This document shows, piece after piece, positions 1 through 64,000 of a stretch of DNA of 64,000 nucleotides. The notes under the pieces were generated by a model. It had not been told where the DNA came from. It did no database searches and saw nothing but the letters and a program-made list of their open reading frames with translations. The stretch is taken from the NCBI RefSeq assembly GCF_030553305.1, contig NZ_JARRAH010000001.1:1798001-1862000 (forward strand), given 5' to 3'. Within the stretch, counting starts at the first letter, position 1; each line of letters opens with the position of its first letter. The translations under genes were made by a program, and so were the position numbers. This stretch comes from Halomarina ordinaria (GTDB lineage: Archaea; Halobacteriota; Halobacteria; Halobacteriales; Haloarculaceae).

Positions 1-1643
1 CATGTCTCGTGGTCGACGCGACCGGAGCGGTCAGCATCGACGGAGCGGGTTACAGCGTCACCGGCGGCATCGACGGGTCTGGGACCGACGATGACCCGTC
101 GGTCGACCCAGATGCGCGCGAGCTCGTTCTCGACGTGCGCGACCTGACCGTCGACACGATTCGCTACCCGGGCGGTGAAGGCGGCGGCGGTGGCGGCGCG
201 TCGGGGACGCTGGAGAACGTCACCGTCGAGACGCTGGCCGTCGCCAGCGCGGAGGACTGGACCGTCCAGTCGAGTCACGTGACCGACCCCATCATCGGAC
301 TCTACGCCGGAGACGTCACCATCCGCGACAGCACGTTCGAGGGACGCGTGGCGTTCGACGAGAACACCGCGCGGTTCACCGTCGTGAACAACACGTTCGC
401 CGAACCCGTCCTGTTCTGGGAGCAGTTGTTCGACAGCTACGTCGCCGAGAACACGTTCCGCGGCAGTCTCGACCTGTTCTCCGCCGGTGGTCCGTCGACG
501 AACAACACCATCGAGAACAACGAGTTCGCCGTCGACGGCGACGATGTCGCCGGCATCGAGGAAGGCGCACTCGTCTTCGAGGGCGGCGACGACAACCTCG
601 TTCGGAACAACACCATCACCGTCACCGGCGGCGTCGGGGGCGACGACCCCACGCTCCGGAGCAACGGCGTGTTCATCAACGGCGAGCGGAACGTCGTCAC
701 CGGCAACACCATCTCGGGGGCTGGCAACGGCATCTACCTCTACTGGGCTGCCGACAACGAAATCAGCGAGAACACCATCACGGGCAACGACGCGGGAATC
801 CTGTTCCGCGTCGCGTCCGCCACCGCAACGGACAACCGCATCACCGACAACCGCCTCGGCGTCGAGGTCACAGACGAGCGCATCGACGAGGTCACCTTCG
901 AGCGAAACGACCTCGCGAACAACACCGAGTTCGGGGTCTCCAACGCGGCTCCCGAGGGTGCCGTCTTCGACGCGCGGAACAACAGCTGGGGCGACGCCTC
1001 CGGCCCGTCGAGCGCCCCCGCGAACGACAGCGACGTGCCCTTCGCTGACCCCGTGACCGGCGCGCTCGCTGACGGTGCGGGTTCCGCGGTTAGTGAGGGC
1101 GAGGACCCCGGCGTCTCGAACGTCCGCTTCGACCCGTTCGTCGGCGGCGACGACGGACCGACGGACCCGGAACCCGAACCCGAACCCGAACCCGAACCCG
1201 AACCCGAACCCGAACCCGAACCCGAACCCGTCGACGGGCCGTACTACCAGGTCGACTTCGCTGTCGGTCCCGTCATCGAACAGTTCGGGTCACCAGACAG
1301 CGACGGGTTCTACTCGGACCAATCGCGCCTGATTCGCTTCCTGCACGGGAGCGCGGAGACGCCCGTGGAGCGAAGCGGCGCGCCCTCGACGCTCACCGAC
1401 GAGCGCGCCGCCTGCGTGGACGTCGAGTCGTTCGACGTGGAGGACGACAGTGCGGTCGTCCGGTTCACCGTCGAGTCCGGGTGCGGCGACGACTACTCGC
1501 TCGTCAGCTACGAGAAGCCGGGCGCCGGGTGGAGTCGCGCCACCGCGGCGGAGCAGTCGCTCCACGACAGCACGACCAGCGAACTCTACCCCGGCGAACA
1601 CGAACTCCGCGTCTCCCTGCCGGTGAACGGGACCGCAGAGTGA
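1..1643 (+). CDS. Right-handed parallel beta-helix (NosD-like) surface protein, 5' partial
   Basis: The reading frame is open to the left window edge, so the true start lies upstream; the GTG at 9 is only the first start-like codon inside the window. Up to about residue 370 there are recurring asparagine-rich turns (NNT, ENNT, GNTI, DNRI) spaced roughly 20-25 residues apart, the mark of a right-handed beta-helix as in NosD and PbH1 proteins. An acidic proline-glutamate linker follows (about residues 385-408), then a separate C-terminal domain of about 135 residues with two cysteines that I cannot assign. The acidic character and helix repeats suggest an exported or cell-surface protein. No C-terminal membrane anchor is visible. 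The family is clear; the substrate is unknown. Confidence 0.8.
   Translation, partial: CLVVDATGAVSIDGAGYSVTGGIDGSGTDDDPSVDPDARELVLDVRDLTVDTIRYPGGEGGGGGGASGTLENVTVETLAVASAEDWTVQSSHVTDPIIGLYAGDVTIRDSTFEGRVAFDENTARFTVVNNTFAEPVLFWEQLFDSYVAENTFRGSLDLFSAGGPSTNNTIENNEFAVDGDDVAGIEEGALVFEGGDDNLVRNNTITVTGGVGGDDPTLRSNGVFINGERNVVTGNTISGAGNGIYLYWAADNEISENTITGNDAGILFRVASATATDNRITDNRLGVEVTDERIDEVTFERNDLANNTEFGVSNAAPEGAVFDARNNSWGDASGPSSAPANDSDVPFADPVTGALADGAGSAVSEGEDPGVSNVRFDPFVGGDDGPTDPEPEPEPEPEPEPEPEPEPEPVDGPYYQVDFAVGPVIEQFGSPDSDGFYSDQSRLIRFLHGSAETPVERSGAPSTLTDERAACVDVESFDVEDDSAVVRFTVESGCGDDYSLVSYEKPGAGWSRATAAEQSLHDSTTSELYPGEHELRVSLPVNGTAE
1170..1229 (+). repeat. In-frame hexanucleotide tandem repeat encoding Pro-Glu linker
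   Basis: Ten perfect copies of the 6-bp unit GAACCC lie inside the beta-helix gene and encode a (Glu-Pro) linker between the helix domain and the C-terminal domain. Perfect short repeats like this change length by slippage, so linker length is expected to vary between strains (inference). Confidence 0.9.
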
Positions 1644-1821
1644 GCGCGTCGTGAACGGCCCGACCGGCGCGGCGCGCCGGTCGGGCGTCCCCTCCAGGGA
1701 GGGGCCTCGAACCACTCTCGCGGGTCGGACAGCAGACGTGGAACTGCTCGCCGTCGTGTTCGACCTGCGTCTCCATCGACTGTTCTTCGAGCGTCTCGTC
1801 ACAGGCGACACACTCGGGCAT
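1504..1821 (-). CDS. Small CxxC zinc-binding-like protein, possibly frameshifted
   Basis: From ATG at 1821 the first 33 residues look genuine: a CVAC pair, an acidic stretch, then HVCCPT, a layout typical of small haloarchaeal zinc proteins in which a second Cys pair (CPTC) is expected. Here the fourth cysteine position is Arg (CGC for TGC), and the residues after it become arginine-rich and unlike a halophilic protein. The neighbouring frame briefly reads FEAPPW, a more plausible continuation. The frame runs on to overlap the 3' end of the convergent beta-helix gene. Either the protein is really about 40 residues and damaged, or it is a decayed gene. The start is well supported; the 3' end is not. 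Confidence 0.4.
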   Translation of the reverse strand: MPECVACDETLEEQSMETQVEHDGEQFHVCCPTRESGSRPLPGGDARPARRAGRAVHDALTLRSRSPAGRRGVRVRRGRVRWSCCRGATAPPRWRDSTRRPASRS

Positions 1822-1958
1822 GGCGTGCCTCGTTCTCGTGGTTCGCGCCCCGGTCCGGTGCCTTCCCTCGCCGGGAGTCCGTGAGCACGGTGAACGGGAC
1901 GTCGTCGGAGGCACGCGCGGGCCCGAGGGTTTTCCTCCGTGCCCGGCCATACCCACCT

Positions 1959-2096
1959 ATGGCGAACACCATCGGCTGGTCGCTGTTCAGTTCCGGTATC
2001 GTGACGCTGTTGCTCGTCTGGCTGCCGGGGGACTCGCTGTACTGGGGCATCGGGTTGCTCGTCGTCGGCCTGCTGTTGCTCTCGCGGCGGCTCTGA
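1959..2096 (+). CDS. Small membrane protein, 45 aa
   Basis: A 45-residue protein starting MANTIGWSL with two hydrophobic segments (about residues 6-22 and 28-42) separated by PGDSLYWG, ending in LLSRRL. It is almost certainly a two-pass membrane protein. I chose this ATG rather than an in-frame one at 1881 because the upstream stretch is Arg/Pro-rich and not protein-like. It converges on the EF-1alpha gene. No function can be assigned. Confidence 0.65.
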   Translation: MANTIGWSLFSSGIVTLLLVWLPGDSLYWGIGLLVVGLLLLSRRL

Positions 2097-2125
2097 GCCG
2101 GAAAGCGTGGGGTGAGAGAGGGGGG

Positions 2126-3391
2126 TTAGCGCTCGTTCACCTCCAGCACCTTGCCGGCCGCGATGGTCTGGCCCATGTCGCGCACGGCGAAGCTCCCGAG
2201 CTCGGGAATCTCCGAGGACGGCTCGATGCTGAGCGGCCGCTGCGGACGCAGGGTGACGATGGCGGCGTCCCCGCTCTCGATGAAGTCCGGGTTCTCCTCT
2301 TCGACCTCGCCGCTGGCCGGGTCGAGTTTCTGGTCCAGCGAATCGAACGTGCAGGCCACCTGCGCCGTGTGGGCGTGGACGACCGGCGTGTACCCCGCGG
2401 TGATGACCGACGGGTGTTGCATCACGACGACCTGGGCCTGGAACGTCTCGGCGACGCTCGGCGGGTCCTCGGCGGGACCACAGACGTCGCCGCGGCGGAT
2501 GTCGTTCTTCCCGATGCCGCGGACGTTGAACCCGACGTTGTCGCCCGGTCCCGCTTGCGGGACCTCCTCGTGGTGCATCTCGACGGTCTTGACCTCGCCG
2601 CTCACGTCCGAGGGCTGGAACGAGACGTTCATGCCCGGTTCGAGCGTGCCGGTCTCGACCCGTCCGACCGGTACCGTCCCGATGCCCGAGATGGTGTAGA
2701 CGTCCTGGATGGGCAGGCGTAGCGGCGCGTCCGTGGGCGGTTGCGGTTCGGGGAGGTCGTCGAGCGCCTCCAGGATGATGGGGCCGTCGTACCACGACAT
2801 GCTGCCCGTCCGTTCCGCGATGTTGTCGCCCTCGAACGCCGAACACGGGATGAAACTCGCGTCGTCGGTCCGGAAGCGGACCTGTTCGAGCAGGGTCTTC
2901 ACGTCGTCGACCACCTCCCGGTACCGGTCCTCCTCGTAGTCGACGAGGTCCATCTTGTTGACGGCGACGATGAGTTCGCCGATGCCGAGCGTCCGTGCCA
3001 GGAAGACGTGCTCCTGGGTCTGGGGCTGGACGCCGTCGTCGACGGCGACGACGAGGACGGCGTGGTCGGCCTGGCTCGCCCCGGTGATCATGTTCTTCAC
3101 GAAGTCGCGGTGGCCGGGCGTGTCCACGATGGTGAAGTAGTACTCGTCGGTGTCGAAGCGCTGGTGGGCGATGTCGATGGTGACCCCGCGCTCGCGCTCC
3201 TCGGCGAGGTTGTCCATCACGTAGGCGAACTCGAAGCCGCCCTTGCCCTTCTCCTGTGCCTCCTCCCGGTACTGCTCGATGACGTGCTCGGGGACGCTTC
3301 CCGTCTCGAAGAGCAACCGTCCGACGAGCGTGCTCTTCCCGTGGTCGACGTGGCCGATGATGGCGAGGTTCTGGTGTGGCTTGTCGCTCAT
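2126..3391 (-). CDS. tuf: Translation elongation factor EF-1alpha
   Basis: A 421-residue archaeal EF-1alpha, which delivers aminoacyl-tRNA to the ribosomal A site as a GTP complex. The G1 loop GHVDHGKST lies at residues 13-21, DTPGH at 90-94 and NKMD at 145-148, followed by the two beta-barrel domains. Length is normal for the family. Transcription starts away from the CBS gene upstream. It stands alone here rather than in the usual archaeal order with rpsJ and fusA, so it may be a solitary or second copy; the window cannot settle that. Confidence 0.95.
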
Positions 3392-3612
3392 AGTCTCTCC
3401 TCTCGCGGGCGGTCCCGCTAGTCAGTACCACACGTTTCGAGCGCGGGGGCAAAACGGTTGTGCAGGTGACACGAGTGGTCCGTCGAACGGAGTGTCACGA
3501 TACGGGAGAGCACTCCGCACGAGAGGGGAGGACTCGTCACGCGGGGTCGTTCGGCATACATGCGCTGGCAAGCACGGTTTACAACAGGCGCCCACGAGTC
3601 CCCCGGGACACT

Positions 3613-4752
3613 ATGGACATCGCAGACGTCGCGACGCAGGAGACGGTCGAGGTCACCCCGGAGACGCGACTCGGACAGGTCCGTTCGTCGCTCGAGGAAC
3701 CGACGGTCGGCGGCGTACTCGTCGTGGAGGACGACGAGTGCGTCGGTGTCGTCACGCCGACGGAGGCGCTCCGGTCGCAACTGGACGACGACGCGTCGGC
3801 CTCGCGGCTGGCGAAACCGGTCCCGCACGTCGAGCGCACCCGGAACGTCCGGGACGTCGCCCGCCTCATGGTCGAGAACGAGACGCGCGTCGCCCCGGTC
3901 GTCGAGGGCGACTCGCTGTGGGGGAGCGTCACGGCCGACGACCTGCTGGGGGCGGTCACGGAACACCTCGACGTCCTCGACGTGGGGGAGGTCCGGACGA
4001 CCGAGGTCGTGAGCGTCACGGAGGACGACACCCTCGGCGAGGCGGTCAACCTGATGCGCGAGAACGGCGTCTCGCGCCTCCCGGTCGTCGAGGACGACGG
4101 GACGCTTTCGGGGGTGCTCACCACGAGCGACCTCGTCGAGTTCGTCGTCCGCGAGGGCGACCAGCCCGGCAAGGGCCAGCGCGTCGCCGGCGACGAGGCG
4201 CTGCTCGACCTGCCCGTCTACGACGCCATGACGCCGAAGACGCTGACGACGACGCCCGAGGCGACGGTCCAGGAGGCCGTCGAAACCATGCTGGAGGAGG
4301 ACACGGACGGCCTCGTCGTCTCGCCCGAGTACGCCGAACTCGTCGCGGGCGTCGTCACGAAGACGGACGTCCTGCGCGCGCTCAGCTACACCGAGGACGA
4401 CCACCTCGACGTCCAGATAACGAACGTCGGCCTCCTGCGGACGACGTCCCGCGAGGACGTCGCGGCGCGCATCGAGGAGGTCGTCGACAAACACCGGGAG
4501 ATGGACGTCCAGCACGTCCACATCCGCTTCAGCGAGCACGACGAGGAGTTCCGCGGGACGAACCTCGTCCGCTGTCAGGTGCGACTGCGCTCGGACGAGG
4601 GGTCGCTCGCCGGCACGGGCGAGAGCTTCGGGGCCGACGAGGCGCTGTCGCTCGCGCTCGACCGACTCGAACGGAACGTCCTGGAAGCGAAGGGGCGGCG
4701 CGACGACGAGGAGTACCGCGGGCAGTTGCTCCGGAAGCTCGGCGAACTGTAG
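3613..4752 (+). CDS. Four-CBS-domain protein with C-terminal ribosome hibernation factor-like domain
   Basis: The start ATG at 3613 gives MDIADVATQE, the expected first strand of a CBS motif. Two Bateman pairs follow: CBS 1-2 at about residues 1-120 and CBS 3-4 at about 128-255, with recurring LVVED, GVVT and MTPKTLT segments. CBS pairs bind adenine nucleotides. The last ~115 residues change character: an alpha-beta domain ending ESFGADEALSLALDRLE then a basic helix, which resembles the S30AE/HPF fold of ribosome hibernation factors. The likely role is energy-sensing control of ribosome activity. The CBS domains are certain; the HPF assignment is by eye. A TATA-like GTTTACAA lies about 35 bp upstream. 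Confidence 0.85.
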   Translation: MDIADVATQETVEVTPETRLGQVRSSLEEPTVGGVLVVEDDECVGVVTPTEALRSQLDDDASASRLAKPVPHVERTRNVRDVARLMVENETRVAPVVEGDSLWGSVTADDLLGAVTEHLDVLDVGEVRTTEVVSVTEDDTLGEAVNLMRENGVSRLPVVEDDGTLSGVLTTSDLVEFVVREGDQPGKGQRVAGDEALLDLPVYDAMTPKTLTTTPEATVQEAVETMLEEDTDGLVVSPEYAELVAGVVTKTDVLRALSYTEDDHLDVQITNVGLLRTTSREDVAARIEEVVDKHREMDVQHVHIRFSEHDEEFRGTNLVRCQVRLRSDEGSLAGTGESFGADEALSLALDRLERNVLEAKGRRDDEEYRGQLLRKLGEL

Positions 4753-5436
4753 TCAGGCGGCGTCGACCTGCGCCTGTGCGCAGAACTCGCGAACGACGAC
4801 GTCGTAGCCCCGGCGCAGGCGTTCGGAGAGCGCCTGGTGGGAGATGCCGAGGTCGGCGGCGATGTCGTCGAGGCTCGTCCGCCGGGGAATCTCGAAGTAG
4901 CCGTGTTCGAGGGCGGCGATGAGCGCCTCTCGCTGGTGGGGGGTGAGTGTGCAGTGGGACTGGCGCGTCTGGAGCGGTTCGAACCCCTCGTCGACGTCGA
5001 GGTCCTGGACGGACCCGATAGCGGGCGTCAGCCCGCCCTCGACGCAGCAGTCGTAGGCGTCGCTGAACGCCGCGCGGTCGAGGAACACCACGCGAAGGTC
5101 CCACTCGCCCTCGCGCCCGACCATGTTCGTGATGCTCCCGCCGCAGTCGGTGAGCGTCCGGAACGTCTCGGTGACCGTCTCGGCCCACTCGACGTGGTAG
5201 AGCCAGCCCCCATCGGTGGTCGCGAGGCGAGTCCGGTCCGCGACCGAGGGGTCGGCTTCGAGCGCGGCGTCGAGTCGCGACCCGTCGACCGTCAGCACGC
5301 GGAGGAACGTCGCGTCGTGCGTCTCCCCGCTCGCGACCAGCGGTTCGTACTCGAACACCGCCTCGGGGAGGAGTTCCATCGTCTCCCACAGCGCCACCTC
5401 GTCGGCGGGCAGTCTGACGCCAGCGATCGTCGCCAT
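4753..5436 (-). CDS. Bat-type helix-turn-helix regulator
   Basis: A 227-residue member of the haloarchaeal bacterio-opsin activator-like regulators. The N-terminal ~150 residues form the sensor-like module (MATIAGVRLPADEVALWETM start), and residues ~165-220 are the HTH_10 domain: LTPHQREALIAALEHGYFEIPR followed by a helix-turn-helix with DIAADLGIS. I chose the ATG at 5436 because sequence further upstream is arginine-rich and not protein-like. Effector and targets are unknown. It converges on the CBS gene with essentially no gap. Confidence 0.88.
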   Translation of the reverse strand: MATIAGVRLPADEVALWETMELLPEAVFEYEPLVASGETHDATFLRVLTVDGSRLDAALEADPSVADRTRLATTDGGWLYHVEWAETVTETFRTLTDCGGSITNMVGREGEWDLRVVFLDRAAFSDAYDCCVEGGLTPAIGSVQDLDVDEGFEPLQTRQSHCTLTPHQREALIAALEHGYFEIPRRTSLDDIAADLGISHQALSERLRRGYDVVVREFCAQAQVDAA

Positions 5437-5525
5437 GTCCGTGGCCACGCCCCAGCCGGTGGTAAGCTTATTTGCGGCCCGAAAAACTGTAACGAGAAGG
5501 AGACAGTCGCCGCGCGAAGGGGCGA

Positions 5526-6509
5526 TCAGTCGTCGGCGACGGCCGACGGCGAGGCGGACGGGGACGCGACGTCCGCGAGGGGGAACGACTCGAAGTACCC
5601 GTGGTCGAGGTTCGCCGCGAGCGTCCCATCGCGAGCGCCGTCGCGCTCGGCGTGTGCCAGCGCCTCGTCGGCCCCCTCGGGGTCGGTCAACGGGACCATC
5701 GTCACGGTCGCTCCTTCGGGGGTGAGTCGCACCAGGAGGTACGACTGGGGGAACGAGCAGGCGGCGGGAGCGGTCAGGTGCGGGACGCCCGCACGGCGCG
5801 CGACGGCGGGCCAGTGGACGTGGCCGGAGACGGCGAGGTCCACGCCGGCGTCGGCGAGTGCCCCGGCGACGGCGTCGGCGTTCCCCACGCGCAGGTGGTC
5901 GGCCGTCGAGAACGACGGGACCCGCTCGTGGACGGCGAACGCCGGGTGGTGGAAGACGGCGACCGTGGGGCGGTCGGGGTCGACCGACTCGGCCAGCCAC
6001 GCGAGTTGGTCCTCGCTCACGTGCCCCGCGTGGCCGTCGGCGAGCGAGCCGTCGGGCGCGGCGGCGCTGTTGAGACCGACGACGTCGACGCCCCCCAGGT
6101 CGGCCCGGAAGGGGAGCGACCCGGGGGTGTACGAGTCGACGAAGTCGGCGAGCGCCGGGGTGTCGTGGGGGTCGAACGACTTCGGGACGTCGTGGTTGCC
6201 GGGGACGGCCACCGCGGGGGCCGAGAGGTCCGAGAGCAGGGCGTCGACGGCCTCGAACTCCTCGGGAGCGCCGTCCTTCGTCAGGTCGCCGGAGAGGACG
6301 ACGCCGTCGACGCCGAGGCGGTTGGCGTCGGCGACGGCCGTCGCCAGCCGGGACTCCGTGCGGTGAAAGAGCTTCCACGTGCCCGTCTCCGACGGCGAGA
6401 CGTGGACGTCGGAGACGACGGCGAGCGTCACGTCCTCCTCCGTCGCGGGGGCCCCGAACCGGGCGAGCAACCGGTCGCGGTCGTGTGTGAACGTCGTGTC
6501 GGGAGTCAC
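5526..6509 (-). CDS. Calcineurin-like metallophosphoesterase
   Basis: A 327-residue protein with all calcineurin-type dinuclear metal motifs in order: SDVH (residues 33-36), SGDLTKDG, VPGNHD, then an FHHP-type histidine and SGHVHW near residue 235. The family hydrolyses phosphomonoesters or diesters, including cyclic nucleotides; the substrate cannot be read from sequence. The minus-strand promoter has a TTTATAG box (6535-6541) about 26 bp before the ATG, which fits a leaderless transcript. Confidence 0.85.
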   Translation of the reverse strand: MTPDTTFTHDRDRLLARFGAPATEEDVTLAVVSDVHVSPSETGTWKLFHRTESRLATAVADANRLGVDGVVLSGDLTKDGAPEEFEAVDALLSDLSAPAVAVPGNHDVPKSFDPHDTPALADFVDSYTPGSLPFRADLGGVDVVGLNSAAAPDGSLADGHAGHVSEDQLAWLAESVDPDRPTVAVFHHPAFAVHERVPSFSTADHLRVGNADAVAGALADAGVDLAVSGHVHWPAVARRAGVPHLTAPAACSFPQSYLLVRLTPEGATVTMVPLTDPEGADEALAHAERDGARDGTLAANLDHGYFESFPLADVASPSASPSAVADD

Positions 6510-6532
6510 TAGGTACGCGTAGACGTTCGAGC

Positions 6533-6566
6533 AACTATAAACAAATCGTATTTTCTATATAGTGTA
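6533..6566. promoter_or_regulatory. AT-rich divergent promoter region
   Basis: A conspicuous AT tract in GC-rich surroundings between two divergent genes. On the minus strand it supplies TTTATAG for the phosphoesterase at leaderless spacing. On the plus strand CTATATAG could serve the bat-type regulator at 6670, although a nearer CTTTTTG (about 6630) fits a leaderless start better. Confidence 0.5.
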
Positions 6567-6669
6567 GTACATAGTCACGGTGGGGTCGTCGGGGTGGTGT
6601 CGAGGCGGGGGACGGGCCGGACGAAAGCGCTTTTTGTCACGAACGATACGGACGTAGGAGACAGGGGGT

Positions 6670-7371
6670 ATGATCGACATCACCATCGATATGGAGCAGT
6701 ACGACTGCCCGTACATCGATATCAGCGACGGTTGTGACGTATCGTTCTCGGCGGCGCAGTGGGAGTTCGACCGGCGGACGGACACCCTCGAGACCCGGAT
6801 GATAACCGAGGGGGCGGACCGCGACGCCCTCGACAACGGCCTCGGCGCGCTCCGCGAGCACCCGAACCTCACCGACTACGACCTGCTCTCGCGACAGGAC
6901 CGGGTGGCACACGTCCGGACCACCATCGAGGAGACGGCCGCGATGCACACCATCCGGGAGTCGGGCGGCTACATCACCGGCCCGTTCCACATCGAGGAGG
7001 GGAGCGAACTCTGGCACGTCGGGTTCGACCGCGAGGACGGCGCCAACGGGACGCTCGCCGAGTTGGAGCGACAGAACGAGTTCGACGTCGTCGCGCGCCG
7101 GAGCGTCGAACTCGCCGACCTCCAGGGCTTCGTCCAGAACGTCTCGGCGGCGATGACGCTCATCGAGGCCTGTCGGGACCTCTCGGAGACCGAACGACGG
7201 ACGCTGGAGGCGGCCGTCGACGAGGGCTACTTCGAGTGCCCGCGCGGCGCGACGCTCGGCACCCTCGCGGAGCGCTTCGACGTCTCGAAGAGCGCCGTCT
7301 CGAAGACGCTCCGCCGCGGCCAGTCGAAGACCATCTCCCGGGTCGCCGAGGCGCTCCGGGCGCTGGACTGA
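6670..7371 (+). CDS. Bat-type helix-turn-helix regulator
   Basis: A 233-residue regulator. The N-terminal region (MIDITIDMEQYDCPY with a CPY motif) is a sensor-like domain seen in haloarchaeal bat-family proteins. The HTH_10 domain is at residues ~172-228 (LSETERRTLEAAVDEGYFECPR then AERFDVSKSAVSKTLRRG). It shares only family-level similarity with the regulator at 4753, so the two are not a recent duplication. Divergent from the phosphoesterase; no effector can be inferred. Confidence 0.88.
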   Translation: MIDITIDMEQYDCPYIDISDGCDVSFSAAQWEFDRRTDTLETRMITEGADRDALDNGLGALREHPNLTDYDLLSRQDRVAHVRTTIEETAAMHTIRESGGYITGPFHIEEGSELWHVGFDREDGANGTLAELERQNEFDVVARRSVELADLQGFVQNVSAAMTLIEACRDLSETERRTLEAAVDEGYFECPRGATLGTLAERFDVSKSAVSKTLRRGQSKTISRVAEALRALD

Positions 7372-7425
7372 CCCCGGACGTCACGAGCACCCGTACCGGG
7401 CGTTACTTTCACTTTCACTACGCAC

Positions 7426-7671
7426 ATGGCTGACGTTCAAGGTCGAATACCGGTATTCCCGGGTATGGACCTGGACGTCGTCAGGACCCGTCAGACGGGC
7501 ACAGCAGAGGAGGCCACTCCCCGGGACCGCACGCTCGACGGTCCCCTGATGGTGGACGTCTCGGACGTGAGCGCGAGCGGCGTCGCCGAGTACGTCCGCG
7601 TCGCCCTCGACCACGACCGCGTCCACCTCGAACAGCGCGGCGGGCGGACCTTCCTCGTCGCGGACGACTGA
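7426..7671 (+). CDS. Small acidic hypothetical protein
   Basis: A protein of 81 residues from ATG 7426, or 68 from ATG 7465 (MDLDVVRTRQTG). The body has an alternating strand-helix pattern (LMVDVSDVSASGVAEYVRVAL, then VHLEQRGGRTFLV) suggesting a compact alpha-beta fold. A GTTACTTT box about 25 bp before 7426 favours the longer, leaderless form. I do not recognise the family. Codon use matches the neighbours. Confidence 0.6.
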   Translation: MADVQGRIPVFPGMDLDVVRTRQTGTAEEATPRDRTLDGPLMVDVSDVSASGVAEYVRVALDHDRVHLEQRGGRTFLVADD

Positions 7672-7731
7672 GCGCGGCGTCCGACTCGTTTCGAGCGGAA
7701 CCGCGCGCGAACGCGAGCCCGAGAGACCGCG

Positions 7732-7911
7732 CTACATGATGGAACGCTCGTCCGTCGGGACGTGCTCCTCGTCGAGTATCGCGATGAGGTTCGCGTAGGG
7801 GACGAACGCGACGAACGTCCCCCCCTCGCCGTAGAGGTCGACCCCCTTGTCGCCTCGGTCGTACTCGCTACACTCGATGTCTCCGTCCGGCAAGATGGCA
7901 CGGTACACCAT
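7732..7911 (-). CDS. Small haloarchaeal protein, 59 aa
   Basis: ATG at 7911 opens a 59-residue frame (MVYRAILPDG start, then ECSEYDRGDKGVDLY, then FVAFVPYANLIAILDEE, ending TDERSIM) that is clearly protein-like: acidic, with alternating strand and amphipathic helix and G/C-rich third positions. The pattern looks like a conserved small haloarchaeal protein, but I cannot name a function. It converges on the small gene at 7426 and lies downstream, in the same direction, of the MinD pair with a gap of about 80 bp. Confidence 0.65.
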   Translation of the reverse strand: MVYRAILPDGDIECSEYDRGDKGVDLYGEGGTFVAFVPYANLIAILDEEHVPTDERSIM

Positions 7912-7989
7912 GACGCTGTTTCGGGGTTCGACGCACTTGAACGTGTCAGCCGTTCCCCTACCGACGGAGGAGTCACGACCACCGGCCCG

Positions 7990-8568
7990 TCAGCGTCCGG
8001 ACCCGGGGGGGTCGACCCGGCCGAGGTGGTCGTCGAGGCCCCACTCCGCGGCCCGGCGCTCGGCCTCCGTCCGCGCCTGCTCGCGGATGGCGTCGATGCG
8101 CTCCTCGTCCTCGAGGAACGCCGTCAGCGCGTCGAGGTCGTCCCCGTCGTCGGTCGCGTCGTCGGGTGCCCGCTCGCGCGTGCGCTCGGCGAGCGACGGG
8201 TCGCCGCCGAGCCGTTCGGCGGGCGTGCCCGGCGAGACGCGCAGTTCGGGGGTGTCGTGGGCGGCGGCGAGCGCGGAGGGAGGGAGTTCGAACAGGTCGA
8301 GGCGACACGGGCCGAGGGGGGCGAGGTCGGCGAGCGCCCGCGCGCCGCCCGCGTCGGTCCCGACGTGGTAGGCGAGGACGGGAACGCCCGCCTCGAAGGT
8401 GAGGACGAGCGGGTCGCCGTCGTCGAGCAGGAGGGCTTCCTGCGGGGCGAGCAGGGCGTACCCCGTCAGCGACCGGTCGAGGGCGTCTTCCAGGGCGACG
8501 GCGACGTCGGCGACCACCCGCGAGCGGAGCAGTTCCCCCCGGGGGATGGGGAGCGCCTCGACGCTCAT
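7990..8568 (-). CDS. MinD-associated hypothetical protein
   Basis: A 192-residue protein starting MSVEALPIPRGELL. It has an N-terminal alpha-beta region (about 1-115, with TGYALLAPQEALLLDDGDPLV-like strands) and a long charged C-terminal helix (about 140-180). Its ATG overlaps the stop of the MinD-like gene (ATGA), implying coupled translation and a partnership. I infer a cargo or effector partner for the ATPase. I recognise no catalytic motif. Confidence 0.7.
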   Translation of the reverse strand: MSVEALPIPRGELLRSRVVADVAVALEDALDRSLTGYALLAPQEALLLDDGDPLVLTFEAGVPVLAYHVGTDAGGARALADLAPLGPCRLDLFELPPSALAAAHDTPELRVSPGTPAERLGGDPSLAERTRERAPDDATDDGDDLDALTAFLEDEERIDAIREQARTEAERRAAEWGLDDHLGRVDPPGSGR

Positions 8569-9338
8569 GGCGGGTCGGGGATGACCGCGCTCCGGAAGCG
8601 AGCGGCCACGTCGTCGGCGTCGCCCGCGCGCACGGAGAGCGCGCGGGCCGCCTCGCGGAAGGCGCGTGCGGCCGGGGCGTCGGGAGCGTGCGCCAGCAGC
8701 GGTTCGCCCGCCCGGCGGGCCGCCCCCGCCGCCTCGCTCTCCGGTACCGACCCGAGCGTCGGCCCGTCGAAGTAGCGCTCGACGTTCCCCTCGATACGCG
8801 AGACCGCCTCCTCGTCGCCCTCGCGGACGCGGTTGAACAGCACGCCCGCGGTGCCCGTGCCGTACGAGCGGGCGTACTCCTGGACCTTCAGCGCGTCCGA
8901 GAGCGAGGGGATGGTCGGCTGGAGGACGACGACGACGCGGTCGGCGAGCACGACGGGGAGGACGGCGCTCTTGCTCCCGAGGGCGGCCGGCGAGTCGAGC
9001 AGGAGGACGTCGGCGTCGGCCGCGAGGTCCGCGACCGCCTCGCGCAGGCGGGTGGGGTCGGCCTCGCGGAAGGCGGCGAGGCTCGTCCCGCAGGGGACGA
9101 CCCGCATCCCGAAGCGCTCGTAGGTCGCCTCGGCGACCGGCGCGGTGCCGAGGAGGACGTCGTGCAGGGTCGTGTCGGCGTCGTCGAGGCCGGCGTGGAA
9201 GAGCAGGTTCGCCATCCCCGTGTCGGCGTCGACCACCGTCACGTCGTACTCCTCGGCCAGCGCCATGCCGAGCGCGAGCGTGCTCGTCGTCTTTCCCGTG
9301 CCGCCCTTCCCGCTGGCGACCGCGAAGGCCTCTACCAT
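8565..9338 (-). CDS. MinD/ParA-like P-loop ATPase
   Basis: A 257-residue deviant Walker-A ATPase: KGGTGKTT at residues 11-18, the switch VVDADTG near 38-44 and LLLDSPAALGSK near 115-125. Family members form ATP-dependent dimers on membrane or DNA to position cargo. The short C-terminal tail (SAVIPDPP) has no obvious amphipathic membrane-targeting helix, unlike classical MinD. First gene of a two-gene unit with the protein at 7990. Haloarchaea encode several MinD paralogues; which one this is cannot be told. Confidence 0.88.
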   Translation of the reverse strand: MVEAFAVASGKGGTGKTTSTLALGMALAEEYDVTVVDADTGMANLLFHAGLDDADTTLHDVLLGTAPVAEATYERFGMRVVPCGTSLAAFREADPTRLREAVADLAADADVLLLDSPAALGSKSAVLPVVLADRVVVVLQPTIPSLSDALKVQEYARSYGTGTAGVLFNRVREGDEEAVSRIEGNVERYFDGPTLGSVPESEAAGAARRAGEPLLAHAPDAPAARAFREAARALSVRAGDADDVAARFRSAVIPDPP

Positions 9339-9378
9339 TACGTTCGGTGGATGGGTGTTCGTACCTAAACCTTCGCAC

Positions 9379-9519
9379 TCACTCGGCGAGGTCACTCGCC
9401 GCGACCAGCAGGAGGACCACCTCACTCGGGTCGTCCTCGGGGGTGAGGTGCGAGACGTACCACCGAACCAGTTCCTCGAGGAGCGCGACGCCGACGCGCG
9501 GGTCGTCCCATCGACGAGG
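9379..9519 (-). other. Protein-like reading frame without a start codon
   Basis: Just downstream of cbiP the minus strand reads a convincing acidic segment (WDDPRVGVALLEEL, WYVSHLTPEDDP, VVLLLVAASDLAE, stop at 9379-9381). The frame is closed by a stop at 9547-9549, and no ATG, GTG or TTG occurs between that stop and a GTG far into the segment. It is a gene remnant, a frameshifted small gene, or a gene with an unusual start. No function is recognised. Confidence 0.3.
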
Positions 9520-9520
9520 A

Positions 9521-11014
9521 CTAGGGGAGCGAGAGGGGGGCGAGGTCTATCTCGCCGACGAGCGACGCCGCCCGGTCGTACGGCGACGGCCCCGCCTCGC
9601 CATCGGGTCTGGACAGGCCGGCGGCCGCGAAGACGGCGTCGAGGAAGGCGTCGCGGGCAGTCCGGTTGTCGAACAGGCCGTGGAGGTAGGTCCCGAGGAC
9701 GCGGTCGGTCGCCGCCCCCGCCGACTCCTCGGGGAACGGGTGGTCCACCGGTCCGAGCGCCCGGGTGCGGCCCATGTGTATCTCGTAGCCGGTCACGGGA
9801 CCCTCGGCCCCGGAGAGGGGACCGCAGCCGACCAGCCGTCGGGTGACCGGTTCGACCCGTTTTCGCTCCTCGAAGCGCGTCTCGACGGGGAGGAGGCCGA
9901 ACCCGGGGAGGTCCGAGTCCCCGCCGGTCCCCTCGACGGCCGCGTTCGTGAGTCGCTCGCCGAGGAGCTGGTAGCCGCCGCAGAGGCCGACGACCGGGCC
10001 CGAGAACGCCGCGAGGCGGTCGTCGAAGCCGGCCTCGCGGAGCGCGAGCAGGTCGTCGACGGTGTTCTTCGTCCCCGGGAGGACGAGCGCGTCCGCGCCG
10101 TCGAGCGACGCGTCGAGCGGCAGGTAGGCGACCCGGACGCCCGGTTCGCGCGCGAGGGGGTCGAGGTCGGTGAAGTTCGAGATGCGCGGGAGGCGCGGGA
10201 CGGCGACGGTGACCGACTCGGCGTCGGGAATCCCATCCCCCCCTCCTCGAACGGCGCGCTCGCCAACGGGGGGGAGCGAGACGCTGTCCTCCTCGGGGAG
10301 CCCCGGGTCGTCGTAGGGGAGGACGCCGAGTATCGGGACGCCGAAGCGCTCCTCGAACGCCTCGACGCCGGGGGCGAGCAGCGAGCGGTCGCCGCGGAAC
10401 TTCGTGACGACGCAGCCGACCACCCGCTCGCGGACGTCGGCGGGCATCAGTTCGAGGGTGCCCGCGAGGCTGGCGAAGACCCCGCCGCGCTCGATGTCCG
10501 CGACGAGGAGGACCGCGATATCGTCCCCGAAGCGGGCCGTCTCGACGTTCGCCAGGTCGCGGTGGTGGAGGTTTATCTCCGCGATGCTGCCCGCCCCCTC
10601 GGCGACGACGACGTCGTGTGCCGCGGCGAGCCGCTCCCACGACGCCTCGGCGGCGGCGCGGGCGCGCTCCCAGTGGGTCTCGTAGTAGTCGCCGGCGGCG
10701 ACGTGCCCGACCGCCCGTCCGTGTATCACCAGTTGCGACTCGCCGCCGCCGCGGGGTTTCAACAGGACGGGGTTGTGGTCGGTGGTGGCCGGCACGCGCG
10801 CCGCACGCGCCTGGACGTACTGCGAGACGCCGACCTCCCCGAAGCCGCCGTCGGGCGTGGCGACCGCCCGGGCGTTGTTCGACATGTTCTGTGCCTTGTA
10901 GGGGGCGACGTCGACGCCGGCGTCGGCGAGGCGCCGACAGAGGCCGGCGGCGACCGTCGACTTCCCGACGTGGCTGGCCGTCCCGGCGACGAGGACGGTC
11001 CGCGCGCGAGGCAT
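9521..11014 (-). CDS. cbiP: Cobyric acid synthase (adenosylcobyric acid synthase, glutamine-hydrolysing)
   Basis: A 497-residue two-domain amidotransferase that amidates corrin side chains b, d, e and g. The N-terminal dethiobiotin-synthetase-like ATPase has [10 protein letters not shown] (residues 11-20) and [10 protein letters not shown]. The C-terminal class I glutamine amidotransferase has the nucleophile in [10 protein letters not shown] and a triad His in GTYLHGLFD, plus the family motif GYEIHMGRT. Start at 11014 ([11 protein letters not shown]) fits the family. Length is normal. Separate from the main cobalamin run at 17-23 kb but same strand. Confidence 0.95.
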
Positions 11015-11131
11015 AGCGGGAGGTGGCGAGGGGACGCCCTGAAGCTGTCGACGCCCGATTCCACGGATTCGAGAACCGGATACCGGATATATCCCCGTCC
11101 GAGAACGAGTGGTAACCGTGAGGTGAGCGAA

Positions 11132-11692
11132 ATGACCAACCAAACCGCAAACCGGTTCGAGACCCGCCTCGGCGACCTGACCGTCACGGGGCGCGCCCAC
11201 GACCTCGCCGCGTGGTTCGTGCTCGCGCTCCGGCTGATGATCGGCTACGCGTTCCTCTACGCCGGGTGGACGAAGGTAGTGGCCGCGGAGCCGTTCGACG
11301 CACGGGGCTACCTCGTGGGGGTCGCTGCCACGAACGGCAACCCCCTCGAAGGGGTGTTCTACTGGATGGGCACCACCGACTGGTTGGTCGCGCTCGCGAA
11401 CGTGGCCGTCCCGTGGGGTGAACTGCTCATCGGCCTGGGCCTCGTCGTCGGCGCGCTGACCCGTCTCGCGGCGTTCTTCGGCGCGCTGTTGATGGTCCTG
11501 TTCTACTTCGGGAACTGGGACGTCGCCCACGGCGTGGTCAACGGCGACCTCGCCTACGCGCTGGTGTTCCTCACCGTCGCGGCCCTCGGCGCGGGGCGCA
11601 TCCTCGGCCTCGACGCCTACCTCGAACGCTACGAGGTGGACGGCGAACCGCTCGTCGAGCGCTACCCCGTCCTCGACTACGTCCTCGGGTGA
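11132..11692 (+). CDS. DoxX-family membrane protein
   Basis: A 186-residue membrane protein with about four transmembrane segments (around residues 27-50, 85-110, 112-132 and 140-160) and the DoxX-like [15 protein letters not shown] start of the first helix. DoxX relatives include the small subunit of thiosulfate:quinone oxidoreductase and many uncharacterised redox membrane proteins. The ATG at 11132 starts [10 protein letters not shown]. It sits divergently from cbiP and converges on cobA, so it looks inserted among cobalamin genes without a metabolic link. Substrate unknown. Confidence 0.8.
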
Positions 11693-11717
11693 AGGCGAGG
11701 GGGCCGCGACGGTCCCC

Positions 11718-12437
11718 TCAGAACTCGGTCCCCTTGCGCGCGCGCTGGCCCGCGTCGATGGGGTGTTTCTCCTTCGCGACCCGCGTCACGAGGTCGGCGT
11801 GGTCCAGCAGGTACTCCGGGCGCGTGTGGCTCCCCGTGAGGACGAGTTCGAGCGACTCGGGTTTCGACTCGACCAGTTCGACGACCTCCCCCGGCGAGAC
11901 GAGACCGCGGTCGGCGGCGTAGAGCAGTTCGTCGACGACGAGCATGTTGACGCCGTCCTCGGGCGACCCCTCGGGGTCGAGCGGGGCGTCGAGGTCGGCC
12001 TCGCCGGCGGCCGCGACGAGGTCGCGCGCGCGGTCGAGGCCCGCTCGCGCCTCGCGCTCGTGGTCGGCGTCCGCGGAGCCGTCGTTCATGGCGTGCCAGC
12101 CGTAGTGGCCCGCGTTCTCGTAGGAGAAACCGGGGAGGGCGGCGATGGCGTTGTACTCGCCGCGGACGGACTCGACGCTCGCCGCGCCCCCCTTCATCAA
12201 CTGGAGGAGGTGGACGCGGTAGCCGTGGCCGACCGCACGCATGGCCATCCCGAGGGCGGCGGTGGTCTTGCCCTTCCCGTCGCCCCACCACACCTGCACG
12301 AGGCCGAACTCCTCGGGCGCTGCGGGTTCGATGTCGCGCGCCATCGGTGTCACGCCGCCGCCGGGGGCGGCCCGACGGGGGTCGTCGTCGGAGAGGGTCT
12401 CGGTCGTCCGCTCGCCGGAGGTGTGTTCGTCGGTCAT
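11718..12437 (-). CDS. cobA: Cob(I)yrinic acid a,c-diamide adenosyltransferase (CobA type)
   Basis: A 239-residue corrinoid adenosyltransferase that attaches the 5'-deoxyadenosyl group to Co(I). The P-loop [12 protein letters not shown] begins near residue 52, preceded by VQVWW; later come [13 protein letters not shown] and [19 protein letters not shown], the CobA/BtuR signature. The first ~40 residues form a disordered acidic extension. ATG 12437 chosen because upstream sequence is not protein-like. Cobalamin is adenosylated before nucleotide-loop assembly, matching the enzymes encoded at 17-23 kb. Confidence 0.93.
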
Positions 12438-12479
12438 AGACGGTGTGGGACCGCTCGGTGCATGTAGCCACCGGTCAGG

Positions 12480-12520
12480 GGTAACCATCGCTTACCGGGG
12501 CGTACGACATCTATAACCAT
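12480..12520. promoter_or_regulatory. Divergent cobA / zinc-protein promoter with short repeats
   Basis: An imperfect operator-like element GGTAA-N7-TTACC (12480-12496) is followed by a TATA-like CTATAACC about 28-35 bp before the small zinc gene, with GCGTAC as direct repeats on either side of the TATA. This could control cobA, the zinc gene or both; the evidence is sequence symmetry alone. Confidence 0.35.
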
Positions 12521-12545
12521 AGCGTACTGTCTCGAATGAACAGGT

Positions 12546-12692
12546 ATGTCGTCCAGCATCGACATCGAGTGTCCGAACTGCCGGGACGTCGTCGTCGCCG
12601 AACCCGAACCGTCCGGGGCACGACGCGCGACCCTCCGGGGCGAACGGGTGGCCTGCACGTGCGGACACCCCATCGACGTCTACTTCTACTAG
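12546..12692 (+). CDS. Small two-CxxC zinc-ribbon-like protein, 48 aa
   Basis: ATG 12546 opens 48 codons starting MSSSIDIECPNC, with a second pair CTCGH near the C-terminus (residues 39-43) and ending IDVYFY. Two Cys pairs 28 residues apart separated by a charged loop are the layout of a single zinc ribbon. Such micro zinc proteins are numerous in haloarchaea and mostly uncharacterised. The TATA-like box at leaderless spacing and clean codon pattern support it as a real gene. Confidence 0.7.
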   Translation: MSSSIDIECPNCRDVVVAEPEPSGARRATLRGERVACTCGHPIDVYFY

Positions 12693-12884
12693 ACGAGGGC
12701 ACCACCGTGGTCGACGGGGTCCGGCCTCTCCCCGGACGGGACGGGTGCGACCGGACAGCGATGCGTGTCCGACGCCGAACCGCTCCTCCGGCCGACGGTG
12801 CGGCCGCGCGCGAACCGCCACGACTCACACCGGCGACCGTTCGTAGCTACCCGTAACGTATGCATCTCCACGCGTTGGATACCG

Positions 12885-12894
12885 CGATATAGTA
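12885..12894 (+). promoter_or_regulatory. Candidate TATA box for the TauE cluster
   Basis: The 306-bp stretch 12693-12998 holds no convincing longer gene. Its only clear signal is this CGATATAGTA tract in a run of lower GC, placing a predicted transcription start near 12918, about 40 bp before the mini-ORF at 12958 and 80 bp before the gene at 12999. Confidence 0.35.
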
Positions 12895-12957
12895 TTGTGC
12901 GCTAGTCCCAAAACCGTTAAGAGCAGGAACCGGATAGGGAGTACCAGAGAGAAACCC

Positions 12958-12999
12958 ATGACTCACACACGACTCACCCGCGGAGCGGGGTGGTACTGA
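12958..12999 (+). CDS. Possible 13-aa leader peptide
   Basis: ATG 12958 starts a 13-codon frame (MTHTRLTRGAGWY) whose TGA shares its last base with the ATG of the next gene (TGATG). The strict overlap suggests translational coupling, but a frame this short may be chance. No function is assigned. Confidence 0.25.
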   Translation: MTHTRLTRGAGWY

Positions 13000-13148
13000 T
13001 GTTCGGAATCGAGACGCTGTCGGGGTCGTCGCAGGCCGTCGTGCTGGTCGGCCTCGTCCTCGCGGAGTCGCTGGTCCTCTACGCCGGTTACGGGGGCGTG
13101 ACCCGCGTCGCGGCGCCGCACCTCGAACGGGCGCTGGGCGGCGAGTGA
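12999..13148 (+). CDS. Small one-pass membrane protein upstream of TauE, 49 aa
   Basis: 49 residues starting MFGIETLSGSSQ, with one hydrophobic helix (about residues 12-32, AVVLVGLVLAESLVLYAG) and a short charged tail. It ends one base before the ATG of the TauE/SafE permease, so the two are co-transcribed. I infer a small accessory subunit. A similar small gene next to TauE/SafE permeases is, as I recall, common in haloarchaea; not verified. Confidence 0.75.
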   Translation: MFGIETLSGSSQAVVLVGLVLAESLVLYAGYGGVTRVAAPHLERALGGE

Positions 13149-13149
13149 G

Positions 13150-14136
13150 ATGGCGGTCGAACTCCTCGGCGTCGGCGCCGCCACGCTGGCGCTGTTCGTC
13201 GGCTTCGGCGTGCTCGTCGGCGTCCTGTTCGGCTTCTTCGGGATGGGCGGGTCGTTCCTCGTCACGCCGGCGCTGCTCGTGATGGGGTACCCCTCGCGCG
13301 TCGCCGTCGGGAGCGGCCTCGCGTTCGTCTTCGGGACGTCGGTCATCGGCGCGCTGCGTCACCGCGACCTCGGACAGGTCGACTACCGCCTCGCGGCCCT
13401 GCTGACGGTCAGCGTCAGCGTCGGCATCGAGTTCGGCAAGCGCGCCGTCCTCTCGCTGGAGGCGCTCGGGGCGGCCGACCTCGTCGTCTCCGTCGCGTAC
13501 GTCGTCCTGCTGGGTGCCGTCGGCGCGTTCGTCGTCGTCGACGCCCGCCGCGAGGGCGACCCGACCGGGAGCGGGGCGGTCCTCGCTCGCGTCCGCCTCC
13601 CGCCGACCGTGTCGATACTCGACGGCCCGACCGTCTCCGTCTGGGTCGTCTTCGCCATCGGCCTCGTGGTGGGGGTCCTCGCGGGCTTCCTCGGCGTCGG
13701 CGGCGGGTTCCTCCTCATGCCGGCCATGCTGTACGGCCTCGGCGTCCCCGCGGCGGTCGCGGTCGGGACGGACATCCTCCAGATAACCATCTCCGGGGCG
13801 GTCGGGAGCTTCCTCTACGCGCAGTCGGGCGGCGTCGACCTCAGCATCGTCGCCCCGCTGCTCGCCGGCAGCGCCCTCGGCGCGCGCGTCGGGTCGGCGG
13901 CGACGGGCGTCGTCAGCGAGGACGACATCAAGGGGTACTTCGGGGCGATGCTGCTGCTCGGCGCCGTCGCCGTCGCCATCCGGCAGGTCGGTCTCGCCCT
14001 CGGGACGCCCGCCCTGAGCCACCTCAGCCTCGCCATCATCGTCGGGAGCGCGCTGCTCGTCAGCGGTGCCGTCTGCTACAGCAGTCTCCTCGCGCTCCGT
14101 CGGAGGGAGGAACCGCGGCCCGCCTCCACCGACTGA
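13150..14136 (+). CDS. TauE/SafE-family sulfite/sulfonate exporter
   Basis: A 328-residue permease with eight or nine membrane helices and the internally repeated family motif: GVLFGFFGMGGSFL near residue 27 and GVLAGFLGVGGGFLLMP near residue 177. TauE/SafE proteins move sulfite, sulfoacetate or related anions. A loop of about 30 residues separates the two halves. It sits one base after the 49-aa membrane gene and is followed in the same direction by an HTH regulator, suggesting a small sulfur-transport unit. Exact substrate unknown. Confidence 0.9.
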   Translation: MAVELLGVGAATLALFVGFGVLVGVLFGFFGMGGSFLVTPALLVMGYPSRVAVGSGLAFVFGTSVIGALRHRDLGQVDYRLAALLTVSVSVGIEFGKRAVLSLEALGAADLVVSVAYVVLLGAVGAFVVVDARREGDPTGSGAVLARVRLPPTVSILDGPTVSVWVVFAIGLVVGVLAGFLGVGGGFLLMPAMLYGLGVPAAVAVGTDILQITISGAVGSFLYAQSGGVDLSIVAPLLAGSALGARVGSAATGVVSEDDIKGYFGAMLLLGAVAVAIRQVGLALGTPALSHLSLAIIVGSALLVSGAVCYSSLLALRRREEPRPASTD

Positions 14137-14226
14137 CCTCGCCGTCGGTCGCGCCCCGCGTCCGGCGTGCGCGGTTATGCACAGACCACACAACTCTTTT
14201 TACCGTGGGGTGGCTATCGTCCGTCA

Positions 14227-14628
14227 ATGGCAGACTCGATGAGCGAGTACCTCAAGCAGGACATGGAGTGCGAGGGGTTGCTCGAGTGTATCCACGGGCT
14301 CAAGGAACTCGACAAGGAGGTCTTCCGCGTCCTCGTCGAGCACGACGACCCCCTGACGGTCGACGAGGTGGCGACCGCGGTCGACCGGGAGCGCTCGACC
14401 GCCTACCGCGCCGTCCAGCGCCTCCTCCAGACCGGCTTCGTCCAGAAGGAACAGGTGAACTACGAACAGGGCGGCTACTACCACGTCTACCGCCCGACCG
14501 ACCCCGACGTGGTCGCCGACGAGATGCAGCGCATGCTCAACGACTGGTACGCGAAGATGGGGCAACTCATCGCCGAGTTCCGCGACAAGTACGAGGAGAC
14601 GCCCCGCGCCCAGCCCGCGGAACCGTAG
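14227..14628 (+). CDS. TrmB-like winged-helix regulator
   Basis: 133 residues. After a short N-terminus with MECEGLLECIHGLKELD, a winged helix-turn-helix (residues ~28-85) reads LTVDEVATAVDRERSTAYRAVQRLLQTGF, with a wing GGYYHVYR, then a C-terminal dimerisation-like helix. Two cysteines (ECEGLLEC) near the start could sense metal, redox or sulfur species; that is inference. It lies 90 bp after the TauE permease and probably regulates it. No ligand domain of full TrmB proteins is present. Confidence 0.82.
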   Translation: MADSMSEYLKQDMECEGLLECIHGLKELDKEVFRVLVEHDDPLTVDEVATAVDRERSTAYRAVQRLLQTGFVQKEQVNYEQGGYYHVYRPTDPDVVADEMQRMLNDWYAKMGQLIAEFRDKYEETPRAQPAEP

Positions 14629-14693
14629 GGACCCGGTGGCGAGCGGCGGGAGCGTCCGGAAAGCTACTTGCACGGGCGCCCGGAAGTGGAACT

Positions 14694-15512
14694 ATGACCG
14701 ACGGTGTGGACGAGCGTGACGTCGCCGTCCTGCGGAACAAGCGCGACGCCTCGCGGTACCAGATTCTCGTCGCCATCGCCGCGCGCCAGCCGGCGGTGAG
14801 CCAGCAGGAGATCGCCGACAGCGTCGGCGTCACCGCCCAGGCTGTCAGCGAGTACATCCGTGCGCTCGTCGACGCCGGCCACGTCGAGAAACACGGTCGC
14901 GGGCGCTACGAGGTGACGAAGGAGGGCGTCGACTGGCTCATCTCGCGCACCGAGGACCTCCGGGAGTACACCGAGTTCGTCAGCGAGGACGTCATCGGGC
15001 AGGTGGAGTCGGAGACGGCCATCGCGGCCGCGGCCGTGACCGCCGGCGACCGCGTCGCGCTGTCGATGCGCGACGGGACGCTCACCGCCTCGCCCGAGGA
15101 CGCGGACGCGGGGACCGGTGCCACGGCCGTCGCCCTCACCGACGCCGAGCGGGGAGCGGACCTCGGCGTCGCCGAGTTCGAGGGACTGCTGGAGTACGAC
15201 CCCGGGACGGTGACCGTCGTCGTCCTGCCCGGCGTACGCGAGGGGGGGAGTCGCGCCGTCGCGGCCGACCGTCTCGTCGACCTCGCGGCGGCCCACGACC
15301 TCGTCGGCGTCGCGGGGACGGAGGCGCTGGCGGCGGTCCGGGGCGTCGACCTCGCGCCCGACATCAGGTTCGGCACCCCCCAGGCCGTCCAGGAGGCCGC
15401 CGTCAGGGGGCTGTCGGTCCTGCTCGTCGTGACGGCCCGCGAGCGGTCGGCGCACACCGACCGCCTGCGCGAACACAACGTCAGCTACGAACTGGTCGAC
15501 GTCCGGCAGTAG
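14694..15512 (+). CDS. MarR/winged-helix regulator with C-terminal sensor domain
   Basis: 272 residues from ATG 14694. Residues ~15-75 are a winged helix (RYQILVAIAARQPAVSQQEIADSVGVTAQAVSEYIRALVDAG, wing GRGRYEVTKEG). Residues ~95-272 form an alpha-beta domain with repeated hydrophobic strands, probably ligand-binding; I do not recognise it. The N-terminal RNKRDASRYQIL resembles haloarchaeal regulators of this architecture. A 65-bp gap follows the preceding regulator. Confidence 0.82.
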   Translation: MTDGVDERDVAVLRNKRDASRYQILVAIAARQPAVSQQEIADSVGVTAQAVSEYIRALVDAGHVEKHGRGRYEVTKEGVDWLISRTEDLREYTEFVSEDVIGQVESETAIAAAAVTAGDRVALSMRDGTLTASPEDADAGTGATAVALTDAERGADLGVAEFEGLLEYDPGTVTVVVLPGVREGGSRAVAADRLVDLAAAHDLVGVAGTEALAAVRGVDLAPDIRFGTPQAVQEAAVRGLSVLLVVTARERSAHTDRLREHNVSYELVDVRQ

Positions 15513-15580
15513 AGAGGGTCGAAGGGGGGGTTGTCACGTCCGCCGGCGACGCCGGTCGTCGAGGGTCGGCGACGAGCGAG

Positions 15581-15632
15581 GCGTCCCGGCGGGAGTCGAA
15601 CCCGCGCGCGCCCCGACCGCGGGGCGGGACGC
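15581..15632 (-). other. tRNA-like minihelix: acceptor-like stem, canonical T-arm and small hairpin
   Basis: In the otherwise empty 15513-15649 gap a 52-nt segment folds almost completely. On the minus strand GCGTCCCG pairs perfectly with CGGGACGC (8 bp). Directly beneath is GCGGG-TTCGACT-CCCGC, a 5-bp T-stem with a consensus T-loop. A 5-bp hairpin CCCCG-CGGT-CGGGG stands where the D and anticodon arms of a tRNA would be. It cannot be a functional tRNA because there is no anticodon arm. It might be a tRNA-derived remnant, a tRNA-mimic RNA or a DNA site. Expression is unknown. Confidence 0.4.
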
Positions 15633-15649
15633 GTTCGAGCGAGCGCGGG

Positions 15650-15919
15650 TCACGCGTCCACCGCGGCTTCGACGACGCCGAAACCCGCTTCGAGGTCGGC
15701 GGCGTCCGTACCGGCGGCGAGGGCGACGGTCGCGCGCACCTCGACGCGGACGTCGGTCGCCGTGGGCCGAAAGCCCGTGACCTCCAGGGTCTCGACGCGG
15801 TCGACGGTCGATACGGCTTCGAGGACGCGCCGCGCGCCGCCGGCGAGGTCGCCGGCGGCACCGCGGGGCACCCACAGTCTGACGGCCACCCGCGTGGCCG
15901 GGAGTTCATGCATGGACAT
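15650..15919 (-). CDS. Hypothetical alpha-beta protein, 89 aa
   Basis: An 89-residue protein (MSMHELPATRVAVRLWVP start; ATG 15913 is an alternative giving MHELPATRV). Pattern: strand, helix with GGARRVLEAVS, strand VETLEVTGFRPTATDVRVEVRATV, helix. This is a ferredoxin-like beta-alpha-beta layout. No Cys, so no metal site of that kind. Codon use is typical. It starts back to back with the small plus-strand gene at 15912. No function is recognised. Confidence 0.65.
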   Translation of the reverse strand: MSMHELPATRVAVRLWVPRGAAGDLAGGARRVLEAVSTVDRVETLEVTGFRPTATDVRVEVRATVALAAGTDAADLEAGFGVVEAAVDA

Positions 15920-16052
15920 GAGGCGTCCGCCGGGGGTCGAACCCGAGGGGTGGCCGCTCCACGCGGACGCGGTGGTCCACCCGGAGTACCCGCTCGCAAC
16001 CGCGGAGCGGGCGCTCCGACGCGGGGGAATCGATGCTGAGGGAGAACGCTAG
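15912..16052 (+). CDS. Small hypothetical protein, 46 aa
   Basis: 46 codons from ATG 15912 (MDMRRPPGVEPEGWPLH) or 44 from ATG 15918. The C-terminal half (HPEYPLATAERALRRG) reads like a real short helix, and third positions are nearly all G or C. It overlaps the start of the divergent gene by a few bases and ends one base before the strong stem-loop at 16054. No family recognised. Confidence 0.45.
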   Translation: MDMRRPPGVEPEGWPLHADAVVHPEYPLATAERALRRGGIDAEGER

Positions 16053-16053
16053 C

Positions 16054-16126
16054 GCACTCGGCCCCACCCAGCATCGACGCGGACGGGGGGACCCGTCCGG
16101 TTACGCGAGATGGGTGGACCGAGTGC
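16054..16126 (+). other. Nested 23-bp stem-loop, candidate structured RNA or terminator
   Basis: Three perfect nested stems: GCACTCGG (16054-16061) with CCGAGTGC (16119-16126); CCACCCA (16064-16070) with TGGGTGG (16111-16117); and CGGACGGG (16080-16087) with CCCGTCCG (16092-16099), closed by the GNRA tetraloop GGGA. A large internal loop of 9 and 11 nt separates the second and third stems. The GNRA loop appears only on the plus strand. It lies one base after a stop codon, so a terminator is possible, but the internal loop is more elaborate than a terminator needs. Confidence 0.45.
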
Positions 16127-16343
16127 AGCGGTGCGTGACCGCGTCGACCCCGTACCCCTCGCTGACCGGGACGGCGAGCGTCGGGATGTGGTCGGACGCG
16201 GTCATGTGAACGCACCGGCGCCTCGAGGGGCGCGTGGCACGTCATCTCGTATTTCCGGCACCCCCTTAGTCGTTGTGCAGGATTGACACGACGTAGCACA
16301 CGGCCGGGCGAGCGCTTTACTCGCTTCCCTCGCGAGTGGGGGC

Positions 16344-17246
16344 ATGGACCCGACCGCGCACACCGTCGAGGCCCGCGACGGCCTCTCGCTCAACTGCTGG
16401 GAGCAATCGACCGCCGACGCGACCGAGGCCGTCCTCTTCCTCCACGGGAGCATCACCTGCGCGCGAGCGCTGTTCGCCCCGCCGGTGCCCGGCGACGACT
16501 CCTACTCCTGGCTGGCGGCGACGGCCGACGCGGGCCGGGCCGCGTTCGCCCTCGACGTCCGCGGGTACGGCGACTCCGAACGACCGCCCGAACTGGACGA
16601 GCCACCCGAAGCGAACGGCCCACCGGTCCGCACCGACCTCGCGGCGAACGACGTCGCGGACGCCTTCGCGTTCGTCCGCGAGTCCTACGACGTCGTCCAC
16701 CTCGTCGGCGTCTCGTGGGGGACCAACACCTGTGGGCGGTTCGTCGAGCGCAACGACCCCGACGTCGCCTCGCTCACGCAGGTCGCCCCGGTCTACGACG
16801 TCCCCTACGACGTGGAGGAGGGCCTCGCGGCGCTGGGTCTGGACGCCGACTTCGGCGCCTACCACTACCAGGAGTACGACACCGTGAAGGACCGACAGGG
16901 CGAGACGGGCGCGCTCTTCGAGGCCATCTGGCGGACGCAGGTCGAGTCGAACCAGGGCGTCGACGGGGAGCGCTACCTCGCCCAGACCGGCGCGCTCGCC
17001 GACTACGACGACTGCGGCCGGGGGAACCCGCCGTACGACGCCGCGGCCCTCGACCTCCCGACGCTCGTCGTCCGGGGGAGCGAGGACGTCATCTCCGTCC
17101 GGGAGGACGCGACGACGCTCTACGACGAATTAGGTACCGAGGAAGGGGAGTACCTCGAACTCGCGGGCGGCGACCACTACCTGATGCACGGCGCGCGCCG
17201 GGCGGCGCTCTACGACGCCGTGGCGGGGTTCCAGGACCGCGCCTAA
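16344..17246 (+). CDS. Alpha/beta hydrolase
   Basis: A 300-residue alpha/beta hydrolase: oxyanion-hole region VLFLHGSITCAR (about residues 30-41), nucleophile elbow GVSWGTN (Ser near 128), a cap region from about 150-220, acid region VVRGSEDVI near 246, and catalytic His in GGDHYLMHG near 280. Substrate not predictable. The 217 bp upstream (16127-16343) contain only short hairpins and no gene I can support. It converges on the cobalamin run. Confidence 0.85.
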   Translation: MDPTAHTVEARDGLSLNCWEQSTADATEAVLFLHGSITCARALFAPPVPGDDSYSWLAATADAGRAAFALDVRGYGDSERPPELDEPPEANGPPVRTDLAANDVADAFAFVRESYDVVHLVGVSWGTNTCGRFVERNDPDVASLTQVAPVYDVPYDVEEGLAALGLDADFGAYHYQEYDTVKDRQGETGALFEAIWRTQVESNQGVDGERYLAQTGALADYDDCGRGNPPYDAAALDLPTLVVRGSEDVISVREDATTLYDELGTEEGEYLELAGGDHYLMHGARRAALYDAVAGFQDRA

Positions 17247-17270
17247 CGGCGACCGACGACGGGGGAGCGC

Positions 17271-18011
17271 TCAGGGGACGAACACGTCCGCGCGCGCCGT
17301 CGTCGAGAGGCCGTACTTCGCCGCCTCGACGGACCCGGGAACCGCCCAGCCGTCCTCCGAATACCGCGAGTCGAGGCTGGCGCGGACCGCCTCCCGGACG
17401 CACGCCCGCGCCGCGCCACCGACCTCGGTGGCGCTCCCGGCGAAGGGGTCCGGAGTCTCACGCACCCGACAGCCGACGACGGCGGCGTCCGTCGTCGTCC
17501 CCGGAAAGCCCGTCGTCGCCAGGAGCGTCGCCGTCTTCGCCTCGACGGCGACCCCCAGCAGGCCGGCCAGCGCCCCGTCGGTGAGCGCCGTCGTCGTCCC
17601 GAGCAGGACGTTGACCGTCCCCGGCGGTTCCCGGGAGGAGTCGCTCGACCCCTCGACCGAGTCGACGGCGGTGTCGGCGTCGTCGGTCGGCGTCGCCTCA
17701 CCCACCGGGAGGGCGGCCGGGTTGGAGACGCCGGCGGTGGCGAGGCAGGTGACCGGCCCGAGGCGGGCACAGCGGGCGTGCCGGGCGTCGACGCCCGTGA
17801 ACAGGGTTGGACCGTCCTCGAAACCGGCGCGCTCGCGCCGCTCGGCGCCGTACGCGTCGAGGTCCACCTCCGGCCACCCGTCGGGGACGCTCACGTTGTA
17901 GGCCGCGCGGGTCTCCGTGAACCCGCCGCGCCACCCCGAGGAGAGCCAGCGCGCCCGCTCGTCGCTCCGGAGGCGACCGACGCCCGCGCGCAGGTCAGTC
18001 GAGTACGCCAT
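17271..18011 (-). CDS. cbiZ: Adenosylcobinamide amidohydrolase
   Basis: A 246-residue CbiZ-like protein that removes the aminopropanol arm from cobinamide so that salvaged corrinoids can re-enter the pathway as cobyric acid. Signature stretches are GWRGGFTETRAAYN near residue 27, CLATAGVSNPAAL near 90 and TTDAAVVGCR near 175. It is the last gene of the run and its start overlaps the end of cobD by 17 bp, implying translation coupling. Confidence 0.9.
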   Translation of the reverse strand: MAYSTDLRAGVGRLRSDERARWLSSGWRGGFTETRAAYNVSVPDGWPEVDLDAYGAERRERAGFEDGPTLFTGVDARHARCARLGPVTCLATAGVSNPAALPVGEATPTDDADTAVDSVEGSSDSSREPPGTVNVLLGTTTALTDGALAGLLGVAVEAKTATLLATTGFPGTTTDAAVVGCRVRETPDPFAGSATEVGGAARACVREAVRASLDSRYSEDGWAVPGSVEAAKYGLSTTARADVFVP

Positions 18012-19017
18012 CGACCTCGTCGAGGGTTCGGAGGAGACGGTCGGTCGCCTCGCGCGTCTTCACCGCGACCCGGACGTGCGTGTCGAGGCCCCGGAACGTG
18101 GTCGCGTCCCGGAGGGCGATACCCCGCTCGCGGAGGGCGGCGAGGAGCGGCGCGGGGTCGGCCCCCACGTCGCAGAGCAGGTAGGGCGCGTCGGAGGGGT
18201 GGACGTCGAACCCCCTCGCTTCGAGGCCGTCGCGCAGGTGTGCACGCTCAGCGACGACCCGTTCGCGCGTCTCGTGGACGAAGCGCTCGTCGCGCAGGCA
18301 GTGAGTGCCGACGGCGGCGGCGGGCGTCCCGAGCGCCCAGGCGGGGACGGCGGTCCGCAGGCGGGCGGCGAGGTGGCCGGTGGCGACGGCGAACCCCGCC
18401 CGGAGGCCGGGGAGGCCGAACACCTTCGTCAGCGAGCGGGCGACGACGACCCCCTCGCGGCCGGCGAGCGAGTCCCGCGCCACGAAGTCGAGGAACGCCT
18501 CGTCGACGAGTAGCGGCGTCCCCGCCGCGCGACAGCGTTCGTGGAACGCGTCGAGGCGTTCCGGTGACGGGAGGTCGCCGGTGGGGTTGTTCGGCGTGCA
18601 GAGCACCGCGAGGGCGTGGCCCGCGGGGTCGGCGTCGAGCGCGTCGGTCTGCGCGACGAACGCGGGGACGCCACCCTGCAGGCGCACCTCGCGGGCGTAC
18701 TCGCCGAAGGAGGGGGACGGGACGAGCACGGTGTCGCCGGGCGAGACGGTGACGCCCATCGCGAGGCGGATGGCGGCGAGGCCGCCCGGCGTCGGGACGA
18801 CGCTCTCGGGGTCGCAGCCGACGTAGTCGGCGGCGGCCGCCCGGAAGTCGGGGTAGTCGTCGCGGGGGTACGTGCGCGAGGCCTCGAACGCCCGGTCGTA
18901 CGCGCTCCGGGCACCCCCGGGGACGACCGGGTTGCAGTTCGCGCTCAGGTCGAGGGCGACGCTGTCGTCGCTGCCGTGGGGCACCCGGTCGACGCTCTCG
19001 ACGCTCTCTGGGTCCAT
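17995..19017 (-). CDS. cobD: Threonine-phosphate decarboxylase-like aminotransferase
   Basis: A 340-residue class I/II PLP enzyme. It makes (R)-1-amino-2-propanol O-2-phosphate, the linker CbiB attaches to cobyric acid. Motifs: LDLSANCNPVVP near residue 22, CTPNNPTGDLP near 150, the Asp-containing VDEAFLDF near 183, and the PLP lysine in SLTKVFGLPGLR near 210. Sequence alone does not separate CobD from HisC, but the position between cobT and cbiZ makes cobD the clear choice. Confidence 0.9.
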   Translation of the reverse strand: MDPESVESVDRVPHGSDDSVALDLSANCNPVVPGGARSAYDRAFEASRTYPRDDYPDFRAAAADYVGCDPESVVPTPGGLAAIRLAMGVTVSPGDTVLVPSPSFGEYAREVRLQGGVPAFVAQTDALDADPAGHALAVLCTPNNPTGDLPSPERLDAFHERCRAAGTPLLVDEAFLDFVARDSLAGREGVVVARSLTKVFGLPGLRAGFAVATGHLAARLRTAVPAWALGTPAAAVGTHCLRDERFVHETRERVVAERAHLRDGLEARGFDVHPSDAPYLLCDVGADPAPLLAALRERGIALRDATTFRGLDTHVRVAVKTREATDRLLRTLDEVDGVLD

Positions 19018-19018
19018 C

Positions 19019-20023
19019 TCACGGCCCCTCGCCGTCGAGCAGTCGGTCGTAGACGAGGCGAATGCGCTCGCGCGTGTCGTCCAGGGCGGCGTGCTCGGCC
19101 GCGAGCGCCAGCGCGCCCCCCATGCCGACGCCCTCCTTCCCGACGCCGGCGCGGTAGTGGCGCGTGGCGACGTGGTCGTCGGTGAACCCGGGGTCGGTGA
19201 CGGTCAGGTCGAGGGCGAGGGTGGAACAGGCGGCCGCGAGGTCGGGCGTCGAGTCGGCGACGAACGAGGTGGTGGCGAGTTCGAGGGGGGCGTCGGAGAA
19301 CCCGCGGACGACGGCGCCGGCCGCGACCAGCTGGGTGCCGCCGGCGAGCACCACCTCGACGCCGGCGTCGAGGGCGCCGACGGCGAGGCCTGCCACGCCC
19401 GCGAGGACGGGGTCGCCAACGGCACGGACGGCGTCGAGCGGGTCGTCGGCCGCCTCGCCCGGTTCGAGGTCGGAGGCGTCGAGGCCGGCGGCGACCACCT
19501 CCCGTTTCAGGGCGAGGGGGTTCTCCGGGAGCGAGGAGGAGACGCCCACCTCGTGGCCGAGGGCGGTGAGGACGCCGAGGGCGGTGGTCGTCCCGCCGGG
19601 GATGGTCTCGCCGAGGAGGAGCGGGCCGTCGTCGGGGAGCGCGCGGCCGAGTCGGCGCCCGCGCTCGAAGATGCCGTGCGCGTCGGGGACGGCCTCCGGG
19701 TCGCGCACGTCGCGGCCGGGTGCGGCGTCGAGCGAGACGGTCGGCGCGCCGGTCGGGGCGGCGAGGCCGGCGTCGACGACGGTCGCGTCGAAGCCGAGCA
19801 CCTCGCGGGCGGCGCGGGTCATCACCGCCGGCGTCGGACAGCCCTCGGGGCTGACCGGCGTCGGGTGGGTCGTCCCGTCGGGCGCGGCCACGGGCGCGCC
19901 GTAGACGAGTATCTCCGCGTCCGCGCTCGGCGTGTGACGCATGAGCGCGGGGTGGGCGCCGGCGGCGCTGATGCCCTCGACGGCGGCGACGGCGGTCGTC
20001 CCGGCGACGAGGACTAGTCGCAT
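19019..20023 (-). CDS. cobT: CobT-like nicotinate-nucleotide:base phosphoribosyltransferase
   Basis: 334 residues, related to the archaeal branch of the NaMN:dimethylbenzimidazole phosphoribosyltransferase family, which activates the lower-ligand base as alpha-ribotide. Motifs: [16 protein letters not shown] near the start, [15 protein letters not shown] near 145, [14 protein letters not shown] near 225 and [12 protein letters not shown] near 300. The start overlaps the end of cobY by 10 bp and cobD follows after one base. Which base it uses cannot be inferred. Confidence 0.88.
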
Positions 20024-20583
20024 CGCGCCTCCGCGACGGCGAGGTCGTCCGGTCGGTTCACGTTGACGGCGAGTCGATGGTCGTGGGAAGTCATGATGGA
20101 ATCGGCGTCGTCACTGACGACGTTACAGCCGGTGGGCGCGAGCGCGCGCCCCCCGTGGTCGAAGCGCGTGTCGACGCTCACCCCGAGGTCGCGCTTCAGC
20201 GAGACGGGGACGCAGACCGCGAGCGACCCGCCATCGGCGCGGGTGCAGACGGCGTCCAGCACCCCGCCGGTGAGGAGCGGGAGGTCCGCGACGACGGTGA
20301 GCAGGGGGGGAGAGAGGCGAGGGTCGGCGAGCGCGCGGTCGAGGTCGGCGACGTAGCCCTCCCCGGGGGTCTCGACTGCGGGGAGGCCGAGCGTCTCGCG
20401 GACGTGGTCGGCGGTGTCGGGCGCGTGCGGCGAGACGGCGGCGTAGGTCGTCTCGATGCCCGCCGAGTCCGCGCAGGCGTCGGCGACGCGCTCGACCATC
20501 GGCGTGCCGCACACCGGGACGAGCGGCTTCTCCCCGCGGTCGAGGCGGGTGCCGCGTCCCCCGCACATCACCAGAGCGTCCAC
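20014..20583 (-). CDS. cobY: Adenosylcobinamide-phosphate guanylyltransferase (archaeal type)
   Basis: A 189-residue nucleotidyltransferase, the archaeal replacement for bacterial CobU, transferring GMP to adenosylcobinamide phosphate. I chose the GTG at 20583 because it yields [15 protein letters not shown], the expected CobY N-terminus; the ATG at 20568 would cut off the first strand. Later motifs: [15 protein letters not shown] and [12 protein letters not shown]. It overlaps cobS by 16 bp and cobT by 10 bp. Confidence 0.92.
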
Positions 20584-21326
20584 AGCACCACCCCCAGGTG
20601 CAGGGCGCAGACGCGTCCTACCTCGTTCGCCGCGCCGAAGACGTCGCCGTTGACCCCGCCGAGCGCCCGCCGCGCCCACCAGAGCACCGCGAGACCGCCC
20701 GCGAGGCCGCCTGCGAGCGCGCCGAGCGCGGCCGGCGAGGGGCCGGTGAGCGCGAGCGCGGGGAGGGCCGCGAGTGTCGGGCCGGGGAGTTGCGAGGCGT
20801 CGGCCCTGCTCGTGACGGCGGCGCCGAGGCCGTCGTGGGGCGCCTCCCCGAGGCAGGCGACGCACGCCAGTGCAAGCTTCGCGCCCACCTCGCCCGCGAC
20901 GACGAGGCCGAACAGCGCGAGCGGAGGGAGGCCGGCCAGCGCGAGGCCGGCCAGCGCGAGGCCGGCGACGACGAGCGCGAGGGCGAGGACGGCGCCGACG
21001 CCGACCGTCGTGTCCTTGAGGACGGCGCGGCGGTCGGCCGGCGAGCCGTGGACGCTCGCGGCGTCACCCAGGTCGGCCACGCCGTCGGCGTGGTTGACGC
21101 CCGTCACCAGCACGAGCGCGACGAGGAGGACGAACGCGACGACCGGGGCCGGGGCGGGGAGGGCGGCCGCGAGCGCGACGGGGAGCGCGACCAGCGCGCC
21201 GAGCGGGTAGGCCGCGAGGACGAAGGCGACGGGGGTGGTTCGAAACGCCTCCCACGCCCGCCGGTCACGGCCGACGGGGAGCCGCGAGAGGAAGCCGAGC
21301 GCCCCCCGGAGGGCGGTCAGGACCAC
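20568..21326 (-). CDS. cobS: Adenosylcobinamide-GDP ribazoletransferase (cobalamin synthase)
   Basis: A 252-residue integral membrane protein that joins the alpha-ribotide to adenosylcobinamide-GDP. It opens with ALRGALGFLSRLPVG, has the Mg-binding motif VNHADGVADLGDA near residue 82 and about seven membrane helices rich in Ala, Leu and Val. Start GTG 21326 chosen because it places RGALGFLSRLPVG at the normal distance from the N-terminus; it overlaps the end of cbiB by 10 bp. Confidence 0.93.
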   Translation of the reverse strand: MVLTALRGALGFLSRLPVGRDRRAWEAFRTTPVAFVLAAYPLGALVALPVALAAALPAPAPVVAFVLLVALVLVTGVNHADGVADLGDAASVHGSPADRRAVLKDTTVGVGAVLALALVVAGLALAGLALAGLPPLALFGLVVAGEVGAKLALACVACLGEAPHDGLGAAVTSRADASQLPGPTLAALPALALTGPSPAALGALAGGLAGGLAVLWWARRALGGVNGDVFGAANEVGRVCALHLGVVLWTLW

Positions 21327-22252
21327 CCGCCCACCTCCGGGAGCGCGGGGAGCGCGAGTGCGAGCGCCGCGAGCGCGACGGCGAGCCACGCCGCCCGGTC
21401 CACGACGCACACCCCTCGCTCGGCGACGGGGAGCGAGGGGAGGGGGGCGTCGGGGTTGAGCGTGTAGACGCCGGGCTTCTCGAGGCGCGCACCCGTCGCC
21501 GCCGCGAGCGTCCCCATCGGCCACCCGGAGTTGGGGGAGGGGACGCCCGCGAGCCACGGCCGGGCGGCGGCGAGCGCGCGGGGCGCGCCGGCGGCGAGCG
21601 CGAGCAGGGCCGCGCTCGCCCGCGCGGGGAGCCACATGACGGCGTCGTCGAGGCGCGCGCTCGCGGTCCCGACCGGTTTCGAGCGGTAGCCGAGCATCGA
21701 ATCGAGCGTGTTGACGCCCTTCACCCAGGCGGCGAGGCCGGCGCCGAGGGGGAGGCCGCCGAGCAGCGTCCCGGCGACGAACCCGAGCAGGGGGGCGACG
21801 AGACCGTCCGCGAGGTTCTCGGCGGCGCTCTCGACGGCGGCGCTGCGAACTTCGCCCGGGGAGAGGGCCCCCGCATCGCGGCCCGCCAGCCCGCGCAGGT
21901 CGCGGCGGGCGCGGGGGAGGTCGGCCGACGAGGCGTCCACGACCGACCGGGCGAGGTCCGTCAGCATCCGGCGGCTGGTCGTCGAGAAGAGGACGAGGCC
22001 GGCGAGGAGGGCCGCGAGCGCGGGCGAGCGCGACGCGGCCAGCGCGACGAGGCCACCGACGACGCCCCCCGCGAGCGCGGGGAGACAGAGCGCGACGAGG
22101 CCACCGACGAGTCGCGGGCGCGTCCACTCGCGGTCGAGGGGGGCGACGAGACGGCCGAACCAGGCGACGGGGTGGACGCGCGCCGGCGGTTCGGCCGCGA
22201 CGGCGTCGAGGACGGCGGCCAGCGCGACGGCCCCCGCGCCGGCGAGCGACAT
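21317..22252 (-). CDS. cbiB: Adenosylcobinamide-phosphate synthase
   Basis: A 311-residue membrane enzyme that amidates cobyric acid with aminopropanol phosphate. Typical stretches: HPVAWFGRLVAPLD near residue 27, SAAVESAAENLADGLVAPL near 140, and KGVNTLDSMLGYRSK near 187, followed by PSPNSGWPMGTLA. The ATG at 22252 abuts the stop of the HAD gene, so the run is probably transcribed from upstream of 22873. Confidence 0.94.
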   Translation of the reverse strand: MSLAGAGAVALAAVLDAVAAEPPARVHPVAWFGRLVAPLDREWTRPRLVGGLVALCLPALAGGVVGGLVALAASRSPALAALLAGLVLFSTTSRRMLTDLARSVVDASSADLPRARRDLRGLAGRDAGALSPGEVRSAAVESAAENLADGLVAPLLGFVAGTLLGGLPLGAGLAAWVKGVNTLDSMLGYRSKPVGTASARLDDAVMWLPARASAALLALAAGAPRALAAARPWLAGVPSPNSGWPMGTLAAATGARLEKPGVYTLNPDAPLPSLPVAERGVCVVDRAAWLAVALAALALALPALPEVGGWS

Positions 22253-22873
22253 CTACCGGCCCTCCAGCCAGTCGGGGAAGGTCGCGAGGGGGACGTCCGC
22301 CACGTCGACGAAGCGCCCGCCGACGGCCTCGACGCCGCCGTCGGTCCGCGGGTCGTCCCCGACGTGCGTCAGCGAGTCGGGGGCGACGCCGAGCGTCCGG
22401 GCCGTCGCCTCGAACAGCCGGGTGTCGGGCTTGCGCCACCCGCAGGCGACGCTCGTGACGACGGCGTCGAACGCGTCGCGCTCCAGGTCGGCCCGGATGA
22501 GCGTCCGGGCGGCCAGTTCGGGGACGCTACAGTTCGAGCAGACCGCGACCGGCCCGCGCTCGGCGGCGGCCGCGACGGCCGCGCGCGCGCCCTCGACCGT
22601 CTCCACGTCGGGGTCGAAGGCGGCGACGACGGCGCGGCGGGCCGCGTTGGCGGGCACGTCGACGCCGCGGTCCCGCAGGGCGGCCGCGACGTGCGCCGGC
22701 AGGGGCACCTCCGCACCCTCGGGGGCGTCGATGTGGACCTCGCCGTAGGCGCGCGCCCAGTCGTCGGGCACGGCCACGTCGCGGGCCGCTAGCTCCTTGG
22801 CGACGGCGCGGGCGGGGTCGTCCGGCGTCGCCGCCCGGACGAGCGTTCCGAAGAGGTCGAACGTGTGCGCCAC
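22253..22873 (-). CDS. HAD-superfamily hydrolase, first gene of the cobalamin run
   Basis: A 206-residue HAD protein: motif I FDLFGTLV (Asp 6), motif II AVCSNCSV near residue 112, motif III Lys in CGWRKPDTRLFEA near 148, and motif IV HVGDDPRTDGG near 170. The +2 position of motif I is Phe rather than the Asp of classical phosphatases, as in haloacid-dehalogenase-like members. The context suggests a phosphatase for a cobalamin intermediate, but that residue argues caution. Abuts cbiB. Confidence 0.85.
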   Translation of the reverse strand: MAHTFDLFGTLVRAATPDDPARAVAKELAARDVAVPDDWARAYGEVHIDAPEGAEVPLPAHVAAALRDRGVDVPANAARRAVVAAFDPDVETVEGARAAVAAAAERGPVAVCSNCSVPELAARTLIRADLERDAFDAVVTSVACGWRKPDTRLFEATARTLGVAPDSLTHVGDDPRTDGGVEAVGGRFVDVADVPLATFPDWLEGR

Positions 22874-22969
22874 TGTCCCGTGATTAGTGCAATTCGACTT
22901 GAACGCGACGGTCCCCGCCCACCTGCCGCGGTATCAACGGTTTTCACGGGGAGTCACATACCCCCGCGC

Positions 22970-23236
22970 ATGGTCAGAGACGAACTCCAGGCGGCCAGCG
23001 ACGAACTGGACGCGGCGGCCGAATCGACCGAGGGCGAGACGAGCGAGCGACTCGCCGGGCAGTCGGAGGCGCTCGCCAAACTCGCCACCGCAGAGCGCGG
23101 CCCCGACCAGGGGCGACTGGACCGCCACATGAACATCCTCCGGGAACTCTCGGAGGAGGCGGGCGACGCGAGCGAGCACGTCGACCGGGCACTCGAACAC
23201 GTCACGGAGTATCGCGAGGGCGTCGGCGGTATCTGA
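22970..23236 (+). CDS. Small coiled-coil-like acidic protein, 88 aa
   Basis: An 88-residue, strongly acidic all-helical protein: MVRDELQAASDELDAAAE opening, then SERLAGQSEALAKLA, ERGPDQGRLDRHMNILREL and a final helix. The heptad-like spacing predicts a helical hairpin or dimer. I believe this is a conserved haloarchaeal family of unknown function; not checked. Divergent from the cobalamin run, with only ~95 bp for both promoters. Confidence 0.7.
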   Translation: MVRDELQAASDELDAAAESTEGETSERLAGQSEALAKLATAERGPDQGRLDRHMNILRELSEEAGDASEHVDRALEHVTEYREGVGGI

Positions 23237-23321
23237 GGGGTTCAGAACAGCGCGGAAGCCTCTCGCGAGGAAGTCAGCGGTCAAAAATCGAAGTGTTGCT
23301 ACGAAAGTTCGTTGAGCCGGA

Positions 23322-23774
23322 TTAGCTCAGTTCGTGGCTACCGAGTTCCGACGTCTCGCCGTCAGAGACCCACACGACGGTTATCTCGTCACCTTCACTG
23401 TAACTGTTAGTTGCCGTGTCGGAGATATCGACAGTCGCTATCGCTCCGGACGAAATATCCGAAGTGAACGACGTATCCATATCGTCAGTGATTTCTTCGC
23501 CTTTGTATCGAACTTCAACATTCTCGCTGTCGAGCGTCTGACCGCCGTTATGTTCGATATCTAGTGTCGCTCCGGACGTAGCAACGTCACCATCTTGGTC
23601 GAAGCTGAAACTGGCGCTCGGCGCGTTGTTACCCATACTGTCGCCCAGTCCCAGTACGAACGTCCCGATGACGGCCGCGAGGATGACCGTGATGGCGACC
23701 ATCAGGATGACGCCGATGACCGGCGAGACGGCGCGGTCGTCCGTCGTAAACAGCTGCTTGAGTTTGCGTATCAT
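23322..23774 (-). CDS. Type IV pilin-like protein (archaellin/pilin N-terminal domain)
   Basis: A 150-residue class III signal-peptide protein: basic leader [19 protein letters not shown] followed by [26 protein letters not shown], one long hydrophobic helix. The prepilin peptidase site is expected at DDRA/VSPV. The rest is a Ser/Thr/Asp-rich beta domain ([17 protein letters not shown], a common pilin feature). Subunits of this type form adhesion pili. Base composition is clearly less GC-rich than the neighbours, common for variable surface genes. Confidence 0.9.
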
Positions 23775-24251
23775 GGTTTTTTCACTGTCCACCGGCCCGA
23801 CGAGGGCGAGTGCGTCAGCGCGCGTACGTGACGCGCCCGCGTGGCCGTCGAGGGTCGCTCCCCGGACGCCGCGAGCGAGGGACGCCAGCCACGGTGTCCC
23901 ACCCGCCGCAATCCCACGTGCCAGTGGTTGCTCTCCGGTCCGACACACACATACTTAAGAATTACTTTAGTTTCATACTTTCTCGTATTCGAAGTAGTTT
24001 ATCAGAGAGTAATGTAGCGTGTTCAGGATTCGAGAACGCTTCGCTGTGCCCCACTTTCGTCGAATCGTGACAGTTCGTCGTCTCGTACGTGTCCGGGCGT
24101 ATTACGGGGGTACGAGCCGTGGTTTAAGTACTTTCTCTCGCCGGGTTCGTACGCGCGCGAGACGGAACGGGTCGGGTCGTCGCACGCGGTTCGCGGTCGC
24201 TGGCGAACCGACCACTGAGCTAATCCGTACCACCGACGTAGTGGCGCCGCT
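23775..24251. promoter_or_regulatory. Long divergent intergenic region between pilin and SDR genes
   Basis: No gene is supported in these 477 bp. AT-rich tracts around 23945-24020 (including CATACTTAAG and ACTTTAGTTTCATAC) contrast with the region. TTTAAGTA (24123-24130) is the best plus-strand TATA box, predicting a transcript start near 24152 and a ~100-nt leader for the SDR gene. That leader contains a perfect hairpin GGTTCGC (24188-24194) with GCGAACC (24203-24209). A second pair GATTCGA/TCGAATC lies between about 24025 and 24066. Confidence 0.45.
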
Positions 24252-25016
24252 ATGCAGTCATCCGAGCGGGGGCGGGTCGTGGTCGTCACCGGCGCGAACG
24301 AGGGTATCGGCTACCACCTGCTCGCCTCGCTGGTCGACGACGGCTACCGGGGCGCGGGCCTCGACGTCCACGGGGAGCACGTCGAGGCGCTGGAGGAGGC
24401 CCACCCCGAGCGAGTCCGGTTCGTCGAGTGCGACGTGACGAGCGACGACGAGGTGGCGGCGGCCGTCGGCGCCGTGCTGGACGAGTGGGAGCAAATCGAC
24501 GTCCTCGTCAACAACGCCGCGGTGTTCACCTTCGCCCCCTTCGCGGAGACGACGCTCGCCGACACGCGACGCGAGTTCGAGGTGAACTACTTCGGGTACG
24601 TCCGAACGATTCGGGCCGTCTTACCGCACATGCGGGCGCGAAACGAGGGCATCGTCCACAACGTGAGTTCCGGGGCGGGCCTCGTCGGCCACCCCGGCCT
24701 CTCCGGCTACGCCTCGACGAAGGGGGCGATAGAGGCGCTCGTCCGGTCCCTGCGGCTGGAACTGCGCCACGAGAACGTCGCGTGTACGCTGATGCACCCC
24801 CCGCTGTCGAACACCCGGTCGGCGGCCCGACTCGGCTACCCGGCGTCCCTGCTGAGCGACCCAGCGGACGTCGGACGGAAACTGGCCGACAGGATAGCGT
24901 CGACGGACAGGGTCGTCACCGCCGACCGGAAGACCAGGCTGGGACTGTCCCTCTCCCGCCACGTCCCCTACGTGGTGGCGAAGGGCACCGAGCGATTCGT
25001 CCCGCCGGTCGAGTGA
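24252..25016 (+). CDS. Short-chain dehydrogenase/reductase
   Basis: A 254-residue classical SDR: NAD(P)-binding VTGANEGIGYHL near residues 12-23, CDVTSDDE near 64, NNAAVF near 91-96, catalytic Ser in VSSGAGLVG near 140 and YASTK (Tyr and Lys) near 157-161. LDVH after the second strand (an Asp position) favours NAD over NADP, by the usual rule. Substrate unknown. A long leader precedes it; the tRNA-Tyr gene lies convergently downstream. Confidence 0.9.
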   Translation: MQSSERGRVVVVTGANEGIGYHLLASLVDDGYRGAGLDVHGEHVEALEEAHPERVRFVECDVTSDDEVAAAVGAVLDEWEQIDVLVNNAAVFTFAPFAETTLADTRREFEVNYFGYVRTIRAVLPHMRARNEGIVHNVSSGAGLVGHPGLSGYASTKGAIEALVRSLRLELRHENVACTLMHPPLSNTRSAARLGYPASLLSDPADVGRKLADRIASTDRVVTADRKTRLGLSLSRHVPYVVAKGTERFVPPVE

Positions 25017-25080
25017 CCACACTCCCTGTTCACATCGAGTCGGGGAGACGGCTCACTGCTCACGTCGTTCGCAGGAGAAG

Positions 25081-25154
25081 TCCGCTCTCCCCGATTTGAA
25101 CGGGGGACAAGTCGATCTACAGTCGACTGCTCTGCCAGACTGAGCTAAGAGCGG
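25081..25154 (-). tRNA. tRNA-Tyr (GTA)
   Basis: A 74-nt cloverleaf on the minus strand. Acceptor CCGCTCT pairs with AGAGCGG, discriminator A. D-arm TAGCTCAGTCTGGCAGAGC, anticodon stem GTCGA/TCGAC with loop CTGTAGA (anticodon GTA), T-arm CCCCG-TTCAAAT-CGGGG. The C1-G72 pair is the archaeal tRNA-Tyr identity element. CCA is not encoded and no intron is present. A TATA-like AAGGGTTAAATTCG on the minus strand lies upstream. Confidence 0.97.
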
Positions 25155-25272
25155 TCTATCAGATACGAACGCACCATCGAATTTAACCCTTATCGTTCGC
25201 CCCGGCGTCGGTCACGCGTCGGACGATGAGAGAAGATTCTTATAGTCCAACCAATATACGTCACACGTTCGC

Positions 25273-25950
25273 ATGAGCAAGATAACGTTCCGCGCGGACG
25301 ACGACCTCGTGGCGCGCCTGGAGGGGAGAGACGCCTCCAAGAGCGAGGTCATGCGCGAGGCGCTCCGGGCGTACCTCGACGAGGGGAGCGACGCGCCCGC
25401 GCCGTCGGCGTCCGCCGAGCCCACCGCGTCCGACGCGGGACTCGACCGCGCGGCGCTGGACGCGCTGGTCCGCGAGCGCGTCGACGCGATACTCGCCGAG
25501 CGAAGCGACGACCTCGTCGCGGAGATCGCCGACGCAGTGCTGGCGGAGGTGCGCGCCGGGGGCGGCTACGACGGCCGCCCGGCCGACACGCGGGACGTCA
25601 CGCTCACAATCAACGTCGACGGGGCGACGGCCGTCGACGACCGTAAGACACGCGACGCGGGACGAACGACTGAGCGAGAGACCGAGGCGGAGCGACCCGC
25701 ACGCGGGCGGGAGCGCGACGCACACGACACGAAAGCGGAGCCGACCCGGGCGTCGGAGGGCCGGTCCGACCCGACCTGCGGCCAGTGCGGCGAGGGGCTG
25801 TCCTCGTCGCACGTCTTCTGTCCGAACTGCGGGGAGAAGGCGAACCACCGCGTCTTCTGTGACTGCGGTGACGAGGTCCGCTCGGACTGGAGCTTCTGCC
25901 CGGGATGCGGCCGGAGGACGCCCGCAGCGGACGTCCTCGACCGCCAGTAA
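25273..25950 (+). CDS. cdrL: Ribbon-helix-helix regulator with zinc ribbons (CdrL-like)
   Basis: 225 residues. Residues 1-40 are a ribbon-helix-helix DNA-binding domain (MSKITFRADDDLVARLEGRDASKSEVMREALRAYL). A helical and disordered charged middle follows, then two zinc ribbons in the last 60 residues: CGQCG...CPNCG and CDCG...CPGCG. Lying directly upstream of cdrS-ftsZ2, it matches CdrL (cell division regulator, long) described in haloarchaea. A TATA-like CTTATAG lies about 35 bp before the start. Confidence 0.87.
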   Translation: MSKITFRADDDLVARLEGRDASKSEVMREALRAYLDEGSDAPAPSASAEPTASDAGLDRAALDALVRERVDAILAERSDDLVAEIADAVLAEVRAGGGYDGRPADTRDVTLTINVDGATAVDDRKTRDAGRTTERETEAERPARGRERDAHDTKAEPTRASEGRSDPTCGQCGEGLSSSHVFCPNCGEKANHRVFCDCGDEVRSDWSFCPGCGRRTPAADVLDRQ

Positions 25951-25981
25951 CCCGTCGTGTTTACGACTCGTCCCGAATCGT

Positions 25982-26143
25982 GTCTTACGATATACCGAAG
26001 ATTTATTATACACCAGGGTATGCAAACACCTGCGTAAGACGTTCGTCTTACACGTTGGGTTCGGGGGTCGAAACCCCGACCCGTGGTGCGGTTTGGCGTG
26101 TAAGACGCGCGGGCCGGTGTGACACGGTGGCCCGACGTCTTAC
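25982..26143. promoter_or_regulatory. Five-copy GTCTTAC/GTAAGAC operator array before cdrS-ftsZ2
   Basis: The 7-bp motif occurs at 25982-25988 (GTCTTAC), 26034-26040 (GTAAGAC), 26045-26051 (GTCTTAC), 26100-26106 (GTAAGAC) and 26137-26143 (GTCTTAC). Copies 2 and 3 form an 18-bp palindrome with a 4-bp spacer; copies 4 and 5 form a wider inverted pair. A separate GC hairpin (26057-26082; TCGGGG/CCCCGA) lies between the pairs and could terminate the cdrL transcript. These are likely regulator sites, perhaps for CdrL or CdrS (inference). Confidence 0.65.
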
Positions 26144-26166
26144 CGGACACAAGGGGAAATACAACA

Positions 26167-26343
26167 ATGGAGCGTGTGACACTACGGATTCCGAAGCAGC
26201 AGATAGAAGAGGTCGAACGCATGGTCGAGACGGGTGAGTACCCGAATCGAAGCGAGGCCATCCGGGCCGCCGTGCGTGACATGATCAACGAGGAGAACGC
26301 CGACCGCGGGCGTCAGAACAAACGGCCGTGGGCGAGGGCGTAG
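26167..26343 (+). CDS. cdrS: Ribbon-helix-helix cell-division regulator CdrS
   Basis: A 58-residue protein that is almost entirely one ribbon-helix-helix domain: [21 protein letters not shown] strand and helix, then [16 protein letters not shown]. The dimer would insert the paired N-terminal strands in the DNA major groove. CdrS is known in haloarchaea as the regulator co-transcribed with ftsZ2. Its stop codon is directly followed by the ftsZ2 ATG, so translation is coupled. Upstream in-frame starts would add non-conserved sequence through the last operator copy. Confidence 0.92.
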
Positions 26344-27492
26344 ATGCAGGACATCGTCAACTCCGCGCTCGAGAACGCAGAGAAGGAGCAGCGCAAGATG
26401 TCCGACTCGGACGACGACGAGTTCGGCGAACCCCGAATCGTCATCGTCGGCTGCGGTGGCGCGGGTAACAACACCGTCAACCGCCTCTACAACATCGGCG
26501 TCGACGGCGCGGACACCGTCGCCATCAACACCGACAAACAGCACCTCAAGATGATAGAGGCCGACACGAAGATACTCGTCGGCAAGTCCCTGACGGCCGG
26601 TCTCGGCGCCGGCGGCGACCCCGAGATGGGCGAGCGCGCCACCGAGATGGCCCAGGGTACCATCAAGGAGGTGCTCGGCGAGGCGGACCTGGTGTTCGTC
26701 ACCGCCGGCATGGGTGGCGGCACCGGTACCGGCGCCGCGCCCATCGTCGCGAAGATCGCCAAGGAGCAGGGCGCCATCGTCGTCGGCATGGTCTCGACGC
26801 CGTTCAACGTCGAACGCGCCCGCACGGTGAAGGCCGAAGAGGGCCTCGAGAAGCTCCGCAACGAGGCCGACTCCATCATCGTCCTCGACAACAACCGACT
26901 GCTCGACTACGTGCCGAACCTGCCCATCGGCAAGGCCTTCTCCGTGATGGACCAGATCATCGCGGAGACGGTGAAGGGCATCAGCGAGACCATCACCCAG
27001 CCCTCCCTCATCAACCTGGACTACGCGGACATGTCCACCATCATGAACCAGGGCGGCGTCGCGGTGATGCTCGTCGGCGAGACCCAGGACAAGAACAAGA
27101 CCGAGGAAGTGGTCAAGGACGCGATGAACCACCCGCTGCTCGACGTGGACTACCGCGGCGCCTCGGGCGGCCTCGTCCACATCACCGGCGGCCCCGACCT
27201 CACCCTCAAAGAGGCCGAGGGTATCGCCCAGAACATCACCGACCGCCTGGAGGCCAGCGCCAACGTCATCTGGGGCGCGCGCATCCAGGAGGAGTACAAG
27301 GGCAAGGTCCGCGTCATGGCCATCATGACCGGCGTCCAGTCCGCACAGATCCTCGGCCCCACGACCCAGAAGCAGGCCAACGCCTCCCGACAGGCCATCG
27401 AGGACGACGGCCACGAGAACGTCAGTTACGGGGAGACCGACGGCGGCACCTCCCAGCTCGAACAGAACAACGGCCTCGACGTCATCCGGTAA
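26344..27492 (+). CDS. ftsZ2: Tubulin-like cell-division GTPase FtsZ2
   Basis: A 382-residue FtsZ. Nucleotide-binding [16 protein letters not shown] near residue 38, the tubulin signature [13 protein letters not shown] near 120, and the T7 loop region [12 protein letters not shown] with the catalytic acidic residues near 220. The N-terminal extension [19 protein letters not shown] is characteristic of haloarchaeal FtsZ2, which with FtsZ1 builds the midcell ring and is needed for constriction. The gene follows cdrS without a gap. Confidence 0.96.
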
Positions 27493-27555
27493 CCCGGAGA
27501 CGAACGAACACCGGTTCTCTCTCTTTCGACCACCAGCGAGCGCGTTCGACCGACG

Positions 27556-27999
27556 CTACGCGACCGCCTCGCTCTGTGCCTCGACGCGCGCCTTCAGCGC
27601 CGCATTCATCTCCTCGAACCCCCGCTCGACGGCGGGGCCGAACCGCCGGTTGATGGGACCGACGAGGACGCCGCCGAACGTCTCGTCGTGAACGAGCGTC
27701 GTCGTCCCGTCCGGGTGCTCCGTCAGCGCGAAGCGGTGGGTCCCGTCGTAGAGGCCGGGGACGAACAGGCGCCCCTCCCAGCGCAGTTCGTCGCCGTCGG
27801 CCCGGCGGACCACCGGGCGGAAGGTGACCGACCGGCCGCCGGGCGGCGAGAGGTGGACCGTGAGTCGCTCGCCCTTCCGCGGGTGCCCCTCGACCGTCAT
27901 GAAGGGGTTCCACTCGGGGTAGGCCGCGAAGTCCGTGAGGACCCGCCAGACGGCCGCGGGCGAGGCGTCGATGTCGACGCGGGTCGTTATCTCTCGCAT
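27556..27999 (-). CDS. SRPBCC (START-like) family protein
   Basis: 147 residues with the polyketide-cyclase/START-like pattern: N-terminal strand MREITTRVDIDASPAAVWRVLTDFAAYPEWNP, then repeated strands and a long C-terminal helix with VERGFEEMNAALKARVE. Such proteins bind hydrophobic ligands or act as cyclase-like or stress proteins. The start at 27999 gives the standard opening strand. It converges on ftsZ2. Ligand unknown. Confidence 0.85.
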   Translation of the reverse strand: MREITTRVDIDASPAAVWRVLTDFAAYPEWNPFMTVEGHPRKGERLTVHLSPPGGRSVTFRPVVRRADGDELRWEGRLFVPGLYDGTHRFALTEHPDGTTTLVHDETFGGVLVGPINRRFGPAVERGFEEMNAALKARVEAQSEAVA

Positions 28000-28048
28000 A
28001 CCCTCGGGTATGGGCGGGTGAGAGCATAAACTCGCGCCGAGGGGACCG

Positions 28049-29014
28049 CTACGCGGCGTCGACGGCCTCGACGAGCTGGCACTTCCGGCAGAGCGACCGG
28101 GTCGTCGCGCCGCCACAGCGCTCGCACTCGCGCATCTCCGGGCCGTCGCCTCGGCGATAGCGTTCGGCGGCGATGCCCGCCAGTTCCTCGTAGCCCGCCA
28201 TGATGGAGTGACGGGTGCCGGGGTGGTTCTCCTCCAGGTCAAGCAGGAGGCGCTGTATCTCGCCGCGGTAGGCCTCGCTCGCGTGGGGACACTCGGTGAT
28301 GTGTGCCGGGAGGTCCTTCAGGTGCGCGTAGAGGGCGACCTCCTTCTCGGGGACGTCGCGCAGGGGTTTCGCGCGCGGGACGAGTTCCTCCACCTCCGCG
28401 CGCTCCTCGAAGCTCCCGAGGCTGGCGTCGAAGTGCTTCGCGACCTGCGCGACGTCACCTTCGAGGACGTTCATCAGGGCGGTCTGGGCCTCGTCGTCGA
28501 GGTTGTGGCCGGTGAGGAGTTTGTCGGCGTCGAACTCCGTCGCGTACCGCGAGAGGACGTCCCGGCGGAACACCCCGCAGTAGGCGCAGGGAGCCATCCC
28601 GAGCGGGTCGGACTCGGCGACGTCGTCCATCCGGAGGCCGAACTCCTCCTCGTAGGTGACGAGTTCGTGGCGCAGGTCGAGCGCCTCGACGAGGTCGAGG
28701 CAGGCGTCGACGGACTCGTCGCGGTAGCCCTCGATGCCCTCGTGGATGGTGAGCGCGAGGAGTTCGACGCGGGGGTCCTTCGCGAACGTCTCGTGGAGGA
28801 TGTGGGTGAGGACGACGCTGTCCTTCCCGCCGGAGAGGCCGACGACCCACGTCTCGGGGTCGTCCGGGGTCGCGTCCGGCGAGAGCAGCGCGTCCTCGCG
28901 GATGCGGCGCCTGACGCGCTTCTCGACCGACCGGCAGAAGTGTTTCTCGCAGAGGTGCAGCCCAGAGTAGGCGGCGTGCATCACCGCCGGATTGCCGCAC
29001 TTATCACAGTCCAT
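28049..29014 (-). CDS. ncsA: tRNA 2-thiolation protein (NcsA/TtuA/Ctu1-like)
   Basis: A 321-residue PP-loop ATPase. The N-terminal zinc finger begins MDCDKCG, the ATP pyrophosphatase loop is SGGKDS at 61-66, the catalytic CAYCG lies near 142, and a C-terminal zinc finger reads CERCGG...CRKCQ. It activates U34 (or U54) of tRNAs by adenylation for transfer of sulfur carried by a ubiquitin-like SAMP protein. Length is typical. Confidence 0.93.
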   Translation of the reverse strand: MDCDKCGNPAVMHAAYSGLHLCEKHFCRSVEKRVRRRIREDALLSPDATPDDPETWVVGLSGGKDSVVLTHILHETFAKDPRVELLALTIHEGIEGYRDESVDACLDLVEALDLRHELVTYEEEFGLRMDDVAESDPLGMAPCAYCGVFRRDVLSRYATEFDADKLLTGHNLDDEAQTALMNVLEGDVAQVAKHFDASLGSFEERAEVEELVPRAKPLRDVPEKEVALYAHLKDLPAHITECPHASEAYRGEIQRLLLDLEENHPGTRHSIMAGYEELAGIAAERYRRGDGPEMRECERCGGATTRSLCRKCQLVEAVDAA

Positions 29015-29070
29015 TGCCCCTCGCTATCGGACCGACGACAATCACGGTTACGGGTCGCGAGAGGGGAGAA

Positions 29071-29448
29071 TCAGTCGGTCGTCGGTTCTTCGGGGTCGGA
29101 GCCGTTCGTCGCGCCCTCCTCGTCGAACGCCGTGAGGACGACGGCCGCGAGGCCGCCCATCACCACGCAGAGCACCGCGAGGATGGCCGCGGCGACGAGC
29201 TGGAGGCGGACGAGTTCGGAGACGACCACCACCGCCGACGCGAGCAGGAACGCCCCCGTCGGTGAGGGGAGCTGCGGCGCGACGCCCGCGAGCACCCCGG
29301 TTCGCCGCCCGACGGCCACGAGAACGGCGGTGAGCAGGATGACGAGGATGATGTCGACGCTGAGCACCATGAACAGCTCGGTGGCGGCGAGCGACGACGA
29401 GTCCGACTGCGCCACGGGCGAGACCGCCCCGACCGGCGAGGGAGCCAT
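29071..29448 (-). CDS. Small integral membrane protein
   Basis: 125 residues starting MAPSPVGAVS, with three hydrophobic helices (about 24-47, 62-80 and 84-108) and a short acidic tail. The start at 29448 is the nearest ATG before the first helix; upstream sequence is arginine-rich. Lies just upstream of ncsA in the same direction but with its own gap. No family recognised. Confidence 0.65.
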   Translation of the reverse strand: MAPSPVGAVSPVAQSDSSSLAATELFMVLSVDIILVILLTAVLVAVGRRTGVLAGVAPQLPSPTGAFLLASAVVVVSELVRLQLVAAAILAVLCVVMGGLAAVVLTAFDEEGATNGSDPEEPTTD

Positions 29449-29597
29449 GCCCGAAGCCAGCGCACCCGGGGTGAAATACTTCGCGGCCACGTGTCGCACG
29501 GTGCGTCCCTTCGGCGGCGTGATAGTTCGCGTCCCGGACGTGCGACGGGTCGACGCGGGGAGAAACGGTTTTTCGCGTCGCCGGTCTACTCGGGACG

Positions 29598-30251
29598 ATG
29601 TCTGCGCTCTCCCGCGAGGCGGCCGTTTCCCGCGTCGCACGACTGGTCAAGGCCGTCGAACGCGAGACCATGCCCGTCCCCGTCCGCGAGGTGTGGGTGT
29701 ACGGCGACGTCGCGCTCGGCCTCGACCCGGTCGAGCGCCTCGACGTCTACCTCACGAAGGACCTCCTGTTCCACGGCGACGCCGACCGCGAGGCCGAGTT
29801 CGAGGCCAGCCACGGCGTGAAAGGGGTGGGAAAGACCGTCTCGGCCGCGTGGGCCGACGAGCACCCCGACGCCATCCGCGCCAACCACAGCGGGCACGTC
29901 GCCCCCGAGCAGTGCCTCGCCGCCCACCTCCTCGCGCCCGACGAACCGGTCCACCTGGAGGTGTGCAACACCGGCTTCGAGAACAACGTCACCCAGCGGC
30001 TGAAGGGGGCGCGAGCACGGGGGGCCTACGAGCAGATACTCGACCCGCGGGGGGTCTGTCTGTGGGTCGACGGCACCCGCTCGGAGACGGCGTTCGAGAA
30101 ACTGCGGGCGGGCGACCTCGTCTTCCCGACCCTCTCCGATTCGCTCTCGATGCTCGGGATGGACGACGAGGAGGCGGCCGACGCGGCCGACGCGCTCCGC
30201 GCCTACCGGGCCGAACAGGAGGGGATGACCGTCCGCGGCGACGTGGTCTGA
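29598..30251 (+). CDS. Haloarchaeal hypothetical protein (DUF7095-like)
   Basis: 217 residues, MSALSREAAVSRVARLVKAVE opening, then strands such as EVWVYGDVALGLDPVERLDVYLTKDLLF, a Cys/His-containing middle (HSGHVAPEQCLAAHLL) and an acidic end. The fold and role are unknown to me; I recall the family as widespread in haloarchaea. No membrane helix. Convergent with the methyltransferase at 30360. Confidence 0.72.
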   Translation: MSALSREAAVSRVARLVKAVERETMPVPVREVWVYGDVALGLDPVERLDVYLTKDLLFHGDADREAEFEASHGVKGVGKTVSAAWADEHPDAIRANHSGHVAPEQCLAAHLLAPDEPVHLEVCNTGFENNVTQRLKGARARGAYEQILDPRGVCLWVDGTRSETAFEKLRAGDLVFPTLSDSLSMLGMDDEEAADAADALRAYRAEQEGMTVRGDVV

Positions 30252-30300
30252 GGGTTTATGTTCGAGGAGGGGACCAGCGTCGCCGTGTCCTGAGACGGAC

Positions 30301-30338
30301 CGCGAGGCGCCCGCGGGAGCGCGACGCCACGCCTCGCG
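30301..30338. terminator. Hairpin between convergent genes
   Basis: CGCGAGGCG (30301-30309) pairs perfectly with CGCCTCGCG (30330-30338) in the 108-bp gap between two converging genes. There is no T-run, so it could be a bidirectional structural terminator or mRNA end-stabiliser; the placement is the main argument. Confidence 0.4.
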
Positions 30339-30359
30339 GGCGGGGTCGGCGTCGCCTGT

Positions 30360-31169
30360 TCACTCTCTCCCCACCCGCCCGACCGTCACGTGGAACGGGA
30401 CCACCTCGCGCCGCCGGTACTCGCCGTTCGCCATCTGTTCGACGGCGACGCGCCCCATCTCGCGCCACTCCCGTCTGAGCGCGTCGTACTCCGCCTCGGT
30501 CAACCCTCCCGAGAGCAACGTCTCGCGCTGGTCGCGCAGGCGCGACCCCGTCGCCTTCCGCTTCGCCCCCTCGAGCGCCGCGTCGTCGTAGGGTGGTTCG
30601 ACGACCCGCTCGTGGTCGTAGCGGCGCGTCTCCACGTCCACGAGGCCAGCCTCCTCGAACAGCCCCGGGACCGACCCGAGGGTCACGTCCGTCGGAACGC
30701 CCGCGACGTAGCGCTCGCGGGCACGGGCGGTGAGGTGCGTCTCCGCCTCGACGCTCGACTCGACGCGCACGGCCCCGTTGTCGGGTTCGACGACCGCCAC
30801 GAGGTCGCTCGAAGCGCGGCGGAACTCCCCCACAGCGGCGACCGGGTCGGGGAGGTTGACGAGGAGCGCCTGACAGACCACCAGGTCGGCCCGCCCGTCG
30901 GCGACGGGCAGCGAGAGGGCGTCGGCCCGTACGGGCGCGACCGTCGCGGGGACCCTCCCGAGGAGCGCGGCGTCCCGGTCGAGGCCGACGACGCGCGCGT
31001 CGGGCGGGGTCTCCTCGGCCAGCACCGTCGCGAGCGCGCCCGTCCCGCAACCGACGTCGAGGACCACCTCGCGGTCGGCGAGCGAGAGCGGCGCGAGCGC
31101 CGCGCGGGAGTCCTCGTCCCACATGCCCGCGCGCGTGTCCGACAGGTAATCGGCGGAGAACCGTCGCAT
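30360..31169 (-). CDS. SAM-dependent methyltransferase
   Basis: A 269-residue class I methyltransferase: SAM motif I VVLDVGCGTGALATVLAEE near residue 35, motif II acidic VVGLDRDAALLGRVP near 58, motif post-II ADLVVCQALLVNLPDP near 92. The C-terminal half carries the substrate cap, which does not match a family I know. It could methylate a quinone, lipid or small molecule. Alone in its transcription unit. Confidence 0.87.
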   Translation of the reverse strand: MRRFSADYLSDTRAGMWDEDSRAALAPLSLADREVVLDVGCGTGALATVLAEETPPDARVVGLDRDAALLGRVPATVAPVRADALSLPVADGRADLVVCQALLVNLPDPVAAVGEFRRASSDLVAVVEPDNGAVRVESSVEAETHLTARARERYVAGVPTDVTLGSVPGLFEEAGLVDVETRRYDHERVVEPPYDDAALEGAKRKATGSRLRDQRETLLSGGLTEAEYDALRREWREMGRVAVEQMANGEYRRREVVPFHVTVGRVGRE

Positions 31170-31220
31170 CGCTCGTCGATGGGCGGGCGACGACGAAAAC
31201 GCTGGGGGTATTCCGGCGGT

Positions 31221-31583
31221 TCAGGCCGCGGCGTCGACGAGGCGGCGCCCCGCGTAGAGCAGCGCCGCGCCGGCGGCCGAGACGAGTGCGACCGTCGGGT
31301 CGAACTCGTCGGCCGCGAGGACGACCGACACCTCGACGACGGTTGCGAGCGCGCCGACCGCCGCGACGAACAGCACCGCGTGCCGGGGAGACGCGAGGCG
31401 CTCGCGCAGCAGGGCGGCGAGGAGGAGTGCGAAGCCGAACGGGACCGCGAGCAGCAGCAACGCGGCCTGTGCGTACGTCTCGCCGGTGATGGTGACGAAC
31501 GCGTCGACGCCCGCCGCGACGAGACCGCAGACCACGGCACCGCCGAGCAGCAGGCTGGGAGGGAGGCGAGCGGGGGAGGGCAT
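31221..31583 (-). CDS. Four-helix membrane protein
   Basis: 120 residues with four predicted transmembrane helices (about 8-28, 36-58, 67-90 and 97-116), short loops, and acidic residues at the loop EFDPT. No catalytic motif. Neighbouring genes on both sides are unrelated. Function unknown. Confidence 0.68.
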   Translation of the reverse strand: MPSPARLPPSLLLGGAVVCGLVAAGVDAFVTITGETYAQAALLLLAVPFGFALLLAALLRERLASPRHAVLFVAAVGALATVVEVSVVLAADEFDPTVALVSAAGAALLYAGRRLVDAAA

Positions 31584-31655
31584 CGACCCGACCGACGTGG
31601 TGTCAGGGCATAAGTATTTATTATCGAGGGGGAGGGTTCGGGTGGCGAGCGGCGG

Positions 31656-32489
31656 TCACTCCCCGCGGAGTTCGCGGACCCGCTGGATGTTCCACTCGAA
31701 GCTCTTGCCGTCCTCGGTGGGCGTCTCGAGGACGAGCGGGACGTCCTCGACGCGCGGGTCGTTGACGAGCGTCTCCATCCCCCCGACGCCGATCTCGCCC
31801 TCGCCGATGTGGGCGTGTTCGTCCTTGTTCGTCCCGCAGGCGTGCTTCGAGTCGTTGAGGTGGATGCACCGGAGGTGGTCGAGGCCGACGACGTCGTCGA
31901 ACTCGGTGAGCGAGGCCTTCACGCCCTTCGCGGTGGAGAGGTCGTAGCCCGCGGCGAAGGCGTGGGCGGTGTCGAGACAGACGTCGAGGGCCTGTGTGCT
32001 GTCGTCGAGGACGGTCGCGAGGTGTTCGAAGTCGCCACCGAGTTTGGTGCCGCTGCCCGCGTCGGACTCGACGAGGACGGTCACGTCGTCGGGCACGTCG
32101 AGTTCGTCGAGCGCGCTCGCGGCGTTCGCGAGGCCGTTCTCGACGCCGGCGCCGGTGTGCGCGCCGAGGTGGACGTTGACGTAGGGGATGTCGAGCTTCG
32201 CGGCCGCGTCGACCTCCTTCTGCATGGAGTCGACGGACTTCGCACGCAGGTCGTCCTTCGGCGTACAGAGGTTGACGAGGTACGACGAGTGGATGACCCA
32301 CGGGCCGTCGAGGTTCGCTTCGGTCCCTGTGCGGAAGGCCTCGGCCTCCTCGTCGCCGATGTTGGGGTCCTGCCACACCTGCGGGGAGTGGGTGAATATC
32401 TGTCCGCAGTTCCCGCCGACGGCGACCTCGTTGCCGACGGCGTTGTCGACGCCGCCCGCGATGGAGACGTGCGCTCCGACTCTGAGCAT
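31656..32489 (-). CDS. nfo: Endonuclease IV (AP endonuclease)
   Basis: A 277-residue TIM-barrel repair enzyme that cuts the backbone 5' to abasic sites. It begins [17 protein letters not shown]. The three-zinc ligands are recognisable: HSSYLVN near residue 69, VHLGAHTG near 107, VESDAGSG near 140, [11 protein letters not shown] near 172 and [26 protein letters not shown] near 208-233. Normal length for the family. Confidence 0.95.
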
Positions 32490-32556
32490 TGGTGGCTGAA
32501 CCTACTCCGACGGCGATATAGGGACTTCGGAACGCGTACGCGAGGACGGGGGCGGT

Positions 32557-33408
32557 TCAGCGGCCCGCGAGGGGGTCCTCGCGCCTGCGGTTCCAGGCCT
32601 CGCTCGCGAACTTCGCCTCGGCGATGTCGGCGGCGCGGTCGAGTTCGGCGTCGGTCCACGTCCCCTCCTCGGCGTCCGCCCACGCGCGGAGTGACTCCTC
32701 TAGCGTCTCGACGGCCGCCCCGCGCGAGACGTCGGCGTGTTCGTCGAGCGCGGTGACGCGCTCGCGGAACGCCTCGGGGGTCACCGGCGGGTCGGTGAAA
32801 CAGCCGAGGGTCCGCTCGGCGCGCGCGGAGTAGGTGAGCGAGCCGTGCTGGATGACGCTGTCGCGCCGGCGGTACTGGGCGTTCCCCGAGAGCTTTCGAC
32901 CCTCGTGGACGACGTCGTGGGCGGGGTGCAGTTCCCGGAGGTAGCAGGCGGGGTGGTACAGTTCGGGGTGCTCACGCTCCGCGAACCCGGCAGGGACACC
33001 CACTGCGGCGCAGGCGTCGAGCAGCGGCCGACAGAGCAGGTCGTAGGTCTCCATGAGGTCGCCCGGTAACTCGGCGGCGGGTGCGATGATGGAGTAGGAG
33101 ATGTCGCCCTCGTGGTCGTGGTAGATGGCGCCGCCGCCGGTCGGCCGGCGGGTGACGGTGATTCCCTCGCGCTCGCAGAACGCCCAGTCGACGTCCGCGG
33201 GGTCCTGCCGGTAGCCGAGCGAGAGGGTGCTCGGCGCCCACTGGTAGACGCGGACGGTCCGCGGACCGCCCGCGGCGGCGGTCTCGGCGGCTACCGCGTC
33301 GAGTGCCATACACATCGGCCCGGGGCGGGCCTCCTCGCGGACGAGTCGCCACTCGCGGTCGGCGAGCGGTCCTCGCTCGCGCTCCTCCTGCTCGACCTCG
33401 GCTGTCAT
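32557..33408 (-). CDS. lplA: Lipoate-protein ligase A family protein
   Basis: 283 residues. Family motifs: VYQWAPSTLSLGYRQD near residue 55, TRRPTGGGAIYHDHEGDISYSI near 88 and the Lys-containing HEGRKLSGNAQYRRR near 165. It attaches lipoyl (or octanoyl) groups to 2-oxoacid dehydrogenase or GcvH proteins. Start ATG 33408 gives MTAEVEQEERERG. No second lipoylation gene is adjacent. Confidence 0.9.
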   Translation of the reverse strand: MTAEVEQEERERGPLADREWRLVREEARPGPMCMALDAVAAETAAAGGPRTVRVYQWAPSTLSLGYRQDPADVDWAFCEREGITVTRRPTGGGAIYHDHEGDISYSIIAPAAELPGDLMETYDLLCRPLLDACAAVGVPAGFAEREHPELYHPACYLRELHPAHDVVHEGRKLSGNAQYRRRDSVIQHGSLTYSARAERTLGCFTDPPVTPEAFRERVTALDEHADVSRGAAVETLEESLRAWADAEEGTWTDAELDRAADIAEAKFASEAWNRRREDPLAGR

Positions 33409-33512
33409 ACCCGTTAGAGTGGAGCGCTCCGGGAAAGCGATTGCGCCGCGGGGGTCGTAGCGGGACGGCACGCCGCCGTCCCCCACGGCGGGCGAGGAGC
33501 CCCGAGGCCTCA

Positions 33513-33530
33513 GCTAAAGGCATCTTTAGC
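33513..33530. promoter_or_regulatory. Palindromic operator upstream of the proteasome operon
   Basis: A perfect inverted repeat GCTAAAG-GCAT-CTTTAGC lies immediately upstream of the promoter element ACTTATCC (about 33534-33542), which sits ~25 bp before the psmB ATG as expected for a leaderless transcript. A repressor or activator bound here would cover the TFB recognition side of the promoter. Confidence 0.55.
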
Positions 33531-33564
33531 GAGTACTTATCCGGCGCGCGCCCCGAGGGGAGGT

Positions 33565-34179
33565 ATGAACGACGATGTGGTGACGAAGACCGGCACCACC
33601 ACGGTCGGCCTCGCGACGAGCGAGGGAGTCGTGCTGGCCGCGGACCGCCGGGCCAGCCTCGGCGGTCGGTTCGTCTCCAACAAGCAGGCGATGAAAATCG
33701 AGCAGGTCCACCCCCGGGCGGCGGTCACGATGGCCGGGTCCGTCGGCGGCGCCCAGGCGTTCATCCGCCAGTTGCGCGCCTCGGCGAACCTCTACGAGGC
33801 GCGCCGCGGCGAGCCGATGGACGTGGACGCGCTCGCCCAGACCGCCGGCCAGCTCCTGCGCGGGATGCCCGCGAGCCCCGTCCTCGGCGGGGTCGACGCC
33901 GACGGGGAGGCACGCGTGTTCAGTATCGACGGCGCCGGTGGCGTCCTCGAGGACGCCTACAGCGCCAGCGGGAGCGGCATGACCCTCGCGACGGGGGCGC
34001 TCGAACGCCTCTACCGCGACGACCTCACCCTCGAGGAGGGGGTCGAGGTGGCGGCCGAGGCGGTCGACAGCGCGCTCGAACGCGACACCGCAAGCGGAAA
34101 CGGCATAACCGTCGCGCGTATCACCGCCGACGGCGTGAACATCGACACCTACGACGACGTCACGGAGGCACTCGCATGA
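33565..34179 (+). CDS. psmB: Proteasome beta subunit with very short propeptide
   Basis: A 204-residue 20S proteasome beta subunit. The catalytic Thr is exposed by cleavage at KTG/TTTVG, leaving a propeptide of only 10 residues; the main Haloferax PsmB, as I recall it, has about 49. The active-site Asp (AADRR) and a Lys (QAMKIEQ, one position later than usual) and DTASGNGI are present. The leaderless promoter supports this start. Next to psmA it probably forms a paralogous core, but other copies cannot be seen in this window. Confidence 0.9.
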   Translation: MNDDVVTKTGTTTVGLATSEGVVLAADRRASLGGRFVSNKQAMKIEQVHPRAAVTMAGSVGGAQAFIRQLRASANLYEARRGEPMDVDALAQTAGQLLRGMPASPVLGGVDADGEARVFSIDGAGGVLEDAYSASGSGMTLATGALERLYRDDLTLEEGVEVAAEAVDSALERDTASGNGITVARITADGVNIDTYDDVTEALA

Positions 34180-34886
34180 TGGGAGGCAACGACCGACAGG
34201 CGTACGACCGCGGCAGCAACATCTTCTCGCCCGACGGGCGACTCTACCAGGTCGAGTACGCCCGCGAGGCGGTGAAACGAGGGAGCGCGAGCGTCGGCAT
34301 CCGGACCGAGGAGGGGGTCGTCCTCGCCGCCTCCCGGCGTGTCCGGTCGCCGCTGCTCGAACCGCGCAGCGTCGAGAAGCTCCACAAGGTCGACGACAAC
34401 CACGGCGTCGCGAGCGCCGGCCACGTCGCCGACGCCCGCCAGCTCGTCGACGTGGCGCGGCGCGCGGCGCAGGTCGAGCGACTCCGCTACGGCCAGCCCG
34501 TCACGACCGAGCAGCTCACCACCGAGGTGAGCCGTCACATCCAGGAGTACACCCAGTCGGGCGGCGCCCGGCCGTTCGGCGCGGCGCTGCTCGTCGGCGG
34601 CTACGTCGACGGCGAGGCGCGCCTGTTCGAGACCGACCCCTCGGGGACGCCCTACGAGTGGCGCGCGGCCGCCATCGGCGGCGGCAGCGACGACCTCCGC
34701 AAACACCTCGAGGAGCACTACGACGAGGAGATGGGGCTCAACGACGCCATCGCGCTCGCGCGCGACGCGCTCAGCGACGAGGACGACGAGGACGAGGACG
34801 GGGAGTTCATCGCGGTTGCCGTCGTCGACGAGGAGGGTTACCGGACGGTCGACGTGGGCGAGGACGCGGCGTCCGACGCCGAGTGA
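34176..34886 (+). CDS. psmA: Proteasome alpha subunit
   Basis: 236 residues with the alpha-subunit N-terminal gate helix: DRGSNIFSPDGRLYQVEYAREAVKRG. It forms the outer rings of the 20S core and gates entry for PAN/Cdc48 ATPases. The start ATGA overlaps the stop of psmB, so both subunits are made in a coupled fashion. It is shorter at the C-terminus than the main haloarchaeal alpha1 proteins and has an acidic run (DEDDEDEDGE) near residue 208. Final residues overlap the convergent regulator. Confidence 0.92.
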   Translation: MMGGNDRQAYDRGSNIFSPDGRLYQVEYAREAVKRGSASVGIRTEEGVVLAASRRVRSPLLEPRSVEKLHKVDDNHGVASAGHVADARQLVDVARRAAQVERLRYGQPVTTEQLTTEVSRHIQEYTQSGGARPFGAALLVGGYVDGEARLFETDPSGTPYEWRAAAIGGGSDDLRKHLEEHYDEEMGLNDAIALARDALSDEDDEDEDGEFIAVAVVDEEGYRTVDVGEDAASDAE

Positions 34887-35815
34887 GCCCGGCGGTCGGT
34901 CTCGACGACCGTCCCGTCGCGCCCGACGAGCAGTTCTAGCGTCTCGTTCCCGAGTTCCGTCGAGACGCGAACGCACCACGGGTCGTCCGAGAGCACCGCC
35001 TCTCGCCACTCGCGGCCCACGTTCCAGATGGGCCGTTCGCGCACGTCGAGCGCGTGGTCGTAGTAGAACGACACCACCGCCGGGTGGTCGAGGACGGCCA
35101 GCGTCACCGGACAGCGAAGCGTGTAGCCGCAGGCCGCACAGCCGAGGTGGAGGCGGACGGGACTGGCGGGGCGCTCTGTCTCGGCCCCGTCCGTGGCGAC
35201 CGCGTCGGCGTCGGCGTACTCGACGCGCGCGCTCGACGTGCCGCCGCACTCCGGGCAGGTGCCGGCGACGAGCAGCGCCACCCGCGAGCGGTGGAGTCGG
35301 TCGAACGCCCCCGGGAGCGACGCGTCGTCGTGGGTCCGGTGGCCGCCGGGCGGGAACGGCAGCGAGAGCAGGTCCGCCTCGCAGGCGTGACACGAGACGC
35401 CGACCGTGTTGTCCGTCACCGCGACGTGCAGGTCGGCCGCCGCACAGAGCGGACAGGGGTCGTCGAGGGCGACGGGGTCGCGGTCGACGCTCTCGGTGTA
35501 GGCACCGCTGACGATGGCGCGGGCGACCTGCAGGCCCGCGTAGGTGAAGGTGTAGCCGTCGTCGGTCTCCTGGAGGTAGTGGTCGGTGAGCTGTCGGAGG
35601 TGGTAGGCGAACCCGGCGGTCGTCTCCGCGCCGCTGGCCTCGAACAGTTCCGAGAAGGTCTTCGTCGTGGGTGCGACGCCCGCGCTGTCGCCGTCCGGGT
35701 CGGCGGCGTCGCGACCCCCACCGACCGGTTCGAGCAGCGACGCGAGGACGCGCGTCCTGACCTCGTTGCCGAGCGGGCGGAACGCCTCGCTCGGGTCGAC
35801 CTCGCCGTCGGTCAT
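34838..35815 (-). CDS. ArsR-like transcription regulator with zinc-ribbon middle domain
   Basis: 325 residues. The N-terminal winged helix (about 8-105) begins PSEAFRPLGNEVRTRVLASLL and includes ETTAGFAYHLRQLTDHYL. The middle has CPLCAAADLHVAV, SCHACEADL, CPECGGTS and a CAACGY pair, two zinc-ribbon units. A C-terminal domain of about 100 residues follows (VSFYYDHALDVRERP). This architecture is common in haloarchaea; the signal sensed is unknown. It overlaps the 3' end of psmA by 49 bp. Confidence 0.82.
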   Translation of the reverse strand: MTDGEVDPSEAFRPLGNEVRTRVLASLLEPVGGGRDAADPDGDSAGVAPTTKTFSELFEASGAETTAGFAYHLRQLTDHYLQETDDGYTFTYAGLQVARAIVSGAYTESVDRDPVALDDPCPLCAAADLHVAVTDNTVGVSCHACEADLLSLPFPPGGHRTHDDASLPGAFDRLHRSRVALLVAGTCPECGGTSSARVEYADADAVATDGAETERPASPVRLHLGCAACGYTLRCPVTLAVLDHPAVVSFYYDHALDVRERPIWNVGREWREAVLSDDPWCVRVSTELGNETLELLVGRDGTVVETDRRAHSASDAASSPTSTVR

Positions 35816-35858
35816 GGCCACAGTACCCCACCACGACGGATAAGTCGTCCGTCGACGC

Positions 35859-36437
35859 TCAGCGCCGGTCGTACTCCATCTCGCTCGCGACGCGCGTCGC
35901 CACCTCGACGCTCGCCAGGCGCTCGACGAGGTGGAACGCGAGGTCCAGCCCGGAGGTGACCCCGCCCGCGGTGAGGACGTCGCCGTCGTCGACGACGCGC
36001 TCTTCGCGCACCTCGACGGGGAACTCGCGCAGGTCGGAGAGCGCGCCCGCGTGCGTGACCGCGGGGCGGCCGTCGAGGACGCCCGCGTGCGCCAGCAACA
36101 TCCCACCCGTACAGACCGAAGCGATAGTCGCCCCTCCGTCGTGGAGGCGCGCGACCGCCTCGGGAATCTCGCCGCGCTCGGCCTCGCTCCACGCGCCCGC
36201 CGCGCTCCGGTCGTTCCACCCGCCGCCGGGGACGACGAGGACGTCGGGCGACCCGAGGACGCCGTCCGGTTCCACCCGGAGGCCGTGGCTCGCCTCGACG
36301 ACGTCGCACGGTTCCAGCGTCACGAGCGAGACGGCGATGTCGGCACCGAGACCGGCGGCGTTGGCGAGCACCTCGTAGGGACCGATGGCGTCGAGTTCGT
36401 CGAACCCCTCGTAGACGACGATTTCCACGGTTGTCAT
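35859..36437 (-). CDS. DJ-1/PfpI family protein
   Basis: A 192-residue class I amidotransferase-fold protein: MTTVEIVVYEGFDELDAIGPYEV opening, VVPGGGWND near 68 and the nucleophile elbow ASVCTGGMLLAHAG (Cys near 109) followed by THAGAL. Members include transcription-factor sensor domains, glyoxalase III and isonitrile hydratases (the GFDELDAIGP opening is like the latter group). Enzyme activity cannot be fixed from sequence. Possible co-transcription toward the zinc regulator downstream. Confidence 0.87.
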   Translation of the reverse strand: MTTVEIVVYEGFDELDAIGPYEVLANAAGLGADIAVSLVTLEPCDVVEASHGLRVEPDGVLGSPDVLVVPGGGWNDRSAAGAWSEAERGEIPEAVARLHDGGATIASVCTGGMLLAHAGVLDGRPAVTHAGALSDLREFPVEVREERVVDDGDVLTAGGVTSGLDLAFHLVERLASVEVATRVASEMEYDRR

Positions 36438-36557
36438 GGCCGTGGTTGGGGGTGAGGGGACTTGACTGGATACGTCGATAAATCGGAGAGTGCGATACGA
36501 AATCGCCCGTGCGGCGCGATGGCCGGGAGTTATGCGCCCGCGCTCGGAGTGGGTGGC

Positions 36558-37142
36558 ATGGCAAGCGACGAGCGCCGTGTCGAGGTGACGCTCACCGCCG
36601 AGGAGTACGACCGCCTGGCGGCGACGACGGACGACCCCGAAGCGCTGGCCCGGGAGGCGCTCCTCCGGCGGGTGGACCTCGAGGAGAGCATCGAGTTCAC
36701 CCGCGAGGGCGGCTTTCGCGAGCTGGCCGTCGAGGAGCGCGCCGAGGGGATTCCCCGGCCCCCGGTAGGGGTCCTCGTCGGCTTCGACGTACTCGAAGCC
36801 GCGGACGGCGAATCACGCCTCGCCTTCGACGCCGGGCCGGAGCACGCCAATCCGATGGGGACGCTCCACGGCGGCGTCGTCTGTGACGTCGGCGACGCCG
36901 CGATGGGGACGGCCTACGCGAGCACGCTCGCCGAGGCGGAGTCGTTCACGACGCTCGACCTGACGGTGAACTACCTCCGACCCGTCTGGTCGGAGCGACT
37001 GGAGGCCGTCGGCCGCGTCGTCGAGGGCGGCCGCACCGTCGGCCTCGTCGAGTGTGACATCACGAACGAGGACGGGAAGCGGGTCGCCCGCCTGTCGAGT
37101 ACGTGTATGACGTTGCGCGACGAACAGGCGGCGGGCCGCTGA
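36558..37142 (+). CDS. PaaI-type hotdog thioesterase with N-terminal extension
   Basis: 194 residues from ATG 36558. Residues ~75-190 are a hotdog domain: HANPMGTLHGGVVCDVGDAAMGTAYAS (catalytic region) then TTLDLTVNYLRPVW. Hotdog thioesterases hydrolyse acyl-CoA, in the PaaI branch aryl-CoA. The first ~60 residues form an acidic helix-rich region absent from short PaaI proteins (RVEVTLTAEEYDRLAA), possibly a DNA-binding-like or regulatory extension. Substrate unknown. Confidence 0.85.
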   Translation: MASDERRVEVTLTAEEYDRLAATTDDPEALAREALLRRVDLEESIEFTREGGFRELAVEERAEGIPRPPVGVLVGFDVLEAADGESRLAFDAGPEHANPMGTLHGGVVCDVGDAAMGTAYASTLAEAESFTTLDLTVNYLRPVWSERLEAVGRVVEGGRTVGLVECDITNEDGKRVARLSSTCMTLRDEQAAGR

Positions 37143-37200
37143 GAGAGCGGCGAACGTAGGGGACGGCGCTATACCACGGGCACGCACAGCCGCGAACCGG

Positions 37201-37206
37201 TTTATA
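37201..37206 (+). promoter_or_regulatory. TATA box of the eIF1 gene (leaderless)
   Basis: TTTATA sits 23-28 bp before the GTG start at 37229, the spacing at which the transcript would begin at or next to the start codon. No Shine-Dalgarno-like sequence precedes the start, consistent with a leaderless mRNA. Confidence 0.6.
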
Positions 37207-37228
37207 CCGTCGGCGGCGTAGGACGACC

Positions 37229-37525
37229 GTGAGTGAGAAAGACCTCAGTGACATCGCCGGCCTGCCGAGCGACCTCGGCATCGGCGAGGACCTCGCGCGC
37301 GCCGAGCAGCGACTCTCGATTCGCGTCGAGCGCCGCCGCTACGGCAAGCCGATGACGGTCGTCGACGGGTTCGAGGAGGGAGTCGACGTTGACGCCCTCG
37401 CCTCGACGCTCAAGCGCCGCCTCGCCACCGGCGGTACCGTCAGCGACGGCCACATCGAACTACAGGGCGACCACGCGGACCGCCTGCCCGACGTCCTCCG
37501 GGATGAGGGCTTTCAGCTCGCCTGA
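37229..37525 (+). CDS. Translation initiation factor 1 (SUI1/eIF1 family)
   Basis: 98 residues from GTG 37229. SUI1 fold: RLSIRVERRRYGKPMTVVDGF, then LASTLKRRLATGGTVSDGHIELQGDHADRLPDVL, with the conserved GxV...G...LQGDH pattern. It ensures fidelity of start-codon selection on the small subunit. The GTG start follows from the leaderless promoter and keeps the normal N-terminal length. Confidence 0.92.
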   Translation: MSEKDLSDIAGLPSDLGIGEDLARAEQRLSIRVERRRYGKPMTVVDGFEEGVDVDALASTLKRRLATGGTVSDGHIELQGDHADRLPDVLRDEGFQLA

Positions 37526-37615
37526 GCGACGCGCGGGGCGTCGGGGTCCCGGCCGGTCGCGCCGCTATCGACCCCACGCGGCGGCCCGGGGGCGACGGGC
37601 CCCGAGGAGAAGGAG

Positions 37616-37629
37616 CGACTCATGAGTCG
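37616..37629. promoter_or_regulatory. 14-bp perfect palindrome upstream of the DsrE gene
   Basis: CGACTCATGAGTCG reads identically on both strands and lies about 50 bp before the DsrE start, where a regulator would sit next to or upstream of the promoter. It marks the left edge of the lower-GC cassette 37.6-40.3 kb. Function inferred only from symmetry and position. Confidence 0.4.
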
Positions 37630-37677
37630 TGGCCTCGTTCCGAGAACAAACACCATCCAATCTCGAGTGCGTCGCCG

Positions 37678-38016
37678 GTGAAGGGCCGGTATGCACACGT
37701 CGGAATCGTCCTGGAGACCGACGACCCCGAGCGCGTCTGGAACGCGTTTCGGCTCGCGAACACGGCACTCGATGCGGAGCACACGGTCGAGGTCTTCCTC
37801 CTCGGTGACGCTGTCGAGGCACCGGACCTCGAACACGAGACGTTCAACCCGCACGGTGTGATGCGCAAGTACACTCGAGACGGCGGCGAGCTCCTCGCCT
37901 GTGGGACGTGTCTCGACTCCCGCGACCTCGACGAGGACGACCTCCGGCCCCGTGCGACGATGGGCGACTACCTGCGAATCGTCGAGGACGCCGAGAAGGT
38001 GCTCACGATCGGGTAG
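37678..38016 (+). CDS. DsrE/DsrF-like sulfurtransferase family protein
   Basis: 112 residues starting at GTG 37678 (MKGRYAHVGIVLETDDPERVWNAFR). A DsrE-like alpha-beta protein with TVEVFLLGDAVEA and a Cys-rich LLACGTCLDSR near residue 74, corresponding to the active-cysteine region of DsrE/TusD. DsrE proteins carry persulfide sulfur. Its neighbours include a rhodanese fragment, so a sulfur-handling cassette is likely. Base composition is below that of neighbours on the left. Confidence 0.83.
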   Translation: MKGRYAHVGIVLETDDPERVWNAFRLANTALDAEHTVEVFLLGDAVEAPDLEHETFNPHGVMRKYTRDGGELLACGTCLDSRDLDEDDLRPRATMGDYLRIVEDAEKVLTIG

Positions 38017-38043
38017 CGAACCGCTCGCCGTCCGCGCGGCGGA

Positions 38044-38778
38044 CTAGTCGGCGACCCGTCCCGCCCGTCGCGTCTCCCGGACCCGTAACGGGTCCGCCGT
38101 CGACGTCGCGGTGACCAGCCGCAAGAACTGCCCCGCGTTCGTGAGGAGTTTGTTCTCCGCCTTCCGGAGGTGTTCTTCGTACGTCGAGCGAGCGACGGCC
38201 GTCCGGTCGGCCAGGTCACGGATGGACGTCTGCCGGGGGTGCTCGTAGTACCCGCACTCCAGCGCCAACTGCAACGCCGCCAGCTGCCGGTCCGTGAGCG
38301 TCTCGAACAGTCGGTCGACCGGGGCCAGCATCGTGTGGGGAATCTGCGTCTCCGAGAGCGAGGTCTTCGAGAGGAGCTCGATCTCCCTGTCGGAGCGCAG
38401 GTCGCGGAGCAGTTCCCGGACGTCCTCCTCGTCGAACGCGACCACCGTGTAGTGTTCCCAGCCCTGGCGGTAGATCGTCGGGGACTGGTACAGACAGTTG
38501 TGTTCCTCGAAGCGGTCGACGATGGTCTCCTCGAGCGAGCAGAGACAGGACTGCGTGACGACGTGATAGCCGTCGTCGTTCTCCGATTCGTGTAGAACGG
38601 TTCCGAGCTGGCTGATCTCGTCGAGCAGGTCGTCGGTCGGCGTCGTCTCGGAGGTGATTTCGAGCACCTGGCAGTCGCTCAGCGGCCACTCCCGTATCGT
38701 CAGGTCCGGGTGGCGCTCAGAGATTTCTCGGTACGGGCACTCGTGTTTGACCCGAATCGAGGCCTCGTACAGACTCAT
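38044..38778 (-). CDS. Bat-type helix-turn-helix regulator of the sulfur cassette
   Basis: 244 residues from ATG 38778 (MSLYEASIRVKHECPYRE). The N-terminal sensor module has several cysteines (HECPYRE, SDCQVLEI, SCLCSLEE, HNCLYQ). HTH_10 is at residues ~170-225: LTDRQLAALQLALECGYYEHPR and a helix-turn-helix with DRTAVARSTYEEHLRKAENKLL. The cluster of cysteines suggests redox or reactive-sulfur sensing (inference). It is divergent from the rhodanese/MFS genes and convergent with DsrE. Confidence 0.86.
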   Translation of the reverse strand: MSLYEASIRVKHECPYREISERHPDLTIREWPLSDCQVLEITSETTPTDDLLDEISQLGTVLHESENDDGYHVVTQSCLCSLEETIVDRFEEHNCLYQSPTIYRQGWEHYTVVAFDEEDVRELLRDLRSDREIELLSKTSLSETQIPHTMLAPVDRLFETLTDRQLAALQLALECGYYEHPRQTSIRDLADRTAVARSTYEEHLRKAENKLLTNAGQFLRLVTATSTADPLRVRETRRAGRVAD

Positions 38779-38809
38779 ACGACCAACGTCGGTCTGGTCA
38801 AAATTAACA

Positions 38810-38829
38810 CTGCCGGTCATGTCCGGCAG
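38810..38829. promoter_or_regulatory. Inverted repeat between divergent regulator and rhodanese genes
   Basis: CTGCCGG-TCATGT-CCGGCAG, a 7-bp inverted repeat with 6-bp spacer, lies between the TATA-like CAAAATTAAC (38800-38809) and the rhodanese start. GACCA-N9-TGGTC (38781-38799) lies on the other side of that AT tract. Both could bind the adjacent bat-type regulator. Confidence 0.45.
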
Positions 38830-38867
38830 CACCTACATGTAGATATACCCTCTATTCGGGAGTACCG

Positions 38868-39035
38868 ATGCAGGAGATCACGCCGGAAGAACTCAGCGAC
38901 CGATTGCGAAACGGTGATGACGGGCCGGTCGTCCTCGATATTCGCCACGGAGCGGATTTCGAGGACGGGCAGCTCCCGGGCAGCATCGACGTGGATGTCT
39001 ACGACCAATCGACTGACGGCCCACTGCGCTGCTAA
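38868..39035 (+). pseudogene. Truncated rhodanese domain
   Basis: ATG 38868 gives MQEITPEELSDRLRNGDDG then VVLDIRHGADFEDGQLPGSIDVD, the N-terminal third of a rhodanese domain, but the frame stops at residue 55 before the catalytic Cys loop. In the -1 frame the sequence continues GPTALLNES, a more rhodanese-like follow-on, and then reaches the MFS start codon in frame. The gene appears broken by a frameshift plus loss of its 3' part. Confidence 0.65.
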
Positions 39036-39043
39036 ATGAGTCC

Positions 39044-40333
39044 ATGAATACGGGTACTGAAATCAAACAAGGAATCCGCGAGCACCTCGGACAGTTCTCA
39101 CTCCACGTCCTGCTGGTGTTCGCCACTGGCCTGACCATCGGGTCCGAACGGACCGTCGTCCCCGTTCTGGGCGAAGAGGTACTCGGCGTCGAGTCGTTCC
39201 TGGTTATCGGTTCGTTCGTCGTCTCGTTCGGAATCGTGAAGTCGATTCTCAATCTCTACGCTGGCAAATGGGGCGAGGAGTACGGCCGCAAGCCAGTGCT
39301 CGTCGCCGGGTGGGCGACAGCACTCCCCCTGCCGCTCGTCCTCATCTTCGCTCCGAGTTGGGGCTGGATCACCGTCGGGAATATCCTGCTGGGTATCAAC
39401 CAGGCATTGACGTGGAGTATGGCGATCAACGCGAAGATCGACCTCGCAGGACCCGAGCAGCGTGGCCTTGCGGTCGGTATCGACGAGTCGTTCGGCTACA
39501 CTGGCGTTGCCGTCGGGGCATGGATTACAGGCGTTGTCGCCGGTCAGTGGAGCCTCCGGCCGGAGCCGTTCTACTTCCTCGCCATCGTCGTCGTGCTGGC
39601 GTTCCTCGTCTCCATCTTCCTGATCAAGGAAACTGTCCAGTACGCCCAAGCAGAGGGAGACGACGACCACCACGACGCAAACCTGCCGTTCGACGAGGTG
39701 GTGAAGCGAGCGACCTACGGTGACAAGACGCTGTTCGCTGCGGCTCAGGCCGGCCACATCGAGAACTTCGTGGATACGCTGTTCTGGATCGCCGTCCCGC
39801 TGTATCTGGTAAGCCAGGGTCTTGGTATTGCGGCGGTCGGTGTCGTCGTCGGTGTCCACAGCGCGATGTACTTCCTCCAGATCGCGACCGGTGGACTTGC
39901 TGACCGTATCGGTCGCCGGCCGCCCGTCGTCTGGGGCATGTTCCTCGCAGGTGTCGGCGTCCTTGGAATGGTACTCGTCGAGGGGTATCTCGCGTGGGCA
40001 GTCTTGGCCGCTCTCTCCGGCCTTGGCATGGCGTTACTGTATCCGAACCTGATGACGGTGCCGAGCGACGCCGCCCACCCGACCTGGCGGTCTGCAGGGA
40101 TGGGAGTCTACCGGATGTGGCGCGACTCCGGCTATGCCGTCGGAGCCATCCTGATCGGGCTCTCGATGGAGTTCGTGAACCCCGAGGCCGCGTTCTACAT
40201 GACCGCACTCCTGATGTTCGCCTCCGGTGCGGTCGTGTACGTCTGGATGGAGGAGACCCACCCCGACTTCGGGACCCACGAGCCACCAGCCCCGGTTGCC
40301 GAGTCACCGACCCGGGCGGTGTCCGAAGACTGA
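39044..40333 (+). CDS. Major facilitator superfamily transporter
   Basis: A 429-residue MFS permease with 12 predicted helices. The loop 2-3 motif AGKWGEEYGRKPVLVAG and its counterpart ATGGLADRIGRRPPVVWG near residue 290 are the family hallmarks. Acidic HDANLPFDE loop at the centre. Third codon positions are less GC-biased than in neighbouring genes (for example ATGAATACGGGTACTGAAATCAAAC-type codons near the start), a sign of recent acquisition. Substrate unknown; context suggests a sulfur or toxic-anion compound. Confidence 0.9.
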   Translation: MNTGTEIKQGIREHLGQFSLHVLLVFATGLTIGSERTVVPVLGEEVLGVESFLVIGSFVVSFGIVKSILNLYAGKWGEEYGRKPVLVAGWATALPLPLVLIFAPSWGWITVGNILLGINQALTWSMAINAKIDLAGPEQRGLAVGIDESFGYTGVAVGAWITGVVAGQWSLRPEPFYFLAIVVVLAFLVSIFLIKETVQYAQAEGDDDHHDANLPFDEVVKRATYGDKTLFAAAQAGHIENFVDTLFWIAVPLYLVSQGLGIAAVGVVVGVHSAMYFLQIATGGLADRIGRRPPVVWGMFLAGVGVLGMVLVEGYLAWAVLAALSGLGMALLYPNLMTVPSDAAHPTWRSAGMGVYRMWRDSGYAVGAILIGLSMEFVNPEAAFYMTALLMFASGAVVYVWMEETHPDFGTHEPPAPVAESPTRAVSED

Positions 40334-40435
40334 ACCCGCGCTCAGTCTCGGTCCCCATCCCGATTCCGTATAGCACTCTCCAGTTTACCGTGCGCGACGC
40401 GGGGGGCTTTTACTCGCCCGCACGAGAGGGGAGGT

Positions 40436-41341
40436 ATGGTGCAGAACGTCGCCGCGGGCTTCCTCGAACTCGAACCCGAGGACTTCTATCTCCTCTCGGG
40501 TATCGAGCACGGCATGCGGTTCAGCGAGTGGGTCGACCGCGAGAAGGTGGCGGAGTTCTCGCGGCTGGACAGCGAGGAGGTCGACTACCGGCTGGACCGC
40601 TGTGAGGACCGTGGGTACGTCGAGCGAAAGACCGTCCACTACCAGGGCTTTCGCCTCACGTTCGAGGGGTACGACGTGCTGGCGCTGCGCGCGCTCACCG
40701 AGCGCGACAGCATCCAGGCGTTCGGCGCGCCCCTCGGCGTCGGCAAGGAGAGCGACGTCTACGAGGTGCGCTCGTACAAGCCTCTCGCGCTGAAGTTCCA
40801 CCGCGAGGGCTACACCAACTTCCGCGAGGTGCGCCGCGAGCGCGAGTACACCTCCGAGAACCGCCACGTCTCGTGGTTCTACACCGCGCGCAAGGCCGCC
40901 GAGCGGGAGTACGAGGCCCTGGAGACGCTCTACCCGGACGTGCGCGTCCCCCGGCCCGTCGACCACAACCGCCACGCCCTCGTGATGGAGAAGCTCCCCG
41001 GGGTCGAACTCTCGAAGGCCGGCCTCGACGCCGGACAGGTGGTCGGCGTCCTCGACCTCGTGCTGACGGAACTGGCGACGGCCTACCGCGAGGGCTACGT
41101 CCACGCCGACATGAGCGAGTACAACGTCTTCGTCGACAGCGACGGCGTGACGATCTTCGACTGGCCACAGGCCGTCCCGACGGACCACGAGAACGCCGAC
41201 GAGTTCCTCGACCGCGACGTGGCGAACCTCGTCCGGTACTTCCGACGCAAGTACCCCCAGCAGGTCGGCGAGGAGGACGTCTCGGCCATCGCGGACGCCA
41301 TCCGCGACGACTCGTTCGAGTCGGTGCGCGCGTGTCGATAA
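40436..41341 (+). CDS. rio2: Serine/threonine protein kinase RIO2
   Basis: 301 residues. An N-terminal winged helix (about 1-85, REKVAEFSRLDSEEVDYRLDRC) precedes the RIO kinase core: GVGKESDVYEV P-loop near residue 100, lysine ALKFHREGYTNFREV, catalytic loop VHADMSEYNV near 222 and metal-binding IFDWPQA near 238. RIO2 acts in 40S/30S subunit maturation. A typical archaeal single gene without an operon. Confidence 0.95.
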   Translation: MVQNVAAGFLELEPEDFYLLSGIEHGMRFSEWVDREKVAEFSRLDSEEVDYRLDRCEDRGYVERKTVHYQGFRLTFEGYDVLALRALTERDSIQAFGAPLGVGKESDVYEVRSYKPLALKFHREGYTNFREVRREREYTSENRHVSWFYTARKAAEREYEALETLYPDVRVPRPVDHNRHALVMEKLPGVELSKAGLDAGQVVGVLDLVLTELATAYREGYVHADMSEYNVFVDSDGVTIFDWPQAVPTDHENADEFLDRDVANLVRYFRRKYPQQVGEEDVSAIADAIRDDSFESVRACR

Positions 41342-41369
41342 ATCGGATGGGACGATAGCGAATCGGAGC

Positions 41370-43232
41370 TCAGTCCTCGCCGTCGGTACGGAGCAGCGAG
41401 TCGAACGCGCTCGCCTCCTCGCCGGCCTGGACGCCCCAGAGGTGGGCGTAGAGGCCCCCGGCGGCCAGCAACGCCTCGTGCGCGCCGCGCTCGACCACGC
41501 GTCCCTCGTCGAGCACGAGGATGAGGTCCGCTCCCCTGACCGTCGAGAGGCGGTGGGCGATGGCGAGCGTCGTTCGACCGGCGGTGAGGCGGTCGAGCGC
41601 CCGCTGGATGAGGCGTTCCGTCTCGGTGTCGACGGCGCTCGTCGCCTCGTCCAGCACCAGGACCGCCGGGTCCTGCAGGATAGCCCGGGCGATGGCGAGA
41701 CGCTGGCGCTGGCCCCCCGAGAGCTTCACCCCTCGTTCCCCGACCCGAGTGTCGTACCCATCGGGGAGGTCCACGACGAACTCGTGGGCTTCCGCGGCAC
41801 GCGACGCCGCGACGACCGCCTCGTCGGTGGCGTCGAACGACCCGTAGGCGACGTTCTCGCGGACCGTCCCGTCGAAGAGGAAGACGTCCTGCCCGACGTA
41901 CCCCACCGCCGAGCGGAGGCTGTCGAGGGCGAGGTCACGCACGTCGTGGCCGTCGACGCGGACCGCCCCGCTATCCACGTCGTAGAGGCGCAGGAGGAGC
42001 TTCGCGACGGTGGACTTCCCCGCGCCGGTCGGGCCGACGAAGGCGACGGTCTCGCCCGGTTCGACGACGAAGTTCACGTCCGCGAGGACGGGCCGGCCGG
42101 GGACGTAGGCGAAGCTCACGTCGTCGTACTCGACGCGCCCCGTGATTCGCTCCGGGGCGACGGGGTCGGGGCCGTCGCGGACCGTGACGGGGCGTTCGAC
42201 GAGGTCGACGATGCGCTCGCCGCTCGCGCGGGCGTTCTCGTAGGAGTTGACGATGCGCCCCGCCCCGGAGAGCGGTTCGACGAACCGCTGGGTCATGAAC
42301 AGGAAGGTGACCAGTTCGCCCGGCGAGAGCGTGCCGGAGAAGCCGGGCGGCGGGCCGACGACGAGCCAGTACCCCCCGAGCGCGAAGGTGACGGCGAAGG
42401 TGAGGCCCGCGAGCAGGTCCATCGCGGGCTGGTAGAGGTACTCCAGTTTGGCGACCGCCCACGTCCGGAGGTAGTTCTCCCACGAGGCGTCGCGCACGCG
42501 GCCGTTCTCGAAGGCCTCGGCGTTCGAGGTCTTGATGACCTCCATCCCGGCGAGGTTGTTCTCGATGCGGGTGTTGAGGTCGCCGATGCTCGCGCGGAGC
42601 GCGCGGTAGCGCGGGCGGATGGTGCGCATGAACCAGACGGTGAACGCCCCGAGCGCGGGCACCCCGACGAGGGTGACGACGGCGAGTTGCGCGTTCAGGT
42701 AGAACAGGAGGGCGGCGATGCCGAGGACCGTGGCGAGCAGTTGGAGCGCGCCGCTGACGGTCGTCCCGAGGAACATCCGCAGGTTGCGGACGTCGTCGTT
42801 GAGGATAGCCATCACCTGCCCGGTCTGTTTGTCGTCGAAGAACGCCATGTCGAGGTCCTGCATCGCGCGGTAGGCGTCGACGCGGACGGCGTGCTGGATG
42901 CGGTTCGAGAACAGCGAGAGGCTCACCCCCTGGACCCAGGTGAGCGCGCCGCCGACCACGAGCGACCCGAGGACGAGCGCGACGGAGAACCAGAGCTGTG
43001 CGGGCGCCCCGTTCGGAATCCACGCGCCCGGAACGAGCGGGAGGGTGTAGGGACCCGCGTCGGTGAACAGGGCGTCGATGGCGACGCCGAGCACCAGCGG
43101 CGGGACGAGGCTCACGCCGCGTCCGAGGATGCTCGTGACGACGCCGAGGACGAACAGCCCCAGCTCGGGCCGGGCGTAGCGGGCGAAGAGGTCGCGCATC
43201 GGCGCGGCCAGCGGCGACGGCGCCGTACTCAC
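41370..43232 (-). CDS. ABC-type exporter, fused permease and ATPase
   Basis: 620 residues from GTG 43232 (MSTAPSPLAAP); ATG 43199 would give 609. The membrane domain has six helices (about residues 25-330) with coupling-helix region FFDDKQTGQVMAILNDDV. The ATPase has Walker A GPTGAGKST near 405, Q-loop GYVGQDVFLFDGT, signature KLSGGQRQRLAIARA, Walker B VLVLDEATSAVD and switch His AIAHRLSTV. MdlB/MsbA-like half-transporter, so it works as a dimer. Cargo unknown. Confidence 0.93.
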   Translation of the reverse strand: MSTAPSPLAAPMRDLFARYARPELGLFVLGVVTSILGRGVSLVPPLVLGVAIDALFTDAGPYTLPLVPGAWIPNGAPAQLWFSVALVLGSLVVGGALTWVQGVSLSLFSNRIQHAVRVDAYRAMQDLDMAFFDDKQTGQVMAILNDDVRNLRMFLGTTVSGALQLLATVLGIAALLFYLNAQLAVVTLVGVPALGAFTVWFMRTIRPRYRALRASIGDLNTRIENNLAGMEVIKTSNAEAFENGRVRDASWENYLRTWAVAKLEYLYQPAMDLLAGLTFAVTFALGGYWLVVGPPPGFSGTLSPGELVTFLFMTQRFVEPLSGAGRIVNSYENARASGERIVDLVERPVTVRDGPDPVAPERITGRVEYDDVSFAYVPGRPVLADVNFVVEPGETVAFVGPTGAGKSTVAKLLLRLYDVDSGAVRVDGHDVRDLALDSLRSAVGYVGQDVFLFDGTVRENVAYGSFDATDEAVVAASRAAEAHEFVVDLPDGYDTRVGERGVKLSGGQRQRLAIARAILQDPAVLVLDEATSAVDTETERLIQRALDRLTAGRTTLAIAHRLSTVRGADLILVLDEGRVVERGAHEALLAAGGLYAHLWGVQAGEEASAFDSLLRTDGED

Positions 43233-43413
43233 GGCGCGCGCTCGCTGACCCGACGCGACCCGGTGGTGACGAACCCCTGCGACATTCACCCCCGGTACGC
43301 GACGAACGGGTATGAGGGTCGCGCCGCCCGGGGATGATTCGAGGTAATATTTGCGACCGGATAAATTATCAGATAGTCGAAATGATTTTGTGGTCGCTCG
43401 GGGGAAGGAACGT

Positions 43414-44640
43414 ATGGACTCGGACCCGCACATCGAGACGCTCGCGGTGGGCTACGGCGAGGAACCGACGCCGGAGGCCGGGCCGGGCGACGTCGTCTCG
43501 CCCATCCACCTCGCCTCCACGTACGCGCTCCAGGGGCTAGACACCGACCTCAGCCTGGAGGACGTGGACCCCGAGCGCGGCGAGTTCCTCTACACCCGGC
43601 TGTCGAACCCGACGCGCCACGCCGTCGAGAAGCGCCTCGCCGCCCTCGAAGGGGGGAACCACGGCTTCGCCTTCTCGTCCGGGACGGCGGCCATCGCGAC
43701 GGCGCTCCTCGCGACGGTCGAACCCGGCGACCACGTCGTGGCGTTCGAGGACCTCTACGCCGGGACCCGCCGGATGCTGGAGGGCTTGTTCGCCGAGCGC
43801 CTCGACGTGGACGTGACGTTCGTCGACGCGACCGACTCCGCGAACGTCGAACGTGCGCTCACCGACCGCACGACGCTCGTCTGGATGGAGACGCCGACCA
43901 ACCCCCTGCTGCGTCTCTGTGACGTCGCCGCTATCGCCGACCTCGCCCACGAACGCGGTGCACGCCTCGGCGTCGACAACACGTTCCTCAGTCCCTACTT
44001 CCAGCGCCCGCTCACCCTGGGGGCCGACGTCGTCGTCCACAGCACCACCAAGTACCTCAACGGCCACTCCGACGGCCTCGGGGGGGCGCTCGTCACCGAC
44101 GACGACGCGCTCGCCGAGGTGGTGGGGTTCCACCAGCAGGTCGCCCTCGGGAACGTCCTCGCCCCCTTCGACAGCTACCTCCTCCTGCGCGGGCTGAAGA
44201 CCTTCCCGCTCCGGATGCGCGCACACGAGGCGAACGCGCGGGCGGTCGCCGAGTACCTGGTCGACCACGACCGGGTACGACGCGTCCACTACCCGGGACT
44301 GGACTCGCACCCCCAGCACGCCCTCGCGCGCGAGCAGACCAGCGGGTTCGGCGGCGTCCTGTCGTTCGAACTCGACGGCGATATGGACGACGTGACGCGC
44401 TTCGTCGCCGGCCTGGAGCACTTCCGGCTGGCGGTGAGCCTCGGCGGCGTCGAGAGCCTCGTCGAGTGCCCGGCGGCGATGACCCACGAACCCATCCCGC
44501 GCGCCGAGCGCGAGGCGGTCGGCATCACCGACACCCTGCTCCGCGTGTCGGTGGGTATCGAGCACGTCGACGACCTGCTCGCCGACCTCGACGGCGCGTT
44601 CGCGCGCCTCGCGAACGCCGACCCCGCGCGCTCGGTCTGA
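43414..44640 (+). CDS. Cystathionine gamma-synthase/lyase family PLP enzyme
   Basis: 408 residues of the trans-sulfuration family: ETLAVGYGEEPTPEAGDVVSPIHLASTYALQ-like start, FLYTRLSNPTRHAVEKRLAALEGG near residue 65, AFSSGTAAI near 88, WMETPTNPLLR near 158, the PLP lysine in HSTTKYLNGHSDGLGG near 210, and SLGGVESL near 340. Members catalyse gamma- or beta-replacement/elimination on Cys, homocysteine, cystathionine or O-acetylhomoserine; sequence alone does not say which. An AT-rich promoter (43345-43395) precedes it. Confidence 0.9.
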   Translation: MDSDPHIETLAVGYGEEPTPEAGPGDVVSPIHLASTYALQGLDTDLSLEDVDPERGEFLYTRLSNPTRHAVEKRLAALEGGNHGFAFSSGTAAIATALLATVEPGDHVVAFEDLYAGTRRMLEGLFAERLDVDVTFVDATDSANVERALTDRTTLVWMETPTNPLLRLCDVAAIADLAHERGARLGVDNTFLSPYFQRPLTLGADVVVHSTTKYLNGHSDGLGGALVTDDDALAEVVGFHQQVALGNVLAPFDSYLLLRGLKTFPLRMRAHEANARAVAEYLVDHDRVRRVHYPGLDSHPQHALAREQTSGFGGVLSFELDGDMDDVTRFVAGLEHFRLAVSLGGVESLVECPAAMTHEPIPRAEREAVGITDTLLRVSVGIEHVDDLLADLDGAFARLANADPARSV

Positions 44641-44659
44641 GCGGCGAGCGGGCGTTCCG

Positions 44660-44823
44660 AAGGCCCTAAGTACGCCATGGCAGTAGTCTGGACAACTCGC
44701 TGGCCGAGACGGGCCCCAGCGGGCACCTGCCGGCGCGACCCCGAACGCGGGTCGCGACCACGCAGGCCGGAATGTGGCGCGACCCGCTCGCGCTGAACCA
44801 CCCAACGCCCGTCGGAACACACC
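44660..44823 (+). promoter_or_regulatory. Promoter and structured leader of rpl15e
   Basis: CCTAAGTA (44665-44672) is a TATA-like box far from the ATG at 44824, predicting a leader of ~130 nt. The leader can fold: GCGACCC pairs with GGGTCGC around a CGAACGC loop (about 44736-44756), enclosed by CTGC/GCAG and an outer CTGGCC/GGCCGG stem. Possible ribosomal-protein leader regulation, or an independent small RNA. A small ORF in the region (MAVVWTTRWPRRAPAG) is not convincing. Confidence 0.35.
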
Positions 44824-45414
44824 ATGGCACGAAGCTTCTACTCGCACATCCGCGAGGCGTGGAAGGACCCGAAGGAAGGCAAGCTCGCCGAACTCCAGTG
44901 GCAGCGAAAGCAGGAGTGGCGGAACCAGGGCGCCATCGAGCGCATCGAGCGCCCCACCCGACTCGACAAGGCGCGCTCGCTCGGCTACAAGGCCAAGCAG
45001 GGCGTCGTCCTCGCGCGCGTCAGCGTCCGCAAGGGCAGCGCGCGCAAGCAGCGCTTCACCGCCGGGCGGCGCTCGAAGCGCCAGGGCGTCCGGAAGATCA
45101 CCCGCAAGAAGAACCTCCAGCGCGTCGCCGAGGAGCGCGCGTCGCGGAAGTTCCGCAACCTGCGCGTGCTCAACTCCTACAGCGTCGGACAGGACGGCTC
45201 CCAGAAGTGGTTCGAGGCCATCCTCATCGACCCCGAGCACCCCGCCATCCAGAACGACGACGAGCTGAACTGGATCTGCGACGACAGCCAGCGCGGGCGC
45301 GCCTTCCGGGGCAAGACCGGCGCCGGCAAGCGCGGACGCGGCCTGCGCAACCGCGGCACCGGCGCCGAGAAGGTCCGTCCGGGCGTCCGGGCGAACAAGG
45401 GTCGCGGCAAGTAA
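44824..45414 (+). CDS. rpl15e: 50S ribosomal protein L15e
   Basis: 196 residues of eukaryote/archaeal-specific L15e: MARSFYSHIREAWKDPKEG, a basic core RRSKRQGVRKITRKKNLQ and a C-terminal GRGLRNRGTGAEKVRPGVRANKGRGK-like tail. Strongly basic even in a halophile, as expected for an rRNA-binding protein at the tunnel exit region. Normal length, ATG start, long leader upstream. Confidence 0.97.
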   Translation: MARSFYSHIREAWKDPKEGKLAELQWQRKQEWRNQGAIERIERPTRLDKARSLGYKAKQGVVLARVSVRKGSARKQRFTAGRRSKRQGVRKITRKKNLQRVAEERASRKFRNLRVLNSYSVGQDGSQKWFEAILIDPEHPAIQNDDELNWICDDSQRGRAFRGKTGAGKRGRGLRNRGTGAEKVRPGVRANKGRGK

Positions 45415-45529
45415 CGCTCGCGGAACACACACGGAACGGTCACGGAACGCTTCTTTCGGGAGGACTCGGACCGACGCCGAGTCCAGCCGCCGGCAGTACG
45501 CTCATGCGCGCGCGGCACGACTCCCCCGT

Positions 45530-46258
45530 ATGGACCTCATCGACGCGCTCGTCCCCGAGAGCGAGGGGACCCCGCTCGTCTGCGTGGTCGGCGCTGGAGG
45601 GAAGAAGACGACCCTCTACACGCTCTCGAACGCCCTCGACCGTGCGGTCGTCACCGCCACCGTCCGTATCCCCATCTTCGACGAACACGTCGGGGAGGTG
45701 CGCGTCACCGACGACCCGGTGGACGCCGTCGCGGCGCACGACGGGCCGTGGCCCCTCGGCGTCGTCCCCGAGCGCGAGGACGACCGGTACCTCGGCTACG
45801 AGACGGCGACGGTCGACGCGCTCACCGAGACGGACGTCGACGCCGTCCTCGTGAAGGCCGACGGCGCCCGGATGCGCGAGTTCAAGGCGCCCGACGCCGA
45901 TGAACCCCGCCTCCCCGCGGCGAGCACCGCCGTCCTCCCCATCGCCAGCGTGCAGGTCGTCGGCCGCCCCCTGACCGACGACTACGTCCACCGGCCCGAG
46001 CGGGTGGCGGCGCTCACCGACCGCGAGGTGGGCGACACCGTCCGCGCGGAGGACGTGGCGACGGTCCTCACCCACCCCGACGGCGGGTGCAAGGGCGTTC
46101 CCGGGGACACGACGGTCGTCCCCGTCCTGAACAAGGTCGACGACGCCGACTGGGAGCGCACCGCTCGCACCATCGCTCGCCGGATTCACGAGCGCGCCGA
46201 CGTCCCCTACGTCGCGCTCACGCACCTCCGCGGCGGCGACCTCGTGGCGGTCGTCTAA
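45530..46258 (+). CDS. yqeC: YqeC-like putative selenium/molybdenum cofactor-dependent hydroxylase accessory protein
   Basis: 242 residues, Rossmann-like with VVGAGGKKTTLYTLSNAL near residue 20, VLVKADGARMREFKAPDADEPRLP near 108 and VPVLNKVDDADW near 200. YqeC proteins occur beside molybdenum hydroxylase and dehydrogenase genes in bacteria, where a role in selenium- or molybdenum-dependent enzyme maturation was proposed. Here it precedes mobA and the formate dehydrogenase region, which supports a molybdenum role (inference). Confidence 0.85.
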   Translation: MDLIDALVPESEGTPLVCVVGAGGKKTTLYTLSNALDRAVVTATVRIPIFDEHVGEVRVTDDPVDAVAAHDGPWPLGVVPEREDDRYLGYETATVDALTETDVDAVLVKADGARMREFKAPDADEPRLPAASTAVLPIASVQVVGRPLTDDYVHRPERVAALTDREVGDTVRAEDVATVLTHPDGGCKGVPGDTTVVPVLNKVDDADWERTARTIARRIHERADVPYVALTHLRGGDLVAVV

Positions 46259-46866
46259 CCGAGACGCGCCTCGGCCGCCGCCAGTTCCTCGCGGGTGTTG
46301 ACGTTCTCGAACGTGTCGAGCGACCCGTGCGCCCGGAGGGCGGGTTCGTCGACGACGACGTAGTCCACCTCGAACAGCGCCGCCAGAATCTTGTGGTCGT
46401 CGCGGGCGAGCGCCGCGTCGCAGGCGTCGGCCATCGCGTCCGCCCGGTAGACGGCGTGGGTCGTCTGGAACCACTCGTCGTCGAGGCGCGGGACGGCGGC
46501 GTCGTGGTCGACGACTCGCTCGAAGAGGAACGCGACGATTCCGGGGTCGACGAACGGCATGTCGCAGGCGACGACGAAGGCGTACTCGCCCTCGACCGCC
46601 CGCAGCCCCCGACCGATACCGGCCATCGGCCCCTCGTCGGGGGTCTCGTCGACGGCGAAGCGCACCGGGAGCGGAAAGCCGTCGAGCGCGGCGTCGATGG
46701 CGTCGACCTGGTCCTCGCGGCAGTTGACGACGAGCGCGTCGACGACGGACACGAGGCGGTCCGCGACCCGGCGTATCATCGGCGTCCCGGCGAGGTCGGC
46801 GACGGCCTTGTCGCGCGGCCCGAAGCGCGTCGAGCGCCCGCCGGCGAGGACGACGGCGGTGTGCAT
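46255..46866 (-). CDS. mobA: Molybdenum cofactor guanylyltransferase
   Basis: 203 residues: AVVLAGGRSTRFGPRDKAVADLAGTPM (GTP-binding loop near residue 6), VACDMPFVDPGIV near 100 and ENVNTREEL near the end. MobA converts molybdopterin to the bis-guanine dinucleotide form used by DMSO-reductase-family enzymes, which includes both formate dehydrogenase-like proteins encoded in this window. Overlaps yqeC by 4 bp tail to tail. Confidence 0.93.
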   Translation of the reverse strand: MHTAVVLAGGRSTRFGPRDKAVADLAGTPMIRRVADRLVSVVDALVVNCREDQVDAIDAALDGFPLPVRFAVDETPDEGPMAGIGRGLRAVEGEYAFVVACDMPFVDPGIVAFLFERVVDHDAAVPRLDDEWFQTTHAVYRADAMADACDAALARDDHKILAALFEVDYVVVDEPALRAHGSLDTFENVNTREELAAAEARLG

Positions 46867-46956
46867 ACCCGGGGGTACCGGTCCGAGGGGTAAACGCCCG
46901 GCGGTCCGAAAAACGAGACCGTTTCGGGGCTGGAGTGGAAACGAGGGGGTTCGCGC

Positions 46957-49900
46957 TCAGTCGTCGTCGTCGGCCACGGCGGCGTCCGCCGATGTCTCGG
47001 GCGCGACACCCGCGTCGGGGCCGGCGGGTCTCGCCCGGACGCTCGCCACCTTGTACTCGGGGATGCCGCTGACGGCGTCGAACGACTCGCGCGTAAGCGT
47101 GTTGACGGCGCCCGCGGCGAAGTGCATCGGGATGAACACGACGCCCACGCCGGGTCGGTCGGTCACGCGCGCGTCGACCGTTATCTCCCCGCGCTTCGAC
47201 TCGACGAGAACTGGCTCGCCGTCCTCGATGCCGAGTCGCTCGGCCGTCTCGGGGTGAATCTCGACGAAGCTCTCGCCGACGTGGTGCATCAGCCCCTCGA
47301 CGCGGCGGGTGAGCGTCCCCGTGTGCCAGTGGTAGAGCACGCGCCCGCTGGTGAGCGTGAGGGGGTACTCCTCGCTCGGGAGTTCGCCCGGTTCGCCCAT
47401 GTCCGCGGGGACGAACCGCGCGAGGCCGTCCTCGAAGTTGAACTCCTCCTCGTAGAGGAAGGGCGTGCCGGGGTCGTCGGCGTCGCGACAGGGCCACTGG
47501 AGGCCGTCGCCGACCGCCTCGAGGCGGTCGTGACTGATGCCCCCGTAGATGGGGACGAGGTCGTTTATCTCGTCCATCACGTCGGCGGGCGAGTCGTAGT
47601 CCCAGTCGAACCCGAGGCGGTTCGCGAGTTCCTGGACGATGACCCAGTCGGGGAGCGCCTCGCCCGGCGCGTCCATCGCCTTCCCGACGAGCTGGACCCG
47701 CCGTTCGGTGTTCGTGAACGTGCCGTTCTTCTCCGCGAAGGTGGCCGCGGGGAGGACGACGTCGGCGTACTCCGCCGTCTCGGTCATGAAGATGTCCTGG
47801 ACGACGAGGAAGTCGAGGTCCTCCAGCGCCTCGCGGGCGTGCGAGAGGTCCGGTTCCGACAGCGCGGGGTTCTCCCCGACGACGTACATGCCGTGGACGT
47901 TGCCCGCGAGCGCCTCGCTGAACGCCTCGGGCACCCGGAGGCCGACCTCGCCGGGCGGGCGTTCGCCCCACACCTCGGCGAACCGGTCGAGCACCTCGGG
48001 GTCGGTGACGTCCTGGTAGCCGGGGAGGTTGTTCGGGAGCGTCCCCATGTCGCCGCCGCCGCCCTGGACGTTGTTCTGCCCGCGGAACGGCGAGAAGCCG
48101 GCGCCGGGCTTGCCGACGTGGCCGGTGACGAGCGCGAGGTTCGCCAGCGCGAGGACGTTCTGCGTCCCGTGGGAGTGCTGGGTCATCCCCATCGCCCACC
48201 CGAAGACGCAGGTGTCGGCGTTCGCGATGGTCTCGGCCGCCCGGGTGAGTTCCTCGGGCGGGACGTCCGTCAGGCGCTCGACCTCCTCGGGCGTGAACGG
48301 TTCGACCTTCTCGCGGAGGTCCTCGAAGTTCTTCGTGCGCTCCTCGACGAAGGCCTCGTCGTGGAGGCCCTCGTCGATGATGTGACGAATCATCCCGTTT
48401 ATCCACGCCACGTCGTAGCCCGGGCGCGTCCGGGAGTACTGGGTGGCGTGTTCGGCGATTTCGACCTTCCGGGGGTCGAAGACGAAGAGGTCCGCGCCGT
48501 CGCGGACGTTCTGCTTGATGCGCGTGGCGAGGACGGGGTGGCTCTCGGTGGTGTTCGACCCCGTGATGAGGTAACAGTCGGTCTCGCCGATGTCCTCGTT
48601 GATGCGGTTGGACATCGCGCCGAAGCCGACGGTCTGTTTCAGCGCCGCCACGGTCGAGGAGTGACAGAGGCGCGCGCAGTTGTCGATGTTCTTCGAGCCG
48701 AGCACCTGCCGGGCGAACTTCTGGACGAGGTAGGCCTCCTCGTTGGTCCCCTTCGAGGAGGCGAAGGTGGCCAGCGCGTCGGGGCCGTGGTCGTCGCGGA
48801 TGCCGGCGAACTCGCTCGCGACGCGCGAGAGCGCCTCCTCCCACGTCGCCTCGCGGAACTCGCCGTCCTCCTTGACGAGCGGGGTCTGCAGACGCGTCTC
48901 CTGGTCGACGAACTCGTAGCCGAACTTCCCCTTCACGCACGTCGAGAAGTCGTTGACGGGCGCGTGGTCGGGGTCGGTCGGCTGGACGGCGAGGAAGTCG
49001 TCGTCCTTCGCGTGGACCTCGAAGCGACAGCCGACCGCGCAGTACCCGCAGGTGGTCTCGGTCTTCTCGACGCCCGAGCGGCGGACGTCGCTCACCGCGT
49101 CCGCGATGTCGAAGAGGACGCCCTCGGGCATCGTCGACGCCGCGACGTCCTCGGCGGTGTGTTCGACTTTCTGCCACGCCTTCTCGCCCACGTCGCGGGC
49201 GGCGTCGGTGGCGTCGGCGCGGGCCTTCGCCATGAACCGGGCGACGCCCTGCTTCTCCTCGATGTCGACCTCCTCCTCGCGCTCGGAACGGCGCTCGTCG
49301 TCGGCCGTCCGCGCGGGTTCGTGTTCGATGACCTTCCCGACGGAGTTGCGCTGGTTGAACCCCGGGATGGGGAGGGTGGCGACGCCGTCGTAGCCCTTCT
49401 CCGTGAGCGACCCGGTCGGACAGACCGTCGCGCAGTGGCCACAGGAGACGCACGTGGAGTCCGCCATCGTGGCGGCGTCGGTCTGGAAGTCGACGTGAGT
49501 GTCGCCGCCGGAGCCGTCGATGCGGAGGACGCCCTCGACCTGCACGTCGTTACACGCCTCGACGCACCGGTTACAGAGGATGCACTTGTTGCGGTCTATC
49601 TGGATGAACGAGGAGGTGTCGTCGAGGGGTTCGTACTCGTCGCGGTCGTCGAGGACGCCGTAGCGCGGGTGCGAGACGTCGTTCTCGATGGAGACGTCCT
49701 GCAGTTCGCAGTCGCCGTTCGCGTTGCAGGTCGTACAGCGCAGGTTGTGGTTCGACAGCAGGAGGTCGAGGTTCACGTCGCGGGCCTCCTCGGCGTCGGT
49801 GGCGTCTGTCGAGACGGAGAGGCCGTCCTCGGCGGGGAAGCTACACGAGGGGACGAGGCCGTGGTCGTCCGTCTCGACCATGCAGGTGCGACACTCCGAG

Positions 49901-50184
49901 CGCGGGCCGATGTTGTCGCCCTGCTCGGTGTCGCGGTCGTACGAACAGAGCGCCGGGACGTACGCCTCGGTGTCGACGGCCTCGACGGCGTCGAGCAGCG
50001 TCGACCCCGCCGGGAGCGCGACGGGTGCGCCGTCGACCTCGACGGTGACCATCTCGTCGCCTGCCGTCGGCGTCCGGAGGTCGGGGTCGTTCGCCGTCCC
50101 CGTGACGAAGTCCTCGGTCAGGGGGGTCTCTGGTTGCGGGTCGTCGACGGTCGGGACGCGGGGGAGTGGTGGTTGCGTGCTCAT
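46957..50184 (-). CDS. fdhF: Formate dehydrogenase alpha subunit with NuoG-like iron-sulfur N-terminus
   Basis: 1075 residues. N-terminal NuoG-like part: 2Fe-2S ligands CSYDRDT...CRTC (about 80-105), CTTCNANGDC near 155, and two 4Fe-4S motifs CILCNRCVEAC and CVSCGHCATVCPTG (about 200-260). A charged alpha-helical linker (~290-380) precedes CGYCAVGC and the molybdopterin domain, with NCARLCHSSTV (Cys as Mo ligand, not Sec) near 530. It probably oxidises formate and passes electrons to the NuoF-like protein whose gene overlaps it (ATGA). The C-terminal Mo-guanine domain ends in acidic DDDD. Confidence 0.93.
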   Translation of the reverse strand: MSTQPPLPRVPTVDDPQPETPLTEDFVTGTANDPDLRTPTAGDEMVTVEVDGAPVALPAGSTLLDAVEAVDTEAYVPALCSYDRDTEQGDNIGPRSECRTCMVETDDHGLVPSCSFPAEDGLSVSTDATDAEEARDVNLDLLLSNHNLRCTTCNANGDCELQDVSIENDVSHPRYGVLDDRDEYEPLDDTSSFIQIDRNKCILCNRCVEACNDVQVEGVLRIDGSGGDTHVDFQTDAATMADSTCVSCGHCATVCPTGSLTEKGYDGVATLPIPGFNQRNSVGKVIEHEPARTADDERRSEREEEVDIEEKQGVARFMAKARADATDAARDVGEKAWQKVEHTAEDVAASTMPEGVLFDIADAVSDVRRSGVEKTETTCGYCAVGCRFEVHAKDDDFLAVQPTDPDHAPVNDFSTCVKGKFGYEFVDQETRLQTPLVKEDGEFREATWEEALSRVASEFAGIRDDHGPDALATFASSKGTNEEAYLVQKFARQVLGSKNIDNCARLCHSSTVAALKQTVGFGAMSNRINEDIGETDCYLITGSNTTESHPVLATRIKQNVRDGADLFVFDPRKVEIAEHATQYSRTRPGYDVAWINGMIRHIIDEGLHDEAFVEERTKNFEDLREKVEPFTPEEVERLTDVPPEELTRAAETIANADTCVFGWAMGMTQHSHGTQNVLALANLALVTGHVGKPGAGFSPFRGQNNVQGGGGDMGTLPNNLPGYQDVTDPEVLDRFAEVWGERPPGEVGLRVPEAFSEALAGNVHGMYVVGENPALSEPDLSHAREALEDLDFLVVQDIFMTETAEYADVVLPAATFAEKNGTFTNTERRVQLVGKAMDAPGEALPDWVIVQELANRLGFDWDYDSPADVMDEINDLVPIYGGISHDRLEAVGDGLQWPCRDADDPGTPFLYEEEFNFEDGLARFVPADMGEPGELPSEEYPLTLTSGRVLYHWHTGTLTRRVEGLMHHVGESFVEIHPETAERLGIEDGEPVLVESKRGEITVDARVTDRPGVGVVFIPMHFAAGAVNTLTRESFDAVSGIPEYKVASVRARPAGPDAGVAPETSADAAVADDDD

Positions 50185-51695
50185 GATTCGTTGCAGGCGC
50201 CGCTCGGACAGCGCCCGTCTGCGTGGGCGCGGAACTCGGTCTCGAACTGTTCCATGGCGGTGGTGACGGGACGGGCGGCGGTCTGCCCGAACGCGCAGGT
50301 GCTCGTCGCCCGCATCACGCGCGCCAGTTCGCGTAGCATGTCGTCCTGGTAGTCGCCGCCGTAGACGTCACGCAGGAGGTTCGTCAGCTGTTTCGACCCC
50401 TCGCGACAGGGCACACAGCGCCCGCAGTTCTCCTCCTCGGCGAACCGGGCGCGGGTACCGACGGTGGCGACCGCACAGGTGGTGTCGTCGAGCAGTTCGA
50501 CGACCCCCTCGGTACCGAGGTCGGCGGCGGCGAGCGCGGGGGCGCTCGGGGGGCAGTCGAGCGACCGGGTGAGGCCACCGAACTGCCCGCCGACGCAGGC
50601 CATCTTGTAGCGTCCGGTCATCGAGACGGCGTCGCGGGCGGCCGCGAGCGAACTCCCGGTGGGGAGTTCGACCGTCGCTGGCGCCTCGACGTCGCCGGCG
50701 ACGGTGAACAGGCGCGTGCCGGGGTCGGCGTCGTCGGCGTCGTACGCCTCGTCCGCGAGGAGTGCCCGGCGGACGTGCGCGAACGTTCGGGGGGTGTGGA
50801 TGACCGTCGGCCGGCCGTAGAGGCCGTGGGTCTCCGGGCCGGGCGGGCGGACGCGCGCCTCGATGCGGTCCGCGCCCTCCATCGCCTCCAGCGCCATCGT
50901 CATCTCGCCGGCGATGAAGCGGTCGGGGCCGACGACGACCTCGACGGTGACGCCCTTCTCGGCGGCGAGCGCGCTCGCGGCCGCCTCGACGCGCTCGTGG
51001 ACGAGCGCGTCCTCCTCGTTGCAGTAGACGACGACGTCGCCCGCGCCGACGGCGCGGGCGGTCGCGAGCGCTCCGTCGAGGACGGCGAGGGGTGTGGATT
51101 CGAGCAGGAGACGGTCGGTCCCGTTGCGCCGGTCGGCCTCGTTGGCGTTGACGACGACGACGGGGTCGCCGTCGGCCTCGCTCGCGGTGCGCCACGCCGG
51201 CGCGACCGGTTCGTCGGCCCGGCCGTCGCCGCGGCCGCGGCCCAGCAGACCGACCGCGGAGACGCGGTCGAGCGCCCGCTCGGGGGCGCCCTCGTCGAAC
51301 GTGGGGGGGAGGTCGTCGAGGCTCGCCGGCGCGACCCACCCGCAGGGGCCGAGCAGGTGCCGTCGGCCGACCGCGAGCGGTCCCGTCTCGGGGGCCGGGA
51401 GCGTCTCCGTGTCGGCGTCGTGCTCGACGACGGCCAGCGCCCCCTCAGTCGGGAGGTCGCCGTCGACGACCGTCGTGGCGAGGTCGCGCGCGCGCTCCAG
51501 CGTGCAGTTCTGGTGGTACGCAGTCCGGCCGTCGACGGTCGCCGATACCAGCGGGTCGACCCCCCGGATACCGGTCGAACCGACCGTGACGACGGACTCC
51601 GCTGCGACCGCCCGCGCGGCGGCGGCAACCGCGCCCTCCGCGTCCGAGACGCGAAGGAGGGGGGACCGACCGACGGTCGCTGGGGTCTCGTCCAT
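50181..51695 (-). CDS. NuoF-like NADH-binding / FMN subunit of a formate dehydrogenase
   Basis: 504 residues. An N-terminal thioredoxin-like section (about 1-120, with DAEGAVAAAARAVAAESVVTVGS and YHQNCTLERARDLATT) is fused to a NuoF-like core: VVNANEADRRNGTDRLLLESTP then the C-terminal 4Fe-4S ligands ENCGRCVPCREG and TSTCAFGQ. The FMN-binding loop near residue 155 (GLLGRGRGDGRADEP) lacks the usual GFPTG element. Translated with fdhF by ATGA overlap; starts at ATG 51695. Confidence 0.85.
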   Translation of the reverse strand: MDETPATVGRSPLLRVSDAEGAVAAAARAVAAESVVTVGSTGIRGVDPLVSATVDGRTAYHQNCTLERARDLATTVVDGDLPTEGALAVVEHDADTETLPAPETGPLAVGRRHLLGPCGWVAPASLDDLPPTFDEGAPERALDRVSAVGLLGRGRGDGRADEPVAPAWRTASEADGDPVVVVNANEADRRNGTDRLLLESTPLAVLDGALATARAVGAGDVVVYCNEEDALVHERVEAAASALAAEKGVTVEVVVGPDRFIAGEMTMALEAMEGADRIEARVRPPGPETHGLYGRPTVIHTPRTFAHVRRALLADEAYDADDADPGTRLFTVAGDVEAPATVELPTGSSLAAARDAVSMTGRYKMACVGGQFGGLTRSLDCPPSAPALAAADLGTEGVVELLDDTTCAVATVGTRARFAEEENCGRCVPCREGSKQLTNLLRDVYGGDYQDDMLRELARVMRATSTCAFGQTAARPVTTAMEQFETEFRAHADGRCPSGACNES

Positions 51696-51791
51696 ACGCC
51701 GCCTGCGAGCGGGGACCGTAAAAAACGATTGTCCGCGGAATCGTACCAATCGAGAGACAGTGTCGTGTGTGGTGGTGAGTGTCGGCCCGGG

Positions 51792-51911
51792 TCAGAAGGG
51801 CGGCGTCAGGCGCGGACGACGGCGTCGCCTGCGCACGACCGTGAGCGCGGCGACGAGTGCGAGAACGAGTGCGAGGACGACCGGCCCGGCGAGCGTTCGA
51901 GTGTTCGGCAT
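51792..51911 (-). CDS. Micro membrane protein, 39 aa
   Basis: 39 codons from ATG 51911: MPNTRTLAGP, one transmembrane helix VVLALVLALVAALTVV and a stretch of six arginines. The inside-positive tail gives a clear N-out/C-in orientation. Lies between nuoF-like and the second formate dehydrogenase genes in the same direction. Too short for firm proof. Confidence 0.5.
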   Translation of the reverse strand: MPNTRTLAGPVVLALVLALVAALTVVRRRRRRPRLTPPF

Positions 51912-52003
51912 GGCGCTCGCTTCGCCCGCGGCTCACTTGACCGTGGGGGTGCCGGCCGCGACCGTCGAGGAGGGGGAAGCGAAGGGAGTGCGAGGACGGA
52001 CGT

Positions 52004-54091
52004 TCAGTCGCCCGGCTGGGCCGCCGGTTCGACGTCCACCTCCACGCGCGCGGCCGACGCCTTGTACTCCGGAATCTTCGCGACCGGGTCGAGCGCGTCG
52101 TTCGTCAGCCGGTTGATGGGCGACTCCGAGAAGTGCGGCGTCGACCACAGCACGCCCGGCTTCACGTTCTCGTTGACGCTCGCCTTGACGACGACGTCAC
52201 CGCGGCGGGAGACGAGTTTGACGTACGCCTCGTCCTCGACGCCGAGCCGGTCGGCGTCGACGGGGTTGATGTCGACGAAGTTCTCCGGCGTCCGGCGGAT
52301 GAGCGTCGGCGAACGGGTGCTCATCGTCCCCGTGTTGTAGTGCTCCTCGAGGCGGGCGGTCGTCAGGACGAACGGGTACGTCTCGTCCTCGACCTCCCGT
52401 GGCGGCTGGTGGGTGACGCCCCGAATCCCCCCGAGGCCGCTCGGCGTGTCGAACGACTCCTCGTAGAGGAACGGGTCGCCCTCGTCCTCCTCGTCGTAGC
52501 ACGGCCAGTGGACGCCCTCTAGCCCGAGACGGTCGTAGGTGATGCCCCGGTAGATGGGCGTCACCTGCCGGAGTTCCTCGAACACCTCCTCGGGGTCGCC
52601 GGCGTCGAAGTCGAAGCCCTCGCCGAAGAGGCGCGTGCCGACGTCCGAGAGGATGTCGAGGTCGTGGCGCGCGTTGCCGGGGACGCGCGTCGCCGCGCGC
52701 ATGCGCTGGACGCGCCGGTCGGTGTTGGTGACGGTGCCGCCGCGCTCGGCCCACGAGGTGGCGGGGAGGACGACGTCGGCCAGTTCGGCGGTGTCGGACA
52801 TGAAGATGTCCTGGACGACGATGAACTCCATCTCGTCGAGCAGTTCGAGCACCTCGTTGCCGTTCGGTTCGCTGATGACCGGGTTCTCGCCCATCACGTA
52901 GAGGCCGTGGACCTGCTCGCCCGCCGCCTGGGTTATCTCGACGTTCGAGAGGCCCGGGACGGTCGGGACCTCGAAGCCCCACACCTCCTCGACGGCGGCG
53001 CGGCCCTCGTCGTCGTCGACGGGGACGTAGCCGGGGAGGGTGTTGTACATCGCCCCGACGTCGCAGGTCCCCTGGACGTTGTTCTGCCCGCGGAGCGGGT
53101 TGACGCCGGTGCCGGGGCGGCCGAGGTTGCCCGTCACCAGCGCGAGGTTGATCTCGTTCTGGACGTTGTCGGTCCCGCAGGCGTGCTGGCTCATCCCCAT
53201 GCCGGTGAAGATGGCGGCGTTCTCCGCCGTGGCGTAGACCTCGGCGGCGCGCTCGATGTCCTCCAGCGGGACGCCACAGATGTCCGCGGCCTCCTCGACG
53301 TCGAAGTCCTCCAGGGTCTCGACGAGGTGCTCGAAGCCCTCGGTGCGCTCCTCGACGAAGTCCTCGTCGACCCAGCCGTTGTCGAGAATCGTCTTGAGGA
53401 CGATGTTGAGGAGCGGGATGTCGGTTCCCGGTTTCACCTGCAGGTGGAGGTCCGCGTCGCGGCTGGTCTTGTTCACGTGCGGGTCGACCTGGACGACGAA
53501 GGTGTCCTCGAGCGCCGCCTGCCGGAAGTACTTGCTGTGGGCGATGGGGTGCTGTTCGGCCGGGTTGGCGCCGTGTATCCAGTAGACGTCGGCCTCCTCC
53601 ATCAGGTCCTGCATGCTGTTGGTCATCGCGCCGGCGCCGAGGCTCTCGCGCAGGGCGGCCACCGTCGAGGCGTGACACATCCGCGTGCAGTTGTCGACGT
53701 TGTTGGTGCCGTAGCGACGGGCGAGTTTCTGCAGGACGTAGTTCTCCTCGTTCGTGCACTTCGAGGAACCGAAGAAGCCCATCGAGTTGCCGCCGTACTC
53801 CTCGCGGATGCGGCTCATCTCGCTCGTGACGCGCTCGAGCGCCTCCTCCCACGTCGCCTCGCGGAACTCGCCGTCCTCTCTGACGAGCGGTTCCATGAGG
53901 CGCTCCTCGTGGTTCACCACCTCGGTCGACGCGCCGCCCTTGATGCAGAGCGCGCCCTCGTTCACCGGTGCGTCGAACCACGGTTGCAGTCGTACCTCGC
54001 CCTGTTCCTCGCCCTCCTTGAGTTTGAGTCCGCACCCGACCCCGCAGTACGGGCAGATGGTACAGACCCCCTCGTCGGCCTCCTTGCTCAT
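52004..54091 (-). CDS. Formate dehydrogenase alpha subunit, second copy (no NuoG domain)
   Basis: 695 residues of the molybdopterin oxidoreductase family: MSKEADEGVCTICPYCGVGCGL (4Fe-4S ligands), LCIKGGAS, and NCTRMCHASTVAAL with the Mo-ligand Cys near residue 138. RGQNNVQG near 355 and the C-terminal domain ending QPGD complete the family order. Mo-guanine-dinucleotide enzymes of this type include formate dehydrogenase, assimilatory nitrate reductase and others; similarity to the first fdhF in the window favours formate dehydrogenase. AT-rich sequence before 54164 holds its promoter. Confidence 0.9.
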   Translation of the reverse strand: MSKEADEGVCTICPYCGVGCGLKLKEGEEQGEVRLQPWFDAPVNEGALCIKGGASTEVVNHEERLMEPLVREDGEFREATWEEALERVTSEMSRIREEYGGNSMGFFGSSKCTNEENYVLQKLARRYGTNNVDNCTRMCHASTVAALRESLGAGAMTNSMQDLMEEADVYWIHGANPAEQHPIAHSKYFRQAALEDTFVVQVDPHVNKTSRDADLHLQVKPGTDIPLLNIVLKTILDNGWVDEDFVEERTEGFEHLVETLEDFDVEEAADICGVPLEDIERAAEVYATAENAAIFTGMGMSQHACGTDNVQNEINLALVTGNLGRPGTGVNPLRGQNNVQGTCDVGAMYNTLPGYVPVDDDEGRAAVEEVWGFEVPTVPGLSNVEITQAAGEQVHGLYVMGENPVISEPNGNEVLELLDEMEFIVVQDIFMSDTAELADVVLPATSWAERGGTVTNTDRRVQRMRAATRVPGNARHDLDILSDVGTRLFGEGFDFDAGDPEEVFEELRQVTPIYRGITYDRLGLEGVHWPCYDEEDEGDPFLYEESFDTPSGLGGIRGVTHQPPREVEDETYPFVLTTARLEEHYNTGTMSTRSPTLIRRTPENFVDINPVDADRLGVEDEAYVKLVSRRGDVVVKASVNENVKPGVLWSTPHFSESPINRLTNDALDPVAKIPEYKASAARVEVDVEPAAQPGD

Positions 54092-54362
54092 AGTTGTCGT
54101 GTTGTGTCGGTCGCTGGTCGTCGCGCTGGTCCCCTTCCGCGTCGTTCGCTACCGAATACCACATCGTGGTCGGGATTGAACGTTACGTTGTTCTCCTCAA
54201 CCGTATGTACTGAAATCTAGAGGGTCATTCCAACACATTAGTCTTTCTCCGTGAATGAACGGAGGGGGAGAACAGTTCGAGCGGCGACCGGGCGTGGCGT
54301 TATGCCGTCGGGAGACCAATGGACCTGGACCGGGGCGACACAGCCACGGGGTGAGTGAGAGA

Positions 54363-54926
54363 ATGGAACTCGACTGTTCGGTCGTCGACAGGGAAGCCCG
54401 CGCGTACGAGCGTCGCGAACCGTTCCACGAGGTCGAGCGCGACCAGTTGGAGACGCTCCCGGACGCCGTCGCCGCGGGGGACGTCACGTGGAAGGACGTG
54501 GAGTGGGTCGTCTGGTGGTACTTCAGACGTCACCTCGGAGCGTACCCCCACAGGCGGCGACTCGACGTCGAGGAGCGCTTCCGGTCGAACGACTGGGAGG
54601 ACGTCCGCGAGATGGTCGAGGCGGTCGGCAAGGTCGACACGGACGAGGAGCGCCTCGCGTGCCTCGAGACGCTCGACGGCGTCGACACCGGCGTCGCGAG
54701 CGCCCTCCTGCAGTACCTCCGTCCCGACGCCTACCTCGCCGTCGACGAGCGGACGTGGGACGCACTCCGCGCCGCCGGCGTTCTCTCGACGCCCTATCCC
54801 GACCCGCCGTCGACGACGGCCTACCAGCGCTACCTGGAGCGGTGTCGGACGCTGGCCGAACGCTGCGACGTCGACCTCCAGACGGTGTACCGCGCGCTCT
54901 GGCGACTGGGCGGCGACGAGTCATAA
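54363..54926 (+). CDS. Helix-hairpin-helix domain protein of unknown function
   Basis: 187 residues from ATG 54363. The middle contains LDGVDTGVASALLQYLRPDAYLAVDERTWDALRAAGV, like the helix-hairpin-helix plus following acidic region of the HhH-GPD (endonuclease III) glycosylase fold. No 4Fe-4S ligands and no obvious catalytic Lys, so it may be non-catalytic or a distant relative. The inverted repeat CTCCGT-GAATGA-ACGGAG (54247-54264) lies ~100 bp upstream. Confidence 0.72.
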   Translation: MELDCSVVDREARAYERREPFHEVERDQLETLPDAVAAGDVTWKDVEWVVWWYFRRHLGAYPHRRRLDVEERFRSNDWEDVREMVEAVGKVDTDEERLACLETLDGVDTGVASALLQYLRPDAYLAVDERTWDALRAAGVLSTPYPDPPSTTAYQRYLERCRTLAERCDVDLQTVYRALWRLGGDES

Positions 54927-54993
54927 CCGAACGGGACTGTCCGTCGATGTGACCGACGGCGGATACTTGCCCCCGGGGGGCGACTCACCGTCG

Positions 54994-56124
54994 ATGAGCG
55001 ACGAACGGGTCCCCGTGACGGTGATCGCCGGCGCGCTCGGGGCAGGGAAGACGACGCTCGTGAACCGCCTGCTGACCGCGCCCGGCGACCGGCGTATCGC
55101 GGTCATCGTCAACGACATGGGGGAGGTGAACGTCGACGCGGAACTCGTCGAGCGCGAGGAGGAGGGCGTCGTCGACCTCTCGAACGGCTGTATCTGCTGT
55201 CGCCTGCAGGACGACCTCCGGACGGAGGCGGCGCGACTGGCCCGCGAGCGCGAGTTCGACTACCTCGTCGTCGAGGCCTCCGGCATCAGCGAACCCGTCC
55301 CCATCGCGCGGACGCTCGCCGGCGACGCCGGGGAGGGACCGGACCCCACCGACGACTACGCCCTCGACACGATGGTGACCGTCGTCGACGCCTACGGGTT
55401 CTGGAAAGAGTTCGACGCGGGCGCGGACCTCCCGCCGGGCCACGACCCCGAGCGGCCGCTGGCGGACGTGCTCGTCGACGGCATCGAGTTCTGCGACGTA
55501 CTCCTGCTCAACAAGTGCGACATGGTGCCCGACGGGGTCCTCGACGACATGGAGGCCGTGATTCGACGACTCCAGCCCCGCGCGGCGATACGCCGGACGA
55601 CCCACTCGGACGTCCCGCCCGAGACAGTACTCGGGACCGGCCGCTTCGACTTCGAGGCGGCGAGCCGCGAGCAGGGCTGGAAGCGCGAACTCGCCGGCGG
55701 CGGACACGGGGGGAGGGACGACCACGGGGGCGAGGAGGGTCACGACCACTCGCACGACCGCTCCGCCGCCGAGACCCACGGCGTCGAGTCGGTCGTCTAC
55801 GAGGAAGGCGACCGGCCGCTCCACTCCGGGCGGTTCTCCGACTGGCTCGACGACTGGGACGGGTCGGTCGTCCGCGCGAAGGGCTTCTGCTGGCTGGCGA
55901 GTCGGCCGGAGGAGGTACTCGGGTTGAACCAGGCCGGACCCTCGCTGCGCGCCGGTCCCATCGGCGAGTGGGGCGAGGACGACCCGGCCACGCGGCTGGT
56001 GTTCATCGGGACCGACCTCGACGACGGACTGCTCGACGGCCTCGACGCGTGTCTGCTCGACGACGGCGAGTCGGACGTCACCCGGGCGGACGACCCGTTC
56101 CCGCGCGAGACGCTGCTCAAGTAA
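54994..56124 (+). CDS. COG0523 (CobW/YjiA/ZNG) GTP-binding metallochaperone
   Basis: 376 residues: GALGAGKTTLVNRLL P-loop near residue 13, the metal-binding NGCICCRLQDDLR near 64 (CxCC) and NKCDMV near 174. A histidine-rich linker (GGGHGGRDDHGGEEGHDHSHD, about 230-250) precedes the C-terminal CobW_C domain. COG0523 proteins insert Zn, Co or other metals into client enzymes. The likely client nearby is the zinc formaldehyde dehydrogenase (inference). No cobalamin gene is adjacent, so the CobW name would mislead. Confidence 0.9.
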   Translation: MSDERVPVTVIAGALGAGKTTLVNRLLTAPGDRRIAVIVNDMGEVNVDAELVEREEEGVVDLSNGCICCRLQDDLRTEAARLAREREFDYLVVEASGISEPVPIARTLAGDAGEGPDPTDDYALDTMVTVVDAYGFWKEFDAGADLPPGHDPERPLADVLVDGIEFCDVLLLNKCDMVPDGVLDDMEAVIRRLQPRAAIRRTTHSDVPPETVLGTGRFDFEAASREQGWKRELAGGGHGGRDDHGGEEGHDHSHDRSAAETHGVESVVYEEGDRPLHSGRFSDWLDDWDGSVVRAKGFCWLASRPEEVLGLNQAGPSLRAGPIGEWGEDDPATRLVFIGTDLDDGLLDGLDACLLDDGESDVTRADDPFPRETLLK

Positions 56125-56265
56125 TCAGACCTGCTCGCGCAGTTCCTCGTAGGACTCGTGGAACCCGTAGGTCGACTCGCCCGTCCCACCGACGGCGTTC
56201 TGGTAGACGTCGTCGTACTGGAGGAGGGCGGACCACCCCGCGCCGATGTTACAGTAGAGACACAC
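56125..56265 (-). CDS. Micro protein with CLYCN motif, 46 aa
   Basis: 46 codons from GTG 56265: (M)CLYCNIGAGWSALLQY, then DDVYQNAVGGTGESTYGFHESYEELREQV. Clearly protein-like, with a Cys-X2-Cys pair at the N-terminus and conserved-looking turns. No ATG exists further upstream, so GTG is inferred. It is tail to tail with the COG0523 gene and 144 bp upstream of the formaldehyde dehydrogenase's stop. Family unknown to me. Confidence 0.6.
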   Translation of the reverse strand: MCLYCNIGAGWSALLQYDDVYQNAVGGTGESTYGFHESYEELREQV

Positions 56266-56409
56266 GAGTGGAGCTACCGCCAGCGGGAGGATAACGGTTG
56301 CGGGGGGTCGTCCGACGCGCGGTGGGCGGTCCGTCGACTCTCACGGGTCGTCGTGTGCTGGGTCCGGGGGGCGCAAAAGAAGCGTGCGTGCTGTGGCGAG
56401 ACGGTCCGA

Positions 56410-57570
56410 CTACGGTTCGAGGAGGACCTTCGTGACGCCCTCCTCGCGCTTGTCGAACGCCTCGTACATCTCGGGAGCCTCCTCCAGGCCGACGCGGTGG
56501 GAGACGACGAAACTCGGGTCGGCGCGCCCCTCGATGATGAGGTCGCGCAGCTGGCGGTTGTACTGCTTGACGTTACACTGGCCCGTCCCGAGGCGCAGGC
56601 CCTTCTCGAAGAGCTTGCCGAAGTCGATGCCGAGTCGGCCCTGCGCGGCCATGTCGTCGGGCGCGCCGGGGTCGCTCGGGACGTAGAGGCCGGGGATGCC
56701 CAGTTGGCCCGTCGGGCGGACGGTCTGGATGAGCTGGTTGAGGACGACCGCCGGGTTCTCACGGGCGGGGTCGTAGGCGTCGTCACCCGTGTCGGTGTCC
56801 GGGTCGATGGCCTGATAGCCGACGGCGTCGACGCCGCGGTCGACCCCGTCGCCGTGGGCCTCCTTTATCTGCTCGACCGGGTCGGCGTCCTCGAAGTTGA
56901 TGGGCATCGCGTCGCAGTGCTCCTCGGCCAGGTCGAGGCGACTCGGGACGCGGTCGACGACGTATATCTCCGAGGCGCCCTTTATCTTCGCGCTGTAGGC
57001 GGCCATCAGACCGACGGGACCGGCGCCGAAGATGGCGATGGACTCGCCGGGCTGGAGGCCGGCCAGTTCCGTCCCGTGCCACCCCGTCGGGAAGATGTCG
57101 GCGAGGAGGGCGAAGGAGTCCTCGTGCTCGTTGCCCTCCGGGAGTTTCAGCGCGTTGAAGTCCGCGTACGGGACGCGCAGTTGCTCGGCCTGCCCCCCCT
57201 GATAGGGACCCATCGCCACGTAGCCGTAGGCGCCGCCGGCGAAGCCGGGGTTGACGTTCGTACAGAACCCGGTGAACCCGTTCTCGCAGTTTCGACAGTG
57301 CCCGCAGGCGACGTTGAACGGGAGGACGATTCGGTCGCCCTCCTCGAGGGTGCTTACCCCCTCGCCGACCTCGGTGACGGTCCCCATGTTCTCGTGGCCG
57401 AAGACGATACCCGGTTCGGCGGCCGTCCGGCCCTCGTACATGTGGAGGTCCGACCCGCAGATGGCGGTCGTCGTGATGTCGATGACCACGTCGTTCGGGT
57501 CCTCGATGCTCGGTTCGTCGACGTCCTCGATTGCGACCTCGTGCTCGCCTTTGTAGACTACTGCGTCCAT
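56410..57570 (-). CDS. Glutathione-independent formaldehyde dehydrogenase (zinc alcohol dehydrogenase family)
   Basis: 386 residues, PFDH type: CGSDLHMYEG catalytic zinc site near residue 38, GHENMGTV near 59, structural zinc CGHCRNCENGFTGFC near 90-104 and Rossmann GAGPVGLMAAY near 183. It has the extra segments (VNPGFAGGAYGYVAMG) that set this subgroup apart. The usual reaction is formaldehyde plus NAD to formate. Some relatives dismutate aldehydes. Formate dehydrogenases lie upstream in the window. Confidence 0.9.
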   Translation of the reverse strand: MDAVVYKGEHEVAIEDVDEPSIEDPNDVVIDITTTAICGSDLHMYEGRTAAEPGIVFGHENMGTVTEVGEGVSTLEEGDRIVLPFNVACGHCRNCENGFTGFCTNVNPGFAGGAYGYVAMGPYQGGQAEQLRVPYADFNALKLPEGNEHEDSFALLADIFPTGWHGTELAGLQPGESIAIFGAGPVGLMAAYSAKIKGASEIYVVDRVPSRLDLAEEHCDAMPINFEDADPVEQIKEAHGDGVDRGVDAVGYQAIDPDTDTGDDAYDPARENPAVVLNQLIQTVRPTGQLGIPGLYVPSDPGAPDDMAAQGRLGIDFGKLFEKGLRLGTGQCNVKQYNRQLRDLIIEGRADPSFVVSHRVGLEEAPEMYEAFDKREEGVTKVLLEP

Positions 57571-57802
57571 TGGTATGACACCGAATCGACAGTCGCCCGC
57601 TCGGCTATTACCTGTTTTTTAGTACGGGTTTGAGAGTGAAGCAGACGGGACAGTCACGAGCTGTCGGGTATCGTGACCGTTCGGCGGTGCGTCGACCGTG
57701 GAGACGACGCGGAGCGCGGCCGGCGGTCCCGGGGCGGACGGCCGGGCGACCGGGCCACACGAGCGTGAGGGGTGTAAGTGCGCGGGGCACCTTCTCCGAC
57801 TC

Positions 57803-58183
57803 GTGACCGACACGACCGCCGAGACCGACCCGCTCGTCGCCGCGCGCGAGACCCCCGACCGACCGGTTCACCTGCGCGACGGCGAGGAGCTGGCGGCGCT
57901 CGTCGCCGCCCACGACCTCGTCCTCGTCGACTTCTACACGAAGGGGTGCACGCTCTGTCAGAGCATCGAACCCGTCCTGGGGAACGTCGCGCGCGCCACG
58001 GACGCGGTCGTCGCGCTGGTCAACCCCCGCGAGGACCTCCCGCTGATAGAGGAGTACGCGATACGGAGCGTCCCGACGCTCGTCCTGTTCGAGGACGGCG
58101 AGGCCGTCGCCCGGCTGGCCGAGGGATTCCAGGGGACCGAGTCCGTCGTGGACTTCGTCGAACGACGCGGTATCGAAGAGTAG
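57803..58183 (+). CDS. Thioredoxin-like protein with CTLC active site
   Basis: 126 residues from GTG 57803. Thioredoxin fold: LVLVDFYTKGCTLCQSIEP (CxxC near residue 53-56), RSVPTLVLFEDGE with the cis-Pro, and a final helix. The motif is CTLC instead of CGPC; the changed inner residues and the Lys-Gly before it may alter redox potential. Start chosen at the GTG since sequence upstream is Gly/Arg-rich and not conserved-looking. Confidence 0.85.
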   Translation: MTDTTAETDPLVAARETPDRPVHLRDGEELAALVAAHDLVLVDFYTKGCTLCQSIEPVLGNVARATDAVVALVNPREDLPLIEEYAIRSVPTLVLFEDGEAVARLAEGFQGTESVVDFVERRGIEE

Positions 58184-58246
58184 AGAACGCCCGCCCGGAC
58201 GCCCCGAGCAGGAGCGAGGGACGTCGCGGCGGGCGGCCGGGTACGA

Positions 58247-58283
58247 CCGACACCCCGGCTGGGGGGGGATAGCGGGGTGTCGG
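58247..58283. terminator. Bidirectional hairpin between convergent thioredoxin and DsbA-like genes
   Basis: CCGACACCCCG and CGGGGTGTCGG form a perfect 11-bp stem around a 15-nt loop, in the 209-bp gap between the two converging genes. A further copy of GGGGTGTCGG follows at 58287-58296, which could swap with the first stem. Confidence 0.5.
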
Positions 58284-58392
58284 TGAGGGGTGTCGGCGAC
58301 CGATATTCCTGTCCGCCGACGAGCGGTGCTCGGGAGGGGTGCGTAATGGGCTTTCTGTTGGCGGCACGTGCCGCCCGCACCTCGGACGCGAC

Positions 58393-59028
58393 TCAGACGC
58401 CCTCGACGAGACGCTCCAGCTGTTCGGGGGGGACCGCACCGCGGGCGGCGTAGCCGTCGTAGGCGAACGTCGGCACGCCCGTCACGCCCTGACGCTGGGC
58501 CTCGGCGAACCGCTCGTCGACCTCGGCGCGGAGGGCGTCGTCGTCGAGTGCCGACCGGACCTCCTCGCCGTCGACGCCCGCCTCCTCGGCGAGGTCGACG
58601 AGGACGGCCTCGTCGCCGATGTCCCGGCCCTCGGTCCAGAGCGCCTCGAACACCGCCTCGTCGAACGCCAGCCACGTCTCGTAGGGGTGGTGTTCCGACA
58701 GGTAGTACGAGACGACCTGCGCGGGGAGCGAGTCGACCTCCGTCGCTATCTCCTGGGCCATCTCCACATCGTACTCCTCGCTGAGTCGGCGGACGTTTTC
58801 CCGGGCCTGCGCGTAGTAGTCGTCGTCCTTGCCGTCGTCGGCGTCGTGGTCGATGGTGCCGTCCGGCTTCCGCTTCCCGCTCCGGAGGTCGAAGGGGTGC
58901 CAGTCGACCTCGAGGGGGTCCTCGCGGGACGCCTGGTAGCGCCGGAGCGAGGCGCGACCGAGGTAGCAGAACGGGCAGACGTAGTCGGAGTAGACGGTCA
59001 GTCGCTCCGTGGAGTGGGCGTCACTCAT
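58393..59028 (-). CDS. DsbA-family oxidoreductase (FrnE-like)
   Basis: 211 residues: LTVYSDYVCPFCYLGRASL (CPFC near residue 18-21) followed by a helical insertion and TGVPTFAYDGYAARGAVPPEQL with the cis-Pro. FrnE-like proteins are cytosolic disulfide isomerases or 2-hydroxychromene-2-carboxylate isomerase relatives. No signal peptide, so the protein is predicted to act in the cytoplasm. Start ATG 59028. Confidence 0.9.
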   Translation of the reverse strand: MSDAHSTERLTVYSDYVCPFCYLGRASLRRYQASREDPLEVDWHPFDLRSGKRKPDGTIDHDADDGKDDDYYAQARENVRRLSEEYDVEMAQEIATEVDSLPAQVVSYYLSEHHPYETWLAFDEAVFEALWTEGRDIGDEAVLVDLAEEAGVDGEEVRSALDDDALRAEVDERFAEAQRQGVTGVPTFAYDGYAARGAVPPEQLERLVEGV

Positions 59029-59153
59029 GTGGAGGGACTCCGGGCAGCGGACGGAAGAGCGCGGGTCGGCTGTGAGGCGGGCGCGCACGACCGCTGGAAG
59101 GCGATTCTTCGGGGGGAACGAACCTTTTTCCCGGATGACGGGCGAGAGACCCC

Positions 59154-60935
59154 ATGAGTAACGCGAAGATCGTCTGTACGCTCGGGCCGGCGTCCGCCTC
59201 GCACGAGCGGATTCGGGCGCTCGCCGACGCGGGGATGACCGTGGCGCGGGTGAACTCGAGTCACGGGACGCGCGAGGAGCGCCGCGACCTCCTCGAACGC
59301 ATCCGGGAGGTCGACCGCGAGTCGGCGGCCCCGCTGGCGTCGATGGTGGACCTGCAGGGGCCCGAGATTCGGACCGCACCCGTAGAGGAACCGGTCGACC
59401 TGGTCGAGGGGAGCGAGGTGCGGTTCGTCGAGGGCGACGACGCCAGCGCGAGCGAGGTCGGCCTCTCCATCTCCATCGCGGGGGCCTCGCCCGGCGACCG
59501 GGTCCTCGTCGACGACGGGCGCATCGAGGCGACCGTCGAGCGCGTCGACGGCGATGCGGTCGTCGCGCGCGTCGAGAGCGGCGGCGAACTGGGCGCGCGA
59601 AAGGGGGTGAACGTCCCCGGCCTCGCCCTCGACCTCGACGTCGTCACGGAGGACGACCGTGAGGACCTCGAACTCGCCGTCGAGCAGGAGGCCGACTTCG
59701 TCGCGGCGAGTTTCGTCCGCACCGCTGAGGACGTGCTCGCGGTCGCGGGGGTCATCGAGGACCTCGGCGGCGACGTGCCCGTCGTCGCCAAACTGGAGCG
59801 AAGCGGCGCCATCGACCACCTGGAGGACATCGTCGAGGCGGCCTACGGCGTGATGGTCGCGCGTGGGGACCTCGGCGTCGAGTACCCCCTCCAGGAGGTC
59901 CCGCTCATCCAGAAGCGCGTGGTACGGCGCTGCCGGGAGACGGGCACGCCGGTCATCATCGCGACGGAGATGCTCGACTCGATGGTCCACGCGCGCCGGC
60001 CCACGCGCGCCGAGGCCTCCGACGTGGCGAACGCCGTCCTCGACGGCACGGACGCGGTGATGCTCTCGGCGGAGACGGCCATCGGCGACGACCCCGTCCG
60101 GGTCGTCGAGACGATGGACACCATCGTCTCGGAGGTGGAGGCGAGCGAGGAGTACGCCGACCTGCGCGAACAGCGCGTCCCGGGGCCGGGGACGGCGAGC
60201 GCCGACTCGCTGGCCCGGGCGGCGCGCTACCTCTCGCGCGACGTGGGCGCGAGTGCCGTCGTCGCGGCCAGCGAGTCCGGCTACACCGCACTCAAGACCG
60301 CGAAGTACCGTCCGGAGGCGCCCATCGTCGCCGCGACGCCCGACGAGGGCGTGCGCCGGCGTCTCGCGCTCTCGTGGGGCATCCGTCCGGTCCACGTCGA
60401 CTACGTCGCCGACGCGGAGGACGTCATCAGGGGGGCGGTCGACGCCGTCCTCGACGTGGGGGCCGCCGAGAGCGGCGACACCGTCGTCGTCCTCTCGGGG
60501 ATGATGACGGGCGTCGAGGGGACGGACACGACGAACATGCTCAAGGTCCACGTCGCCGCCGAGACGCTGGCGACGGGCCAGGGGACCGTCCCCGGCCGGG
60601 TCGTCGGCCCCCTCGCGTACGCCGGCGACGGCCTCGAGAACGCACCGGAGGGGGCGATACTCGCCGTCCCCGGGTCGTTCGAGGGACCGTTCGACGGCGA
60701 CCTCTCGCGCATCGGCGGCATCGTCGCCGCCCGCCGCGGGATGACCGGCTACGCGGCCATCGTCGCCCGCGAACTCGGCGTCCCGATGGTCTCGGGTGCC
60801 TCGCTCGCCCCCGCCGACGTCGCGCCCGGAACGACCGTCACCGTCGACGCCGAACGCGGTATCGTCTACGAGGGCGACGTGCTGGCGCGCGAGCGGGCGG
60901 CGGGGGCGGAGATAACGGCCGACCGGCGACCGTAG
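59154..60935 (+). CDS. pyk: Pyruvate kinase with C-terminal PEP-utilising mobile domain
   Basis: 593 residues. TIM-barrel motifs: KIVCTLGPAS near 5, VARVNSSHG, substrate/Mg VDLQGPEIRT near 66, K in VVAKLERSGAI, DGTDAVMLSAETAIG near 297. The ~110-residue C-terminal addition is the swivel domain found in many bacterial pyruvate kinases; its active His is replaced (RGMTGYAAIVARELGVP, Tyr where His is expected), so phosphotransfer through this domain is unlikely. Catalyses PEP plus ADP to pyruvate plus ATP. Confidence 0.95.
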   Translation: MSNAKIVCTLGPASASHERIRALADAGMTVARVNSSHGTREERRDLLERIREVDRESAAPLASMVDLQGPEIRTAPVEEPVDLVEGSEVRFVEGDDASASEVGLSISIAGASPGDRVLVDDGRIEATVERVDGDAVVARVESGGELGARKGVNVPGLALDLDVVTEDDREDLELAVEQEADFVAASFVRTAEDVLAVAGVIEDLGGDVPVVAKLERSGAIDHLEDIVEAAYGVMVARGDLGVEYPLQEVPLIQKRVVRRCRETGTPVIIATEMLDSMVHARRPTRAEASDVANAVLDGTDAVMLSAETAIGDDPVRVVETMDTIVSEVEASEEYADLREQRVPGPGTASADSLARAARYLSRDVGASAVVAASESGYTALKTAKYRPEAPIVAATPDEGVRRRLALSWGIRPVHVDYVADAEDVIRGAVDAVLDVGAAESGDTVVVLSGMMTGVEGTDTTNMLKVHVAAETLATGQGTVPGRVVGPLAYAGDGLENAPEGAILAVPGSFEGPFDGDLSRIGGIVAARRGMTGYAAIVARELGVPMVSGASLAPADVAPGTTVTVDAERGIVYEGDVLARERAAGAEITADRRP

Positions 60936-61097
60936 CGCCGACGCCGGCGCGCGACGACCCGCGGGGCGACCGGGAGGCGACGGCCCGTGAGGCGACCGGG
61001 CGCGGCGGGTCGTCACCGCGGGCGAGGTGCGCGAGGCGGCCCCACGGGACACGGAAGGGCAGAAAGACGCAAGGGGCTCGCCGCAGGCGTATCGAGT
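60936..61097. other. Repetitive GC-rich intergenic stretch between pyk and wecB
   Basis: No gene is seen. GACGACCCGC (near 60955) and GCGGGTCGTC (near 61006) can pair, and GGCGACCGGG or GGCGACGG recurs three times between them. A structural terminator for pyk is the simplest reading. Confidence 0.35.
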
Positions 61098-62174
61098 ATG
61101 CGAGAACTCGTGGTCGTCGTCGGCACCCGACCCGAAATCATCAAGATGGCCCCGGTGATTCGCGCCGCCGAGGGGACGTTCGAGCGCTATCTGGTCCACA
61201 CGGGCCAGCACTACGACGCGGAGATGAGCGGGGCGTTCTTCGAGGCGCTCGACCTCCCGGCGCCGGACGAGAACCTCGAAATCGGCAGCGGGACACAGGG
61301 CGAGCAGACCTCCCAGGCGCTCGTCGGCGTCGAGCGCCTGCTGCTCGAGCGCGAACCCGCGGCGGCGGTGGCGCTCGGCGACACGAACGCCGTCCTCTCG
61401 ACGGCGCTCGCGGCGTCGAAGCTCTCGACCACGTTCGGCCACGTCGAGGCCGGTCTCCGGAGCTTCGACCGGACGATGCCCGAGGAGGTCAACCGCGTCG
61501 TCGCCGACCACGTCGCCGACCTCTCGTTCGCTCCGACCGAACAGGCCGTCTCACACCTCAGAGACGAGGGCGTCACGGAGGGGGTCCACGAGACGGGCAA
61601 CACCGTCGTCGACGCCTGCCACGAACACGCCCCCCTCGCCGCCGAACGCTCGGACGTCCTCGAACGCTTCGGCCTCGACGGCGACTACGTCGCCGCCACC
61701 ATCCACCGCCCGCACAACACCGACGACGCGGAGCGCCTGCGCGCCGTCGTCGACGCCCTCGATGGCGCGAGCGTGCCGGTCGTCTTCCCCGCCCACCCCC
61801 GCACGCAGCGCGTCCTCGCGGACCTCGACTACGAGCCGTCGGGGTCCCTTCGGCTGGTCGACCCGCTCGACTACCTCGACTTCCTGAAACTGATGGACCA
61901 CGCCCGCGTCGTCGTCACCGACTCCGGCGGCATCCAGGAGGAGGCGTCGGTGCTGGAGGTGCCCTGTCTGACGGTGCGCCCGAACACCGAGCGCCCGGAG
62001 ACGGTCGAGGCCGGCGTGAACGAACTCGTCGAACCCGCAGAGCTGAGCGCGCGCCTCGAGACCCTGCTGACCGACGCCGACGCCCGCGACGCGATGACCG
62101 GCCACCCGGACCTCTACGGCGACGGCGACGCCGGCGAACGCATCGTCGCGGCGCTCGACGCCGCCCTCGACTGA
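61098..62174 (+). CDS. wecB: UDP-N-acetylglucosamine 2-epimerase (non-hydrolysing)
   Basis: 358 residues: VVVVGTRPEIIKMAPVI at the N-terminus, TGQHYDAEMSG near 33, HVEAGLRSFDRTMPEEVNR near 117, TIHRPHNTDD near 200 and SGGIQEEASVL near 275. It converts UDP-GlcNAc to UDP-ManNAc, a precursor of acetamido sugars used in archaeal N-glycans and exopolysaccharides. Followed after one base by a glycosyltransferase, so part of a glycan cluster continuing past the window. Confidence 0.95.
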   Translation: MRELVVVVGTRPEIIKMAPVIRAAEGTFERYLVHTGQHYDAEMSGAFFEALDLPAPDENLEIGSGTQGEQTSQALVGVERLLLEREPAAAVALGDTNAVLSTALAASKLSTTFGHVEAGLRSFDRTMPEEVNRVVADHVADLSFAPTEQAVSHLRDEGVTEGVHETGNTVVDACHEHAPLAAERSDVLERFGLDGDYVAATIHRPHNTDDAERLRAVVDALDGASVPVVFPAHPRTQRVLADLDYEPSGSLRLVDPLDYLDFLKLMDHARVVVTDSGGIQEEASVLEVPCLTVRPNTERPETVEAGVNELVEPAELSARLETLLTDADARDAMTGHPDLYGDGDAGERIVAALDAALD

Positions 62175-62175
62175 G

Positions 62176-63186
62176 ATGGGCGGGCACGTGCTGTGGCTGA
62201 CGCCGGACAAGCCGGCGAACATCAGCGTCGGTCGCCGACGTATCGCCGAGTGCCTCGAAGCCCGCGGCTTCGACGTGACCCTGCGCGGGACGACGCCCCG
62301 GACGCTCCTCGCGTCGGTGCGCGAGCGCGACCGGTACGACGTCGTCGTCGGGACGACGCGGTCGGGGGCGCTCGCGGGGGCACTCCTTCGCCTGCTCGGC
62401 CGGCCCCTCGTGGTCGACCACGTCGACCCCATCCGGCAGTTCGAGGCGACCCACCCCCGGTGGCTGTCGCTCCCCGTACGCGTGCTCGAAGCGTGTGCGT
62501 TCCGGCTCTCGACGCACACGCTGTACGTCTACGAGGAGGAGGAACACCGGGCGCGCCGGCACGCCCCCGCGGCGACGAAGGCCGACCTCGGCGTCTCCTA
62601 CGAGCGGTTCGCGGACCCGGACCCGGCGGCCGTCGAGCGCGCCCGCGAGCGCCTCGCCGACGCCGGCGTCGCACCCGACGACCGGGTGGCCGTCTACGTC
62701 GGGGGGCTCGAACCGCTCTACCGCATCGAGGAACTGCTCGCGGCGGCGCGCTACCTCGACGGCTGGACGCTCCTCGTCCTCGGCGCGGGGAGCCTCGAAC
62801 CGGCCGTCGCGCGCGCCGCCCGCGAGCGCGAGAACGTCGTCTTCCTCGGCACCGTCCCCCACGAGGACGTCCCGGGCTACCTGCACCGCGCGGAGGTGGG
62901 GGTCTGCCTCGTCGACGACCCGCACACGCTGAAGGTGCTGGAGTACGGCGCGGCGGGGCTGTCGGTCGTCCAGGCGCGCGGCCGGGCGGAGGCGCGCTTC
63001 GGTGAGCACGTCACGTTCTGCGACCCGACGCCGACGGGTGTCGCGGGCGGCATCCGCGAGGCGGGCGCCCGACGGCGCGACGCCGACCACGGCCCCGAGG
63101 CGTTCCGCGAGTACGTCGCAGGCTTCGATTACGACCGCGTCGCGGGCCGATACACCGAAGTGTTACGAACGGTTCTGGGCGAATAA
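62176..63186 (+). CDS. Glycosyltransferase, GT4-like
   Basis: 336 residues with a GT-B fold: N-terminal Rossmann (VLWLTPDKPANISVGRRRIAECLEARGF) and C-terminal donor-binding domain with VYVGGLEPLYRIEELLAAARYLDGWTLLVLGAGSL-type pattern and LKVLEYGAAGLSVV (GT4 donor Glu region) near 255. It transfers a sugar in the glycan pathway whose genes flank it. Starts one base after wecB, and the sulfatase begins 10 bp after its stop. Confidence 0.88.
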   Translation: MGGHVLWLTPDKPANISVGRRRIAECLEARGFDVTLRGTTPRTLLASVRERDRYDVVVGTTRSGALAGALLRLLGRPLVVDHVDPIRQFEATHPRWLSLPVRVLEACAFRLSTHTLYVYEEEEHRARRHAPAATKADLGVSYERFADPDPAAVERARERLADAGVAPDDRVAVYVGGLEPLYRIEELLAAARYLDGWTLLVLGAGSLEPAVARAARERENVVFLGTVPHEDVPGYLHRAEVGVCLVDDPHTLKVLEYGAAGLSVVQARGRAEARFGEHVTFCDPTPTGVAGGIREAGARRRDADHGPEAFREYVAGFDYDRVAGRYTEVLRTVLGE

Positions 63187-63196
63187 CTCAACGAAC

Positions 63197-64000
63197 ATGA
63201 CCGACATCCTCCTCCTCACGGTGGACTCGCTGCGCGCCGACCACGTCGGCTGTTACGGCTACGACCGGGAGACGACGCCGACCATCGACGCCCTGGCCGA
63301 CGAGGGGTGTCGCTTCGAGAACGCCTTCGCGCACGCCTGCTCGACCCGGCCGTCGTTCCCCTCCATCCTCGCCTCCTCGTACGCGCTCATGTACGGCGGC
63401 TACGAGCGCATCTCCGACGAGCAGACGCTCGTCTCGGAGGCGCTCTCGGACGCCGGCTACCGGACGGCCGGCCTCCACTCGAACCTCTATCTCTCCGCCG
63501 ACTTCGGCTACGGGAGCGGCTTCGACCACTTCTTCGACTCGAAGACCGACCCCGGCCCGGTCGCCCGCATCAAGCAGATAGCGAAAGACCGCCTCGACAA
63601 CGACGGCCTGCTCTTCCAGGCGCTCTCGACCGGCGTCAACACCGCCGAGCGACAGGCCGGCCTCAACGTCGGGTCGGCGTACGTCACCGCCGACGACCTG
63701 ACCGACATGGCCGTCGACTGGGTCGACGAGCAGGCGACCGCGAGCGACCCGCGCTTCCTCTGGGCGCACTACATGGACGTCCACCACCCCTACGTCCCGC
63801 CCGAGCGCCACCAGCGCGCGCTCACCGGCGAGTACATCGACGAGCGCCAGGCGGTCAAACTCCGCCGGAAGATGCTCGAGGAACCGGAGGCGCTGAGCGA
63901 ACACGAGCGCCAGCAGCTCCTCGACCTCTACGACGCCGAGATTCGCTTCTGCGACGCCGAAATCGGCCGCCTCCTCCAGCACGTCCGCGAGACGTGGGGC
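63197..64000 (+). CDS. Sulfatase / phosphoglycerol-transferase superfamily protein, 3' partial
   Basis: 268 codons inside the window; the frame stays open at the right edge. Begins MTDILLLTVDSLRADHVGCYGYDRETTP, the metal-binding Asp start of the alkaline-phosphatase/sulfatase fold. The nucleophile region is HACSTRPSFPS, where C-S-T-R resembles the sulfatase C/S-x-P/x-R context but is not the standard CxPxR. HYMDVHHPYVPPE near 190 is a further metal-site region. It may act on a sulfated or phospho-sugar in the neighbouring glycan. Confidence 0.88.
   Translation, partial: MTDILLLTVDSLRADHVGCYGYDRETTPTIDALADEGCRFENAFAHACSTRPSFPSILASSYALMYGGYERISDEQTLVSEALSDAGYRTAGLHSNLYLSADFGYGSGFDHFFDSKTDPGPVARIKQIAKDRLDNDGLLFQALSTGVNTAERQAGLNVGSAYVTADDLTDMAVDWVDEQATASDPRFLWAHYMDVHHPYVPPERHQRALTGEYIDERQAVKLRRKMLEEPEALSEHERQQLLDLYDAEIRFCDAEIGRLLQHVRETWG

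Follow-up and report, generated by a model that had tools for sequence, protein, structure and literature searches.

The intergenic region between cdrL and cdrS of Halomarina ordinaria carries five exact copies of the 7-bp word GTCTTAC, and our results support the view that they form a genuine regulatory array of the cdrS-ftsZ2 promoter that selection has maintained. We consider it on balance probable that the five words are sites for ribbon-helix-helix (RHH) dimers which together form an operator dedicated to cdrS-ftsZ2, that CdrL is its most likely reader, that its occupation represses the operon and that it descends from a CdrS-type array. In the literature searched we found no description of this operator.

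The word array and its promoter

The window, that is, the whole stretch of 64,000 nucleotides that was analysed, corresponds to C1:1798001-1862000 of the 3.61-Mb H. ordinaria genome, and its CdrS shows 97% identity to that of Halomarina halobia, the closest named genome found. Three genes of the plus strand surround the array. The first is cdrL (25273-25950), whose product has a copG-type RHH N-terminus, a variable middle and a C-terminal double zinc ribbon (Pfam RHH_1 and DZR above cut-off). The second is cdrS (26167-26343), encoding a 58-aa RHH transcription factor (Pfam RHH_1, E=8e-9), and it is followed by the second gene of the operon, ftsZ2 (26344-27492), which encodes a tubulin-family cell-division GTPase (Pfam Tubulin and FtsZ_C). 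As an earlier note on this DNA had claimed, RHH proteins are therefore encoded on both sides of the array; RHH_1 is above cut-off in both. Shortly before cdrL there is a tRNA-Tyr gene of the minus strand (25080-25154).

The same note had reported five exact words within the 162 bp from 25982 to 26143, and we found all of them in place. The first, s1 (25982-25988, plus strand), precedes the predicted BRE by a few bases and s2 by 52 bp; s2 (26034-26040, minus strand, thus written GTAAGAC) is at the predicted transcription start and s3 (26045-26051, plus strand) follows it after 4 bp; s4 (26100-26106, minus strand, again GTAAGAC) is in the predicted 5' leader, and s5 (26137-26143, plus strand) is just upstream of the cdrS start codon. 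As had also been noticed, s2 and s3 make up an 18-bp palindrome (26034-26051), GTAAGAC GTTC GTCTTAC, with a 7+4+7 build. The word by itself is ordinary in frequency, with 57 copies in the whole genome versus 56 of the reversed control word, but the cluster is not: no other cluster of the word appeared in the whole-genome count, and the Poisson probability of finding five or more words within 162 bp is 5.8e-16 and, corrected for all windows, 1e-11. This count, which the earlier note had proposed as a check, and the Poisson probability rule out chance clustering and bear out the opinion that five copies were unlikely by chance.

Regarding the promoter, when 148 distinct upstream regions are aligned at s2, their profile has a T/A-rich TATA block at -32 to -26 of s2, preceded by a BRE-like CCG-AA. 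In the window this profile gives a predicted core promoter on the plus strand (25995-26009), made up of the BRE CCGAAGA (25995-26001) and the TATA element TTTATTAT (26002-26009), and archaeal promoter geometry predicts a transcription start at about 26031-26034. The s2/s3 pair follows TATA at a distance of around 26-32 bp and is located at the predicted start, whereas the CdrS site of ftsZ1 is upstream of the TATA box. With s2/s3 covering the start and s1 just upstream of the BRE, the array would bracket the pre-initiation complex, which would be a repressor-like placement; s4 and s5, when occupied, would extend the protein complex into the leader. Because s2/s3 would sit on the start and s1 beside the BRE, the array when bound should repress cdrS-ftsZ2 or keep its expression within tight limits, and inhibition is usual for archaeal regulators whose sites are at the promoter or downstream of it (PMC8406309).

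The layout is kept in other species. The distance between s1 and s2 is 51-53 bp in most haloarchaea, most commonly 52 bp, and otherwise around 62-65, 71-75 or 84-85 bp, s1 being often inverted at these other offsets. The 20 distinct offsets have a helical-phase resultant R of 0.67 at an 11-bp period, which is support and not proof of such a period because related species share offsets. The spacer between s2 and s3 is 2-6 bp across the class, usually 4 bp, s4 is found 52-57 bp after s3 where it is present as an exact word, and s5 precedes the ATG of cdrS by 19-32 bp in almost every locus. Between s3 and s4 there is often a GC-rich inverted repeat of no conserved sequence (101 spacers, mean z -2.26); that of the window (26052-26099) reaches only -1.2.

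Conservation of the array and its unit

All of the 111 haloarchaeal loci first examined, 80 of them from named GTDB genomes, had 3-6 exact words within 350 bp before cdrS, and the pattern GTANGAC-N2..6-GTCNTAC, with any centre base, was present in 163 of 168 haloarchaeal loci. When whole genomes were searched, GTAAGAC-N3..6-GTCTTAC was found in 374 of 391 haloarchaeal genomes and was single-copy in all but two of these, while the reversed control pattern gave only a handful of matches in the same search. The conservation upstream of orthologous cdrS genes that the earlier note had wanted checked is thus present at both levels. Outside the class, the operator palindrome occurred in 2 of 242 non-haloarchaeal Halobacteriota genomes, which is below the count of the reversed pattern.

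A cdrS homologue was detected in 390 of the 391 haloarchaeal genomes at E<=0.001, two of these being weak matches that are gone at 1e-10. The exact palindrome is absent in 17 genomes, and CdrS is present in 14 of them; the remaining three (G230, G348 and G362) gave no CdrS match at 1e-10, possibly owing to assembly gaps. We read 13 of those 14 promoters, all except the G285 locus, and every one carries heptad variants: a 2-bp spacer, GTCATAC for s3, GTGAGAC for s2, or direct repeats of GTATGAC/GTAAGAC. A regulon of palindromes was also considered and rejected, since exact palindromes elsewhere in the genomes are at background; with a relaxed centre base each genome gains a further 0-4 matches, for the most part GTACGAC/GTCGTAC and in varied places. 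Haloferacaceae archaeon XH8 (CP132292.1) has two cdrS loci, L064 and L071, one close to either end of the linearised chromosome record, and both have a complete word array of their own.

The unit can be recognised from such variants as well. In the different species the centre base of the GTC-N-TAC heptads is T in 648 cases, A in 50, G in 7 and C in 2. A lone heptad, s1, is found in either orientation, and in three genomes (G014, G313 and G316) the palindrome is replaced by the direct repeats GTATGAC-N3-GTAAGAC-N3-GTATGAC; such orientation flips preserve the heptad and lose the palindrome. Therefore, as the centre base varies, GTC..TAC stays and the orientation is free, the unit is the 7-mer and not the palindrome. 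Calling each word a half-site, as the earlier note did, was probably wrong, because the single 7-mer behaves as a complete heptad. One RHH dimer per heptad would suit 7-mers of free orientation, and by analogy with the omega/ParB arrays of pSM19035 (PMC9499535) each word (GTC-N-TAC, usually GTCTTAC) may be a complete pseudo-palindromic site for one such dimer. The array has the traits of RHH-type operators, namely repeated pseudo-symmetric boxes at a promoter, with s2 and s3 around 11 bp apart and s1 offsets that favour an 11-bp period across species.

Candidate readers of the array

The only reproducible ChIP peak of CdrL-FLAG in Hbt. salinarum was the region upstream of cdrS-ftsZ2 (PMC7439475), and the palindrome, single-copy in all but two of the genomes that have it, accords with this single peak. 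That region and ours share the intergenic position, the genes and one site per genome; the text of that study goes no further than the ChIP peak and says nothing of a motif, of heptads and their spacing, of promoter geometry or of an evolutionary origin. The resolution of that ChIP is around 200 bp and the occupancy of CdrL could be indirect. The cdrL deletion strain carried second-site mutations, so this study gives no sign of the regulation (PMC7439475). At the level of the class the ranges agree, as the operator is at background outside haloarchaea and the RHH part of CdrL is confined to them in the genomes tested; in 37 genomes outside haloarchaea we found no RHH part of CdrL, zinc-ribbon matches only. 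The exception is G007, a complete haloarchaeal chromosome of 2,085,946 bp, in which CdrS is present and s2, s3 and s5 are kept, but neither tblastn nor a profile search of the whole chromosome found CdrL. Six loci without an adjacent cdrL, G007 included, keep s2, s3 and s5, and the genome-wide check for cdrL covers G007 only. Since G007 has the palindrome without CdrL, the persistence of the operator does not strictly depend on CdrL.

The two RHH proteins are difficult to tell apart by their binding residues. The predicted DNA-contact strand of CdrL is K-I-T-F-R, with K, T and R invariant among 147 distinct proteins, and that of CdrS is R-V-T-L-R, with contact residues invariant among 124 distinct proteins. 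The base-contacting residues are much alike (K-T-R vs R-T-R), and specificity therefore cannot be assigned from the protein sequences.

Regarding CdrS, ChIP in Hfx. volcanii with plasmid-borne FLAG-CdrS under the fdx promoter gave 18 sites, among them the targets ftsZ1 and hisB, and a symmetric motif that is mentioned in the text but not printed (PMC8406309). We examined the region upstream of ftsZ1 in 26 genomes, and a conserved GTCNGAC-N4-GTCNGAC just before the TATA box was exact in 19 and degenerate in most of the others; in H. ordinaria this dyad is GTCAGACGGTCGTCAGAC. The dyad occurs 3-6 times in Haloferax genomes, versus zero for the reversed control, and there it marks the hisB promoter besides that of ftsZ1. 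At dacZ the match is degenerate, with only the GTCAGAC half conserved, and for this reason we put the weight on ftsZ1 and hisB as references. From these promoters we infer that CdrS reads GTC-N-GAC. The cdrS operator shares the 7+4+7 build, but one base is changed per heptad (GTCNTAC vs GTCNGAC) and it does not match the motif so derived for CdrS. Around 24 Natrialbaceae-type loci (L258-L286 range) carry an extra GTC(T/A)GAC between s4 and s5, at about -46 from the cdrS start, with the GTCTTAC words unchanged, which suggests that the two heptads are read by different proteins and are not interchangeable.

Both heptad types may also meet at a second promoter. L329 (G000:C1:1544845-1544891, outside the window) is a leaderless gene for a 300-aa protein whose N-terminal part is apparently hydrophobic; its promoter has the CdrS dyad GTCTGACGCTCGTCTGAC before TATA and then GTACGAC-N5-GTAAGAC at the start site, so that it is a candidate for a promoter with both. 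Further GTCNGAC-N4-GTCNGAC dyads are on smaller contigs of the H. ordinaria genome (G000:C2:74444, C2:125206, C3:189999 and C6:25104); one of them precedes, by around 280 bp, an ORF whose N-terminus is P-loop-like, and another is near a ParA-like gene.

The alternative that survives best is autoregulation: CdrS would bind the array and repress the operon that encodes it, with GTCTTAC as a lower-affinity heptad used in number and CdrL as a haloarchaeal co-regulator that joins or modulates the complex. The G007 chromosome, with CdrS and the operator but no CdrL, agrees with this, as does the 7+4+7 build that is identical to the CdrS site; furthermore, outgroups that lack CdrL have heptads of CdrS type at their cdrS promoter, which implies that autoregulation is ancestral, and a few of their arrays mix GTCNGAC and GTCATAC. 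However, we hold this alternative to be rather unlikely. The cdrS promoter is absent from the 18 CdrS ChIP sites of Hfx. volcanii (PMC8406309), although that result could be biased by a tag placed at the N-terminus, next to the strand that contacts DNA, GTCTTAC is more strictly conserved than a tolerated weak site should be (T at the centre in 648 of 707 heptads), and Natrialbaceae keep the two heptads distinct. A CdrS-CdrL heterodimer, considered because GTC and GTA halves are mixed in the heptad, was rejected as the sole reader, as G007 keeps the heptad without CdrL and the CdrS ChIP omits the site. Thus, the claim of the earlier note that both CdrL and CdrS bind the word stands only in part: the RHH family is the best candidate, given the 7+4+7 build and the CdrL peak at this place, whereas the part of CdrS is countered by its ChIP sites and its own word GTCNGAC, and that of CdrL by G007.

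Another regulator, for example a helix-turn-helix dimer, might bind the 18-bp palindrome and leave the single words as auxiliary half-sites; half-sites around one turn apart are also the classic arrangement for such a dimer, and the palindrome persists in G007. We judge this improbable, because the direct repeats of G014, G313 and G316 are awkward for a symmetric dimer, s1 stands alone and occurs in both orientations, the CdrS site shares the build and CdrL is known to occupy the region (PMC7439475). Finally, it is very doubtful that s2/s3 and s4/s5, complementary as they are and with s4 and s5 in the predicted leader, act as stems controlling translation or processing of the cdrS-ftsZ2 mRNA, even though the inverted repeat between s3 and s4 is frequent and post-transcriptional control of ftsZ2 has been suggested (PMC8303175): s1 comes before BRE/TATA and would be missing from the transcript, in nine pairs of neighbouring heptads the consensus is kept but complementarity is lost, three of them being direct repeats, we saw no compensatory changes, the words being either invariant or changed so as to break pairing, and an 11-bp spacing is a property of DNA. 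The direct repeats and the non-complementary pairs in particular disfavour a hairpin. Consequently, we keep CdrL as the most likely reader, with dimers that may assemble cooperatively on the heptads and might thereby give the switch-like output that the earlier note proposed.

Origin of the array and its meaning

In 13 outgroup cdrS-ftsZ operons, which are of methanogen type and lack CdrL, the upstream regions contain 2.00 GTCNGAC per 200 bp where 0.033 are expected, mostly spaced by 11, 22, 33, 44, 55, 66 or 77 bp, and a few of these arrays mix in GTCATAC. The haloarchaeal cdrS operators contain 4.62 GTCNTAC per 200 bp, versus 0.20 expected. The simplest reading of these sequences would be that an ancestral array for CdrS autoregulation was re-lettered in the haloarchaeal ancestor: one base per heptad of the GTC-N-GAC array, G to T in one half, would have changed, and this would separate the cdrS-ftsZ2 promoter from the CdrS regulon. 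We tentatively propose, as a possibility somewhat short of probable, that this one-base switch from GTC-N-GAC to GTC-N-TAC took place when CdrL joined the locus, insulating cdrS-ftsZ2 from CdrS and giving its control to a dedicated regulator with this single target or to a mixed CdrS-CdrL complex reading the asymmetric GTC/GTA heptad. The GTC(T/A)GAC of Natrialbaceae type suggests a heptad that was retained or regained.

As regards other systems, the CdrS sites of Hfx. volcanii (PMC8406309) are similar in that they belong to an RHH protein of the same operon and have a symmetric motif of probable 7+4+7 build. However, those sites are GTC-N-GAC, lie upstream of TATA in an activator-like position and serve a set of genes, whereas the cdrS operator is GTC-N-TAC, lies on the predicted start and is essentially single-copy. 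The omega/ParB heptads of pSM19035 are also arrays of 7-bp sites in either orientation bound by RHH dimers, and their assembly depends on the number of sites (PMC9499535); nevertheless, they are contiguous and form a centromere, while the cdrS words are 4 bp or around 50 bp apart, lie at a cell-division promoter and have a different sequence. Small bacterial RHH repressors such as MetJ, Arc and CopG act on repeated short boxes across a promoter. Their promoters are bacterial and their boxes different, and we claim homology for the RHH fold only.

The control of FtsZ levels in archaea is poorly understood, and the array offers a candidate operator of the FtsZ2 operon that is defined to the base and hardly varies within the whole class. 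GTCNTAC and GTCNGAC would also give a compact contrast of two paralogous RHH specificities, and the outgroup arrays provide an evolutionary hypothesis, in which an ancestral CdrS autoregulatory array may have been handed over.
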